This document shows, one piece after another, positions 1 through 49,142 of a DNA stretch of 49,142 bases. Source of the stretch: Lachnospiraceae bacterium (GTDB lineage Bacteria; Bacillota; Clostridia; Lachnospirales; Lachnospiraceae); contig JAILQX010000043.1 in the NCBI GenBank assembly GCA_024698705.1, forward strand, positions 1 to 49,142. The letters run 5' to 3'. Every line of letters begins with the position of its first letter. Position 1 is the stretch's first letter. Under the pieces are notes generated by a model. The model was not told the DNA's origin. It saw only the letters and a list, made by a program, of their open reading frames with translations, and did not search any database. The position numbers and the translations under genes are program-made.

Positions 1-3000
1 CAGTGACTGTACTTCTACGATTCCGTCTCTGGTTATTGTGTCATCATCATTTACAGTGTCTTTTCCGGTCGCAACTATCAAGAGACCATCTTCTACGTAT
101 GCTCCCGTTACTATACTCTGAATATTAAGTGCAAGGCCTGCCGCTACAGTAATTGTTCCTTCTGTTGTTGAAGAGCTGGTTCTCTGGCCTCTTGCTGCAC
201 CCATGCTCTGGGGTGAAGTATTTGATGTATTGACGCTGCCTGCTATTCTTCCTGCACCGCCTAAAAATCCGTCAGCCTGTTTGTCCGACTCCCCGTCGGT
301 GTCAGACGAATCGCTTCCGCCTGATGTACCGCCTGTTGTACCACCGTTACTGTTTGATGCTCCGGCATTGCCGCCTGCATTTGTGCCTGAAGAACCTGTT
401 GTACCGTTTGCTCCGGCTCTTACAGTACTCTTCATGCTGTTCTTACCCTTTGCATCAACTTTTACGCTGCTTCCCTTAACGCTTCTGCGTAATCTTGACT
501 TAGTCGTGTCATTGAGAACGCTGATTCCGAATGCACCACCGACTGCAACGCTTTCTCCTGTTGCCGTTGCATTGGCTGCTACCTGTCTTGAAAGAGCACT
601 TGTTGCGCTGAGTAATATTTCTCCGTTCGAATTTATGAGACTGCCGCTTCCGAGTGTACTCTCAGTTGCAGCGCCCGCTACGATAACAGCTACTACAGGT
701 GTTACAGATATACCGCCTGCAGAACCTGCTGTGCTTTCCAATGTCTGAGTTTCAGTTGTATCGGTAGTGATCGTTACGTCACCTGCCAATGAATTGTTAC
801 TGAAATTAACTCCGTCTTCTATATATGCAAGTGTATCGATACCTGTAACTGCTACACCGATACCTGCACCGATGCCTACGCTTGTACCTCTCTTATTGCC
901 GGCTGCATCGGCCTTTGTATTGATCTTAGAATTTGTAAGAGCTGTAACCGTAATACCTCCGCTCTTTCCTTTGCTTGCATCCCCTAAGTTGATTGTCTTA
1001 ACAGAATCTGCTATATAAGCCTTTGTCTCGCCTGAAATAACCGCAACACTAATAGCACCGCCAATACCTATGTCGCCCGCAGAGTTGCCTGCAGTTGAGA
1101 CCGTATCCGCATTGAGCGCTGATGTGATGGCATTAATACTTATTCCATTGGAAGTAATTGATGCATTTTCTATATATGCAAGGTTATCAAGGTTAAGAAC
1201 GTTTACGGCAATACCCGCTCCGATAGAGAAGCTGTTCTTTCCTGCTGTTCCCGTTCCTGTTCCCTTCTGAACACCGGGTGTAAACTGTGCCTGAACCTTT
1301 GCTATAGTGCCTTCGCTCAATGTTCCGGGCAGTACAGCAGTGTATGTTGTTCCTGTTCCCGTTGCATTAACATAAGTAGTTGTTGTACCACTTGTTATGG
1401 CAAGTTTAACGCTACCTGTTTTGATCTTATATCCGTTATTTGGTGTAAGAGTTATAGTTACTGTCTCACCTGCATCATATTTTGCAGCGTCGATCTCAAC
1501 CTTACCATTGAGATAATTGTTTTCTTTTTGTACAGAGACAGCTTTTTCTACTATTGTACCGTTTACGGTAAATTTGAAACCTGTTTCTGTGAGATTTACA
1601 TTATAGCCCCCTATTAAAAGCATTTTAGGAATGGTTATGCTGTAAGTTCCATCGGCATTCTTTGTTACGACCTCACTTATATCATCCGTTCCGGTCATAT
1701 CATCGCCATATGTATATGCTATTTCTATTGCAGAAAGCTTTTTGCCTGCTGCAGCTGTTGTATCGTCAAGCTTTACGGTTACAACATCGCCGGGGCGACA
1801 ATTTGCCTGTGATACTACTACTCCTGTGGTGCCGGAAGCGATCGTATGAAGCTTTGAAAGGAAGTCTGCCACCAATACGATATCGTAATCAGGCATCGTA
1901 AATGTTCCGTTGCCGTTTTCATCCAGTACTATCTCTATAAGCTGAGCCTGGGTTGTGTTTGCAGGGGTACCCGTAGTCGTTTCAACCGGTTTCTTCTTAT
2001 AATAAGCTTTAACTCCTGCTCCATTAGCAGCATCTCCTGTAACTGTTATGCTGACAGAATCACCTGCTTTATGTGTTGTTCCGCCTGTAAGTACGATCTT
2101 GTTTGTACTGCCGTTTTCAGATACTGTAACCTTTCCTTCTGTATCTGCAGCTGAAGTAGTAACTTCTGTATCAGCTTTTTCTACTCCGTCTTTTGCGATC
2201 TTACCCAAAATCTGACGGGCATTTTCAATAAAGTTTGCATGAATCCTTATTGTGCTGCCTGCTTTGATTCCTTCAAGTGCGCTTGGATTGAAATAATAAT
2301 TTCCCTTTGTGTCTTTATTGAGCGCTACATAAGCAACCTGCTCTGCCGCTGCAGGTGTAGCAGCCTTTGTATAAATTATATATGTACCTGCAGGATCTGT
2401 TGTTCCCTGTGTCTGTGCTGTAGGAACAGTTTCGTCAAGCATGTATCCCGTTGCAGCATTGAACTTAAACGCAAATGTTGCGCTTCCTGCCTGTCCGCTT
2501 GCTTTGGTTACTGTTCCGTTGGTTGTTCCATCGATAGTCAGGATATAAGGAACTATGTACTCGCCTTTGATATCAACGCCGCCTGCTGCGGGGCTGAGGC
2601 AAATATCAACATTGGTTCCATCTTTGATCGCTACCGTTCCGAGGTCAACCTTATAACGGCCATTTGCAGCATCGTAAACAGCCTGACCGGTTTTATCCTG
2701 ACCGTCAGCACCGGTATACTTATATGTAACTCTTCCGTCTGCGTTGGCTGTTGAACGCAGGCTTGTGATCTTGAATACATAAACGCCTGCAGCTATATCT
2801 GATTCTGTCTTAACAAGTTCAAGAGCATCACCCTTCGAATCTGCTATATGAACTGTATAAGGAATCACTGTCTGAGCAGCTGTATTCACGCTCTGACCTT
2901 GACCGGGTGTTGTTGTTGCGGGATCTTCCGGTGTTTCTGCTGCCGGATCGATACCTGCTCCGTCCGCCTTGGCATTGCTTGTTGCGCTTGCATTGGCATT

Positions 3001-6000
3001 AACATTAACAGATCCGCCCGCTTTGATCGTACCCGTGGTATCTATGTAAGCATTGTTATCTGCTACATTGACTGCTACAGCCAATGCTCCTGCTGCCTGT
3101 GATGAAGACGCATTGGTTGTTGCCGGTGTTGCTTCCGGATTATCAACAGGTACCTGACTGGCTGCTATCTCAGTAAACGCAGCATTGATTGTGATCTTTC
3201 CTGCCATGCCATAAGGCACCTTCAGTATGTACTCTCCTGCGTCATTCTTTATTATCTGCTCACTTATTGTTAAATAGTTATTTGAGCCGTCTATATCAAC
3301 ATAATATGTTTCTCCCTCAGCAAAAGCTGTGAGGTCGTTCTTACCTACGTATTTTCCGTCTTCATCCTTTACATAATATGTTGTTCCCGAAACCGGTGTC
3401 GTATCAGTTTTCTCTTTATAGCGTGTTTTATATGTCGCCATAAGAGTTCCTGCTTTGATCGCATAACCCTTTGAAGGATTAACGGTGATCAAAACTTCCT
3501 TACCCATGTCAGCGCTCTTGACCTGAGGGATCAATGAACCCATTAATTCATAATAGGTATTAGCCGCAAAGGTACTTTCATCAACAGAAGCTTTGATATA
3601 ATTTTCAGCGTCCGTCTTTTTATAATATGTTTTACCTTCTTCATAGGTCAGATCATCCGAAAGTGCATAAGCCGATGCAACCTCTTCACCTTCCGGCTTA
3701 TCCTCAAAATTTACAACTATGGTTACGGCATCATCAGCTTCAGAGTCAACAGTCTGTCTCTTATCACTTTCATCCGCAACTGCAGATGATGTTGCTTCGT
3801 TGAAGAGATCATCCACGCCGCCGAATCCGGGATCATCAAGTGCGTCCGTGCTCTGAGCTGTACCCTTCTTAAATGTAGCAACGATCGTTACATCATAATC
3901 CGGCATCTCAAAGCTGTATGAACCATCGGCTGCTTTGGTAACATTTATTTCCGTATACTGAGCTGCACCCTTAGGAAGGTAACGTACCTTTACCGCATCT
4001 GCTATATAACCTTCGTTACCGGTAACTACGATCTTAACCGGCTCAGACTTTGTGTAATATGCAGTCTTGGGATCCTTTGCTGTTCCCGCTGCTACGGGTG
4101 CGTAAACCTTTGTCTTCTTATTATATGTATAATATGTTACACCGTCAGCAAAATTATCTTCTGCGAAGAAATCGTAATTGTTTGCTGATGAAGGTGCTGA
4201 AACTGTTCCGTTCTGTGTTTTATCGATCGTAATAGTATGAGCCTTGCCGCCGAACTGTTCAACCGTACCATTCAGCAATGCCCTGATCTTTGCGCTGACG
4301 CCTTCTGCAAGACTATCTCTTACAGACTGAAGAAGAGTTGTGATCTTGTTTGTCTGTCCGCCAACAGAATCTGCTGCCTGTCCATCGCCTGCGCTTGTAG
4401 CTGTAGCAACACCCGTTATGCTTCCGTTGGAATTAACATTCACGTCTTTGCCTGCTGTAACATTTGCGTTGTCTGTTATGACCGCATATGAATCGGTAAC
4501 ACCGATCTCAACTGCTATGAAGCCGCCTGACGATCCTTGCATGTTACCTTTCTTTGCAGAAGCTTCAGTCTGAAGTTTTGAATCTGCATTGAGTGCCACA
4601 TTGCCGCCGGCTTTCAATTCGCTGTTTTCTGATACCTTGATATGTGTATCACTTACTCCGATCGAAAGTGCGATAGCAACGGGAAGACTACCCGTGTTGG
4701 CTTCACCTTTGACCTTAAGATCAGATGTAGCGTCTGCTGTTATGTCTCCGCCTGAAGTGAGTTTAGCATTATCCTTTATGTCAATATATACATCAGCTAC
4801 AACCAGTCCGAATGCTAAAGGTATAAATAATGAAGAAAGCATATCGTTGCTGACATCGATCATGACCGTTGAGGCAACTTTGAGTGCGATGTTCCTGCCG
4901 GAATTAAGTTTACCTTTAATATCTATACCTGCTTCACCAACCTTTACGTTGAGGAAGTTAAGGTCGTCATCGATACCGGTCTGTCCGAACAGGTCAAGCA
5001 GATCATGTGTCTGTCTCGTTATTGCTTCTATGGAAATGTTACCCTGAGTCGCAACGAGTTCAGCTGTATCTTTGATCGTAACGGTTGCCTTTGACCAGAA
5101 GTCCATGAAGCTTCCCGAAAGTTCCCCGTTTTCTCCGAGCGTCTGACCTGTCATTTGTTCAAACTCTGTTGTATCGAGTTTGTAAAGATCATCTGTGTCG
5201 ATCGCATTGATCTTGATATCCAATGCTGTGATCTTTCCGCTGATCGTAACTTCCTTGGCATTTATTACCAGGTTAGCTTTGGGTATGTTAAGCTTTCCTA
5301 TCTTTACCTCGCCGTCACCTTCGATGATCAGCTTTGTCAGGAACAGGTTTGTGTTGGTCGACCAATCCGCATTCAGCTCATTGCCGAAGCCTCCCACGTA
5401 TCTGTAGTTCGTGAACGACTGTATACCTGATTCCGAAAGACTTGTGATATCTTCTGTCTTTTTATTCTCAAGCGAATCGGTAAAGGTTTCGATGTTTGGT
5501 ATACCGTCTATCACGAGCTTCTTTGTTGAATCATTGAACAGGATGATCTGGTTTGCGTTCTTTGAAATTCTGTCATCCGTATCAGCAAGTATACCTATCA
5601 GGTCGAGTGTGTCTTTTCCTGCTCCTTCGGTTATTGTGACTGATTCGATCGCATTCGCAAGTGAGGTGTCGATCTGTATAACATCGTCGCCGTCTCCGGT
5701 GTCGATATCGAGTGATCCGTTTTCAACTGTTGAAGCGGTGGAAGCTGATACATAATCTTCACCGGCTCCGGTGTTGATATCGGCCTCGATCTTTCCGGAT
5801 GTCTGAACAAAACCTACTGTGTCATCTCCGGCTCCCGAATCAACTTTCGTTTTTACATCACCTTTGACATTGAGTGAGATGCTGTCTGCACCGTTTGTTC
5901 CGAATACTTCGATTTCATTTTTGTCTGTTCCGGTCACATCGATCGTTCTGCCCTTTGAGAAATACAAACCGGCGAGAACCGTATTGATGTTATTGATGAT

Positions 6001-6831
6001 GATCGCACCGTTAACATTTACTCCCGTTCCTGCTGCGGCATTGATCGTTTCCTTGTCGATTATGTTTGTGCTTGTATCTGCCGGCGCATGTGAGCCTTCG
6101 CTCAAAATGTAAAGAGTAAAATCATCACTTAAATTTCCTGCGTCTACCTTGTCGGCAGAGATCGTAACGTCACCGTTGTATTCTCCGTCGGCAACTGTGA
6201 CCGTTATGCTTTTGATCGACTTGTCGGTAACTTTTGAAAGTGCATCATCAACTGCTTTCTGAATAGCGTTCTTTGATTCGGTCACAGTAACCTTATTCCA
6301 TGTTGTTGTTGCCGGTGTTCCCGCTTCCGCATCTGCGGGTGTTACAACCTCGGTAACATCGGATGTACTGCTTGTTGAATTCTCAAGTGCATCCGCCATA
6401 CATTCCGGTGCGACTGCATCTCCGCCCTCCGTCAGAGTAACGCTTATGGAATCCGGTTTGAGTTCAGGCTTAGGAGTGGGATCCTCATTGAATGTCTCCG
6501 TGATGGTTACTGAGGGCATGTCGTTCACATGCTCGACTACCGGATCGGTTGAAGTTGTCAACGTGTTGGTCTTGGTACCGTCCTGGTCCTTTATTACTTC
6601 AACGACGCTTGCGCTGCCTGCGGGCTGTTCGATCGTGATCGTCTCTTCAGCGACGTCTTCAGCTTCATCCGCATATGCCGGAATGATTCCCGTATGCAGT
6701 ATGGCCACAGACGCTAAAAGAGCGCCCAGGCCAATCGCCATCCTGAAACGGCGTTTGCTTGTGCGCATTCCTTTCGTTAATTTCATCTCGTCTTCCAACA
6801 GTCGTTTTTCAAAGTAATCTTGACTCAACAT
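1..6831 (-). CDS. Giant secreted surface adhesin, LktA-like with InlB-type B repeats (C-terminus missing)
   Basis: One open frame of 2277 codons reads without a stop to the left edge, so the C-terminus and any cell-wall anchor lie outside. The N-terminus has a basic stretch (KRRFRMAIG) and a hydrophobic helix ending near PAYADEA, a Gram-positive signal peptide. Then come a Thr/Glu-rich region, an RTX-like acidic stretch (GAGDDT, GAGEDY, GDGDDV), and long Gly/Ala/Asn-rich blocks of the type AVAVNVADNNAYID and GIGAGIGVAVTGIDTLAYIE, as in LktA-family filamentous adhesins (beta-helix). Between them are divergent InlB B-repeat modules ending in MPDYDVTIVATF or MPDYDIVLVADF, and short G-x-T-Y-Y motifs. 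The chosen ATG has AAGGGGA five bases upstream. In-frame ATGs at 6912 and 6786 are alternatives. It follows a TPR gene and a LuxR gene on the same strand. Role in adhesion is inferred. Confidence 0.85.
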   Translation of the reverse strand, partial: MLSQDYFEKRLLEDEMKLTKGMRTSKRRFRMAIGLGALLASVAILHTGIIPAYADEAEDVAEETITIEQPAGSASVVEVIKDQDGTKTNTLTTSTDPVVEHVNDMPSVTITETFNEDPTPKPELKPDSISVTLTEGGDAVAPECMADALENSTSSTSDVTEVVTPADAEAGTPATTTWNKVTVTESKNAIQKAVDDALSKVTDKSIKSITVTVADGEYNGDVTISADKVDAGNLSDDFTLYILSEGSHAPADTSTNIIDKETINAAAGTGVNVNGAIIINNINTVLAGLYFSKGRTIDVTGTDKNEIEVFGTNGADSISLNVKGDVKTKVDSGAGDDTVGFVQTSGKIEADINTGAGEDYVSASTASTVENGSLDIDTGDGDDVIQIDTSLANAIESVTITEGAGKDTLDLIGILADTDDRISKNANQIILFNDSTKKLVIDGIPNIETFTDSLENKKTEDITSLSESGIQSFTNYRYVGGFGNELNADWSTNTNLFLTKLIIEGDGEVKIGKLNIPKANLVINAKEVTISGKITALDIKINAIDTDDLYKLDTTEFEQMTGQTLGENGELSGSFMDFWSKATVTIKDTAELVATQGNISIEAITRQTHDLLDLFGQTGIDDDLNFLNVKVGEAGIDIKGKLNSGRNIALKVASTVMIDVSNDMLSSLFIPLAFGLVVADVYIDIKDNAKLTSGGDITADATSDLKVKGEANTGSLPVAIALSIGVSDTHIKVSENSELKAGGNVALNADSKLQTEASAKKGNMQGSSGGFIAVEIGVTDSYAVITDNANVTAGKDVNVNSNGSITGVATATSAGDGQAADSVGGQTNKITTLLQSVRDSLAEGVSAKIRALLNGTVEQFGGKAHTITIDKTQNGTVSAPSSANNYDFFAEDNFADGVTYYTYNKKTKVYAPVAAGTAKDPKTAYYTKSEPVKIVVTGNEGYIADAVKVRYLPKGAAQYTEINVTKAADGSYSFEMPDYDVTIVATFKKGTAQSTDALDDPGFGGVDDLFNEATSSAVADESDKRQTVDSEADDAVTIVVNFEDKPEGEEVASAYALSDDLTYEEGKTYYKKTDAENYIKASVDESTFAANTYYELMGSLIPQVKSADMGKEVLITVNPSKGYAIKAGTLMATYKTRYKEKTDTTPVSGTTYYVKDEDGKYVGKNDLTAFAEGETYYVDIDGSNNYLTISEQIIKNDAGEYILKVPYGMAGKITINAAFTEIAASQVPVDNPEATPATTNASSSQAAGALAVAVNVADNNAYIDTTGTIKAGGSVNVNANASATSNAKADGAGIDPAAETPEDPATTTPGQGQSVNTAAQTVIPYTVHIADSKGDALELVKTESDIAAGVYVFKITSLRSTANADGRVTYKYTGADGQDKTGQAVYDAANGRYKVDLGTVAIKDGTNVDICLSPAAGGVDIKGEYIVPYILTIDGTTNGTVTKASGQAGSATFAFKFNAATGYMLDETVPTAQTQGTTDPAGTYIIYTKAATPAAAEQVAYVALNKDTKGNYYFNPSALEGIKAGSTIRIHANFIENARQILGKIAKDGVEKADTEVTTSAADTEGKVTVSENGSTNKIVLTGGTTHKAGDSVSITVTGDAANGAGVKAYYKKKPVETTTGTPANTTQAQLIEIVLDENGNGTFTMPDYDIVLVADFLSKLHTIASGTTGVVVSQANCRPGDVVTVKLDDTTAAAGKKLSAIEIAYTYGDDMTGTDDISEVVTKNADGTYSITIPKMLLIGGYNVNLTETGFKFTVNGTIVEKAVSVQKENNYLNGKVEIDAAKYDAGETVTITLTPNNGYKIKTGSVKLAITSGTTTTYVNATGTGTTYTAVLPGTLSEGTIAKVQAQFTPGVQKGTGTGTAGKNSFSIGAGIAVNVLNLDNLAYIENASITSNGISINAITSALNADTVSTAGNSAGDIGIGGAISVAVISGETKAYIADSVKTINLGDASKGKSGGITVTALTNSKINTKADAAGNKRGTSVGIGAGIGVAVTGIDTLAYIEDGVNFSNNSLAGDVTITTDTTETQTLESTAGSAGGISVTPVVAVIVAGAATESTLGSGSLINSNGEILLSATSALSRQVAANATATGESVAVGGAFGISVLNDTTKSRLRRSVKGSSVKVDAKGKNSMKSTVRAGANGTTGSSGTNAGGNAGASNSNGGTTGGTSGGSDSSDTDGESDKQADGFLGGAGRIAGSVNTSNTSPQSMGAARGQRTSSSTTEGTITVAAGLALNIQSIVTGAYVEDGLLIVATGKDTVNDDDTITRDGIVEVQSL

Positions 6832-6920
6832 GTCTTTCCCCTTGATATTTGTTTTTGATCCTGTGATCTTCATATCGTTCATCATCAGTCGTATCCGTTT
6901 ATTTCCATTCATTTTTTGAT

Positions 6921-7979
6921 CTACTCTTCTTTTATCTCAAATAATTGATTTATCAACTCGGTCGCCATCTGTACCGTTTCTTCATCCCTGTCTTCTTCGT
7001 CGTATTCGATGGCTGCTTTCAGATCGTTGAACGTCCCTTCGTAATCGGGTTCTTCCAGTGAGAATTCACATACGGCTCTTGAATAATAACAATACTGCTT
7101 CATGTAGCCTGTGTTTATCGATCTTGTGAACTCTTCAACCGCCTTGTCGTATTCACCGCACGACATGTGGCAAACGCCTTTGTCATAAGCTACATCCGGA
7201 TACGCTTCTTCATAATCCGTCATCTTCGTAAGATGCTTCATGGCTCCGGTGAAATCCTCTCGTCCCAGGGCTATCAGTGCCAATGCGTGCTCCGCATCGT
7301 TTTTGTGGGTTCCGTCCTTGTCATTTTCAGTCAATAATCCGCATTGAACCTCGGCTTCTTCGGTGTTTCCGTCACTCATGAGAACCTGTATATAAGTCGC
7401 TCTCATGTCCACATCTTCCGGTGCGATCTCGAGGTATGCTGCCAGGGTTTTTTCCAGATTTTCCGTGTCGTTTGCCGTGTAGTAGATCTGGATCAGAACC
7501 ATGTACGCATCGCTCGAATTCGGCTCGGTTTCGATGACCGAATCAAGCACTTCCACTGCCTCATCATTGCGTTCAAGAAGGGTCAATAAACAACCCTTCT
7601 TGGTCATGACGTCTATATATATTTCGCGTTGTTTTGTAGGTGAGCAGAACTCCAGGCATCTGTTTATGTAAACCAGTGCATCCTCATATTCGGCCGATCC
7701 GATCTTCAAACTTGCCTGCAGATAACAGTCATCGAGTGTTTCTGTTTTTTTCATCGATCTGATCAACTTACGGAACCTTGTCGACTTGGTATCGTTGACG
7801 TATTCCGTGTTCTCAGCCAGATAATTCATGGCTGCATCGGCTGTTTCAGCCGATATTTTGATGTTGATCATTGACGTTGCAAGGTAGCTGACCGTCAGGG
7901 TCAATACAAGGAACAATGCCGTAACTCGGAGCCAAACCCTTCTTTTACCTTTTTTCATAAGCGCGGTTTTCTCCTGCAC
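6921..7979 (-). CDS. Membrane-anchored TPR repeat protein
   Basis: This 352-residue protein has a basic N-terminus (KKGKRRVWLR), one transmembrane segment at about residues 16-38, then an extracellular helical region made of tetratricopeptide-like repeats (for example ALVYINRCLEFCSP, SSDAYMVLIQIYYTAND, YDKAVEEFTRSIN). No catalytic motif is visible. AAGGA lies five bases before the start; a second ATG eight codons in is possible. The gene ends nine bases before the earliest possible start of the giant adhesin gene and may be co-transcribed with it. A role as an assembly or regulatory partner of the adhesin is inference from position only. Confidence 0.8.
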   Translation of the reverse strand: MQEKTALMKKGKRRVWLRVTALFLVLTLTVSYLATSMINIKISAETADAAMNYLAENTEYVNDTKSTRFRKLIRSMKKTETLDDCYLQASLKIGSAEYEDALVYINRCLEFCSPTKQREIYIDVMTKKGCLLTLLERNDEAVEVLDSVIETEPNSSDAYMVLIQIYYTANDTENLEKTLAAYLEIAPEDVDMRATYIQVLMSDGNTEEAEVQCGLLTENDKDGTHKNDAEHALALIALGREDFTGAMKHLTKMTDYEEAYPDVAYDKGVCHMSCGEYDKAVEEFTRSINTGYMKQYCYYSRAVCEFSLEEPDYEGTFNDLKAAIEYDEEDRDEETVQMATELINQLFEIKEE

Positions 7980-7992
7980 ATAATTGTCCTTA

Positions 7993-8031
7993 CACTTATT
8001 AGTGACTTTTTTTCTCTATTTTTCTCACTAA
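7993..8031. promoter_or_regulatory. Inverted repeats upstream of the TPR gene, possible operator
   Basis: CACTTATTAGTG (7993-8004) is itself a hairpin-capable dyad, and its TTAGTGA (7999-8005) is repeated in inverted form as TCACTAA (8025-8031) with a 19-base spacer. The site starts 14 bases upstream of the TPR start. The rest of the 336-base gap is very AT-rich; apart from this and the terminator nearer the LuxR gene I see nothing in it. Binding by the LuxR-type regulator encoded upstream is a guess. Confidence 0.35.
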
Positions 8032-8164
8032 ATTTTAAAATTTCTTAAATTTTTTCAAAAACAATTTATTTTTTTAAGATAACGCATGTTTTGGGATGTG
8101 TTTTGAGGTATGTTTCGATCGAGTTTCGATCTTGTTTCGGAACAAAATCCGTCCTTACAACACA

Positions 8165-8208
8165 AAAATTATCAACCAAAGGTCTGTCCCTTCAGACCTT
8201 TGCTTGAT
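8165..8208 (-). terminator. Terminator after the LuxR-type gene
   Basis: A perfect 10-bp inverted repeat (CAAAGGTCTG / CAGACCTTTG, six-base loop) is extended by ATCAA/TTGAT after one mismatch. On the minus strand it is followed by AATTTTTG. It lies about 110 bases after the stop of the regulator. Confidence 0.6.
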
Positions 8209-8315
8209 ATATAAAATATTCACCCTGCGTGCGTATTCCCATACACGCTTCGTTAAGTGTACATGATTTTGTTGGAATTGTACATCACCCGAACGGGTAG
8301 TTTTTGATTTTTTTA

Positions 8316-10772
8316 TTATTTCAGCATTTCGACCAACTTGCTGCGCCTGTCTATGTTCATCTTGCTGAATATGCTCTTGAGATGGTGCTTGACCGTGTTT
8401 TCTGACACATTCAGCTTCTGAGCGATCTCGTTATTTCGCATGCCTTTTGCCGCCAGTTCAGCCACTTTTCTCTCCCTTTCGGTGAGTGTGTCGGTGGTTT
8501 CCGCCGCAGCCTCGAGCATGTCAAACATGTGGGTTTCGTCCGCCCTCGAATACTTGACGGGGACTTCCTTGATCTGCTTTATCACTTCCGAATATTCCCT
8601 TGAGATGTTGGGCATGATGAACAGTATCTGGAAATATTTTCTGAAGCACGCTATGAAGGTGTAATTCCTGTCCCGGCCTGCCAGTTCAAGCGATCTTTCA
8701 AGGTTTGCGGCCGCCTGTACGGGTCTTCCGATAGCCAGATAGCAAAGTGCCAGACCGCAATACATGAAATTGCGCGTAGCTACCGATATAAGGCGCCTGT
8801 CGAGCATGAGAGAAGCCTCAACCGAAGCGATCGCCTGCTTGTATTCACCCTTGATCATGAGGTCGGTTATACGGCATGTTTTTACCATGAAATTGGTAAA
8901 TGTAAGGTCCGCAAGGGCATCCGATTCGCCCTGTGCCCACACAGCCGAATCGCTGGTCTGCATCATGAGTCCGAGCAGGTAGCCTCGCACCGTGTCTACC
9001 ATATATGTATTGAGCATCTTGCCCTTCATATATGCAAATGACTGGGCCTTGTTTTCCAGGTAGTCAACCGCCTTGCCGAGGCCGCTCAGATCCTCGGAAT
9101 ATATCGCATTTATGCCCTTTAGGAGGGCCGCTCCGTATGCCGCAGACACGTTATTGTACTGTTCCGCGAGCATGGCTGCGCGATATGACATGATGTCCGA
9201 TTCCTCGAACCTTCCCTGTACGCTCAGAGCCTCTCCGCGGTATATTTCAGCCGCTCCGGCTCCGTGATTGCCGGTCAGGCTGTTGTAGATCTTCATCGTT
9301 TCTTCGAATTCATCCGCCGTTTCCATCATTTTGCCGGGTTCCGAATAGAACAGATACCACATAGATGTGCATCCGAACATGAACGGTTCTTCTTTTACCA
9401 TTATGCCCGAAGGCTCCGTCATATGCTTTCCGGCCTCTTCATAGCGGGCTTTCATGCCTTTCAGACCAGGAAAGTCAATGAATGCGGAAATGAGCCACCA
9501 CTCGCCGATCAGCTGCTCATCACCCATTTCATCAAGCCATATCTTCACATTTTTCATGTGTTTTTCAAACTCTTCGAACTCACATCCGGCATAGAGTGCA
9601 TAGCAAAGTTTGAGGACGGATACCGGATATTTTCTCTGTATCTCCTCGGGGCAGTTTTCGAGCAGTTTCACGGCAAGTTCCTTGTACGAAACGTCACCGA
9701 ATCTCTCCATTATAAGGCATGTCAGGTTGCAGGAAAGTATGCCTTCCCAGTCCTTTGCCTTGTAGAAATTGTTGATCGCGGCATTGGTATAACCGAAGTC
9801 CCTGAAGAATCTTCCGGCCTCGGAATGCACAAAATCCCTGTATTTCTCATCCTGTGTCGCCAGTCTGGATTCGAGGAATCTACCGAAGATCTCATGGATA
9901 TAACACTCATTTTCCTCTTCTCTTACACGTATGAGCGGTACTCTTCGTAACAGATCCACCAGTTCTTCCCAGTTATCCAACGGTTCTATATCGTAATTTT
10001 CGACCAGTTTTTTTGTTATTTTTTCAAACGGAGTCAGTCTCATCAGCACATTCTGCTGCTCTGTCTCAAGATGATTCCAGAATGAGCGGCACAAAAGGTC
10101 CGCTTCATCCCTCGTATTGTCATCCGCATCTTCACTCAGATACGCTGAAACAGCCGCCGACCAGCCACCTGTCTTCTGGTGTATATTCCTGATGCGGCTC
10201 CTCGTCAATTCCTTGCCACATTGCCTTCCGAAATCCGCTATATCTTTCTCGGAAAGCAAAAAATCATCGGGTTTTATGTAATTTATGTTTTTGTCCAGAT
10301 CGGTCAACAATCTTCTTAGCCTTCCGAAGCTCTGGCTGACAAATATAACACGCAGTTTTATATCCGCTCTCTTGGCAATTCCGTCCAAAATCTGGGGCTG
10401 CCAATTGTCCACAACGTACTGAAAATTGTCAAATACGAGGGTCAACGGCTCGTTGACCTTTATCTCCCTTATAAGACGTGCCGCTTCATCCGCATTGCTT
10501 CGATTCAGATATCCAAGATCCCTGAGGGCACGTCCTGTCCACACATCGATATCCTCCATGCGTTCCACAAACCATTCATAGCTCGAATCACCCAGCGATT
10601 CCACCGCAGTATGCCAGTAAATACTGGTATTGGGGACATCAAGAGTCTTATGCTCAAGTGCCTTATGAACCGCCGTCGTCTTGCCATATCCTGCCGGTGC
10701 CTCAAGTACCGTCAGGGGATATTTATCGATCATATTCAGTTTTTCAAGCAGTTTTTGCGAATAATATTCCAT
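8316..10772 (-). CDS. LuxR family transcriptional regulator, MalT-like large ATP-binding type
   Basis: The 818 residues show the STAND/LAL layout: a P-loop near residues 25-33 (EAPAGYGKTTA), a Walker B-like strand (PLTLVFDNFQ) about 80 residues later, a NACHT/winged-helix region, a long helical TPR-like sensor region, and a C-terminal LuxR helix-turn-helix (LTERERKVAELAAKGMRNNEIAQKL is its beginning, ending in KMNIDRRSKLVEMLK). Length fits the MalT/LAL class (about 800-900). The start has AAGGGGA nine bases upstream. It precedes the TPR and adhesin genes on the same strand, so it may control them, but a terminator separates it from them. The inducer is unknown. Confidence 0.9.
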   Translation of the reverse strand: MEYYSQKLLEKLNMIDKYPLTVLEAPAGYGKTTAVHKALEHKTLDVPNTSIYWHTAVESLGDSSYEWFVERMEDIDVWTGRALRDLGYLNRSNADEAARLIREIKVNEPLTLVFDNFQYVVDNWQPQILDGIAKRADIKLRVIFVSQSFGRLRRLLTDLDKNINYIKPDDFLLSEKDIADFGRQCGKELTRSRIRNIHQKTGGWSAAVSAYLSEDADDNTRDEADLLCRSFWNHLETEQQNVLMRLTPFEKITKKLVENYDIEPLDNWEELVDLLRRVPLIRVREEENECYIHEIFGRFLESRLATQDEKYRDFVHSEAGRFFRDFGYTNAAINNFYKAKDWEGILSCNLTCLIMERFGDVSYKELAVKLLENCPEEIQRKYPVSVLKLCYALYAGCEFEEFEKHMKNVKIWLDEMGDEQLIGEWWLISAFIDFPGLKGMKARYEEAGKHMTEPSGIMVKEEPFMFGCTSMWYLFYSEPGKMMETADEFEETMKIYNSLTGNHGAGAAEIYRGEALSVQGRFEESDIMSYRAAMLAEQYNNVSAAYGAALLKGINAIYSEDLSGLGKAVDYLENKAQSFAYMKGKMLNTYMVDTVRGYLLGLMMQTSDSAVWAQGESDALADLTFTNFMVKTCRITDLMIKGEYKQAIASVEASLMLDRRLISVATRNFMYCGLALCYLAIGRPVQAAANLERSLELAGRDRNYTFIACFRKYFQILFIMPNISREYSEVIKQIKEVPVKYSRADETHMFDMLEAAAETTDTLTERERKVAELAAKGMRNNEIAQKLNVSENTVKHHLKSIFSKMNIDRRSKLVEMLK

Positions 10773-10798
10773 CGTCTGTTTCCCCTTGAATTATGAAA

Positions 10799-10807
10799 AT
10801 TATAGCA
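10799..10807 (-). promoter_or_regulatory. Probable extended -10 box of the LuxR-type gene
   Basis: TATAAT (minus strand, 10804-10799) is preceded by TGC, giving an extended -10 (TGCTATAAT), 26 bases before the regulator's ATG. No good -35 is seen at 16-18 bases, which fits an activator-dependent or extended -10 promoter. Confidence 0.5.
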
Positions 10808-11019
10808 TACCGACCCTTTCAAATGAAGGAGTAAGAAGCGAAAAATCTTTAAAAAGGCCTTAAACCCGTGCCGGTGCTCACCATCATGTTAATGAATCTT
10901 TCCGGTCTGTTGAATACTTGCTTTATTGCTTGATATTTACTGCCCAAAGCACGCTTCGGCTCTTGGTTGCTATATGTACGGAAAATAAGTCCTATTGCAA
11001 TATACTCGAAACTGACGAG

Positions 11020-11222
11020 TTAAGATACAATTGACTTATCAAGAGCTTTTATCTTAATTATTGCTCAAAATATACATCAAAACAGTCTTTTTTCAGTTTT
11101 AGTTAAGATCATCCGGACGATTTCACAGCATTTATCTTACTTAACTGCTAAGCATCCTCTTTTTTCCGCTTTTTTTAAGATACTTTTCGAATATCAGGGC
11201 TCATTATCTTAAATCGCGTCTT
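11020..11222. promoter_or_regulatory. Six alternating TTAAGATA / TATCTTAA motifs
   Basis: In this gene-free stretch the 8-mer TTAAGATA or a close variant appears at 11020, 11103 and 11175, each followed by its reverse complement (TATCTTAA, or TATCTTA at the second) at 11050, 11133 and 11215. This makes three inverted pairs with start-to-start distances of 30, 30 and 40 bases. The array lies 215-420 bases upstream of the -10 of the LuxR-type gene. It resembles a multi-site operator; the binding protein is unknown. No gene is recognised between 10773 and 11606. Confidence 0.4.
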
Positions 11223-11240
11223 CCCAATGAATGTACACGA

Positions 11241-11296
11241 CACTTCCGGGGAATCTGCCCTACATTTCCCGGAGAATCCGCCCTACACTTCCCCGG
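11241..11296. repeat. Degenerate 22-23 bp tandem repeat, about 2.5 copies
   Basis: The unit ACTTCCGGGGAATCTGCCCTAC (11242-11263 by position) recurs with changes at 11264-11286 and partially at 11287-11296. Non-coding; function unknown. Confidence 0.6.
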
Positions 11297-11334
11297 TTTT
11301 TCCTTATTTCCTATGCTAACTACCCAAAATGCGC

Positions 11335-11408
11335 CATAAAGCACCTAAAAAGCTTCATAAAGCACCTAAAAAACTTCATAAAGCGCCTAAAAAACTTCAT
11401 AAAGCACG
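11335..11408. repeat. 21-bp tandem repeat, 3.5 copies
   Basis: Units start CATAAAGC and end AAAAAACTT at 11335-11355, 11356-11376 and 11377-11397, with a partial fourth copy. Copies differ by one or two bases. The period of 21 is a multiple of three, which makes open frames through it look like a seven-residue repeat protein, but no ribosome site supports translation. Confidence 0.85.
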
Positions 11409-11411
11409 AAT

Positions 11412-11447
11412 TTACTCAAAAGAACACGGGATCTGCCGATCCCGTGC
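11412..11447 (-). terminator. Probable terminator of carB
   Basis: CACGGGATC (11425-11433) and GATCCCGTG (11438-11446) form a perfect 9-bp stem with a TGCC loop. On the minus strand the sequence after the stem is TTCTTTTGAG. It lies about 160 bases past the carB stop, beyond the 20-bp repeats. Confidence 0.65.
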
Positions 11448-11520
11448 TCTTAATTCTTATATAATATGTTTATGGGCTCTTTTTCTCTTTGAAAGCCCTT
11501 TTGCTACGCGGTTTTCACGC

Positions 11521-11620
11521 CATTCACTACCTGATCTCGCCCTTCACTGCCCGATCTCGCCATTCACTGCCCGATCTCGCCGTTCACTGCCCGATCTCGC
11601 CCTTCACTACCTGATCTCGC
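11521..11620. repeat. Five exact-period 20-bp tandem repeats running into the 3' end of carB
   Basis: Units of 20 bases (CNTTCACTRCCYGATCTCGC) fill 11521-11620 with no gap. The last copy contains the final codons and stop of carB (AGC GAG ATC AGG TAG on the minus strand). The array therefore seems to have grown outward from the gene's 3' end. Confidence 0.9.
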
Positions 11621-14600
11621 TGTGATATTCCTGTAATGACTTCGGGTTGCTTCCCGGATTTGACTTGATGTAGTGGATTCCTTCGGCTGTTGCCCTTGCT
11701 GCCGCAACCGTTGTCACGTAGGGGATCTTGGCCTTTATGGCTGCCTTACGGAGGTAGCTGTCATCATTGATGCTGTTCTTGCCGATCGGTGAGTTTATTA
11801 TCAGGTCGATATCACCGTTGGTAATCATATCATTGATGTTCGGTCTGCCTTCATACAACTTCTTTACGCAGGTTGCCTTGATCCCGGCAGCTGTGAGAAC
11901 ATCGTATGTTCCGCCGGTTGCAAGTATGTTGAAGCCGTCTGTTTCGAAGCTTCTTGCGATCTCAATGATCTCGTCCTTGTCCTTGCGGTTGACTGATATA
12001 AGTACGGTTCCTTCAAGCGGAAGCTTTGACTGAATAGCTTCCTGAGCCTTGAAAAATGCCTCGCCGTAAGACTTTGAGAGTCCGAGAACCTCGCCTGTAG
12101 AGCGCATTTCGGGTCCGAGGATCGGATCGACTTCAGGGAACATGTTGAAGGGGAATGCCGCTTCCTTGACACCGTAGTAAGGTATCTCTCTTTCCCCAAG
12201 CGACTCTACCGTGAAGTTGCTTCCTGTGAGTTCTGAAGTGATGATCTCAGTTGCGAGCGGTACCATACGTATGTTACATACCTTTGATACGAGCGGCACC
12301 GTACGGCTTGCTCTCGGATTGGCTTCAAGTACGTAAACCTTGTCGTTTTCTATCGCATATTGCATGTTCATAAGTCCCTTAACATGCATTTCTTCCGCTA
12401 TTTTTCTGGTGTATTCCTTGATCGTCTTTACATTTTCTTCGCTGATGTGTACCGAAGGGATGATGCATGCCGAATCTCCCGAATGTACTCCTGCGAGTTC
12501 TATATGCTCCATAACTGCGGGTACATAAGCATGTCTTCCGTCTGCGATCGCATCTGCCTCACATTCAAGCGCATGATTGAGGAATCTGTCGATAAGTATC
12601 GGTCTGTCGGGTGTTACGCCGACTGCGGCAGCCATGTATTCTGCCATCTGGTCATCATCATATACGACCTCCATTCCTCTTCCGCCGAGTACGTATGAAG
12701 GACGTACCATGACCGGATATCCTATGCCGTTGGCGATTTTCTGTGCTTCTTCGACCGTAACTGCCATGCCTGATTCGGGCATCGGTATGCCTAGCTTGTC
12801 CATCATTTCACGGAACAGGTCTCTGTCCTCTGCCAGATCGATGACTGCGGGTGATGTTCCGAGGATCTTTACGCCGTTTTTCTCGAGTTCCGCTGCAAGG
12901 TTGAGCGGTGTCTGTCCGCCAAACTGTGCGATAACGCCGAGAGGCTTTTCCTTATTATATATACTAAGTACATCTTCTGTCGTAAGTGGCTCAAAATACA
13001 GCTTATCCGAGGTATCGTAATCTGTTGAAACCGTCTCGGGGTTACAGTTGACTATGATGGTCTCGAAACCGAGCTTCTTGAGTGCCATGGCTGCATGTAC
13101 GCAGCAGTAGTCAAATTCGATACCCTGTCCGATCCTGTTGGGGCCTCCTCCGAGGATCATGATCTTCTTTCTGTCTGAAACAGGATCCTTGTCAGTTCCG
13201 TTGTATGTTGAATAGTAGTAAGCGCTGTCCTGTGTACCTGATACATGCACGCCTTCCCATTGTTCCACAACTCCGAGTTCGGTCCTTCTGTTTCTTATGT
13301 CATCCTCGCTTACTCCGAGAAGTTTACTTAAGTATTTGTCAGAGAAGCCGTCCTTCTTTGCCTGTGTGAGAACGTCATCCGCGGGAACCCTGCCCTTATT
13401 CTTAAGCAGTGCCTCTTCCTCTTCGACGAGCTCCTTCATCTGCTGTATGAAATACTTCTTAACCTTTGTGATCTCGTGGATCTCATCCACCGTAGCGCCC
13501 ATTCTGAGTGCTTCATACATGAGGAAATGCCTCTCGCTCGAAGGTGTGATCATTCGGCTGAGCAGTTCTCCCTTTGTAAGTGTATTGAAATCCTTTGCAT
13601 ATCCGAGGCCGTATCTGCCCGTTTCAAGCGAACGGATTGCCTTCTGAAATGCTTCTTTATAGGTCTTTCCTATACTCATGACCTCGCCTACGGCTCTCAT
13701 CTGAGTACCGAGTTTGTCTTCAACGCCTTTGAATTTTTCAAATGCCCAACGCGCGAACTTGATTACCACATAATCACCGTCGGGTACGTATTTGTCGAGT
13801 GTTCCGTATTTTCCGCAGGGGATGTCCTTAAGTGTGAGGCCCGTTGCGAGCATGGCCGATACGAGTGCGATCGGGAAGCCTGTAGCCTTTGAAGCCAATG
13901 CGGAAGAACGTGATGTTCTCGGGTTTATCTCTATTACTATGATACGGCCGTCCTTGGGATTTCTTGCAAACTGTACGTTTGTTCCGCCGATCACCTGTAC
14001 CTTGTCTACTATGCTGTATGCCTGTCTCTGAAGCTCTTTCTGAACATCCTCGGGGATCGTGAGCATCGGAGCCGAGCAGAATGAATCACCTGTATGAACG
14101 CCTATGGGATCGATATTTTCGATGAAGCAGACCGTTATCATATTGCCTTCGCAGTCTCTTACGACCTCAAGTTCGAGTTCTTCCCATCCGAGAACCGATT
14201 CCTCAACAAGGACCTGTCCGACAAGTGATGCCTGAAGACCTCTTGCACAAACTGTCTTTAATTCTTCTTTATTATATACAAGACCACCGCCTGCACCGCC
14301 CATGGTATATGCCGGACGGAGTACCACAGGATATCCCAATCTGTCTGCTATCTCAAGCGCCTCATCAACCGAGTAGGATACGTCGGATCTTGCCATTCCG
14401 ATGCCGAGTTCGTTCATTGTATTCTTGAACTCTATCCTGTCCTCGCCTCGTTCAATGGCGTCAACCTGTACACCTATGACCTTTACGTTATACTTGTCAA
14501 GCACGCCTGCCTTGTTTAATTCAGAGCATAAATTAAGTCCCGACTGTCCTCCTAAGTTAGGAAGTAACGCATCCGGACGTTCTTTTGCGATTATCTGTTC

Positions 14601-14822
14601 CAAGCGGTCAACATTAAGAGGCTCGATGTAGGTAACATCAGCCGTCTCCGGATCGGTCATGATCGTTGCCGGATTGGAATTGACAAGTACTATCTCATAG
14701 CCAAGCTTTCTGAGTGCCTTGCAGGCCTGAGTCCCCGAATAATCAAATTCGCAGGCCTGACCGATGATGATGGGACCTGAACCAATAATCAATACTTTGT
14801 GGATATCTGTTCTCTTGGGCAT
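11607..14822 (-). CDS. carB: Carbamoyl-phosphate synthase large subunit
   Basis: The 1071 residues match the usual length (about 1070). It makes carbamoyl phosphate from bicarbonate, ammonia and two ATP for arginine and pyrimidine synthesis, normally with the glutaminase subunit CarA. Visible are the N-terminal signature KVLIIGSGPIIIGQACEFDY, the first ATP-grasp half with its EINPRTSRSSALASK motif, a second half starting KIMILGGGPNRIGQGIEFDY with EANPRASRT, and a C-terminal MGS-like allosteric domain (about residues 935-1071). carA and other pyr or arg genes are not adjacent, so the subunit partner must be elsewhere. A ribosome site GAGGAG lies before the ATG. Confidence 0.98.
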   Translation of the reverse strand: MPKRTDIHKVLIIGSGPIIIGQACEFDYSGTQACKALRKLGYEIVLVNSNPATIMTDPETADVTYIEPLNVDRLEQIIAKERPDALLPNLGGQSGLNLCSELNKAGVLDKYNVKVIGVQVDAIERGEDRIEFKNTMNELGIGMARSDVSYSVDEALEIADRLGYPVVLRPAYTMGGAGGGLVYNKEELKTVCARGLQASLVGQVLVEESVLGWEELELEVVRDCEGNMITVCFIENIDPIGVHTGDSFCSAPMLTIPEDVQKELQRQAYSIVDKVQVIGGTNVQFARNPKDGRIIVIEINPRTSRSSALASKATGFPIALVSAMLATGLTLKDIPCGKYGTLDKYVPDGDYVVIKFARWAFEKFKGVEDKLGTQMRAVGEVMSIGKTYKEAFQKAIRSLETGRYGLGYAKDFNTLTKGELLSRMITPSSERHFLMYEALRMGATVDEIHEITKVKKYFIQQMKELVEEEEALLKNKGRVPADDVLTQAKKDGFSDKYLSKLLGVSEDDIRNRRTELGVVEQWEGVHVSGTQDSAYYYSTYNGTDKDPVSDRKKIMILGGGPNRIGQGIEFDYCCVHAAMALKKLGFETIIVNCNPETVSTDYDTSDKLYFEPLTTEDVLSIYNKEKPLGVIAQFGGQTPLNLAAELEKNGVKILGTSPAVIDLAEDRDLFREMMDKLGIPMPESGMAVTVEEAQKIANGIGYPVMVRPSYVLGGRGMEVVYDDDQMAEYMAAAVGVTPDRPILIDRFLNHALECEADAIADGRHAYVPAVMEHIELAGVHSGDSACIIPSVHISEENVKTIKEYTRKIAEEMHVKGLMNMQYAIENDKVYVLEANPRASRTVPLVSKVCNIRMVPLATEIITSELTGSNFTVESLGEREIPYYGVKEAAFPFNMFPEVDPILGPEMRSTGEVLGLSKSYGEAFFKAQEAIQSKLPLEGTVLISVNRKDKDEIIEIARSFETDGFNILATGGTYDVLTAAGIKATCVKKLYEGRPNINDMITNGDIDLIINSPIGKNSINDDSYLRKAAIKAKIPYVTTVAAARATAEGIHYIKSNPGSNPKSLQEYHSEIR

Positions 14823-14857
14823 GTTCTTCTCCTCTTCTCTCTTATTTTCCTTATTAT

Positions 14858-14885
14858 ATTATAGGCATATTCATGAAAATCACAA
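14858..14885 (-). promoter_or_regulatory. Promoter of carB
   Basis: On the minus strand TTGTGA (14885-14880) and TATAAT (14863-14858) are 16 bases apart. The -10 lies about 35 bases before the carB start. No PyrR site or attenuator is recognised in the short leader. Confidence 0.6.
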
Positions 14886-14931
14886 GGGATTTTTAGCACA
14901 AATTATCGCGATTTTCCGTGGATTTTTCCGT

Positions 14932-14959
14932 TAAAAAAGGATGACCGGAACGGTCACCC
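14932..14959 (-). terminator. Terminator of the FapA-folC-TPR operon
   Basis: On the minus strand GGGTGACCG and CGGTCATCC pair (one G-U) with a three-base loop, followed by TTTTTTAA. It starts seven bases after the stop of the zinc-ribbon TPR gene. Confidence 0.85.
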
Positions 14960-14966
14960 TTATTGG

Positions 14967-16370
14967 TTAATCAATATCAAGTTCATTCAGGTACGACTGG
15001 GCACGTGTGGCAAGGTCCGTATCCGGAAATGAATCGACCAGCGTCTGGTAACAGCTGATGGCATTGACCTTGTCTCCCGCCTTACGATATGCGTTGGCGA
15101 GATTGAAAAGTGCGTCATAATTCGTGCTGTCATAAGCATATGCCTTGGTCAGCTGAGTTATGGCTTCATCATACATCTCATTCTGATATGCATGCATGCC
15201 TTCTTCGTAATATGTCGTTCCGACACCTGCTCCGACCCTCGACAATAACAGGTTATACAGATTTTTGAATGCTTCGGTCGACTGATCGAGGAATCCGGCA
15301 TCTATCTGATCCAGATATGCCGCTACTTCCGATTCCGCCTCGGGATTACCCATATATGCAACGGTCGCATTGAGCAGATTGTCCATTGCGGAAATTGTAC
15401 CACCCTCGCCCGTATATGTAGCAAGTTCATTTTCCAGCTTCTCCACTCTTGCGGTCAGTCCGTTTTTTTCCTGTTCGAGCGAATTGATCGTCGAGTTCTT
15501 CTGGTCAAGTTCTTCACCTATTTCCTTAAGTTTGGCATCGTTGGCCTCCGCTGCCGCGGAAATACGAGCCGGCAAAATAAGGAGACACGCAACCGCTATA
15601 CCTACGGCAATTCCGATAAGTATATTGATGATCGTTGACGACATCTTGGTATCCTTGCCGTTGAGCGGCTGGATAATTGTCTCATTTCCCCGATGATAGG
15701 TCACCGTATCCGTTATCGACTTCTTCTTGGTCGGCGGTGTCATCGCTTCATCGATCTCAAGCACCGTATTGGCTTCCTTGAGATATCTCAATGTCGTCGT
15801 ATTGTTGACATCTATCCTGATACAACGCTCCAACTCTTTTCTCGCATCATCCCATTGCTCCGCATTGAGATAAAGAAGTGCTAAGAGCTGACGTCCCTGC
15901 ACATGCTTGGGATTGAGTGAGACCACCTTTTTCAGCTGTATGATCGCGAGATCATAGCTGCCCTGGTAGCAATAACTGAGCGCCTGGTTGTATTTTTTGA
16001 CCGTCTGACTGATCGTATCAAGTCTGGCGGGGTTTGACTGCATCATATTGAGATAGTCGTCCGCAATGTTCTTAGTAGGCCTCAGGTTCTTGCTGATGAC
16101 CCATTCACTCAACGCGGCAACGTATTCTCCCATTTCAAAATACACAAGTCCCAGAAGGTTTCTTGCGTCTACATGGTTCTTATTCATCTTAAGACACTGG
16201 CGCAAAGATATGATCGCGCCTGACAAGTCTCTGACACCCGCCCTTTCGAGTCCCTCGTTATAGTAGAGATTGGCGGTACTCATTATCTTCTTATATATAC
16301 CAACATCAGCTCCGCAGTTAGTACAGAAGTCATGATCTGTCAGATTGGCTCCGCAATTATAACATATCAT
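14967..16370 (-). CDS. Zinc-ribbon TPR membrane protein
   Basis: This 467-residue protein starts with a four-cysteine zinc ribbon (CYNCGANL ... CTNCGADVG, residues 3-24). A cytoplasmic TPR block follows (GAIISLRQCLKMNKNH, DLAIIQLKKVVSLNPKH, DDARKELERCI), then one transmembrane helix near residues 248-270 (INILIGIAVGIAVACLLIL), a coiled coil (KLKEIGEELDQKNSTINSLE) and a C-terminal TPR block outside the membrane (YDEAITQLTKAYAYDSTN). So TPR modules lie on both sides of the membrane. No enzyme motif is seen; a scaffold role is inference. It is last in the operon, 12 bases after the 55-residue gene. Confidence 0.85.
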   Translation of the reverse strand: MICYNCGANLTDHDFCTNCGADVGIYKKIMSTANLYYNEGLERAGVRDLSGAIISLRQCLKMNKNHVDARNLLGLVYFEMGEYVAALSEWVISKNLRPTKNIADDYLNMMQSNPARLDTISQTVKKYNQALSYCYQGSYDLAIIQLKKVVSLNPKHVQGRQLLALLYLNAEQWDDARKELERCIRIDVNNTTTLRYLKEANTVLEIDEAMTPPTKKKSITDTVTYHRGNETIIQPLNGKDTKMSSTIINILIGIAVGIAVACLLILPARISAAAEANDAKLKEIGEELDQKNSTINSLEQEKNGLTARVEKLENELATYTGEGGTISAMDNLLNATVAYMGNPEAESEVAAYLDQIDAGFLDQSTEAFKNLYNLLLSRVGAGVGTTYYEEGMHAYQNEMYDEAITQLTKAYAYDSTNYDALFNLANAYRKAGDKVNAISCYQTLVDSFPDTDLATRAQSYLNELDID

Positions 16371-16382
16371 CTTTAACTTCCC

Positions 16383-16550
16383 CTACAGATGTTTCTTTCC
16401 CGTTCTGTTATTGCCTTCCTTGTCGTCCTTTATAAGTCCGACAAGCAGGTCGGCCATGTCCGTCATGTCCTGATTATATATGGCATCCTCCGCCTCTTCT
16501 ATCTCCAGAGACGGATGAAATTTCTTCAATTCTTCTTCAAAATTAATCAT
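16383..16550 (-). CDS. Small acidic protein, 55 residues, unknown
   Basis: The frame reads MINFEEELKKFHPSLEIEEA and continues to end in NNRTGKKHL. It is acidic in the first half, with a helical pattern and no membrane segment or cysteine. Its ATG overlaps the folC stop by eight bases, and AAGGAG lies about 10 bases upstream inside folC, which indicates translational coupling. The zinc-ribbon TPR gene starts 12 bases after its stop. I recognise no family. Overlap, ribosome site and position in the operon support it as a real gene. Confidence 0.7.
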   Translation of the reverse strand: MINFEEELKKFHPSLEIEEAEDAIYNQDMTDMADLLVGLIKDDKEGNNRTGKKHL

Positions 16551-17997
16551 ACTGTATCAACTCCTTAATAGAACCCACAAGGTATAAGGAACCGCAGATA
16601 TATAATCTGTCATTTGCCCTTAACTTCCCTTTCATGTCACGATACGCCGTCGCGATATTGTCAAATACGCTGATCGGAAGCCTCCTGTAGGCTCCGTCTG
16701 TTTTATTTTCAAATATCCTTAATAATTCGGATGTGTCGGTTGCCCTCGCATTGCTTATCGGACACAGTCCGACCTCGTCAAATAAACCCGATCCCACCAA
16801 AAGTCCGGCCATTTTGGACACTTCCTTGTCCGCAACCGCCGAAAATAAGAGTAATCTTCTGCCTTTGGCTCCATCCCTGCCGACAGATTCAAGCATCGCC
16901 TTAAGTCCGTCAACGTTGTGACCGCCATCGACCCATATATTGTCCTCGACTTCTTCGAGTCGTCCCGGCCAATACATGTCCCTTATGCCTTCATGCACCC
17001 TTTCGTCGTCCACGATCCGATCACCCTGAAGCGTCTGAAGCGCACATAAAGCAAGTGCAGCATTGCTCACCTGATAATGGGCATAAGTCCGCACAGTAAA
17101 TATAGCACTACTATCATATCCATATTTGTATGAAAAATCAATATTTTTCTCATGGATACGTAAAATGTCTTCTTCTCCAGCCCATACGATCCGAAGCGGT
17201 GCTCCGACTTCCTCTGCCCGCTTTTTCATAACTTCCATCACTTTTGTGTCTTGTCCGATGCAGACTGCCGGCACGCCGGGCTTTATGATCCCCGCTTTTT
17301 CTGCCGCTATTTCTTCTATATTATGGCCGAGGTATTCCATATGATCCATGCCGATACTTGTGATCACACTCAAATCCTTGGTGAGCGAATTCGTTGCATC
17401 CAGCCTTCCGCCGAGCCCCGTCTCATAAATCGCAGTCTCAACGCCCCGCTCTTCAAAGTAGTGCACTGCCATGAAAAAAAGAAATTCAAAATAGGAAGGG
17501 TGATATCCGCCGCTATCTTCACAGTGGGGTTCGCTGTCGGATTCGATGTTGTACTCGCCTTGGGATCTGCCGCAGGTTTCACCGTTATCTTTGTTGAATC
17601 TTACAGTGTTTTTGATCACATATTCCGCGCAATCCCTGAAGTCCTCCTCCGAGATCATCTCATTGTTGACCTTTATTCTCTCCCTGATGTCCACAAGATG
17701 AGGCGACGTAAAGAGCCCGGTTTTCCGACCGAGTTTCCTGTATACACTTTCCAGAAATGCACAGACACTGCCCTTTCCGTTGGTTCCTGCCACATGGATG
17801 GTGACCCGGTGTGACGCAGTGCCATCATTTGCCCCGGCCACATGGATGGTGACTTGTTGTGTCACTGCGCCATCGTTTGCCCCGGCTGTTATGTACTCCA
17901 GAAATCTTTGCGTGATCTCCGGATCGTTTTTTGCAGAAAAACGCGGTATCCCCATTATATAAGATACCGCAGCTTCATAATCTTCAAACTTTTTCAT
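16543..17997 (-). CDS. folC: Folylpolyglutamate synthase / dihydrofolate synthase
   Basis: A Mur-ligase family enzyme that adds glutamate to folates using ATP. The P-loop HVAGTNGKGSV is at about residues 68-78, and further family motifs follow (FTSPHLVDIRERI, ETGLGGRLDATN, ITSIGMDHMEYLG, EKAGIIKPGVP, WPGRLEEVEDNIWVDGGHN). At 484 residues it is longer than usual (about 430) for two reasons. Residues 38-69 are two copies of a 16-residue unit (AGANDGAVTQQVTIHV and AGANDGTASHRVTIHV) that duplicates the strand before the P-loop. A polar insert of about 28 residues (GETCGRSQGEYN onward) precedes YHPSYFEFLFF. The catalytic motifs look intact. It starts 11 bases after the FapA-like gene and overlaps the 55-residue gene. 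Confidence 0.95.
   Translation of the reverse strand: MKKFEDYEAAVSYIMGIPRFSAKNDPEITQRFLEYITAGANDGAVTQQVTIHVAGANDGTASHRVTIHVAGTNGKGSVCAFLESVYRKLGRKTGLFTSPHLVDIRERIKVNNEMISEEDFRDCAEYVIKNTVRFNKDNGETCGRSQGEYNIESDSEPHCEDSGGYHPSYFEFLFFMAVHYFEERGVETAIYETGLGGRLDATNSLTKDLSVITSIGMDHMEYLGHNIEEIAAEKAGIIKPGVPAVCIGQDTKVMEVMKKRAEEVGAPLRIVWAGEEDILRIHEKNIDFSYKYGYDSSAIFTVRTYAHYQVSNAALALCALQTLQGDRIVDDERVHEGIRDMYWPGRLEEVEDNIWVDGGHNVDGLKAMLESVGRDGAKGRRLLLFSAVADKEVSKMAGLLVGSGLFDEVGLCPISNARATDTSELLRIFENKTDGAYRRLPISVFDNIATAYRDMKGKLRANDRLYICGSLYLVGSIKELIQYD
17791..17886. repeat. 48-bp tandem duplication inside folC
   Basis: Two adjacent 48-base units (17791-17838 and 17839-17886) are mostly identical in bases. They encode the two 16-residue copies that precede the true FolC P-loop. 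A third partial copy is the P-loop itself (AGTNGKGSV), so the true P-loop sequence is the likely parent. Confidence 0.9.
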
Positions 17998-18008
17998 GGC
18001 TTGCCTTG

Positions 18009-19556
18009 TCAGATACTACCAATTGGTATAGTCCTTCGTTCTATCATATTGTTCTTGCACACGTACCTGGTATATGATTCCTTGCGAGCGATGCGCAGCT
18101 TGGCTGTATCGATGCAGATATATACATTCGGGTAAATATCACCTCTCATTGTGACACTTGCTCCGTTTCCTTCAGCCATACGTCTGGAAATATCTGTCTT
18201 TTTCTCATTTATCTCATCTATTTCGGTGCAGATCTGGTCTTTTTTCTCTTTGAGCTTAAGGAGTCCCAATTTCATTGCCTTTGTCATGGTTCCGCCCTTT
18301 GCCCTTGATTTTATAATGACCGTTATCTCATCGACTACATTTTCAAGTTCTGTCTGCTTCTTTTTCTCACTGACCATCAATGCGGAGAATTCCATATAAT
18401 CCTCTTCCAGAAATCCCGCGTGCAATACGGTCTTCACTTCGTTCAGATTGCCGGTCGCATTTGCCGTTATGCCCTTGAGTCCGTGTGTATCGCCGCCTAT
18501 GATACTGCCGTGCTTACCGCTGACGATCACGCTCCCGCTGGTTGCAATATTGGAGTTGATGATCGAATTCGCATATATATCAAGGCCCGCATTAACCCTT
18601 GCATATTCCACAAAGTCCGAAAATATATTGCCCCTAGCAGAAACCTTGCCTCTGCCGGCGCCCTGTATCCCCTTCTGGAGTATGATGTCACCGCCCGCAA
18701 ATATGCTCGCTGCTCCGACCGTTCCGTTGATGACAACGTTTCGTCCGGCTCTGATCACTACACCGTTTTCCACGTCTCCGTTGATAATGATATCACCGTA
18801 AAATTCTACCTTGCCTTGGAGCATGGTTACATTATCATTGATCTCATGTACGTCAAGTATCTCTATATTGTAGTCATTCAGGCTTATTTTGCCCGAAAGT
18901 GTCGCTATATATTCGTTGGTTTCGTCATTGCGCTTTATGCGCTGGCCTCTTAACGCAGGCAGCTCCTTCGAGAATTTGGCTATTATTTCCATGCCGCACA
19001 CATTAAATCCGTTCTGTCCCTGGACAGCCGGATGATAAACCGCCACGACATCGCCTTCTTTGACATTCTGATGACGTCCGACCGCTGCATAATCTGCCGT
19101 TCCGTCCTCTCTTATGACCGGTGTCTTATGAACCTCGGTATCAAACATGAATTCGTAGTAGCCTTCCTGCCCGGGTTCCATCGGCTTGCCGTTTGCCACG
19201 ACAACCTCTTTATCATAGACCTTTTCATTGACCATGCGGATTATCTCCACACTGTTTATACCCGTTATGACCTTATTGCGCCGCAGGATACCAACGATCT
19301 CAGCCGCCGTATATTCCTCTTCGCCGGGGTCATCCAATACAACCGTTGCGGACATCTTGTCCTCAGCGATCGTTACCGTTACCTGTTTGGTGCTGACTTT
19401 TTTATTTCTTTCAGCTGTTTTCCCTACCGAAAAATCATTGTCCGCAACCTTCATCTCGGTTGTCACTGTTTCTTCGGACTTGACCGGAGCACTCTTCTTG
19501 ATCTCTTCTCTGAGTTTGGCGAGTTCCTCGGCCGACAGTTTTACAAGTTCGCCCAT
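18009..19556 (-). CDS. FapA-like (DUF342) family protein
   Basis: The 515 residues have the layout of the FapA/DUF342 family: an N-terminal region, then a right-handed beta-helix of short repeats (NGDVENGVVIRAGRNVVINGTV, ASIFAGGDIILQKGIQGAGRGK, GLDIYANSIINSNIATSGSV), a coiled-coil stretch (EKKKQTELENVVDEI ... LKEKKDQICTEIDEINEKK) and a small C-terminal beta domain. In Vibrio FapA inhibits a flagellar-pole process, but many Clostridia have copies outside flagellar loci; here no flagellar gene is near. Function is therefore open. No strong ribosome site is seen before the ATG. First gene of the operon with folC. Confidence 0.85.
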   Translation of the reverse strand: MGELVKLSAEELAKLREEIKKSAPVKSEETVTTEMKVADNDFSVGKTAERNKKVSTKQVTVTIAEDKMSATVVLDDPGEEEYTAAEIVGILRRNKVITGINSVEIIRMVNEKVYDKEVVVANGKPMEPGQEGYYEFMFDTEVHKTPVIREDGTADYAAVGRHQNVKEGDVVAVYHPAVQGQNGFNVCGMEIIAKFSKELPALRGQRIKRNDETNEYIATLSGKISLNDYNIEILDVHEINDNVTMLQGKVEFYGDIIINGDVENGVVIRAGRNVVINGTVGAASIFAGGDIILQKGIQGAGRGKVSARGNIFSDFVEYARVNAGLDIYANSIINSNIATSGSVIVSGKHGSIIGGDTHGLKGITANATGNLNEVKTVLHAGFLEEDYMEFSALMVSEKKKQTELENVVDEITVIIKSRAKGGTMTKAMKLGLLKLKEKKDQICTEIDEINEKKTDISRRMAEGNGASVTMRGDIYPNVYICIDTAKLRIARKESYTRYVCKNNMIERRTIPIGSI

Positions 19557-19609
19557 AAATTTTCGTCTGTACGCCTCAACAACGATAAGATTTACATAAC
19601 TCCGTTTTT

Positions 19610-19639
19610 ATTATATCACTACTTATTATATCTTGTCAT
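19610..19639 (-). promoter_or_regulatory. Promoter of the FapA-folC operon
   Basis: On the minus strand ATGACA (19639-19634) and TATAAT (19615-19610) are 18 bases apart, with the -10 54 bases before the start codon. A second TATAAT-like box overlaps the spacer. Confidence 0.6.
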
Positions 19640-19862
19640 CAAAAATAATATTACGGGATATACAATATTTACACGCAAAACAAACGTTTTACGCGTGCCA
19701 AACTTGTTTTTATGAGTCTTAGCCTCAGATATCAGCCCCAAAGTGCCTCAATCTCATAAAATCCTCTCTTTTCCGACATCTTTTTGTGAACAAAAGCATT
19801 CGAAAGTGGTTTCTGCAAAAAAGGATTCATCATCCTCCAATATCATAAAGTTCCTTAAAATA

Positions 19863-19896
19863 GAAAAAGACACCTGCGGTTCTCCCGCAGATGTCT
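19863..19896 (-). terminator. Terminator of pckA
   Basis: GACATCTGCGG and CCGCAGGTGTC (minus strand, 19895-19885 and 19879-19869) form an 11-bp stem with one G-U pair, followed by TTTTTCTATTTT. About 70 bases past the pckA stop. Confidence 0.9.
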
Positions 19897-19966
19897 TGTG
19901 TTTCTTCTTATTAAAATGTGGTTCAACTGAATCCACATATATGGTTCAAAAGATACAAACTTCTTC

Positions 19967-21580
19967 TTATAACTGAGGACCTGCAACAACAAGTGCCTTA
20001 CCAGCATCATTGCCTTCATACTTCTTGAAGTTCTTGATGAATCTCTCAGCAAGATCCTTAGCCTTTGCATCCCATTCAGAAACATCAGCGTATGTATCAC
20101 GAGGATCAAGGATTGAAGGATCAACACCCGGAAGTGATGTGGGAACTTCGAAATCAAAGATCGGGATCTTCTTTGTCTCAGCCTTGTTAACATCGCCATT
20201 AAGGATGGCATCGATGATACCTCTTGTATCCTTGATAGAGATTCTCTTGCCTGTGCCGTTCCAACCTGTGTTAACGAGGTAAGCCTTAGCACCGCTCTTC
20301 TGCATCTTCTTAACAAGTTCTTCACCGTACTTTGTAGGATGAAGCTCAAGGAATGCTTGACCGAAGCAAGCTGAGAATGTAGGAGTAGGCTCTGTGATTC
20401 CTCTCTCTGTACCGGCAAGCTTAGCTGTAAATCCGCTTAAGAAATAGTACTGTGTCTGCTCAGGTGTAAGGATTGATACAGGAGGAAGTACTCCGAATGC
20501 ATCAGCTGACAGGAAGATAACGTTCTGTGCAGCGGGGCCTGAAGATGTAGGATTAACATTAAGAACGATATTCTTAATATGGTTGATAGGATAAGAAACA
20601 CGAGTGTTCTCTGTTACGCTCTTATCAGCGAAATCGATCTTACCGTTAGCATCAACCGTAACATTCTCAAGGAGAGCATTTCTCTTGATCGCGTTGTAGA
20701 TGTCGGGCTCTGAATCCTTGTCAAGGTTGATAACCTTAGCGTAGCAGCCGCCTTCGAAGTTGAATACGCCGTTGTCATCCCAGCCGTGCTCATCATCACC
20801 GATGAGGAGTCTCTTAGGATCTGTCGAAAGTGTTGTCTTACCTGTTCCTGAAAGACCGAAGAAGATAGCTGTATTCTTGCCTTCCATATCTGTGTTAGCT
20901 GAGCAGTGCATAGCAGCGATACCCTGAAGAGGCAGGTAGTAGTTCATCATAGAGAACATACCCTTCTTCATCTCACCGCCGTACCATGTGTTAATGATAA
21001 CCTGCTCACGGCTTGTTACGTTGAATGCTACACATGTCTCAGAGTTAAGGCCGAGTTCAGCGTAGTTAGTAACTTTAGCCTTTGAAGCTGTGTAAACAAC
21101 GAAGTTAGGCTCAAAGTTTGCGAGCTCATCAGCTGTGGGCTTGATGAACATGTTTGTTACGAAATGTGCCTGCCAAGCAACTTCCATGATGAAACGAACT
21201 GCCATACGTGTATCCTTGTTAGCTCCGCAGAAAGCATCAACAACAAAGAGTCTCTTGTTTGAGAGTTCCTCCTTAGCCAGGTTCTTAACAAATTCCCATG
21301 TCTCTTTTTTCATGGGATGGTTGTCATTCTTATACTCATCAGATGTCCACCATACAGTATCCTTAGAATTCTCATCCATAACGATATACTTATCTTTAGG
21401 TGAACGTCCTGTGTAAACACCTGTCATAACGTTTACTGCGTTAAGTTCAGTTTCAACACCCTTATCGAAGCCTGTAAGCTCGGGCTTCATCTCTTCTTTG
21501 TACATATCCTCGTATGAAGGATTGTAAACAACTTCTGTGGTACCTGTGATACCATACTTGGTTAAATCGATGTTTGCCAT
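19967..21580 (-). CDS. pckA: Phosphoenolpyruvate carboxykinase (ATP)
   Basis: This 537-residue enzyme interconverts oxaloacetate and PEP with ATP/ADP; in fermenting anaerobes it often runs toward CO2 fixation. Seen: the substrate-binding TGRSPKDKY (57-65), the kinase loop [12 protein letters not shown] (241-252) and the metal/nucleotide motif [22 protein letters not shown] as its first part. Length is typical (about 530-540). AGAGGT precedes the ATG. Codon use is strongly biased, as expected for a highly expressed gene. It stands alone between two terminators. Confidence 0.97.
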
Positions 21581-21671
21581 TTGTATTACCTCTTTCTTTG
21601 AAAATATTATTGTAACAATGGTCCGGAAATATTACTCCAAAACCAAATTTTTTCACCTGTAAGATTATACA

Positions 21672-21709
21672 CGAAAAACGAGCCGAACGCAACAAATTCG
21701 GCTCGCTTT
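21672..21709 (-). terminator. Hairpin with T-runs on both strands, upstream of pckA
   Basis: CGAGCCGAA (21679-21687) pairs with TTCGGCTCG (21697-21705). On the minus strand it is followed by TTTTTCGTG and on the plus strand by CTTTTTAAG, so it could stop transcripts from either side. It insulates pckA from the Nudix gene. Confidence 0.75.
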
Positions 21710-21742
21710 TTAAGAAAATTGAGATTTTTTTAACAATTCACA

Positions 21743-21767
21743 AAAAATGACTCATGAAGTCATTTTT
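21743..21767 (-). terminator. Hairpin over the Nudix stop codon
   Basis: AAAAATGACT and AGTCATTTTT are a perfect 10-bp inverted repeat with a five-base loop. The Nudix stop codon (21752-21754) lies inside. Together with the next hairpin it forms a double terminator. Confidence 0.65.
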
Positions 21768-22360
21768 CGTCCGGCCAAGAGCCATGCCAGAGCATGGACT
21801 GCCTGTTCAAATTTCCCTTCATCTATCATATGTTCTATCTCATCAGCTGTATACAATTTCACGTTCAAAAATTCCATATCATCCAGGTCCTGCCCCGTAA
21901 CCTTCCGGCAGTTCTTAGCCCTGAAGATGTACGCATAATTATCGGATATGGTAGCATTGGACGGTGTGACATACAGTTGCTCCCACTCGTCCGATTCATA
22001 TCCGGTCTCCTCGGTCAGCTCCCTCTTTGCCGCAGCCAATGCATCCTCCGCACCGCTTCTGTCCTCACCGTATTGCATGCCATCCGCTCTCTCTATCCCA
22101 CCGGCGGGAAATTCGGTCGTCAGCCGCCTCACTCCCTGCCTGAACTGTCTCACGCAAATGAATCTTCCCTCGGTATCCGATGCGACTATGACGGTATAGT
22201 CTCTCCTGCTGTATGTATAATACGGCTCATACACCTTTCCGTCAGGCATCCGATACGCGGTCTTCCTGAAATCTATCCACTTATCCTTTATCACATGCTC
22301 CGTGCGAACCTCTTCCCATTCCAGTTCACCCGCTGCAAGTTTCTTATCTTTTTCACTCAT
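21752..22360 (-). CDS. Nudix hydrolase, ADP-ribose pyrophosphatase-like
   Basis: The 202 residues contain a Nudix box ending in the intact AEDALAAAKRELTEETGY (E-x7-REL-x-EE-x-GY). The loop between the usual PAGGI and this helix is about 12 residues longer than normal (ERADGMQYGEDRSG), so the leading glycine of the classic signature is displaced. The upstream part (YRMPDGKVYEPYYTYSRRDYTVIVA) and FPAGG fit the ADP-ribose/NudF group. Exact substrate is not determined. It is flanked by terminators, so probably monocistronic. Confidence 0.88.
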   Translation of the reverse strand: MSEKDKKLAAGELEWEEVRTEHVIKDKWIDFRKTAYRMPDGKVYEPYYTYSRRDYTVIVASDTEGRFICVRQFRQGVRRLTTEFPAGGIERADGMQYGEDRSGAEDALAAAKRELTEETGYESDEWEQLYVTPSNATISDNYAYIFRAKNCRKVTGQDLDDMEFLNVKLYTADEIEHMIDEGKFEQAVHALAWLLAGRKMTS

Positions 22361-22379
22361 GTTCTAATCTTATCAAATA

Positions 22380-22410
22380 ATTCACCCCCGGGCAATGCCC
22401 GAGGGTGAAT
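22380..22410 (-). terminator. Terminator between hsp20 and the Nudix gene
   Basis: ATTCACCC and GGGTGAAT plus CGGGC and GCCCG pair around one mismatch, with a three-base loop. On the minus strand TTATTTG follows, a weak T-run. Confidence 0.6.
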
Positions 22411-22456
22411 TGATCAGAATGGTTTGGTTTATTTAGCAAAAGCCGTTGTAAAACAG

Positions 22457-22939
22457 TTATTCGATAAGTATCTGTTTCTTTTCGGGGATAGCAGGCTTAT
22501 TTTCCTTTTTGGGGATCGTCAGTTTCAGGACACCATGTTCCAGTTTCGCCTTTATATCTTCCTCGGTGATATCATCACCTACATAGAAGCTTCTTGAAAG
22601 GCTGCCGGAGTAACGCTCCTGTCTGATGATCCTGCCGTCCTTTTTCTCCTTTTCTTCCTTATCAAGGCACTTTTCGGCCGTGATATTGAGGAATCCGCCC
22701 TCAAGGGCGAGGCTGATATCTTCCTTCTTAAATCCCGGAAGTTCGATATCGACTTCGTAATTACCGTCAGTCTCACGTATGTCAGTCTTCATAAGGTTTT
22801 TGGCATGTTTACCGAACAACGGGTTCTTCTTGCCAAATCCCCGATCGAATTCACGATCCAGATCTCTAAAACCACGATCGAAATCGTCCATCCAATCATC
22901 CATCAAACTCTCACCAAAAACACTGGGTACGTACAACAT
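22457..22939 (-). CDS. Small heat-shock protein, Hsp20 / alpha-crystallin family
   Basis: The 160 residues have an acidic, Asp/Arg/Phe-rich N-terminal arm (DDWMDDFDRGFRDLDREF), the alpha-crystallin domain at about 50-150 (VDIELPGFKKEDISLALEGGFLNITAEK, then GVLKLTIPKK) and the C-terminal I-x-I-type tail (KKQILIE). It binds unfolding proteins in the cytoplasm without ATP. AGGAGG lies before the ATG. A CIRCE site and promoter lie about 230 bases upstream, so HrcA control is expected. The leader is unusually long. Confidence 0.95.
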   Translation of the reverse strand: MLYVPSVFGESLMDDWMDDFDRGFRDLDREFDRGFGKKNPLFGKHAKNLMKTDIRETDGNYEVDIELPGFKKEDISLALEGGFLNITAEKCLDKEEKEKKDGRIIRQERYSGSLSRSFYVGDDITEEDIKAKLEHGVLKLTIPKKENKPAIPEKKQILIE

Positions 22940-23171
22940 ATGTCATCCCTCCTTCTCATTGGAACCACTCCCCATCCCGGTATCAGATCCGTCGATGGGT
23001 TCGTGCTGCATATCGTCTTTGCTTTGCAATGAAGCTTTGCAGTCATCACTGATGCTGCAGGTCGTCCTTGCTTTACAGGAAACAATGTGCAGGTCCGGGA
23101 TGTCATTCCGGGCTGTTTCTTCTATATTAATATGTTGCTGTCTTAAGGAACTATTTCCTCTTGACAATTAT

Positions 23172-23200
23172 GTTATAGCACCTTTGTTAGCACTCGTCAA
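23172..23200 (-). promoter_or_regulatory. Promoter of the hsp20 gene
   Basis: On the minus strand TTGACG (23200-23195) and TATAAC (23177-23172) are 17 bases apart. The -35 lies inside the CIRCE spacer, so HrcA binding would block RNA polymerase. Transcription would start near 23165, giving a leader of about 225 bases. Confidence 0.8.
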
Positions 23201-23213
23201 TAGAGAGTGCTAA
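23187..23213. promoter_or_regulatory. CIRCE element (HrcA operator)
   Basis: TTAGCACTC - nine bases - GAGTGCTAA, a perfect match to the CIRCE consensus. HrcA, not encoded in this window, is the established repressor. Use on a small heat-shock gene rather than groESL or dnaK is less common. Confidence 0.97.
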
Positions 23214-23241
23214 CAAAAATTATTAAATATTTATAAACCGG

Positions 23242-25041
23242 TCACAGATATTCCCTGCTGAATTCTTTAACCGGTATGGGCTTGCTGTAATAATAGCCCT
23301 GGATCATCTTGCATCCCAGTTCCTTAAGTTTTTCAACCTGGCTCTGCGATTCCGCGCCTTCCGCCAGAGGTGTGAAGCCAAGTTCCTTTGCAAGGGAAAT
23401 GATATGCTTTATAACGGTTATATCTTTCTCATCATCATTATCGGTGCCCAGCTTGTCCACAAAACTCTTGTCTATCTTCAATGTGTCGATAGGCATCTCG
23501 GTCAGCAACGAGAATGATGAATAACCGGTCCCGAAATCATCCATAGAGATCTTAAATCCTTCATCACGCAAACTTTCAAGCACTTCTATCAAATGTTTTG
23601 TATCTTCATATGTTGCGCTTTCGGTCAGTTCAAAGTCTATCAGGCTGTGATCTATCCCGTATAAATCAATGATCCCGGCCAGATGTGATATCAGATTTCT
23701 GTCATATAACCGGTTACGCGAAAGATTGACAGAAATCGGAAGGAGCGGTTTCCCCTCCTTTTTCCATTGTGCCATCGATCTGCAGACTTTTTCGAGGACT
23801 ATGTCATCTATCTTTCCGATTGACCCGTCTTTTTCAAAAAACGGAATGAACCTGTACGGAGGAAGGATCTCCCGGCCTTTGTAATTCCATCTTATCAATG
23901 CCTCCGCTCCTTTTATTGTCCCGCTCTCGCTGTTAAATTTGGGCTGAAGATAAAGCAGAAATTCATCATTTCGGATCGCCGTGTCCACGTAAGCTTTGAT
24001 ATAATTACTCCACATGATATCATCATGCATCTTATCGCTGTACATGATGATCTCTGTTTTATTCGGATTTGTTCCGAGCGCCTGTACCATCTTGCCCGCA
24101 TCCGCAACACGGTTTCCCGAAAGCATCGTCTGCTGCATCGGAACTACACCGGCTCTGTAGAAAATGCGATAATTCTTGTCTTCTTCCAGATGGGAAAGCT
24201 TATCGAAAAACCGCTCAAGCCTCTCTATGGTCTCCGACTGCGGCATATCTTTTATCATCATTGCAAAATTATCATTGTGGCATCTTGCACTTGTATACAC
24301 AAAATCCGCTTCATTCATTGCCTTAACGACATTCGAAAGCACTTTATTTGCGGCAATATGTCCGTAAACCTCATTGATTATCCTGAACTGTTTTATGTCG
24401 AAATGCACAAAGGCATAATCACTGATCCCGCGGTCGCGGCACATTTCCAGATAAGGAACGATATGGTTCCAGTTATAATGCCCTGTGATCGGATCAAAGA
24501 AGGCCAATTTATAAAGCATTTCCTTATCAAGCAGATCGACATTATCGTCCATAATGACATCCGCACGATCCTCATCTATCTTCCACTCATAAAGAATGCG
24601 GAGCTTCTGACCGTTATTATTCGAAATGATACCGATCATTTCCGGGTCTTCCTTGATGGAAAGGTCGCTGTAAATCCTGTGTGCGTCATCGTTCCCCGAT
24701 ATATTTACAAATAATTCCTTCACAATCTCGCGGGTGATCTCCATTTCATTTTCTATCTCAATCGAATAAAAAAATGATTCATCCAGAGCCACACTGTTAA
24801 GATCGTCAGGATAAGCAATTCTTTCATCATCCGGTCTGTATTCTATCCCGATGACTTCCCTGCCCAACGATCTGACGAAAAATACTCCCGGATAATCATA
24901 GGTACCGAAAGCACCGGTGTATTTACCGACTACATCGGGTATGTTTCCGTCATAGGCCGCATCGATGCCCTGCTTATCCGCGTCGATATAAAAAAGGATC
25001 CTTTTGGGTTTATATAACTGATTTAATTTGTTTATAAACAT
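23242..25041 (-). CDS. EAL-domain c-di-GMP phosphodiesterase with degenerate GGDEF
   Basis: The 599 residues have an N-terminal region of about 160 residues of unknown type, a GGDEF fold at about 170-325 in which the signature is replaced (ARCHNDNF where GGDEF is expected), and a C-terminal EAL domain. EAL catalytic motifs look intact: AEALIRW, SVNLSRNRL, FELTESA, SMDDFGTGYSS, LKIDKSFV, LAEGAES, QGYYYSKP. So it should degrade c-di-GMP; the GGDEF half may bind GTP as a regulator, as in other such hybrids. No membrane segment is visible, so it is probably cytosolic. It is divergently transcribed from a lipoprotein gene. Confidence 0.92.
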   Translation of the reverse strand: MFINKLNQLYKPKRILFYIDADKQGIDAAYDGNIPDVVGKYTGAFGTYDYPGVFFVRSLGREVIGIEYRPDDERIAYPDDLNSVALDESFFYSIEIENEMEITREIVKELFVNISGNDDAHRIYSDLSIKEDPEMIGIISNNNGQKLRILYEWKIDEDRADVIMDDNVDLLDKEMLYKLAFFDPITGHYNWNHIVPYLEMCRDRGISDYAFVHFDIKQFRIINEVYGHIAANKVLSNVVKAMNEADFVYTSARCHNDNFAMMIKDMPQSETIERLERFFDKLSHLEEDKNYRIFYRAGVVPMQQTMLSGNRVADAGKMVQALGTNPNKTEIIMYSDKMHDDIMWSNYIKAYVDTAIRNDEFLLYLQPKFNSESGTIKGAEALIRWNYKGREILPPYRFIPFFEKDGSIGKIDDIVLEKVCRSMAQWKKEGKPLLPISVNLSRNRLYDRNLISHLAGIIDLYGIDHSLIDFELTESATYEDTKHLIEVLESLRDEGFKISMDDFGTGYSSFSLLTEMPIDTLKIDKSFVDKLGTDNDDEKDITVIKHIISLAKELGFTPLAEGAESQSQVEKLKELGCKMIQGYYYSKPIPVKEFSREYL

Positions 25042-25061
25042 ATGACTCTCCTTGTGAAAAT

Positions 25062-25090
25062 ATTATAACATCTGCATTTCCTATTTACTA
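25062..25090 (-). promoter_or_regulatory. Promoter of the EAL gene
   Basis: On the minus strand TAGTAA (25090-25085), 17 bases, TATAAT (25067-25062). The -35 is far from TTGACA and is the same as in the divergent promoter at 25131-25159. The AAGGAG before the EAL start follows at once. Confidence 0.6.
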
Positions 25091-25130
25091 TATTTGTGTA
25101 TCGTCGTGACCGGCGAAAAACAATGAAATG

Positions 25131-25159
25131 TAGTAAATAAATGCCCCGGATGATATAAT
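25131..25159 (+). promoter_or_regulatory. Promoter of the lipoprotein gene, matching the divergent one
   Basis: TAGTAA (25131-25136), 17 bases, TATAAT (25154-25159). The -10 is flanked by CCGGA and TCCGG (25146-25150, 25160-25164), an inverted repeat that could be an operator. TAGTAAATA here and TATTTACTA at 25082-25090 form a perfect 9-bp inverted repeat 40 bases apart. Confidence 0.55.
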
Positions 25160-25227
25160 TCCGGTATGGGATCCGAGAGCTCGGTCCCTTATACGATACT
25201 TTGTGACAATTCAAAGAAAGCGAAGGT

Positions 25228-25749
25228 ATGAAGAAAATGTCTGTGAAGAAGAGAATGATAAGCTTTTTGATGTGTACAATCTTATTGATGGCACTTACGG
25301 GGTGCGGACCACGGAATCCCAATTGGTATCTGTCCACAGTGAATGCTTTCAAAGAGGGATATAACACCGGTTGGAAAAGCGATCAGGGAATTGACGGCTT
25401 ATATCTTGTCGATGAGGAAAAAGATCAGAGTGAAGAATTCGGATATCTGTTAAGAGATCTTGACGGTGACGGGATCAACGAACTGCTCATAGGGATCATG
25501 GATGATTCACCTGAAACAAAGTTCGTTCATGTTGTAATCTTCCACAGCGATCTCGGGCCTTACAGTGTTTTCAATGCGGGTGACGGCTATTACATGTACT
25601 TATGTGACGCCAATACTTTACGCATGGATTCATGGTACGGTTCTGAAACCAAAACCGAATACATGGTATTCGACTCCAAAGACAATTCGTTCCTTATTGT
25701 CGACGGCGGAAGCAAGCCTCAGAAAATAGAACTGACCTCATTTAATTAA
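25228..25749 (+). CDS. Lipoprotein of unknown function with a DxDxDG motif
   Basis: The 173 residues start with KKRMISFLMCTILLMALTGC: a signal peptide with lipobox LTGC, so the mature protein is anchored outside. Residues near 73-85 (LRDLDGDGINELL) look like an EF-hand or FG-GAP type calcium loop. The rest is acidic with beta-type sequence (DSKDNSFLIVDGG). The first ATG has its AAGG too close; the ATG at 25237 fits the ribosome site better. No family name is claimed. Confidence 0.8.
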   Translation: MKKMSVKKRMISFLMCTILLMALTGCGPRNPNWYLSTVNAFKEGYNTGWKSDQGIDGLYLVDEEKDQSEEFGYLLRDLDGDGINELLIGIMDDSPETKFVHVVIFHSDLGPYSVFNAGDGYYMYLCDANTLRMDSWYGSETKTEYMVFDSKDNSFLIVDGGSKPQKIELTSFN

Positions 25750-25811
25750 CGTTGCGGCATAGCAGTATGATCCGATTTACGCAAAATCGAGGAAATGAAC
25801 ACTCTTATCTT

Positions 25812-25853
25812 GTTATTATCCCCATGTAAACCGGGGTCGATAACGTATATAAT
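25812..25853 (+). promoter_or_regulatory. Hairpin and -10 box before the 48-residue gene
   Basis: GTTAT..TCCCC and GGGG..ATAAC form a stem at 25812-25844, followed at once by TATAAT (25848-25853). The stem may terminate the lipoprotein transcript or act as an operator; the -35 is poor. Confidence 0.4.
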
Positions 25854-25910
25854 ATCAGCATAGGGACAACTCCCGCATATAAACAGTTAAGATCAAAAAG
25901 GAGAAAAAAA

Positions 25911-26057
25911 ATGAGTTATTACGATGAGAGCATATACGGTATCGATATGAACCTTGACGGCAAAACAGACTGGAAGGATGACATTATGATCAGTACAATG
26001 ATAGTGGAAGAAACAGTCAAAAGATCACAGGATGCGGATGAGCCTGATTTTGATTAA
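25911..26057 (+). CDS. EF-hand-like microprotein, 48 residues
   Basis: The frame encodes MSYYDESIYGIDMNLDGKTD and then WKDDIMISTMIVEETVKRSQ, ending DEPDFD. AAAGGAG lies seven bases before the ATG, a strong site. DMNLDGKTDWKDD fits an EF-hand or dockerin-like calcium loop (D-x-N-x-D-G-x-x-D-x-x-D). No signal peptide or membrane segment. It is acidic. Function is unknown; calcium binding is inference. It sits between a lipoprotein with a similar acidic loop and a membrane metallopeptidase. Confidence 0.75.
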   Translation: MSYYDESIYGIDMNLDGKTDWKDDIMISTMIVEETVKRSQDADEPDFD

Positions 26058-26262
26058 CGAGGCTTCGGCCTGATCGTGATCGTCAAAACCTCCGTGCCTC
26101 TTCTTGATAATTGAAATTCTATGCCTTCTTCACTTCTTCCGTTGTCCGCCAAGAAGTTTGTCCATTTTTTATTATCCCTTATCCCGCGTATTTCACAGGT
26201 AACACCGATTTGTGTTATAAATATATTGTACCATAAACACCGATCACACATGGAGATTCTTC

Positions 26263-27417
26263 TTGAAACGCAGCAAATACTTTAAAGCGGTCATCATAAT
26301 TACGATCCCGACGATAATACTGAATATCCTGGCTTGCATCCCTGCATTCTGTAACATGTATGCAGACAGTGTCTATGGCGTTATAGCGGATGTTTGCGGC
26401 AGATTCACCGGTAGCTTCGGTCTTCCGCTCGGTGAGATACTGATGTATGCATTTGCTCTGATCGCGTTTGTATGTATCATATCAGCCATATTGCTTATCT
26501 TCCTGCGCAGAAGGCAGGGTTTTGTCGCATTTGCAAAGCATTACATGAAGTTCACTCTTATGCTGTTTTTGTGCATGCTCCTTATATATACGCTCAACTG
26601 GATCATTCCGTACAGAAGTGAAGTTTGTGCCATTAGAAGTACTCCGAAAGATACTACATATTCTCTTGAAGAAGTAAGGTGGGTGAGAAATCATTTTGTA
26701 AATGAGGCAAACAGGCTTTCTCTCGAGGTCGAGAGGGATTCTGACGGCAATGTCATTTACCCTTCCAGGGCTGATATGCTTATCGAAGTGACCGCTGCAA
26801 TGCAAAATGTATCAGCTGATTTCCCGCGTCTTAAAGGTTATGTCCCGCCGATGAAGGAGGCGCTTTGTTCTCCCGCTCTCGAATGGATGAGTATCGGTGG
26901 TTACACATATCCTTACACTATGGAAGTTACCTGCAACAAATATTGTTCCGGTATGTACTATCCGGTTCTTCTCGCCCATGAGGAGAGCCATCATCAAGGG
27001 TACTATCATGAAAACGAGGGAGAATTCCTCGCGTTTTATATCAATCTCAAAAGTGATGTCCCGCGGTTAAAGTATTGCACCTATCTGGGTAACTACTATC
27101 GGATAAATAATGCTTACATTGAGTTTTTGAAAAAGCTGCCTAGGGATGCTGCACAGGCCCTGCGGGCTGAGGATCCCGTGTATTCCGATCTGGTTCGCGC
27201 AGATATCAAATATGCTTCAAATGAACAATCGGAGCAATACAACAATGACGCTCACCCTTTTGAAAATATGTCCGATACCGCAGAAAAGATCAGTGACACC
27301 GGCTGGGATGCCCAGGCTGCGGTCATTGGTGAAAATAACTACGACGGTATCGTAAAAATGCTGCTGGATTATTACGCCGACGAAATGGCGGAGGACGATC
27401 GGTTTTTTGCGCACTAA
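26263..27417 (+). CDS. DUF3810-like membrane zinc metallopeptidase
   Basis: The start is TTG with GGAG eight bases upstream. The 384 residues have three hydrophobic segments (about 8-30, 58-80, 96-116), then an outside domain with HEESH at 239-243 followed by ENEGEFLAFY, the HExxH plus downstream Glu of a gluzincin-type site and typical of the DUF3810 family. Substrate is unknown. The C-terminal region is acidic and polar. It is convergent with the candidate RNA; the gene's stop lies in the RNA's terminator T-run. Confidence 0.82.
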   Translation: MKRSKYFKAVIIITIPTIILNILACIPAFCNMYADSVYGVIADVCGRFTGSFGLPLGEILMYAFALIAFVCIISAILLIFLRRRQGFVAFAKHYMKFTLMLFLCMLLIYTLNWIIPYRSEVCAIRSTPKDTTYSLEEVRWVRNHFVNEANRLSLEVERDSDGNVIYPSRADMLIEVTAAMQNVSADFPRLKGYVPPMKEALCSPALEWMSIGGYTYPYTMEVTCNKYCSGMYYPVLLAHEESHHQGYYHENEGEFLAFYINLKSDVPRLKYCTYLGNYYRINNAYIEFLKKLPRDAAQALRAEDPVYSDLVRADIKYASNEQSEQYNNDAHPFENMSDTAEKISDTGWDAQAAVIGENNYDGIVKMLLDYYADEMAEDDRFFAH

Positions 27418-27763
27418 AAAGCGGATACCAACTCGGAATTCTAATTGATACCCGCTCCCTATGACGATGTGTCCAATGGTCTATACCTCTCTTTCGTATA
27501 ACTTTGACCTATTCAATTGTACTGACATCTTCCGGCGTATTCTCTCTTCGTACTCATGTACCGTGACACCTTGACCTTACTCACAATATTCTTCGGGTCT
27601 TAATCGGCTGCCATCCAACTTTTACGCCCCAACTACCATGTCGCTTCAGAAAAATTCAACTTTCCGGTGGACTGTCCTCCTAACGTCTTATTTTTCTCTA
27701 TCTATAGTAAAGATGCATCTATTCCGAATCCTTTCTGTTCGGATATGATTGCTGTCTGTTTAT
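27416..27763 (-). ncRNA. Candidate structured non-coding RNA, about 345 nt
   Basis: No convincing gene lies between the DUF3810-like gene and aspartate kinase, yet the minus strand has a near-consensus promoter (27770-27797) and a terminator at the other end: GCGGGTATCAA and TTGGTATCCGC (27455-27445, 27431-27421), then TTTTTAG. Inside, stems are visible: TCCGAA/TTCGGA around 27722-27743, and GGTC + TATAC pairing with GTATA + GACC around 27478-27508. It does not match tmRNA, RNase P RNA, bacterial SRP RNA or the common riboswitches by eye. A known family such as raiA cannot be excluded without a covariance search. Confidence 0.55.
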
Positions 27764-27769
27764 GTTCTT

Positions 27770-27797
27770 ATTATATCAAATGCTTCTGATTTGTCAA
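27770..27797 (-). promoter_or_regulatory. Near-consensus promoter of the candidate RNA
   Basis: On the minus strand TTGACA (27797-27792), 16 bases, TATAAT (27775-27770). Both hexamers are perfect sigma-A consensus, the only such pair I found in the window. No start codon with a ribosome site and a sizeable frame follows. Confidence 0.8.
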
Positions 27798-27925
27798 TAC
27801 AATTTCGCAAAAAATATTATTATTTTTGTTATTTTATTGCTCAAAATAGTATGTTTTGTGTATATTTATCTAATATTAGATATTATTCTGACATTTTAAG
27901 AAGCAAAAACAAATACAACAAATAC

Positions 27926-27951
27926 ACAAAAAGCCGTACCGAAGTACAGCT
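27926..27951 (-). terminator. Terminator of the glyA-hom-aspartate kinase operon
   Basis: AGCTGTAC and GTACGGCT (minus strand) pair around a TTCG tetraloop, followed by TTTTTG. About 50 bases past the aspartate kinase stop. Between it and the RNA promoter the sequence is AT-rich with nothing recognised. Confidence 0.9.
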
Positions 27952-27999
27952 TTTTTGAAATCATCATTATTTAAACCCGTTCTGTCCCTATCCCGCGAT

Positions 28000-29328
28000 C
28001 TATCTTACATCGAGCGCCGATGTTACAAATATATCATAGATAGCCTTGATAGCTGTTTCGAAATCGCTGTTGGCAACACCTATGATGATGTTCAGCTCAC
28101 TGGAGCCCTGATCGATCATCTTGACATTGACATTGGCATGCGCGAGTGCGGAGAATATCCTTCCCGCAGTACCTCTTGTGGATTTCATTCCACGTCCGAC
28201 GACCGCGATAAGTGCAAGATCCGCTTCTATCTCTATGGTGTCGGGTTTTGCCAGACGATGGATACCTGATACAACGCGCTGCTCCTTATCCATGAATTCG
28301 TCCTGATGAACAAATACGGTGAGCGTATCTATTCCGGAAGGCATATGCTCGAAACTGATACCGTTGTCTTCAAATACGTTGAGGACCTTGCGGCCGAAAC
28401 CGATCTCGGAATTCATCTTGTCTTTTTCAATATTTATTGAGCAGAAGCCCTTCTTTCCCGCGATACCCGTAATGATATACTTGGATTTCTGGCATGTGCT
28501 CTCAACGATCCATGTTCCGTTGTCTTCGGGAGCATTCGTGTTCTTGATATTGATCGGGATACCTTCGATACGTACCGGGAAAATAGCATCCTCATGCAAT
28601 ACTCCCGCACCCATGTAGGAAAGCTCTCTGAGTTCCTTATATGTAATGGTCTCTATCCCTTCCGGCTTATCTATGATCCTCGGATCCGCTACAAGGAAGC
28701 CCGAAACATCCGTCCAGTTCTCATAAATATCAACCTTTGCGGCTCTTGCCACGATAGATCCCGTTATATCCGATCCGCCTCTTGAAAATGTCTTGACGCT
28801 TCCGTCAGGCATGCTTCCGTAGAACCCCGGAACTACCGCATTATCAAGCTTTGACAGTGCTATCCCGAGCACTTCGTTGGTCTTCTCATCATCAAAATTG
28901 CCTTCTTCATCAAAAAAGATGACATCGACGGGATCAACAAAACTATATCCCAGATATTCAGCCATGATCCTGCCGTTTAAGTACTCTCCGCGGCTTGCGG
29001 CGTAATCCCTGCCCTTTTTTGTTTTAAAGTTTGACTCGATCGTTTTGAATTCGTCATCGAGGGACATCTTCAGTTTAAGCCCGTCTATTATTTCCTGATA
29101 TCTTTCCCTTATTGCTCCCAGTTCCTTATCGAAAGGCTTGCCTGCCTCCGCCAGATCGTAGCATGCATAGAGCATGTCAGTCACCTTGTTATCCTTGGAA
29201 AATCTTTTTCCCGGCGCACTCGGAATGACATAGATCCTTGACTTGTCGGCACGGATGATATTGCCCACTTTCCCGAACTGCTCAGCGCTGGCAAGTGAGC
29301 TTCCACCGAACTTTACTACTTTTTTCAT
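28000..29328 (-). CDS. Aspartate kinase
   Basis: Phosphorylates aspartate as the first step to lysine, threonine and methionine. Seen: N-terminal KFGGSSLASAEQFGKV, the nucleotide/aspartate region FSRGGSDITGSIVARA, and two C-terminal ACT domains (GISFEHMPSGIDTLTVFV; NVNVKMIDQGSSELNIIIGV) that usually mediate feedback inhibition. At 442 residues it fits the monofunctional Clostridia type. It starts 16 bases after hom. Which amino acid inhibits it cannot be read from sequence alone. Confidence 0.95.
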   Translation of the reverse strand: MKKVVKFGGSSLASAEQFGKVGNIIRADKSRIYVIPSAPGKRFSKDNKVTDMLYACYDLAEAGKPFDKELGAIRERYQEIIDGLKLKMSLDDEFKTIESNFKTKKGRDYAASRGEYLNGRIMAEYLGYSFVDPVDVIFFDEEGNFDDEKTNEVLGIALSKLDNAVVPGFYGSMPDGSVKTFSRGGSDITGSIVARAAKVDIYENWTDVSGFLVADPRIIDKPEGIETITYKELRELSYMGAGVLHEDAIFPVRIEGIPINIKNTNAPEDNGTWIVESTCQKSKYIITGIAGKKGFCSINIEKDKMNSEIGFGRKVLNVFEDNGISFEHMPSGIDTLTVFVHQDEFMDKEQRVVSGIHRLAKPDTIEIEADLALIAVVGRGMKSTRGTAGRIFSALAHANVNVKMIDQGSSELNIIIGVANSDFETAIKAIYDIFVTSALDVR

Positions 29329-29344
29329 AATATATCTCCTTAGT

Positions 29345-30547
29345 TTACTCCTCTACACGGATAACGGAAAGGACACCCTTGAGGTTTTTGATCTTGTCAT
29401 CAAAGGCTTTCTCCGTCATCACCGGAGTGATAAATGCGAACTCCTCATCGCATACGGCCACTTCCTTGATGGGTCCGACCTGATTGAGAACAGCTCCTCT
29501 CTGTTCCCTTGAGACTCTTACAAAGAAACGTCTTTTGACTTCCTTGTAGTCCGCAAGTCTGACCACTTCTTCATCCCACAGGCACGGAAGAGTTCGGCCG
29601 ATATTTCTTGCACATTCTATAACATCCGCTACCACGGCACTGGCTGTGGGAAGTTTTCCCGCACCTCTGCCATAGAACATGGCATCATCAAGCATATTGC
29701 CCGTAACATATACGGCATTGAATACATCATTGACACCGTTCAACTGATGGTTCGCGCCTATCATGAAAGGTGCTACCATGACCGTAAGTTTACCGTCACG
29801 ATCATCGGCTATCGCAAGAAGCTTTATGGACTTTCCAAGCTTCTTCGCATATTCAAAATCCATCGGAGTGATGGCTGTGATACCTTCAGTATATACATCC
29901 TCGTATTTTACATAGTGACCGGTCATAAGTGAAGCAAGTATCGCGATCTTACGGCATGCATCATAACCTTCCACATCAGCCTCGGGATTGCGCTCTGCAT
30001 ATCCGAGATCCTGTGCTTTCTTAAGGACTTCATCATATGAAGTGCCTTCTCCGGCCATCTTTGTGAGCATATAATTGGTGGTCCCGTTGAGGATACCGAT
30101 TATCTTGACGATATTTTCCGCTGCGAGGCTTGTGTTCATGGCACGTATGATCGGTATTCCGCCGCCGACGCTCGCCTCAAACATGTAATTGCATTTATTT
30201 GCCTCAGCGATCTTTATAAGCTCGGGGCCATGGTTCGCCACAAGCTCTTTGTTGGAGGTACATACGCTCTTGCCTTTTTCCAGTGCGCTTTTGGTGTACT
30301 GGTAAGCAGGCTTGACTCCGCCCATGGTCTCGCATATGATCTCAACCTCGGGGTCGTCGAGTATGATATTTACATCATGAACAACCTTTTCCTGGTTTTT
30401 GTCACCCGGAAAGTCCCTGAGATCGAGTATGTACTTTACATTGAGTCTCTCTCCGACTCTTTTTGCGATCAGATCATTGTTGTCATCGATCACCTGTACA
30501 ACACCGCTTCCGACTGTTCCGTATCCAAATACTGCAACCTGTATCAT
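29345..30547 (-). CDS. hom: Homoserine dehydrogenase
   Basis: Reduces aspartate semialdehyde to homoserine. Residues 3-20 (VAVFGYGTVGSGVVQVID) are the Rossmann loop; the catalytic domain shows GILNGTTNYMLTKM and the signature region AERNPEADVEGYDACRKIAIL; the C-terminal 80 residues (RRFFVRVSREQRGAVLNQVG onward) are an ACT domain. Length 400 is slightly short but complete. Operon order glyA - TraX-like - hom - aspartate kinase ties glycine/serine and threonine metabolism together. Confidence 0.96.
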   Translation of the reverse strand: MIQVAVFGYGTVGSGVVQVIDDNNDLIAKRVGERLNVKYILDLRDFPGDKNQEKVVHDVNIILDDPEVEIICETMGGVKPAYQYTKSALEKGKSVCTSNKELVANHGPELIKIAEANKCNYMFEASVGGGIPIIRAMNTSLAAENIVKIIGILNGTTNYMLTKMAGEGTSYDEVLKKAQDLGYAERNPEADVEGYDACRKIAILASLMTGHYVKYEDVYTEGITAITPMDFEYAKKLGKSIKLLAIADDRDGKLTVMVAPFMIGANHQLNGVNDVFNAVYVTGNMLDDAMFYGRGAGKLPTASAVVADVIECARNIGRTLPCLWDEEVVRLADYKEVKRRFFVRVSREQRGAVLNQVGPIKEVAVCDEEFAFITPVMTEKAFDDKIKNLKGVLSVIRVEE

Positions 30548-30587
30548 ATATCTCCTCCATATAAAAACGTGATATCCTGACTGTGTC

Positions 30588-31316
30588 CTACCATCCCGCC
30601 CTGACTATCAGGAAATATCTGATGACCGCGTAGATCGCAAGATGGGCCGGATAGAGGCTGTAGAAAACATATTTATTGATCTTCCCCTTTTTCACACCGT
30701 TGTACCTGTAGATAAGTATGAACGCTATGAAACTTGTAAATTCCCAGATAAGAGGCAGTGCGCTTATGATACATCTCCACTTATTTGGCAATTCCCTTGT
30801 ATAGTATATTACAAATATAAGTAAGATTCCCCATGCACCGTAATCAACCTTCATAAGATCGGCTATCACGGCAAATACAACACCAACCGGTATCTGTAAC
30901 AGATATCTGACCAATTTGCTTTTGATACCCGACTTGTAGATCATATCCGCAAATATCAATGTCAGCAACCCAAGCAGTAATGTAAAGTCCACATTCTGGT
31001 AATCAAGCGTAAATAATGTGCCCTTGAAGGTATAATCAAACGGTATCTCGGTGATCAAAGCAAATAAAAGCAGGTTAAGAGCGTATTTCCATTTGTTTCT
31101 CGTGTGGTTGAAGCCTTCAACCAGCAGAAAACAGAATATCGGAAATGCCACTCTTCCTATAAGCCTGATCAAAATATCATATGTTTTTACCGATCCATAA
31201 TTTCTGAAAGCAGCCGACGGCTCGATAAGTCCCGCACCTATATGATCGATGAACATCGTGATATAGGCAACGTATTTGAGTACATCAGCGCTTATCCCCC
31301 TCTTTGATTCGCTCAT
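30588..31316 (-). CDS. TraX-like membrane protein
   Basis: The 242 residues have about seven hydrophobic segments and the TraX family pattern: KYVAYITMFIDHIGAGL, LIRLIGRVAFPIFCFLLVEGFNHT, NLLLFALITEIPFDYTF. In F plasmids TraX N-acetylates pilin; chromosomal copies in Firmicutes are probable membrane acyltransferases with unknown substrates. No other conjugation gene is present, so the name carries no transfer role here. It lies between glyA (32-base gap) and hom (40-base gap) on the same strand. Confidence 0.85.
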   Translation of the reverse strand: MSESKRGISADVLKYVAYITMFIDHIGAGLIEPSAAFRNYGSVKTYDILIRLIGRVAFPIFCFLLVEGFNHTRNKWKYALNLLLFALITEIPFDYTFKGTLFTLDYQNVDFTLLLGLLTLIFADMIYKSGIKSKLVRYLLQIPVGVVFAVIADLMKVDYGAWGILLIFVIYYTRELPNKWRCIISALPLIWEFTSFIAFILIYRYNGVKKGKINKYVFYSLYPAHLAIYAVIRYFLIVRAGW

Positions 31317-31348
31317 GTCTGAGTCCCCCTCGAATTTTATTTTTTTGT

Positions 31349-32587
31349 CTAGATCAAAGGATACTTGTCTGTAAGCTCCTGTACGATGGCTCTTGCTTCC
31401 GGAACCTTTTCTTCTCCGCCGAGAACCACAAGCGAGATGGCTTCAGCGATCCTGTCCATATCCTCTGTATTCATGCCACGTGATGTAACAGCCGGTGTTC
31501 CGAGTCTGATACCTGAAGTAACAAATGCCTTCTGGGGATCGTTGGGAACGGTGTTCTTGTTGGCTGTGATGTGTGCCTCGTCAAGCAGCTTCTCGATAGC
31601 CTTGCCTGTAAGTCCCTGAGGACGAAGGTCAAGGAGCATGAGGTGGTTGTCAGTACCGCCTGATACTATGCTAAGGCCTCTCTTCATAAGACCGTTTGCA
31701 AGTGCCTGTGCATTGTCGATGATGTTCTTGCCATACTGCTTAAACTCGGGTGAAAGAGCTTCCTTGAAGCATACAGCCTTGGCTGCGATGACATGCATGA
31801 GCGGACCGCCCTGGATACCAGGGAATATAGCCTTGTTGAAATTATACTTGTCAGCAGCTTCCTGATTGCACATGATCATACCGCCACGGGGTCCGCGGAG
31901 TGTCTTGTGTGTTGTTGTTGTAACAACATCCGCATACGGGAAAGGACTCTCATGATAGCCTGTTGCAACAAGTCCTGCAATATGTGCGATATCTACCATC
32001 ATTACAGCACCGACTTCGTCACAGATCTCTCTGAACTTCTTAAATTCGATCTTACGTGCATAAGCGGAAGCACCGCATACGATCATCTTGGGCTTGCACT
32101 CAAGCGCTATACGTCTTACTTCGTCGTAATCTATGAATCCGTCAGCATTTACCCCGTAAGGTACGCAGTTGAAATACTTTCCTGACATATTTACCGGTGA
32201 ACCGTGTGAAAGATGTCCGCCGTGATCGAGGTTCATACCCATGAATGTATCACCGGGCTCCATAACCGCAAAAAATACGGCCATGTTTGCCTGTGCTCCC
32301 GAATGGGGCTGAACATTGACATAATCGCAATGGAAAAGCTCTTTTGCTCTTTCTCTTGCAAGATCCTCAACAACATCAACACAGTCGCATCCGCCGTAAT
32401 ATCTCTTTCCGGGATAACCTTCCGCATATTTATTGGTTAAAGGGCTTCCCATAGCAGCCATAACCGCTTTGCTTACCCAGTTTTCCGACGCAATCAATTC
32501 AATATGGCTGTTCTGTCTTGCCTGCTCATCTACTATCGCCTGAGCAACTTCGGGATCAACAGCTCTTACTTCATCTAAAGAATACAT
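31349..32587 (-). CDS. glyA: Serine hydroxymethyltransferase
   Basis: Interconverts serine and glycine with tetrahydrofolate, using pyridoxal phosphate. Seen: [35 protein letters not shown], and the PLP-lysine motif [16 protein letters not shown] chose the ATG of [14 protein letters not shown] (412 residues, the family length) because AAAGG is correctly spaced; a longer frame adds a basic, non-conserved 20 residues. First gene of the glyA - TraX-like - hom - aspartate kinase operon. It shares its upstream region with the divergent lipid kinase gene. Confidence 0.97.
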
Positions 32588-32635
32588 ATCTATCCGCCTT
32601 TCTTTGCACTTCTTATGTTTATGTGCATCGCGCCT

Positions 32636-32641
32636 ATTATA
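32636..32641 (-). promoter_or_regulatory. -10 box of glyA
   Basis: A perfect TATAAT on the minus strand 48 bases before the glyA start. The -35 region (TTTTCA at 17 bases) is weak. No riboswitch or T-box is seen in the short leader. Confidence 0.55.
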
Positions 32642-32678
32642 ACACAAGAAAAGTAAAGTGAAAATAGAACAAATCCTA

Positions 32679-32707
32679 TTTACTAGAATTTTTTTATTTG
32701 ATAGAAT
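32679..32707 (+). promoter_or_regulatory. Promoter of the lipid kinase gene
   Basis: TTTACT (32679-32684), 17 bases, TAGAAT (32702-32707), about 60 bases before the start. Divergent from glyA. Confidence 0.55.
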
Positions 32708-32767
32708 TGTAGGCGTAGAAAGTGATAAAACGCTTTTTCATTTCATTTATCGGGAGATTTGCGACAT

Positions 32768-33724
32768 ATGTATCAGATAATCGTCAATCCCGGCGCTCGC
32801 TCGGGCTCAGGAAAACGTACCTGGGAAAGGATCCAGCAGATACTAGACAAGAAGAATATTCCTTATGATGTTCATATCACCACAAGCAGGCAGGATGCAT
32901 CCGAATACTCTTGTGCTCTGTACAATGAATATCTGGAGAAGAAGGAACCTCTCCACCTCGTTGTTCTCGGTGGTGACGGAACCATGAATGCTATCATCCA
33001 GGGGCTTCCCTCGCTTGACAATGTTGCACTTTCCACCATTCCCGTAGGTTCGAGCAACGATCTTGCAAGGGCACTCGGTATATCATTCACACCCGATGAG
33101 GCGATCGAGCATCTGACCTCCAAGCCAACAACGCTTTATATGGATTACGGTATGGTCCATATGGAAAATACTCTCACTCCCGAAGCGCCTGCGATCCCGG
33201 ACAAGCCTTTCCTCGTAAGCACCGGATTGGGCTATGATGCCGCCGTATGCGTAGGTGCCAATACCTCCGGATTCAAAAGAATGCTCAATAAAGTGGGATT
33301 GGGTAAACTCACATATCTGTTTGTGAGCATAAAAAAGATCTTTTCGACAACTTACTGTGATGCCGATCTGTATCTGGATGACTCGGAGACACCCATACAT
33401 ATCGAAAGAATGCTCTTTGTCGCAGCAATGAATAACAAATATGAAGGCGGCGGGTTCATGTTCGCTCCCGACGCCTCTAATTACGATGGAATATTGAATC
33501 TGTGCTCTGTTTCGGGCATGTCCCGTTTCAGGGTCCTTCTTACTCTCCCCCACGGACTTAAGGGTGATCACTTCAGATTTGACGGTATCGACGAATACAA
33601 AGCTCATTCGTACACTCTGAAGACTTCCGAACCCTTATACATACATACCGACGGAGAGACTTTCGATAAGGTGGATCTGATCCGCGTCAGCTGCCATAAA
33701 GAAAGTGTACGCATAATCTATTGA
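32768..33724 (+). CDS. Diacylglycerol / lipid kinase family protein (DagK/YegS-like)
   Basis: Phosphorylates a lipid such as diacylglycerol, recycling it to phosphatidate. Motifs: IIVNPGARSGSGK at the N-terminus, VVLGGDGTMNAII (the GGDGT nucleotide site), PVGSSNDLARAL, and the C-terminal IHTDGE. I chose the ATG of MYQIIVNPG; a TTG nine bases earlier is too close to GGGAG. 318 residues fits the family. Substrate lipid is not known. Monocistronic and convergent with the DUF1653 gene. Confidence 0.92.
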   Translation: MYQIIVNPGARSGSGKRTWERIQQILDKKNIPYDVHITTSRQDASEYSCALYNEYLEKKEPLHLVVLGGDGTMNAIIQGLPSLDNVALSTIPVGSSNDLARALGISFTPDEAIEHLTSKPTTLYMDYGMVHMENTLTPEAPAIPDKPFLVSTGLGYDAAVCVGANTSGFKRMLNKVGLGKLTYLFVSIKKIFSTTYCDADLYLDDSETPIHIERMLFVAAMNNKYEGGGFMFAPDASNYDGILNLCSVSGMSRFRVLLTLPHGLKGDHFRFDGIDEYKAHSYTLKTSEPLYIHTDGETFDKVDLIRVSCHKESVRIIY

Positions 33725-33735
33725 TGATACCGGCA

Positions 33736-34194
33736 CTATCTGAGTCTGGTGGTCTCAAACCTTCTTCTTGTATCCACACAGGTCTTTAACTGTCTGTACA
33801 TATCCTCGATCTCACCGTCATCGATCGTAACATCCAATGACATCGACATGATCGCGATATGATCTTTTGTGATCCTGTGGTGAAGTCCGCTCAATATATT
33901 GAACTTCTCTTCAAAATCCTCCGTCTCAAGAAATGAGAGGACCATCGGATCGAGGTCCGCATCTTCGTTTGCCTTCTGTTCCTCAAATCTGTATTCCTGT
34001 GTCGCATCCGGATATTTTTCCTTATCAACCTTGGAAATAAAGGAATCATATGGCCTGACATATGTGTCATTATCCCCGTAAAGCGCCTGATATACGACCA
34101 TCTTCTCTTCTGTCTCGGAATGTGTCGCTATTGCTTTCACCTCATAAAGGTTTCCTTTGAAATGTTTATAGATCGCTCCGATCTTAGGCTCCAT
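33736..34194 (-). CDS. DUF1653-domain protein
   Basis: The first 70 residues (GAIYKHFKGNLYEVKAIATH, YQALYGDNDTYVRPYDSFI) match the short DUF1653 fold. A C-terminal acidic region (EDADLDPMVLSFLETEDFEEK) follows, giving 152 residues. The start was set at MEPKIG, where GAGG is well placed. It follows the small membrane protein gene after 10 bases, so the two are co-transcribed. Function unknown. Confidence 0.85.
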   Translation of the reverse strand: MEPKIGAIYKHFKGNLYEVKAIATHSETEEKMVVYQALYGDNDTYVRPYDSFISKVDKEKYPDATQEYRFEEQKANEDADLDPMVLSFLETEDFEEKFNILSGLHHRITKDHIAIMSMSLDVTIDDGEIEDMYRQLKTCVDTRRRFETTRLR

Positions 34195-34204
34195 ATAAGC
34201 TACC

Positions 34205-34576
34205 TCACATATATTCCAGATATTCCGTAACCACGGTACTGTTCTCCACATCAATGGTTTCTTTGGTAATTATATCAGAAAGTTGCTTCCTTTCATACTC
34301 ATTCATCTTATCGATCCTGCTGTGGTGGATCGTAATGGTATAAATGATCGTTCCGTTCTCATTGACTACTTTGGTCATAGCCACTCCGGCTTGACTGTAA
34401 CCCAGTTCGGTGAGTTTTGCTCTTACATCGTCCACGTACTCCTTTTCCTGAGTGCGGTACTTTACGCTGTAATCTCCTGCTGCAGCGCGTTCCCTGCCGC
34501 TTGCCTTTATACCGAATACGCTCATAAGTATCAGTAACAACCCTATCGTTATTATCGTGATCTCAATCTTCTTCAT
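34205..34576 (-). CDS. Small membrane-anchored protein, unknown
   Basis: 123 residues: KKIEITIITIGLLLILMSVFG is a signal anchor, then a soluble domain (YVDDVRAKLTELGYSQAGVA, then TIIYTITIHHSRIDKMNEYE). GGAGGAGGAA lies right before the ATG chosen; the longer frame adds a poor 21 residues. No family recognised. Cell-surface side is predicted from the basic N-terminus. The 152 bases before it contain nothing obvious. Confidence 0.8.
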   Translation of the reverse strand: MKKIEITIITIGLLLILMSVFGIKASGRERAAAGDYSVKYRTQEKEYVDDVRAKLTELGYSQAGVAMTKVVNENGTIIYTITIHHSRIDKMNEYERKQLSDIITKETIDVENSTVVTEYLEYM

Positions 34577-34728
34577 GGGACTTCCTCCTCCAAACGCTAT
34601 CACCTGCCGGTTTTCCCGGGCATCTCTTCCGATTTTCATAAGCTTATCCTGAGCATTTCCTCTCAGATTTCCTCAGCTTCTGATATCATGATAACCGTTT
34701 ATCTGTCCCATTTATCGTACTCTTATTT

Positions 34729-35706
34729 TCAGCACGAGTATTCGATTATGAGCAATTCCACACTCAGTTTCGGATCCACGCTCCTTATCTTAACGTCCTC
34801 ATCCGCCCTTACGCATGCTTCAAGTGCCTGTCTTATCCTCTCTGCTTTGAAGCCTGCTGCCTGTCTTTCATACTTCTGTTCTATAAAAGGAGCCAGTCCG
34901 GTCTTTTCGGCTATCTGCCTGCTTCCGAATCCTTCCTCCTTAAGCTCCTTTATTTGGAGCATCATATTAAACTGTCTGCCTATAAGGGCAAGCACTCCGA
35001 AGGGTGTCTCCTTATGCTCCAGAAGGTCGTGATACATCTGAAGTGCCTGAGCCTGCTTTTTCTCTGCCATGGCAGATATCATATCAAACACCCTGCTGCC
35101 GGTACTCACTGTCACTATTTCCCTGACATCCGTGTCACTTATGGCATCTTTGTGCAATGTATAGGTAAAAAGCTTCTCCAGTTCCGTATTTATCGTGGTC
35201 ATATCGGTACCGGTCCTCTCAAGCAGAGTTTCCACGGCCCTTATGTCGATCTTTTTATTTTCTTTTTTGACACGGCCAAGTATCCATTTCCTGAGTGTCT
35301 CTTCGGGCTGCTTTACGAATTCGCATGCCCTTCCCTTTGATGAAACGACTTTAAACAGCCTGCTGCGCTTATCCACATCACTTTCATTGATGATAATGAC
35401 CGTGCTTTCGGCGCTGTCCTCAAGATATGAGGCCAGTTGCTCTCCTCCGCCTTTACACATACCGCTGTCTTCTATTAGTATGACTCTCCTGTCAGCAAAA
35501 AACGGCATGGTCTCAGCCTGATCGATCACTTCCCCGACGTTGATGTCCTTTCCCGAATACTTGTTGAAGTTCATCGTATCCCCGTCGGGCATAAGTGCAT
35601 TAAGAAGTTTATCTTTGTACTGTTTACGCAGATAATCCTCATCACCGTGGAGAAGATAACATCTTTTATATGTATTGTTGGCAATATCCTGTGCGAGCTG
35701 CTGCAT
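34729..35706 (-). CDS. holA: DNA polymerase III subunit delta
   Basis: The clamp-loader subunit that opens the beta clamp. The 325 residues show the HolA pattern: CYLLHGDEDYLRKQYKDKLL, the region PFFADRRVILIEDSG, SRVFDMISAMAEKKQAQALQ and FGVLALIGRQFNMMLQIKEL. HolA has an AAA+ fold without a working P-loop, as here. Length is typical. GAGAGG precedes the start. The usual neighbours comEC and rpsT are not on either side. Confidence 0.93.
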   Translation of the reverse strand: MQQLAQDIANNTYKRCYLLHGDEDYLRKQYKDKLLNALMPDGDTMNFNKYSGKDINVGEVIDQAETMPFFADRRVILIEDSGMCKGGGEQLASYLEDSAESTVIIINESDVDKRSRLFKVVSSKGRACEFVKQPEETLRKWILGRVKKENKKIDIRAVETLLERTGTDMTTINTELEKLFTYTLHKDAISDTDVREIVTVSTGSRVFDMISAMAEKKQAQALQMYHDLLEHKETPFGVLALIGRQFNMMLQIKELKEEGFGSRQIAEKTGLAPFIEQKYERQAAGFKAERIRQALEACVRADEDVKIRSVDPKLSVELLIIEYSC

Positions 35707-35773
35707 AATGACCTCTCTTAAACTACTATAATATTATACCTTAATGATAATTTTTTTTATATGGTTTTTTCTA

Positions 35774-35802
35774 TGGACTTAATGCGTAAAAGTGGTTACA
35801 AT
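35774..35802 (+). promoter_or_regulatory. Promoter of azlCD
   Basis: TGGACT (35774-35779), 17 bases, TACAAT (35797-35802), 50 bases before azlC. Between them and the gene GTCGGT and ACCGAC (35809-35829) form an inverted repeat, a possible operator. Confidence 0.55.
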
Positions 35803-35852
35803 GAAAATTGTCGGTTTTGCAGGTACCGACAGGTTTATAAAGAAGGACAGAT

Positions 35853-36566
35853 ATGCAAACTAACAGTCAGGCATTCAGAAAAGGAATACAACACGGTGTC
35901 CCGATAGCTCTCGGTTATTTCGCGGTGGCATTTACATTGGGGATAGTGGCCAAAAAAGCGGGTGTGACAGCACTCCAGTCATTTATCGTGTCGGCCACGA
36001 ACAGCGCCTCTGCAGGCGAATACGTCGGCTTCACGCTTATAGGTGAAAATGCGGCTTACATCGAACTCGCCATCATGACCCTTGTCGCCAATGCAAGGTA
36101 TCTTCTGCTCAGCTGTGCACTTTCCCAAAAGTTTTCCTCCGATATGCGCTTCATACACAGGTTCATCGTCGGATGGTTCGTTACGGATGAGATATTCGGC
36201 ATCAGCATATCCGTTCCCGGCAGATTAAATCCTTTCTATACATACGGTGCCGCTGCGATCTCAGTTCCGGCATGGAGCATAGGAACCTATCTCGGTGTGG
36301 TTATGGGCAATGTTCTTCCACCCAATATAGTAAGTGCACTGAGTGTGGGACTCTACGGAATGTTCATAGCGATCATCATCCCTCCTTCAAAGAGGGATAA
36401 GATCATAGCCATGCTCGTTGTCATATCGATGGTCGTAAGCTATATAGCCACTAGAGTAACGCTGTTTGCGGCGATCTCACCCGGCACAAGGACCATATTC
36501 ATAACCGTTGTGATATCCGCTGTCGCTGCCATCCTCTTTCCGCGCAGAGAAAAGGAGGCCGCATGA
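35853..36566 (+). CDS. azlC: Branched-chain amino acid exporter, large subunit AzlC
   Basis: The 237 residues have several membrane segments and the AzlC pattern: GVPIALGYFAVAFTLGIVAKKAG, SATNSASAGEYVGF, NARYLLLSCALSQ, then a hydrophobic C-terminal half. With AzlD it exports branched-chain amino acids or analogues through the membrane. AGAAGGA lies before the ATG. Its stop overlaps the azlD start by four bases (ATGA). Confidence 0.95.
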   Translation: MQTNSQAFRKGIQHGVPIALGYFAVAFTLGIVAKKAGVTALQSFIVSATNSASAGEYVGFTLIGENAAYIELAIMTLVANARYLLLSCALSQKFSSDMRFIHRFIVGWFVTDEIFGISISVPGRLNPFYTYGAAAISVPAWSIGTYLGVVMGNVLPPNIVSALSVGLYGMFIAIIIPPSKRDKIIAMLVVISMVVSYIATRVTLFAAISPGTRTIFITVVISAVAAILFPRREKEAA

Positions 36567-36877
36567 CACACAATATATACATCTACATGCTCATAATGGC
36601 GGCTGTGACATATCTTATACGTGTTCTTCCGCTTACATTGATACGTAAGGAGATCACCAATACATTCATCAGGTCATTCCTGTATTATGTTCCGTACGTC
36701 ACGCTGGCCGCAATGACATTTCCGGCCATGATGGATGCCACGGATTCGCCGCTGGCCGGCGCTGTAGCCTTTGTTTTTGCCATAATCCTGGCATGGAAGG
36801 GCGCAAGCCTCTTTGTCGTATCGGTACTTTCATGTATCATGGTATTTATCATCGAACTCATGCCGTTCATCAGGTAG
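36563..36877 (+). CDS. azlD: Branched-chain amino acid exporter, small subunit AzlD
   Basis: 104 residues with three or four membrane segments and the AzlD pattern (YLIRVLPLTLIRKEITNTFI, RSFLYYVPYVTLAAMTFPAM). Translationally coupled to azlC. A branched-chain aminotransferase gene is convergent downstream, a functional neighbour. Confidence 0.93.
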   Translation: MTHNIYIYMLIMAAVTYLIRVLPLTLIRKEITNTFIRSFLYYVPYVTLAAMTFPAMMDATDSPLAGAVAFVFAIILAWKGASLFVVSVLSCIMVFIIELMPFIR

Positions 36878-36923
36878 GGCCGATATCCTCCTGCCGGCAT
36901 CTGCATTTCATGCATTGAACATA

Positions 36924-36963
36924 AAAAAACTCCGACTGTCTTTTGACAACCGGAGTTTTATTT
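36924..36963. terminator. Bidirectional terminator between azlD and ilvE
   Basis: AAAACTCCG and CGGAGTTTT plus GTC and GAC pair around a TTTT loop. T-runs follow on both strands. It serves the convergent azlCD and ilvE transcripts. Confidence 0.85.
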
Positions 36964-36976
36964 GTCTAAGGAAATA

Positions 36977-38002
36977 TTATTCGATGACTCTTATCCATCC
37001 TTCGGGTGCTTCGATCTTACCCATCTGGATACCGATAAGCGTATCATACAGCTTCTTGGTAACAGGTCCCATCTCTGACATTCCCGAAGGGAAGCATATC
37101 TCCTTGCCGTGGTCCACGACCTTGCCTACGGGAGAGATGACTGCTGCAGTTCCGCAAAGACCGCATTCTGCCATATCCTTGAGTTCATCAAAGTAAATCT
37201 CTCTCTCCTCAGCTTCGAGTCCGAGATAATCCTTTGCAACCTGCACGAGTGAACGTCTTGTGATAGAGGGAAGGATACTGTTTGACTTGGGTGTAACGAC
37301 CTTGCCATCCTTTGTGACGAAGAGGAAGTTTGCTCCGCCTGTCTCCTCTACCTTTGTACGTGTCTTGGGATCGAGATACATGTTCTCGTCAAATCCTTCT
37401 TCATGTGCCGTTACGATGGCATGTAAGCTCATGGCATAATTAAGGCCTGCCTTAATGTGTCCCGTTCCGTTCGGGGCTGCTCTGTCAAAATCTGAAACCT
37501 TGATCGTAAGAGGCTTTACGCCGCCCTTAAAATAAGGTCCTACAGGTGTCGTGAATGTCCTGAACTGATAATCGTTGGCGGGCTTAACACCTATAACGGG
37601 GTTGATGCCGAACATATAAGGTCTGATATACAATGTCGCGCCCGAACCAAAAGGAGGTACCCACGCAAGATTTGCCTTTACAACCTTATCGATCGCATCT
37701 ATGAATCTATCCTTGGGAAATACCGGCATTTCAAGCCTTTTAGCCGAATCCATCATACGTTCGGCGTTGAGATCCGGTCTGAAGACCACGACTTTGCCTG
37801 CTTCCGTTGTATACGCTTTCATACCTTCGAATATGGTCTGTGCATATTGCAATACGCCTGCACATTCACTCATGGTAATCATGTCATCTTCGGTAATCAC
37901 GCCTTCATCCCAAGCACCATCGGTGTAGTTGGAAACATAACGGTAATCGGTCTTTACATAGCCAAAACCCAGATTGGCCCAGTCGATGTTCTTTTTTTCC
38001 AT
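36977..38002 (-). CDS. ilvE: Branched-chain amino acid aminotransferase
   Basis: Interconverts Leu/Ile/Val and their keto acids with glutamate, using pyridoxal phosphate (fold-type IV). Motifs: LQYAQTIFEGMKAY, GSGATLYIRPYMFG, KAGLNYAMSLHAIVTAHEEGFDE, KVEETGGANFLFVTKDG and SILPSITRRSLVQVAKD. 341 residues fits the BCAT II group. Next to the branched-chain exporter azlCD but transcribed toward it. Confidence 0.96.
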   Translation of the reverse strand: MEKKNIDWANLGFGYVKTDYRYVSNYTDGAWDEGVITEDDMITMSECAGVLQYAQTIFEGMKAYTTEAGKVVVFRPDLNAERMMDSAKRLEMPVFPKDRFIDAIDKVVKANLAWVPPFGSGATLYIRPYMFGINPVIGVKPANDYQFRTFTTPVGPYFKGGVKPLTIKVSDFDRAAPNGTGHIKAGLNYAMSLHAIVTAHEEGFDENMYLDPKTRTKVEETGGANFLFVTKDGKVVTPKSNSILPSITRRSLVQVAKDYLGLEAEEREIYFDELKDMAECGLCGTAAVISPVGKVVDHGKEICFPSGMSEMGPVTKKLYDTLIGIQMGKIEAPEGWIRVIE

Positions 38003-38044
38003 AGTTTTGTCCTTCTTTCTTAATGTGATTTAACAATCTTCTAT

Positions 38045-38073
38045 ATTCTAAACCTTAATTTCTTTATTGTAAA
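38045..38073 (-). promoter_or_regulatory. Promoter of ilvE
   Basis: On the minus strand TTTACA (38073-38068), 17 bases, TAGAAT (38050-38045), 43 bases before ilvE. No T-box leader is seen. Confidence 0.7.
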
Positions 38074-38097
38074 GTGTTGTAAATTGTATGAAAATTC

Positions 38098-38126
38098 TTG
38101 TTTAACGTGCGCATTTGGTGTAAAAT
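38098..38126 (+). promoter_or_regulatory. Promoter of the EAL-HDOD gene
   Basis: TTGTTT (38098-38103), 17 bases, TAAAAT (38121-38126), about 60 bases before the chosen start. Divergent from ilvE. Confidence 0.6.
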
Positions 38127-38185
38127 TTATATATACTTATGTAAGTTTTACAATCATAATGTTGTTTACCTACAGGGGGTTGCAT

Positions 38186-39439
38186 ATGCTAGTAACATTA
38201 ATTCCTTTATTTGACGAAAGTATGTCGGTTAAGGCTTATTCCATATCCAGCCAAAAAAAGAATTTTTTACTTGAGCCGACTTATATGAGTGCAGCGACAC
38301 AGGTTGATGCCGTGAATGTTCCCAGTTTCGAGATCATCGAGAGTCTGGGTATCAATACACTGTCAGCTGACAATGAGTTATTTGTTCCCATAAGCAGCGT
38401 TTCTCTTTTCTCGGATCTTGTCACGGAATGCAAGGCTCCGCATAACCGCATAGTCCTGTTGCTTGATAAGACGGTCCTTCCCGAGGATATATATATCGAA
38501 AGGATAACCGCTCTCAAGCAGACAGGTTTCAAATTTGCGATAAAGAATCTCAACGTTCCTGATTTTGAACCGTACAGATCCATACTCAAGCTTATGGATT
38601 ATATCTTACTGAACCATCAGAAGATCGTTATTTCCAAAGCAAAGATATATTTCAACCAGGTTTATCCCCATCTCAAACTGATCGCAAGCGGCATCAGTTC
38701 CATGGGTATATTTGACAGCCTTAAGTTTGAAGGCGGTTACAAGTTCTATGAAGGTGAATTCTACCGTATGCCCGTAACAAAGGGCGATACCGAAGTTTCT
38801 CCTTTGAAGATCAACTATATAGCACTTTTGAACCTGGTCAACAGCGATGACTTCGAGCTTACCGAAGCGGCCGACATAATAGGTCGTGATACGGCTCTCA
38901 TCATAGCCCTGCTCAAGATGGTCAACAAGATCAACAGATCATCCACGGAGATCACTTCTATCCGTCATGCGGCTGCGATGCTCGGTCAGAAAGAACTTAA
39001 AAAATGGATCACGACAGCCATCACCCAGCAGCTTTGTGCGGACAGACCCAGCGAGATCACTCGTCTCTCTCTGTTACGTGCCAAGTTTGCCGAAAACCTC
39101 GCCGGAACATTCGAACTCGGGGTTCAGGCTTCGGAGCTTTTCCTTATGGGATTGTTCTCGGTTGTCGATCTCATACTCAACAAACCCATGGATCAGGCAC
39201 TTGATCTTCTCAAAGTTACCAAGAACATCAACAGTGCCCTTATAGATCACGCCGGTCCCTACGTGGACGTACTCGACTTTATCAAACTCTATGAGGCTGC
39301 AGACTGGCAGGCTGTATCAAGGATCATGCTCCTCAACAACATTCCGATGGAAGCAGTTCATGATGCATACATCTCTTCACTTGAATGGTACAGAGATCTG
39401 TTCCATGACATCGATAACACGAATGATAATCAAGTATAA
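38186..39439 (+). CDS. EAL-HDOD (YuxH-like) signalling protein
   Basis: The chosen ATG (MLVTLIPLFDESM) has GGGGGT six bases upstream; a longer frame is not supported. In 417 residues the N-terminal half is a degenerate EAL-like domain (no EAL motif; it ends GGYKFYEGEFYRMP, corresponding to the G-x-F/YFQGYFFSKP segment of EAL proteins). The C-terminal half is an HDOD domain (INYIALLNLVNSDDF, KMVNKINRSSTEITSIRHAA, GQKELKKWITTAI). EAL-HDOD proteins are usually not phosphodiesterases but part of c-di-GMP or stress signalling. The missing catalytic residues support that. Confidence 0.88.
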   Translation: MLVTLIPLFDESMSVKAYSISSQKKNFLLEPTYMSAATQVDAVNVPSFEIIESLGINTLSADNELFVPISSVSLFSDLVTECKAPHNRIVLLLDKTVLPEDIYIERITALKQTGFKFAIKNLNVPDFEPYRSILKLMDYILLNHQKIVISKAKIYFNQVYPHLKLIASGISSMGIFDSLKFEGGYKFYEGEFYRMPVTKGDTEVSPLKINYIALLNLVNSDDFELTEAADIIGRDTALIIALLKMVNKINRSSTEITSIRHAAAMLGQKELKKWITTAITQQLCADRPSEITRLSLLRAKFAENLAGTFELGVQASELFLMGLFSVVDLILNKPMDQALDLLKVTKNINSALIDHAGPYVDVLDFIKLYEAADWQAVSRIMLLNNIPMEAVHDAYISSLEWYRDLFHDIDNTNDNQV

Positions 39440-39462
39440 GAGCATATTTCATAACAACAAAC

Positions 39463-39496
39463 AAGGGTCGGCAAATGCCGGCCCTTGATCTTTTTA
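39463..39496. terminator. Terminator between the EAL-HDOD and nitroreductase genes
   Basis: AAGGGTCGGCA and TGCCGGCCCTT form an 11-bp stem with a two-base loop, followed on the plus strand by GATCTTTTTATT. On the minus strand GTTTGTTGTT follows, so it may serve both convergent genes. Confidence 0.9.
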
Positions 39497-39523
39497 TTCG
39501 TTTCAGATAACTTTTCTCTCAGC

Positions 39524-40063
39524 CTAAAAGAACTTTGTAACATCCTCGGGTGCTTTTCTGTTTGGCTTTGGCGGATCATTTTCCCTTACTCCAACAGAGA
39601 TGACCGAAACTATCTCCTGTGATTCCGGTATGCCGAAACGTTCCCTGAGCTTTGTTACATCCCTTATACCCATGATCAATGTGTCATAACCGGTCTCTCT
39701 TGCTTTGAGGACGAGGTTCTCATTCTGCAAGCCAAGGTCATATACGCCCCATTTATCACCGAGTTCGTTGGTCGGAGAACCGTCTCTCTCAAATCCGGAT
39801 CTCTTTGTCTCATAAGCCGTGATGATAATGGCTACGGCATTCTGACAGTTATTGGCATTGAATTCGGGAAGACACTGGTTCTTTATAAAATTCATGGCGT
39901 CCTCACTCATGGCTACATAGTAACGTCCTGTCTGTGAATTCTTCCAGGTGGGTGCCTGAATCGCAGCGTCTATCATAACCTTTATCTGGTCTTCGCTGAT
40001 CCTCATCTGCGGTTTGTATTGTCTGATACTTCTTCTGCTTTCCAAAAGCTGTGCAAATTCCAT
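39524..40063 (-). CDS. Nitroreductase family protein
   Basis: 179 residues of the FMN-dependent nitroreductase fold: LLESRRSIRQYKP (FMN phosphate-binding), AAIQAPTWKNSQTGRYYV, VYDLGLQNENLVLKARETGYDTLIMGIRD. The ATG of MEFAQLLESRRS has AAGGAGG five bases upstream; a frame reaching 10 codons further is less likely. Substrate unknown; probably a NAD(P)H-dependent reductase. Monocistronic. Confidence 0.93.
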   Translation of the reverse strand: MEFAQLLESRRSIRQYKPQMRISEDQIKVMIDAAIQAPTWKNSQTGRYYVAMSEDAMNFIKNQCLPEFNANNCQNAVAIIITAYETKRSGFERDGSPTNELGDKWGVYDLGLQNENLVLKARETGYDTLIMGIRDVTKLRERFGIPESQEIVSVISVGVRENDPPKPNRKAPEDVTKFF

Positions 40064-40212
40064 ACTGTCCTCCTTATACTTAACAAAATCCAAATACTAA
40101 AAAGAGTATACCTCAAATCACAGCTCTGTAAAAGTAAAAGTTCATGCTCTCACCCCGCATGTTTACACTATGGAGTTCTGTCTGTTCACGCTACGGGTTC
40201 CTCCTGCCGGAC

Positions 40213-40527
40213 CTAATCCAGTATCTTTACGGCAGTTCCGTAGGCAATGACTTCCGCAGCACTCTGCATAACCTGTGACGACCCGTATCTTACACCAACG
40301 ACAGCATCGGCTCCCATTGCTTCCGCCTCATCTACCATCCTCTTGGTAGCAAGCTGTCTGGCTTCATTTAACATTTCCGTATATCCGACGATCTCTCCGC
40401 CGACCAGAGTCTTCACTCCCGCCATGATATCACGTCCGATATTCTTGGTCTGAACAATAGTCCCCTTTACAATACCCAATGCTTCAATCTCTTTTCCGGG
40501 AATACAATCAATACTTACCAGCTTCAT
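40213..40527 (-). CDS. YbjQ / UPF0145 family protein
   Basis: 104 residues with the YbjQ pattern: IPGKEIEALGIVKGTIVQTK, DIMAGVKTLVGGEIVGYTEML, ADAVVGVRYGSSQVM. Structures show a pentamer; function is not established. Its start lies inside the last 20 bases of the MerR gene, a translational coupling. Third gene of the YhfC-MerR-YbjQ operon. Confidence 0.93.
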   Translation of the reverse strand: MKLVSIDCIPGKEIEALGIVKGTIVQTKNIGRDIMAGVKTLVGGEIVGYTEMLNEARQLATKRMVDEAEAMGADAVVGVRYGSSQVMQSAAEVIAYGTAVKILD

Positions 40528-41149
40528 CCAATTCTCCTCCTTTGATCTCTTTGATACGCTGCTTTAATGCATATAATACACATATGATTATCACTGACGG
40601 AAAGATCAGCATCACCAGCAGGACACCCACCGGCATCTCTTCCGTCAAAAAAGCATATACGATCGCTGTTGACCATCCCAGCATTACCAGGATGACTGTC
40701 ACTGCCGCGATTATAGCTCCGGTTTTTCTTACCGTTACATCTTCTTTCTTAACATCCATAAATCGAACCCCTCCTTTTACCTGTTCATTCATGCGCTCCA
40801 GGTATTCACCGGCGTTTATGGCTTCGAATTCGGAATTCTGTGAAGAGATAAGATCGCACATATCCTTCATGTGGTCTATATCATGCTGCCTGTGAGTAAG
40901 CTCAATGCTGTGTCTGTCCATACAATCCTTCATTGTAATGCTGCCGCTTATGAGTTTTCTTATATCTTCGCAGGATACATCCAGCATCCTTAAGAGTTTT
41001 ATCTTCTTTAGCCGTTCCACATCGTTCAGGTCATAGTCCCTGTAACCGTTTTCGGGATTACGGTTCGGTGCGACCAGTTCCTGTTCTTCATAGAATCTGA
41101 TATTCTTTTTGGTGATACCCACCAGTTCTTCTACCTGATTGATCTTCAT
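40508..41149 (-). CDS. Membrane-spanning MerR family regulator
   Basis: 213 residues. Residues 1-70 are a MerR winged helix (INQVEELVGITKKNIRFYEE, ENGYRDYDLNDVERLKKIKLL), then a coiled coil (LTHRQHDIDHMKDMCDLIS). Unlike soluble MerR proteins, the C-terminus has two transmembrane segments (TGAIIAAVTVILVMLGWSTAIVYAFL and VGVLLVMLIFPSVIIICVLYAL), so the DNA-binding part is tethered to the membrane. The GGGGGAA site fits the second ATG; the first, three bases earlier, is an alternative. It overlaps the YbjQ start and follows the YhfC-like protease gene. Confidence 0.9.
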   Translation of the reverse strand: MKINQVEELVGITKKNIRFYEEQELVAPNRNPENGYRDYDLNDVERLKKIKLLRMLDVSCEDIRKLISGSITMKDCMDRHSIELTHRQHDIDHMKDMCDLISSQNSEFEAINAGEYLERMNEQVKGGVRFMDVKKEDVTVRKTGAIIAAVTVILVMLGWSTAIVYAFLTEEMPVGVLLVMLIFPSVIIICVLYALKQRIKEIKGGELDEAGKY

Positions 41150-41199
41150 CATTTCCCCCGATCAGTCCGCCTTGGAGCTTTTACGCTGTCTCGACTTGT

Positions 41200-42036
41200 T
41201 TAAGCCTCATCCCGCTTATAAAGCAGGAAGTATCCACAGGCAAATATGCCACCGCCGATCACCGCGCATATACCTTCAAGCGCCCACATTGACAAGTTAA
41301 CTATATTCAATAAGACCAGACCCGCTGCAAAATCCATTGCCGTATGAAGTAGTATCGCAAGCGGATACAACCAGAATCTGTCTTTATCCCTGCATGCATA
41401 GAAAACAAGTATTGATGCGCCTACATGAAATAACACGGCAAATACTCTTTCCACTACGTTCTGTGCCAGGAATCCGAATGAAAGGGTTGCAAGCTGCTCT
41501 GCCATTATTTTTCCCTCATTCACTTTACCCGGATCCACTGCTGCCAACTGATCTACCATGAGACCGTATGTGCCATTGTTTATCATCATGGCATAGACCA
41601 GATACACTATAAAGTTTACCCCCAAAACAAATAATACTTCCACACCGCCATGTCCTATTCCGTAGGAAATGGAAGTTTCCCTGTTCTTCTTATTTTTCAG
41701 GATCGTCTTAAATGCCACCAGTCTTCCGGTCTCCTCAAATAATCCCGGGAAGAGTCCTAACATAAAAGCCAGCAATACCGCATGTGCACCGAAAAAAGTG
41801 CTTGCCGGGTGATCTTTAAGTCCCATGGTCGCAGGGAACAGCAGCGCATTCTGGATCAGCTTTTCTACGACCACAAATACAATAAATGTTACCGCACCGA
41901 TGATAATGGTCTTAAATGATTCCTTTTTCTTGACTTTCCATATGATGGCTATCAATATCGGTACAACTATCCATATGATCAGCCCGGCTGTCAGCAGTGT
42001 GATCTGTCCTGAACCGACTTTTGCATATTCATCCAT
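41200..42036 (-). CDS. YhfC-like intramembrane protease
   Basis: 278 residues with about seven membrane segments. The motifs PGLFEETGRLVAFKTI (Glu-Glu pair) and SYGIGHGGVEVLFVLG (His) match the glutamic-type intramembrane protease family YhfC/CPBP. AAAGGAG lies before the chosen ATG (MDEYAKVG); the longer frame adds 16 doubtful residues. First gene of the operon with the membrane MerR and YbjQ, behind a MerR-type promoter. Confidence 0.85.
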   Translation of the reverse strand: MDEYAKVGSGQITLLTAGLIIWIVVPILIAIIWKVKKKESFKTIIIGAVTFIVFVVVEKLIQNALLFPATMGLKDHPASTFFGAHAVLLAFMLGLFPGLFEETGRLVAFKTILKNKKNRETSISYGIGHGGVEVLFVLGVNFIVYLVYAMMINNGTYGLMVDQLAAVDPGKVNEGKIMAEQLATLSFGFLAQNVVERVFAVLFHVGASILVFYACRDKDRFWLYPLAILLHTAMDFAAGLVLLNIVNLSMWALEGICAVIGGGIFACGYFLLYKRDEA

Positions 42037-42133
42037 ATCAATTATCTCTCCTTTGTCCCATTGTTGCATTACGGCTGTCTTCACGTGTCATGACTGCCTT
42101 ATCTTTGCGTGTCCGGATCGCTTTGATGAGCTG

Positions 42134-42164
42134 AATATAGACCTTCCACAAGGTGTAAGGTCAA
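42134..42164 (-). promoter_or_regulatory. MerR-type promoter with 19-bp spacer
   Basis: On the minus strand TTGACC (42164-42159), exactly 19 bases, TATATT (42139-42134). The spacer region carries a dyad: GACCTT and AAGGTC arms, with CAC and GTG inside. MerR-family activators are known to untwist such long-spacer promoters. The local membrane MerR is the obvious candidate. Confidence 0.85.
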
Positions 42165-42192
42165 TAGTTTTTTCAAAAAAAGTCAAAAAAAT

Positions 42193-42228
42193 TTCTATTT
42201 GTCCGGAAATATGTTCTATTTGTCCCGG
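42193..42228. repeat. Direct repeat TTCTATTTGTCC(C)GG upstream of the YhfC promoter
   Basis: Two copies, 42193-42206 and 42214-42228, separated by seven bases. CCGGGAC and GTCCCGG (42222-42228, 42241-42247) form a small stem just after the corA stop. These may be regulator sites or part of the corA terminator. Confidence 0.45.
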
Positions 42229-42249
42229 ATTTTCCCCGCCCGGGACAGT

Positions 42250-43170
42250 CTAGAGCATTTTTTTCTTTTTGAATACGAATATACTTCCGATGACGATCAG
42301 GATGCACACAGCGATCAGAATGGGGTAAGACCATCTGTATTCAAACTCGGGCATGTATCTGAAATTCATCCCATACCAGCCCACGATAAGGGTCAACGGC
42401 ATGAAGATGGTGGAAATAACAGTCAGAAAAGCCAGGTTTTTGTTCTGTTTTTCATCGGTTTTGGTCTGATTTAGGTCTCTCAACTGTATCGTGAATTCAA
42501 CAAGTGTGATGACTCTTTCGTACAGTCTCTGGATCCTCTGGGTTACAAGGCGGAAATATCTCTCATTTTCCTCTTTGAAGAAATGATTCTCATTTTCCTC
42601 GAATTCCTGGCATACATCTATCATTTCGGCATAGTGGAGTTTCAGATCCCTGAGATCATTTCTGATCTGCGCTATCTCCTCAAGTACGGTTTCGGTATTT
42701 CCCGAAAATATCCTGTTTTCGATGTCATCGAGCTGCTTATCATAGCGGTTCAGCATCCCCGCATCGTCAGATATAAGCTGCTCCAAAAAATCATACAGGA
42801 ATCGTTCCAGACATGGATTGACCAGCTTTTTGCTCTGGGCGATCTTCTCTACAGTGCGTCCTGCGAGTCCCTCATCATCTATAAAAATGATACCTTTTTC
42901 ATCCAGTGAAAAAGCAAACTGCTTTGGCGGAGCCGATACTTTATTTCTGTCCAGTATCAGGAACTTTCCCGTTATGGAATCATAATTGACTTCGGCGCGG
43001 GTGCTGTTGATATGCTGGTTGTTGAATTCCCATTCGATACCCATATCAAATTCCGCATTGTGCTCCTTCCATTCCTCACCGCTTAAGACCATGACAAATT
43101 GAAAATCTGTCTTCTTGTACGATGACATATTGACCGGTTCCAGTTTTTCACCAATTTTATAACTTTGCAT
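42250..43170 (-). CDS. CorA family magnesium/divalent metal transporter
   Basis: 306 residues: a large soluble N-terminal funnel with long helices (NRYDKQLDDIENRIFSGN, LRDLKLHYAEMIDVCQEFEE), then two C-terminal transmembrane helices. The first ends in the signature YGMNF, the CorA selectivity filter GMN, and the second is followed by the basic KKKKML. It carries Mg2+ or related ions inward. It follows the GH32 gene after 19 bases, a likely operon. Confidence 0.93.
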   Translation of the reverse strand: MQSYKIGEKLEPVNMSSYKKTDFQFVMVLSGEEWKEHNAEFDMGIEWEFNNQHINSTRAEVNYDSITGKFLILDRNKVSAPPKQFAFSLDEKGIIFIDDEGLAGRTVEKIAQSKKLVNPCLERFLYDFLEQLISDDAGMLNRYDKQLDDIENRIFSGNTETVLEEIAQIRNDLRDLKLHYAEMIDVCQEFEENENHFFKEENERYFRLVTQRIQRLYERVITLVEFTIQLRDLNQTKTDEKQNKNLAFLTVISTIFMPLTLIVGWYGMNFRYMPEFEYRWSYPILIAVCILIVIGSIFVFKKKKML

Positions 43171-43189
43171 GTTGCCTCCGTTTCCGTCT

Positions 43190-44308
43190 TCATCCGGTTG
43201 TCGCTATCATATCCGTATGTACGGTCATGCCGTCATCTGATATTATTTCAGATACGCAATGATCTATCAACACCCGATTATTTTCTTGCGTATATCGGAC
43301 ATCTTTGTATCTGCCGGGATCTTCAGCACAAAAAGCGTGCTTCATCCGATATTCTCCGTTTTGCTTTATAAGTGATAATCTCCTCGGAAAACTGAGTATC
43401 CCTCTGAAGCCTTCTTCCTCGGTGGGTATCATCAGGCTTTCCTTTGAATTGCCCAGCCATGCCATAAGGATGTTGTCTTCGCAATTTGAAAATACCGTTC
43501 CCGCATAAAAATCATTTCCGTGATCTACAAGTAACGGCCTGTTAACGCGATCGTCTTCCTTAAACACATCGCCGTCAAATTCACCGACCAGATATTGCAT
43601 GATGCGCGAATGAGGTCTGCAGTCGTCCGGAAACTTATGATATTCACTTTCCGGGATATCCATGCTCAACATCAGCACTGCCTTTTGGGCATTTTCATTT
43701 TCCACATCTGCAAATACCATACAGGGGCACTCTATCATTCCCTTAAATGCATATTCCGGGAGCCGGTATTCTCCGGTCTTATCCCATGTAAGAAAGTCGG
43801 TCGAATGATAAAAATATACCGCATCCTCCCCGGTAATACACATGCTGCAGCCGCCTTTGATCTTATTTGCAAATACATGCGGATCTCTTGCCGGAGTGTG
43901 ATCTCTGCCTTTTATGATCGGATTCCCTTCATATTTTACAAATGTGATCCCGTCAAGGCTGTATGCCAGGCATTGCTGTTCTCTTTTCGTGACCGGGTGA
44001 TGTGACGTATAAAATGCCAGTAACGGCGGAGCTTCTTTGCTGCCAAACCCGCTTTTGTTCTGAGCATCATATATACAGCTTCCGGAGTAGATGTCTCCCA
44101 TCTCATCCGGATACAGTGCTATCGGCAGTTCCTCCCATTGCATCAGATCATACGATACGGCATGCCCCCAATGCATGCTGTCCCATATGAGTCCTTTCGG
44201 ATTATGCTGATAAAATATATGATATCTGCCTTTGTATAATATCAAACCGTTCGGATCATTGATCCATCCGTATTTTGGTGTGAAATGTATTGTCGGACGA
44301 AGTGTCAT
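43190..44308 (-). CDS. Glycoside hydrolase family 32 (sucrose/fructan hydrolase), short form
   Basis: The five-bladed propeller motifs are present: WINDPNG (Asp18 nucleophile), ARDPHVF (transition-state Asp) and ECPCMVF (acid/base Glu). It cleaves fructosyl bonds, as in sucrose or sucrose-6-phosphate. At 372 residues it lacks most of the usual C-terminal beta-sandwich (family about 450-500), yet ends with RVLIDHCVSEIISDDGM, the typical end of that domain, so it looks compact, not truncated. No signal peptide, so cytoplasmic. I chose MTLRPTIHFTP, with GGGAG ten bases upstream. No sugar transporter is adjacent. Confidence 0.9.
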   Translation of the reverse strand: MTLRPTIHFTPKYGWINDPNGLILYKGRYHIFYQHNPKGLIWDSMHWGHAVSYDLMQWEELPIALYPDEMGDIYSGSCIYDAQNKSGFGSKEAPPLLAFYTSHHPVTKREQQCLAYSLDGITFVKYEGNPIIKGRDHTPARDPHVFANKIKGGCSMCITGEDAVYFYHSTDFLTWDKTGEYRLPEYAFKGMIECPCMVFADVENENAQKAVLMLSMDIPESEYHKFPDDCRPHSRIMQYLVGEFDGDVFKEDDRVNRPLLVDHGNDFYAGTVFSNCEDNILMAWLGNSKESLMIPTEEEGFRGILSFPRRLSLIKQNGEYRMKHAFCAEDPGRYKDVRYTQENNRVLIDHCVSEIISDDGMTVHTDMIATTG

Positions 44309-44362
44309 AAGGCTGTATCTCCCATACCATATCCCGATACTTTTTTCCATTGCTTTCGTAAC

Positions 44363-44391
44363 AGTATACCGCGTATCCCGTCATCAGTCCA
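44363..44391 (-). promoter_or_regulatory. Promoter of the GH32-corA operon
   Basis: On the minus strand TGGACT (44391-44386), 17 bases, TATACT (44368-44363). The start of RNA would fall near 44356, so the upstream ATG at 44350 would have almost no leader, supporting the ATG at 44308. Confidence 0.6.
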
Positions 44392-44482
44392 TCGCTTTCG
44401 CCCACACGAACAAATGAACCTTTTATGAATACGGAATATATTGATACAGAAAATATTTTTTATCTGTCAGAGCAAAAGTGTG

Positions 44483-44512
44483 ATGACAGAGTCGGCAGGA
44501 TTAAGGTAAAAT
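44483..44512 (+). promoter_or_regulatory. Probable promoter of the CoA-disulfide reductase gene
   Basis: ATGACA (44483-44488), 18 bases, TAAAAT (44507-44512), 70 bases before the start. TGAAG and CTTCA (44519-44536) form a small hairpin in the leader. Confidence 0.5.
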
Positions 44513-44582
44513 TAAGTGATGAAGTTTCCCGCTTCAGATGCTGAGTAACTATTTGATCGTTAAATACAGAGGGGACAGAATT

Positions 44583-46274
44583 ATGAAAGTTGTTATAGTC
44601 GGAGGCGTGGCAGGAGGAGCTACGGCAGCAGCAAGAATAAGACGATTGGATGAGACTGCGCAAATAGTGATATTTGAGAAATCCGGTTACATTTCCTATG
44701 CAAACTGCGGACTGCCCTATTATATAGGTGATGTGATAACGGATGAAAATGCACTTACGGTTCAAACGCCCGACAGTCTCCGTGACAGATTTCGGATAGA
44801 GGCAAAGGTAAAGCATGAAGTCATTTTTCTGGATGCGGAAAATAAATGTGTTACCGTAAAAGATCTGCAAACGGGAAAAGAGTTTAGGGAAGCCTATGAT
44901 AAGCTGATACTTGCACCGGGCGCAAGGCCTGTCAAACCTGATCTTGAAGGAACAGACAGTGACAGGATCTTTACGCTCAGAACAGTGGAGGACACACTCA
45001 AAATCCATGATTTTGTGGATAAAAACAAGCCAAAGAGCGCAGTCATCGTAGGTGGAGGCTATATAGGGATAGAGGTAGCGGAGAATCTCAAGAAAAGAGA
45101 TATGGATGTCACAATTGTACAAAAGCCCGATCAGCTTATGAATACCATTGATCATGATATGGCTGCCTTTGTTCACAATAAGCTTCGTGCCGGAGGGATA
45201 TCACTTATGCTGAACAGCAATGTGACAGGCTTTAGGCAGGAAAATAATAAGATCATGACCGTTTTGGAAGGTAATGTTGAAAAAGAGTCGGATATGGTGC
45301 TCCTTGCAACAGGGATTACCGCGGAGAATACTTTGGCTAAGCAGGCGGGACTCAAACTTGGAATAAAGGGAAATATAGTGGTTAATGACCGAATGGAAAC
45401 GTCCGCTCCCGACATTTATGCTATCGGTGATGCTATAGCTGTCAAACATTTTGTGACCGGAAAAGAAGCTGCGATAGCGCTCGCGGGCCCGGCAAATAAA
45501 CAGGGACGTATAGCTGCAGACAATATTTGTGGCCTGGACAGTCGATATATCGGAACGATGGGAACCTCGGTCATCAAGATTTTTGATATGACAGTTGCTT
45601 CCACGGGACTGACCGAGAAGGCCGCAAAGGATGCCGGAATGGAATATGAAAGTGTTGTTCTGTCCCCCCTATCTCATGCAGATTATTATCCGGGTGCAAA
45701 GGTAATGACCATGAAGGTTGTTTTTGAAAAGAAAACGCTCAAACTTCTGGGAGCACAGATAATCGGAGCGGAGGGCGTCGATAAGAGGCTTGATGTAATT
45801 GCCGTAGCGATCAATTCCGGTATAAAGGCGGATAAGCTTAAGGATCTGGAGACGGCTTATGCACCACCGTTTTCATCAGCAAAGGATCCTGTCAATATGG
45901 CAGGCTTCATTATTGAGAACATAGACAGGGGCTTACTGAAACAGTATCACTGGCAGGAGGATGCCAAACTGGCAAGAGACGGAAGTGTTACTTTGCTGGA
46001 TATCAGAACGGTCGAAGAATATGAAGCCGGTCATATAGAAGGTTATATTAACATACCTCTGAACGAGTTGCGGGACAGACTCGGTGAGATAAAGAAAGAC
46101 CAACCTGTGTATGTGGTATGCCAAAGTGGACTCAGGGGACATATCGCATGCAGGATCTTACTCCAAAACGGCTTTGATTGCTACAATCTCTCGGGAGGAT
46201 ACAGACTGTATTCCATGGTCAAAAAAGAGACAGGGGTCAGCGAAAGAGCATATCCTTGCGGCATGGGTAAATAA
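44583..46274 (+). CDS. CoA-disulfide reductase / NADH oxidase-like flavoprotein with rhodanese domain
   Basis: 563 residues. FAD loop VVIVGGVAGGATAAARIRRL at the N-terminus; the redox cysteine is Cys42 in SYANCGLPYYIG; NAD(P)H loop AVIVGGGYIGIEVAENL; second FAD motif PDIYAIGDAI. The last 100 residues are a rhodanese domain (LLDIRTVEEYEAGHIEGYIN) with Cys in VCQSGLRG. Such fusions reduce CoA disulfides or persulfides and may handle sulfur; redox defence in an anaerobe is likely. GAGGGG lies nine bases before the chosen ATG; 15 more codons upstream are open but unsupported. Confidence 0.94.
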   Translation: MKVVIVGGVAGGATAAARIRRLDETAQIVIFEKSGYISYANCGLPYYIGDVITDENALTVQTPDSLRDRFRIEAKVKHEVIFLDAENKCVTVKDLQTGKEFREAYDKLILAPGARPVKPDLEGTDSDRIFTLRTVEDTLKIHDFVDKNKPKSAVIVGGGYIGIEVAENLKKRDMDVTIVQKPDQLMNTIDHDMAAFVHNKLRAGGISLMLNSNVTGFRQENNKIMTVLEGNVEKESDMVLLATGITAENTLAKQAGLKLGIKGNIVVNDRMETSAPDIYAIGDAIAVKHFVTGKEAAIALAGPANKQGRIAADNICGLDSRYIGTMGTSVIKIFDMTVASTGLTEKAAKDAGMEYESVVLSPLSHADYYPGAKVMTMKVVFEKKTLKLLGAQIIGAEGVDKRLDVIAVAINSGIKADKLKDLETAYAPPFSSAKDPVNMAGFIIENIDRGLLKQYHWQEDAKLARDGSVTLLDIRTVEEYEAGHIEGYINIPLNELRDRLGEIKKDQPVYVVCQSGLRGHIACRILLQNGFDCYNLSGGYRLYSMVKKETGVSERAYPCGMGK

Positions 46275-46473
46275 GCGGTAAATAATAGCTGTTAATATGA
46301 ACGGATCTATCAAACCCGACAAGTGATAACGGTAATAAAAACTTGTATTTTAGGCATTTACGTGTCATACTTATTCTATAGGAAAATGATCTATATTATG
46401 TCAGATATAGGAAGATATCTGAATTTCAACTGTGGTTTTTAAGAAAGGAAATAATCTTTTTTATAAAAAAAGA

Positions 46474-46560
46474 CTGCTGTATCAGCAGGAAATTGCTTCT
46501 TAATAATACCGTCGGATAATGGGAAGCATATTTCCATTATCCGGCGGAAATTTACTTTTT
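46474..46560 (+). promoter_or_regulatory. Attenuator-like leader of the MCP gene
   Basis: A strong hairpin (46509-46525 with 46532-46547; CGGATAATGG and CCATTATCCG cores) is followed by TTTACTTTTT and then at once by the GGAGGG ribosome site. GGAAATTGCTTC (46488-46499) is complementary, with one bulge, to 46523-46535 in the top of that hairpin, giving two exclusive folds. CTGCT/AGCAG (46474-46488) precedes it. No known aptamer (c-di-GMP types included) was recognised by eye in 46275-46500. Confidence 0.55.
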
Positions 46561-46573
46561 GGAGGGACTGAAT

Positions 46574-48550
46574 ATGAAGAAGAAACCGTTGTGGCACATT
46601 AAAGATCGTATAGTTGCTGCCGTTATTGCTTTCATGGTAGTAGCTGTAGGGATTTTGATCATTATCAACTCAATTCAAGCTTCGAAGAATATGAAATCCA
46701 CGTCTGAGAGTACCATATCATTAGAGGCCAGTGAAAATGCTAAGATAATGAACAATTGGCTGGAGAAGCAGGGTGCTATGATAGAAACAATGAAGGCAGC
46801 ACTTGCGGACATGGATTATGAAGACACAGAAGCCATTGAAGATTATCTTGCAAAATGTTTAGCGGCTAATCCATCAGCGTTGATGTATTATGTATGCTAT
46901 GACTATGACGGAGGAGTTTTCCCGGCAGATCACTCGGTATTAGACCTGGATCCTACTACCAGAGGATGGTGGATAGATGCTCAGGCAGCAGGACACCTGA
47001 TCTATACGGATCCTTACCAGGACTTCGCTACAGGAAGTATGATAGTGTCAGCCACATCGCCTTATACCTGTGAAGGTCATACATGTGCTGTTTTGGCAGA
47101 TATTTCACTGGATGAGATAGTTAATACCGTTAACGGGATCAGTACGGATAAAAATATTCAGAGTTTCCTGCTTGCTAAGGACGGAAGCGTAGTAGTTCAT
47201 CCAAACAGCGAATTTCTTCCCACCGAAACGGGTAATATTTTACTTACCGACAAGATAGCAATAGATCTTAGCAACAATGCAGTTCAGTATGTCGATGATT
47301 ATGACGGTGACGAAAAGATGATGGTAGTATCTGACATAGAAGCTACCGGGTGGAAGCTGGGAATATCCCAAAATCTGTCAGTAGTGACCAATATCGTACT
47401 TTTGACTGTTGTCACAAATGCGATCGTAGGTATTATTGTTACCGTTATCTGTATAATCATTCTTTATCTGATCATAAAGAAGCAGTTATTCCAGCTCGGA
47501 CATCTCAGATTGTTTGTAAAAGAGAAGGTTATAGGTCATACAAATATTAAGGAATACGGCTCTGAAACTGAAGAAATAGGCTACCTGATGGATGAACTGG
47601 AGACCAGATTCCTGGGAACGATCAAAGAAACTGCGGCTCAGTCGGATAGCATATCTCAGGAAATCACCAATGCAAGAGACCGAGTTGCATCTATGAGCAG
47701 CAGTATCGAGAATATCAGCTCAGCCATAGAGGTGACCAGTGACTCTACGGTAACTCAGTCTGAAAACATTAAGAGTATATTCTCTCTTAGTGAGAGTGTT
47801 TCAGGTGAAGTTAATTCATTGGCTGAAGAGACCAGGCAAATGGAGGAAAAGGCCGGTAATATCATAGGCGAACTCGAAAAGACCATTCCCGAAATAATCA
47901 GAAACAGAGATAATGCTGTTAATATAGTTGATATCAGTAAACGAAATCTTGAGGAAGCTATTGACGAGACAAAGGTAATAGAAGAGATCGTTGGTGTGGC
48001 TACCACTATCATGGGAATAGCAAATCAAACGAATTTGCTGGCTTTAAATGCTGCTATTGAGGCTGCAAGAGCAGGTGATTCGGGAAGAGGGTTTGCAGTC
48101 GTTGCAGATGAGATCAGTAACTTATCTTCAAATACAAGCAGTGAAATAGGAAAGGTAAATACACTTACAGAGCGTGTAATGAACAGTGTAAAGAAGCTTG
48201 CGGATGAGAGTTCCCGTATGCTGGAGTTTGTCAGCACGGATGTTGTAAGAGATTATGATACATTGACTTCCCTTGCAAATAATTATAAAACGGATGCTGC
48301 TTATTATGCACAATCCAGCTTTACAATAGGTAACAGTTCGCAGCAATTGTCTAAATCCGTTCATACCATAAATGAACTTTTAGAGAGCCTTAATGATTCT
48401 CAGCAGGAACTCAACAATGCCATAGAAACCGTCAATGGCAATGTTCAGAATATAAATGCTGATTCAATCGATACTGCAAGAGAGGTTGAGAATGTATTGG
48501 AAAGAGTAAATCGGTTGCAGGAAACGGTTGGAAATTTCCGTCTTGACTAA
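46574..48550 (+). CDS. Methyl-accepting chemotaxis protein with Cache sensor
   Basis: 658 residues: transmembrane helix at about 12-34, an extracellular dCache-like domain ([35 protein letters not shown]), a second helix near 280-310 ([20 protein letters not shown]), then the signalling domain with the hairpin tip [21 protein letters not shown] and [16 protein letters not shown]. No canonical HAMP is obvious after the second helix. GGAGGG precedes the ATG of [10 protein letters not shown]; five upstream codons are unlikely. Ligand unknown; amino acids or organic acids are usual for Cache. The broken HD-GYP gene follows 28 bases later. Confidence 0.93.
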
Positions 48551-48578
48551 AAAATGATGATTGTGAGATTGATAATCT

Positions 48579-49142
48579 ATGAAGATAGTCAATAGTATTT
48601 TCATATACATAGGCGCTTTCATAATGGTAACCAACATAATCAGATATGTTAGGTTTCTCAACACGACCAGGGATGTTCTGTCCGAAGGAAAAACCAGAGA
48701 CAGGATATGGAAACACATTGCATTATATCTTTTGATCTTTTTTCTGATCGGATATCTATGCATAGCATTGTTTTCGGATCCCAATTTTATGATGGCAATG
48801 ATCCTCTTTGGAGGCAGTATATTTGTTGCCATAGTCCTGACCCTAATGTTTGTATTATTGCAAACGGCAAAGGAACGAAGTATTGATATTGCAGAAGTAC
48901 TTGTAGGTGTTTATTGATGCCAGAGATTCCAATCTCAACGGTCACAGCAGACATGTGCAAAAGCTGACGATGTTATTTTGGGAGTATCTTCCTTCCAATT
49001 TAAAAAAAGATATCAATCCGGTCAGTCTTGAGTATGCTGCTCTGATGCATGATGTCGGAAAACTGGGGGTTCCGGAGGCAATACTCAACAAGCCTTCAAA
49101 GCTGACAGAGGAAGAGTGGGATGTTATGAGGCGGCATCCTGA
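48579..49142 (+). pseudogene. HD-GYP-type phosphodiesterase gene broken by a +1 frameshift (3' end missing)
   Basis: The first frame encodes 112 residues with three membrane segments and a short cytoplasmic helix, ends AEVLVGVY, and stops at 48915-48917. The next frame, starting within the same bases, encodes IDARDSNLNGHSRHVQKLT and later ALMHDVGKLGVPEAILNKP, a clear HD domain of HD-GYP type. Removing one T from the TTT at 48910-48912 joins them as VLVGV-IDARDSNLNGH, the expected continuous sequence. A sequencing error in a short homopolymer or programmed shifting are alternatives. The GYP part lies past the edge. It would cut c-di-GMP if restored. Confidence 0.85.

Follow-up and report, generated by a model that had tools for sequence, protein, structure and literature searches.

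Between two convergent genes on a contig of a Lachnospiraceae bacterium (JAILQX010000043.1, of which positions 1 to 49,142 constitute the window, i.e., the whole stretch of DNA analyzed here), the minus strand carries a perfect promoter and, some 350 nt later, a terminator, with no obvious gene in between. Which kind of RNA is encoded there? A preliminary description, made from the sequence, had proposed an unassigned RNA, and its observation of a stand-alone RNA gene of approximately 350 nt on the minus strand is confirmed. The promoter hexamers are separated by 16 nt and match the consensus in 12 of 12 positions; in addition, TG precedes the -10 hexamer. A GC hairpin with a T-run ends the RNA at the proposed site (Table 1); the automatic terminator scan overlooked it due to its 13-nt loop. 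The flanking ORFs, 26263-27417 (+) and 28000-29328 (-), are arranged as described, the latter being aspartokinase-like. A 12-pair UUCG-type terminator-like hairpin is located at 27955-27928 (-), 3' of this upstream minus-strand gene, whose transcript may thus stop short of the RNA.

An ORF scan revealed no long reading frame between promoter and terminator. The earlier statement that this interval has no ribosome site followed by a reading frame of notable size is literally correct, but it passed over two extended ribosome sites inside the RNA, namely two strong Shine-Dalgarno sites, together with a UUG frame of five codons. The predicted 350-nt transcript has a better fold than any of its 100 shuffles (z = -3.1), while the fold of the terminal unit alone is on par with shuffles (z = -0.1).

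Table 1. Features of the RNA gene, in positions of the window.
Feature	Position	Strand	Remarks
-35 hexamer TTGACA, A/T-rich tract 5' of it	27792..27797	(-)	in 17/17 aligned genus copies
-10 hexamer TATAAT	27770..27775	(-)	TATAAT, TATAGT or TATATT among aligned copies
Predicted transcript, ~350 nt	27414..27763	(-)	putative start 7 nt past -10 hexamer
5' hairpin UCCGAA/UUCGGA	27723..27743	(-)	arms 27743-27738 / 27728-27723, by eye
Unit 1, start-less	27656..27680	(-)	GGAGG ACAGUCCA CCG GAA AGU UGA
Structured insert separating the two units	27524..27642	(-)	helices from covariation
Insert helices	27642-27638/27528-27524; 27628-27624/27538-27534; 27561-27558/27553-27550	(-)	last one is a GUAC hairpin
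Nearly invariant ACAAUUGAAUA	27510..27520	(-)	genus alignment
Terminal unit	27459..27495	(-)	GAAAGAGAGGU (Shine-Dalgarno), AUAGACCA (spacer), then UUG GAC ACA UCG UCA UAG
Mini-ORF UUG-D-T-S-S-stop	27459..27476	(-)	UUG and in-frame stop in 17/17 aligned genus copies
Intrinsic terminator	27416..27456	(-)	stem 2 nt after mini-ORF stop; arms AGCGGGUAUCAA / UUGGUAUCCGCU at 27456-27445 / 27431-27420, 12 pairs including two G-U; T-run to 27416

The RNA had been placed outside known families, and this is supported. A covariance search with the 4227 models of Rfam 15, which include tmRNA, raiA, OLE and ROOL, gave no match at gathering threshold at the RNA, and the window region revealed three chance-like matches only at E <= 10. 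For 15 relative loci, merely two tRNAs were found at gathering threshold; for eight loci, a single match, antisense, appeared at E <= 0.05. 6S RNA was rejected, as no RF00013 match occurs at the locus and the genome has a 6S candidate of its own on another contig (G000:C37:127006-127181; 42.7 bits against a cut-off of 46.4). 6S-like matches with E <= 0.001 exist in 13 of 20 genomes of the genus, two of them above the cut-off, and the Rfam 6S model seems to be weak in this genus. RNase P RNA was rejected as well, its RF00010 match (305 bits) lying on another contig (C43).

The preliminary description had suggested examining relatives for conservation and covarying pairs, and both are present. 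The unit from promoter to terminator is held by 18 of the 20 genus genomes. Blastn retrieved the RNA in 17 of them and in none of 41 other genomes, except for one 24-nt match; a covariance model of the core (R1) lifts the genus count to 18, with all five good assemblies positive, and the two genomes devoid of an R1 match are 74% and 84% complete. The 17 aligned copies all have the promoter hexamers of Table 1 and a terminator hairpin. They further share GGAGG or GAGG...CCACC (CCGCC in one copy) close to the RNA start, the motif ACAAYU(G/U)AAUA, and GAGGU...CCAUUGGA, behind which a UAA or UAG stands in frame ahead of the terminator. In one genus genome, a second, weaker match pair was observed beside the main RNA (G001:C23:17460-17652).

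The insert helices covary in the genus alignment. Across 13 rows, the 17 named pairs are formed in 91% of the cells and nine of them show double changes, values reached by none of 500 shuffles; when the pairing partner is slid by one to three columns, insert pairing falls to 11-43%. The outermost helix is paired in 75% of its cells only, the other two in 95% and 100%, and the number of further pair types in the insert shows no excess over shuffles (365/500). RNAalifold, applied to all 17 rows, predicts 31 pairs including the terminator, 14 of them with double changes. As to the two stems proposed earlier, judged by eye, UCCGAA/UUCGGA is missing in one subgroup of the genus and has covarying hairpins as counterparts in the other, but GGUC-UAUAC/GUAUA-GACC is not conserved in relatives.

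A restriction to the genus, as suggested by blastn alone, was overturned by profile searches. R1 matches 36 of 299 family genomes, at loci of different-looking RNAs with the same two conserved pieces, which are frequently repeated. Judged by these pieces, the RNA is a member of a wider class of putative tandem ribosome-site RNAs. A further model (R2), built for two neighboring units from sequence alone, was trained on pairs 46-66 nt apart and hence favors arrays of such spacing. At E <= 0.01 it has matches in 223 of the 397 family genomes, a figure that will include some chance matches. In the 174 family genomes without a detectable array, the function may be dispensable or accomplished otherwise; many of the sources are metagenome assemblies. 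At E <= 1e-4, R2 has matches in 26 of the 295 genomes searched at the level of the order, of which 24 belong to the family and two to a single genus of a different family; for the phylum, three of 398 genomes match, again all of them family members. Thus the class appears close to family-restricted, and chance matches are rare at this threshold.

A pattern search matched 103 stretches. Among the 80 record titles listed, 52 say Lachnospiraceae, and Hominifimenecus microfluidus and Mordavella massiliensis are among the names; at least two units lie within reach of each other in 53 of these 80 stretches, whereas 27 have one, some of the latter surely by chance (e.g., a Lactococcus and a Thermoplasmata record). 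Five Ruminococcus records (L142, L146, L170, L175, L187) share the single motif GGAGGUAYAGUCCAAUGGAGUGA, followed by a similar stretch in four of them; this is not an array, and single motif matches, these and others, were left out of the counts.

Each unit consists of a purine-rich Shine-Dalgarno sequence (often GAAAGGAGGU or GAAAGAGAGGU), the spacer AYRGWCCA, and codon 1. The near-fixed stretch GAGGUAYRGWCCA, in which the spacer is about as well conserved as the Shine-Dalgarno, leads to a start codon (AUG/UUG) or to a non-start triplet, mostly CCN. Among 118 non-identical arrays, 69 have two units, 27 three, 14 four, and eight have 5-11; at least one AUG or UUG unit occurs in 112, and the first unit is of the CCN type in 77. 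Codon 1 is distributed over 319 units as AUG 94, CCA 67, UUG 59, CCG 37, AAG 20, CCU 15 and others fewer, a tally of all loci scanned, including 23 stretches beyond the 80 listed. None of 123 unit intervals is below 45 nt, the commonest is 51 nt, and the tail extends to 294 nt. Given the size of a ribosome footprint, this spacing would leave room for one ribosome per unit. Promoters matching at least 11 of 12 consensus bases precede 82 of 116 arrays, compared to 4 of 396 mononucleotide shuffles, and a terminator-like hairpin follows the last unit in 103 of 116 (a count without shuffle control).

The Shine-Dalgarno sequences, up to AGAAAGGAGGU, are complementary to the 3' tail of 16S rRNA. This tail, GGCTGGATCACCTCCTTTCT, was found in 2 of the 20 genus genomes and is absent from the window's own draft, presumably because draft genomes often lack 16S genes. 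The duplex energy of 319 distinct units with the tail has a median of -12.5 kcal/mol, compared to -8.3 kcal/mol for 599 ORFs, each represented by the strongest of its several candidate starts, and -5.7 kcal/mol for shuffles. CCN units are strongest (-13.7 kcal/mol), and start-bearing units reach -11.1 kcal/mol.

In all 58 inner start-bearing units (from 34 loci, none of them known genus loci), codons 2-8 include a stop in frame, as compared to 17 and 15 units in the other frames; a few of the 58 are terminal units with a spurious further match behind them (e.g., in L077). The corresponding numbers are 90 of 98 for CCN units (other frames 34 and 40) and 32 of 36 for other start-less units (15 and 18). 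Start-less units usually have the in-frame stop since a stop at codon 4 belongs to the common motif CCR-RAA-ACN-UAA, and part of the in-frame stop signal is therefore inherited RNA motif. Where the codon-4 stop is lost, all 18 start-bearing units concerned keep another in-frame stop (9 and 6 in the other frames), as do 12 of 20 CCN units (13 and 12) and 10 of 14 other start-less units (12 and 8), the latter two types favoring no frame to any great extent. The difference between start-bearing and start-less units yields a one-sided Fisher p of 0.0027; neither units from the same array nor genomes from the same lineage are independent trials, such that p values are optimistic. The frame seems to be guarded where a start codon is present. 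Counts outside the genus omit its known loci; two further genus-like loci (L222, L231) remained, which can affect only CCN units having the codon-4 stop. That start-less units are translated from an in-frame start further upstream is disfavored, as such a start occurs for 29 of 121 CCN units versus 33 and 27 in the other frames.

The last repeat usually is a frame of 5-7 codons ending at the foot of the terminator. Among 68 start-bearing terminal units that lie near a terminator outside the genus, 53 terminate in frame at codons 6-8 (other frames 19 and 32) and 15 have no in-frame stop ahead of the terminator; within the genus, the in-frame end is present in 15 of 15. UAA, UAG and UGA are all seen as terminal-frame stops.

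Two-unit versions of the class are present in viral contigs as well. L237, which carries phage-type genes for DNA polymerase, a Dda-like helicase and NrdD, has an array with a TTGACA...TATAAT promoter, the units UUG GAC GGA AAU UAA and UUG UAC AAU UAA, and a terminator. It lies at 1640-1845, directly before the DNA polymerase gene, as does that of L246 by resemblance; in L257, the unit comes after an apparent tRNA 3' end. Among 35 viral sites in 34 stretches, including the group L246-L277, 30 have TTGACA-N15-19-TATAAT within 90 nt upstream. Of the five sites without promoter match, L253 is cut by the contig end, and L238 and L263 resemble ordinary gene starts. All 22 distinct phage first units (L245, L238, L263 and repeated sequences left out) have an in-frame stop, at codon 3 (11), 4 (10) or 5 (1); in the other frames, a stop by codon 8 occurs in 12 and 9. 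Eight second units, defined by a strict pattern, end at codon 6 (six) or codon 4 (two), and in five of the eight the +1 frame carries a stop at codon 4 as well; the phage sequences counted are close relatives. A 44.9-kb viral contig, L245 (IMGVR_UViG_2802429519_000001), contains a three-unit array of the bacterial CCACC type at about 10880-11080, with promoter-like sequence and terminator, which is perhaps a prophage flank. A two-unit exact pattern and a first-unit CCACC pattern both matched nothing in the viral contigs.

The simplest account of these features, namely the strongest 16S complementarity in start-less units, guarded frames, spacing, promoters, and no constantly attached gene, would be an unproductive occupation of ribosomes. 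We tentatively prefer, as a quite possible reading, a stand-alone, strongly promoted, trans-acting RNA with tandem, mostly abortive ribosome sites, i.e., a ribosome decoy. Once transcribed, the RNA would dock 30S subunits via the 16S tail at its start-less units (CCN as well as other types), with no need of a start codon, and initiation at its AUG/UUG units would be followed by termination within 2-7 codons. The RNA would load several ribosomes which make nothing useful, and free initiation capacity of the cell might be lowered or buffered, much as 6S RNA occupies RNA polymerase. 6S RNA mimics open promoter DNA and binds the polymerase. The two RNAs are alike in standing alone and in the proposed mode of occupying a core machine; the target of 6S is RNA polymerase, whereas that proposed here is the ribosome. 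With less confidence, we consider it possible that the arrays represent a dedicated ribosome-occupying RNA, widespread in the family, that parks 30S subunits or ribosomes as the translational counterpart of 6S, and that phages may use on host ribosomes.

The main feature which a ribosome decoy leaves unexplained is the near-fixed spacer; a decoy of this kind needs none. That AYRGWCCA is conserved to the degree of the Shine-Dalgarno may point to a further specific ligand or to a fold of the RNA. The best-surviving alternative, although unlikely in our view, is accordingly a protein sponge, in which the core GGUAYRGWCCA binds a translational repressor that recognizes ribosome sites and the RNA titrates this repressor, as CsrB does CsrA; start and stop codons would be present as the units copy target mRNAs. 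This would accommodate the spacer conservation past the Shine-Dalgarno, the small GG...CC hairpin that the core can form, and the strong promoters, and the 2-11 similar short sites per stand-alone RNA with variable linkers are shared with sponges of the CsrB/RsmY type. Unlike in these, however, GGA is not enriched (nine sites observed in the window RNA, 9.3 expected; the other 16 genus RNAs are within about three of expectation), and in a hand-picked sample of 80 genomes, whose array-bearing members came from the stronger matches, CsrA was found in 12 of 40 with an array and in 23 of 40 without one. As CsrA is missing from 28 of the 40 array-bearing genomes, it is disfavored as the ligand for the class; the window genome is among the 12, and presence or absence thus decides nothing for the window RNA alone. 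The window genome lacks a second exact core, its 20 sites with at most one mismatch compare to 28 for a reversed control pattern, and frame-specific stops after start codons are not predicted by a protein sponge.

Titration could also be directed at RNA. Units that mimic ribosome sites might sequester C-rich small RNAs, of which RsaE/RoxS and LhrC are examples, or pair with mRNAs. In favor of this, on the strand opposite a six-unit array (L028 1439-1541 (+)), rli22 of Listeria (CL00114, the clan to which LhrC presumably belongs) matches at E 0.043; with 34.4 bits against a gathering threshold of 80, this array's antisense strand is not a member of that family. Neither strand of the window genome holds an exact complement of the 13-nt core elsewhere, and in-frame stops are again not predicted, which renders an RNA sponge improbable.

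A further step down in probability is a minigene effect, by which start-stop translation would drain particular tRNAs through peptidyl-tRNA drop-off, or the terminal pentapeptide itself would act, such that the RNA slows growth or serves as a signal. The start-bearing units share the anatomy of minigenes: In PMC8708949, axe-txe mg2, LEE1 and LEE4 are described as Shine-Dalgarno, start, one to few codons, and stop. Unlike the cases described there, which sit in leaders before a gene, with mg2 acting in cis, our mini-ORFs are tandem and belong to a distinct RNA that has a terminator of its own. A common theme is seen in terminal peptides outside the genus (e.g., MDEIV, MDTVSE, MDSEV; MDNVN and MDTVA in phages), but peptides are variable even inside the genus, and the frequent CCN unit in first position would be superfluous for drop-off.

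Very improbable is a ribosome-shielded RNA, where bound ribosomes only guard the transcript from nucleases and the insert or linker does the work. According to PMC8708949, which there reports on other work, a strong Shine-Dalgarno and a six-codon mini-ORF are enough to stabilize a transcript against RNase E, and the window RNA does have a covarying insert; several arrays, however, have no such insert and are little but units. Least probable of all is a cis leader, in which a ribosome reaching the last mini-ORF opens the adjoining terminator for transcription of a downstream gene: The terminator stem does begin close to the stop, at -4 to +2 nt, in 67 of 68 in-frame terminal cases, and 67 of 96 arrays outside the genus have a same-strand downstream gene, but such a gene would always be needed and is convergent at the window RNA and in 29 of the 96, the same-strand excess may be background (upstream genes are 59 same-strand versus 39 opposite), neighbors differ between genera among the matches listed, and the last stop of phage L246 lies about 27 nt ahead of the terminator.

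To our knowledge, bacterial RNAs built as tandem arrays of ribosome sites, with start-less and start-stop units side by side, have not been described as a class. Among the matches listed from open-licence literature, titles and abstract beginnings describe no such class. The main text of PMC8040213 on 3161 candidate gut RNAs contains no mention of Lachnospir, tandem or Shine-Dalgarno; its supplements may include the RNA. If ribosome occupation holds true, the arrays would represent a new layer of translational regulation in this large gut-bacterial family, and their phage copies allow a comparison between host and phage. If the ligand is a protein instead, they would still constitute a new post-transcriptional regulator of the Lachnospiraceae.
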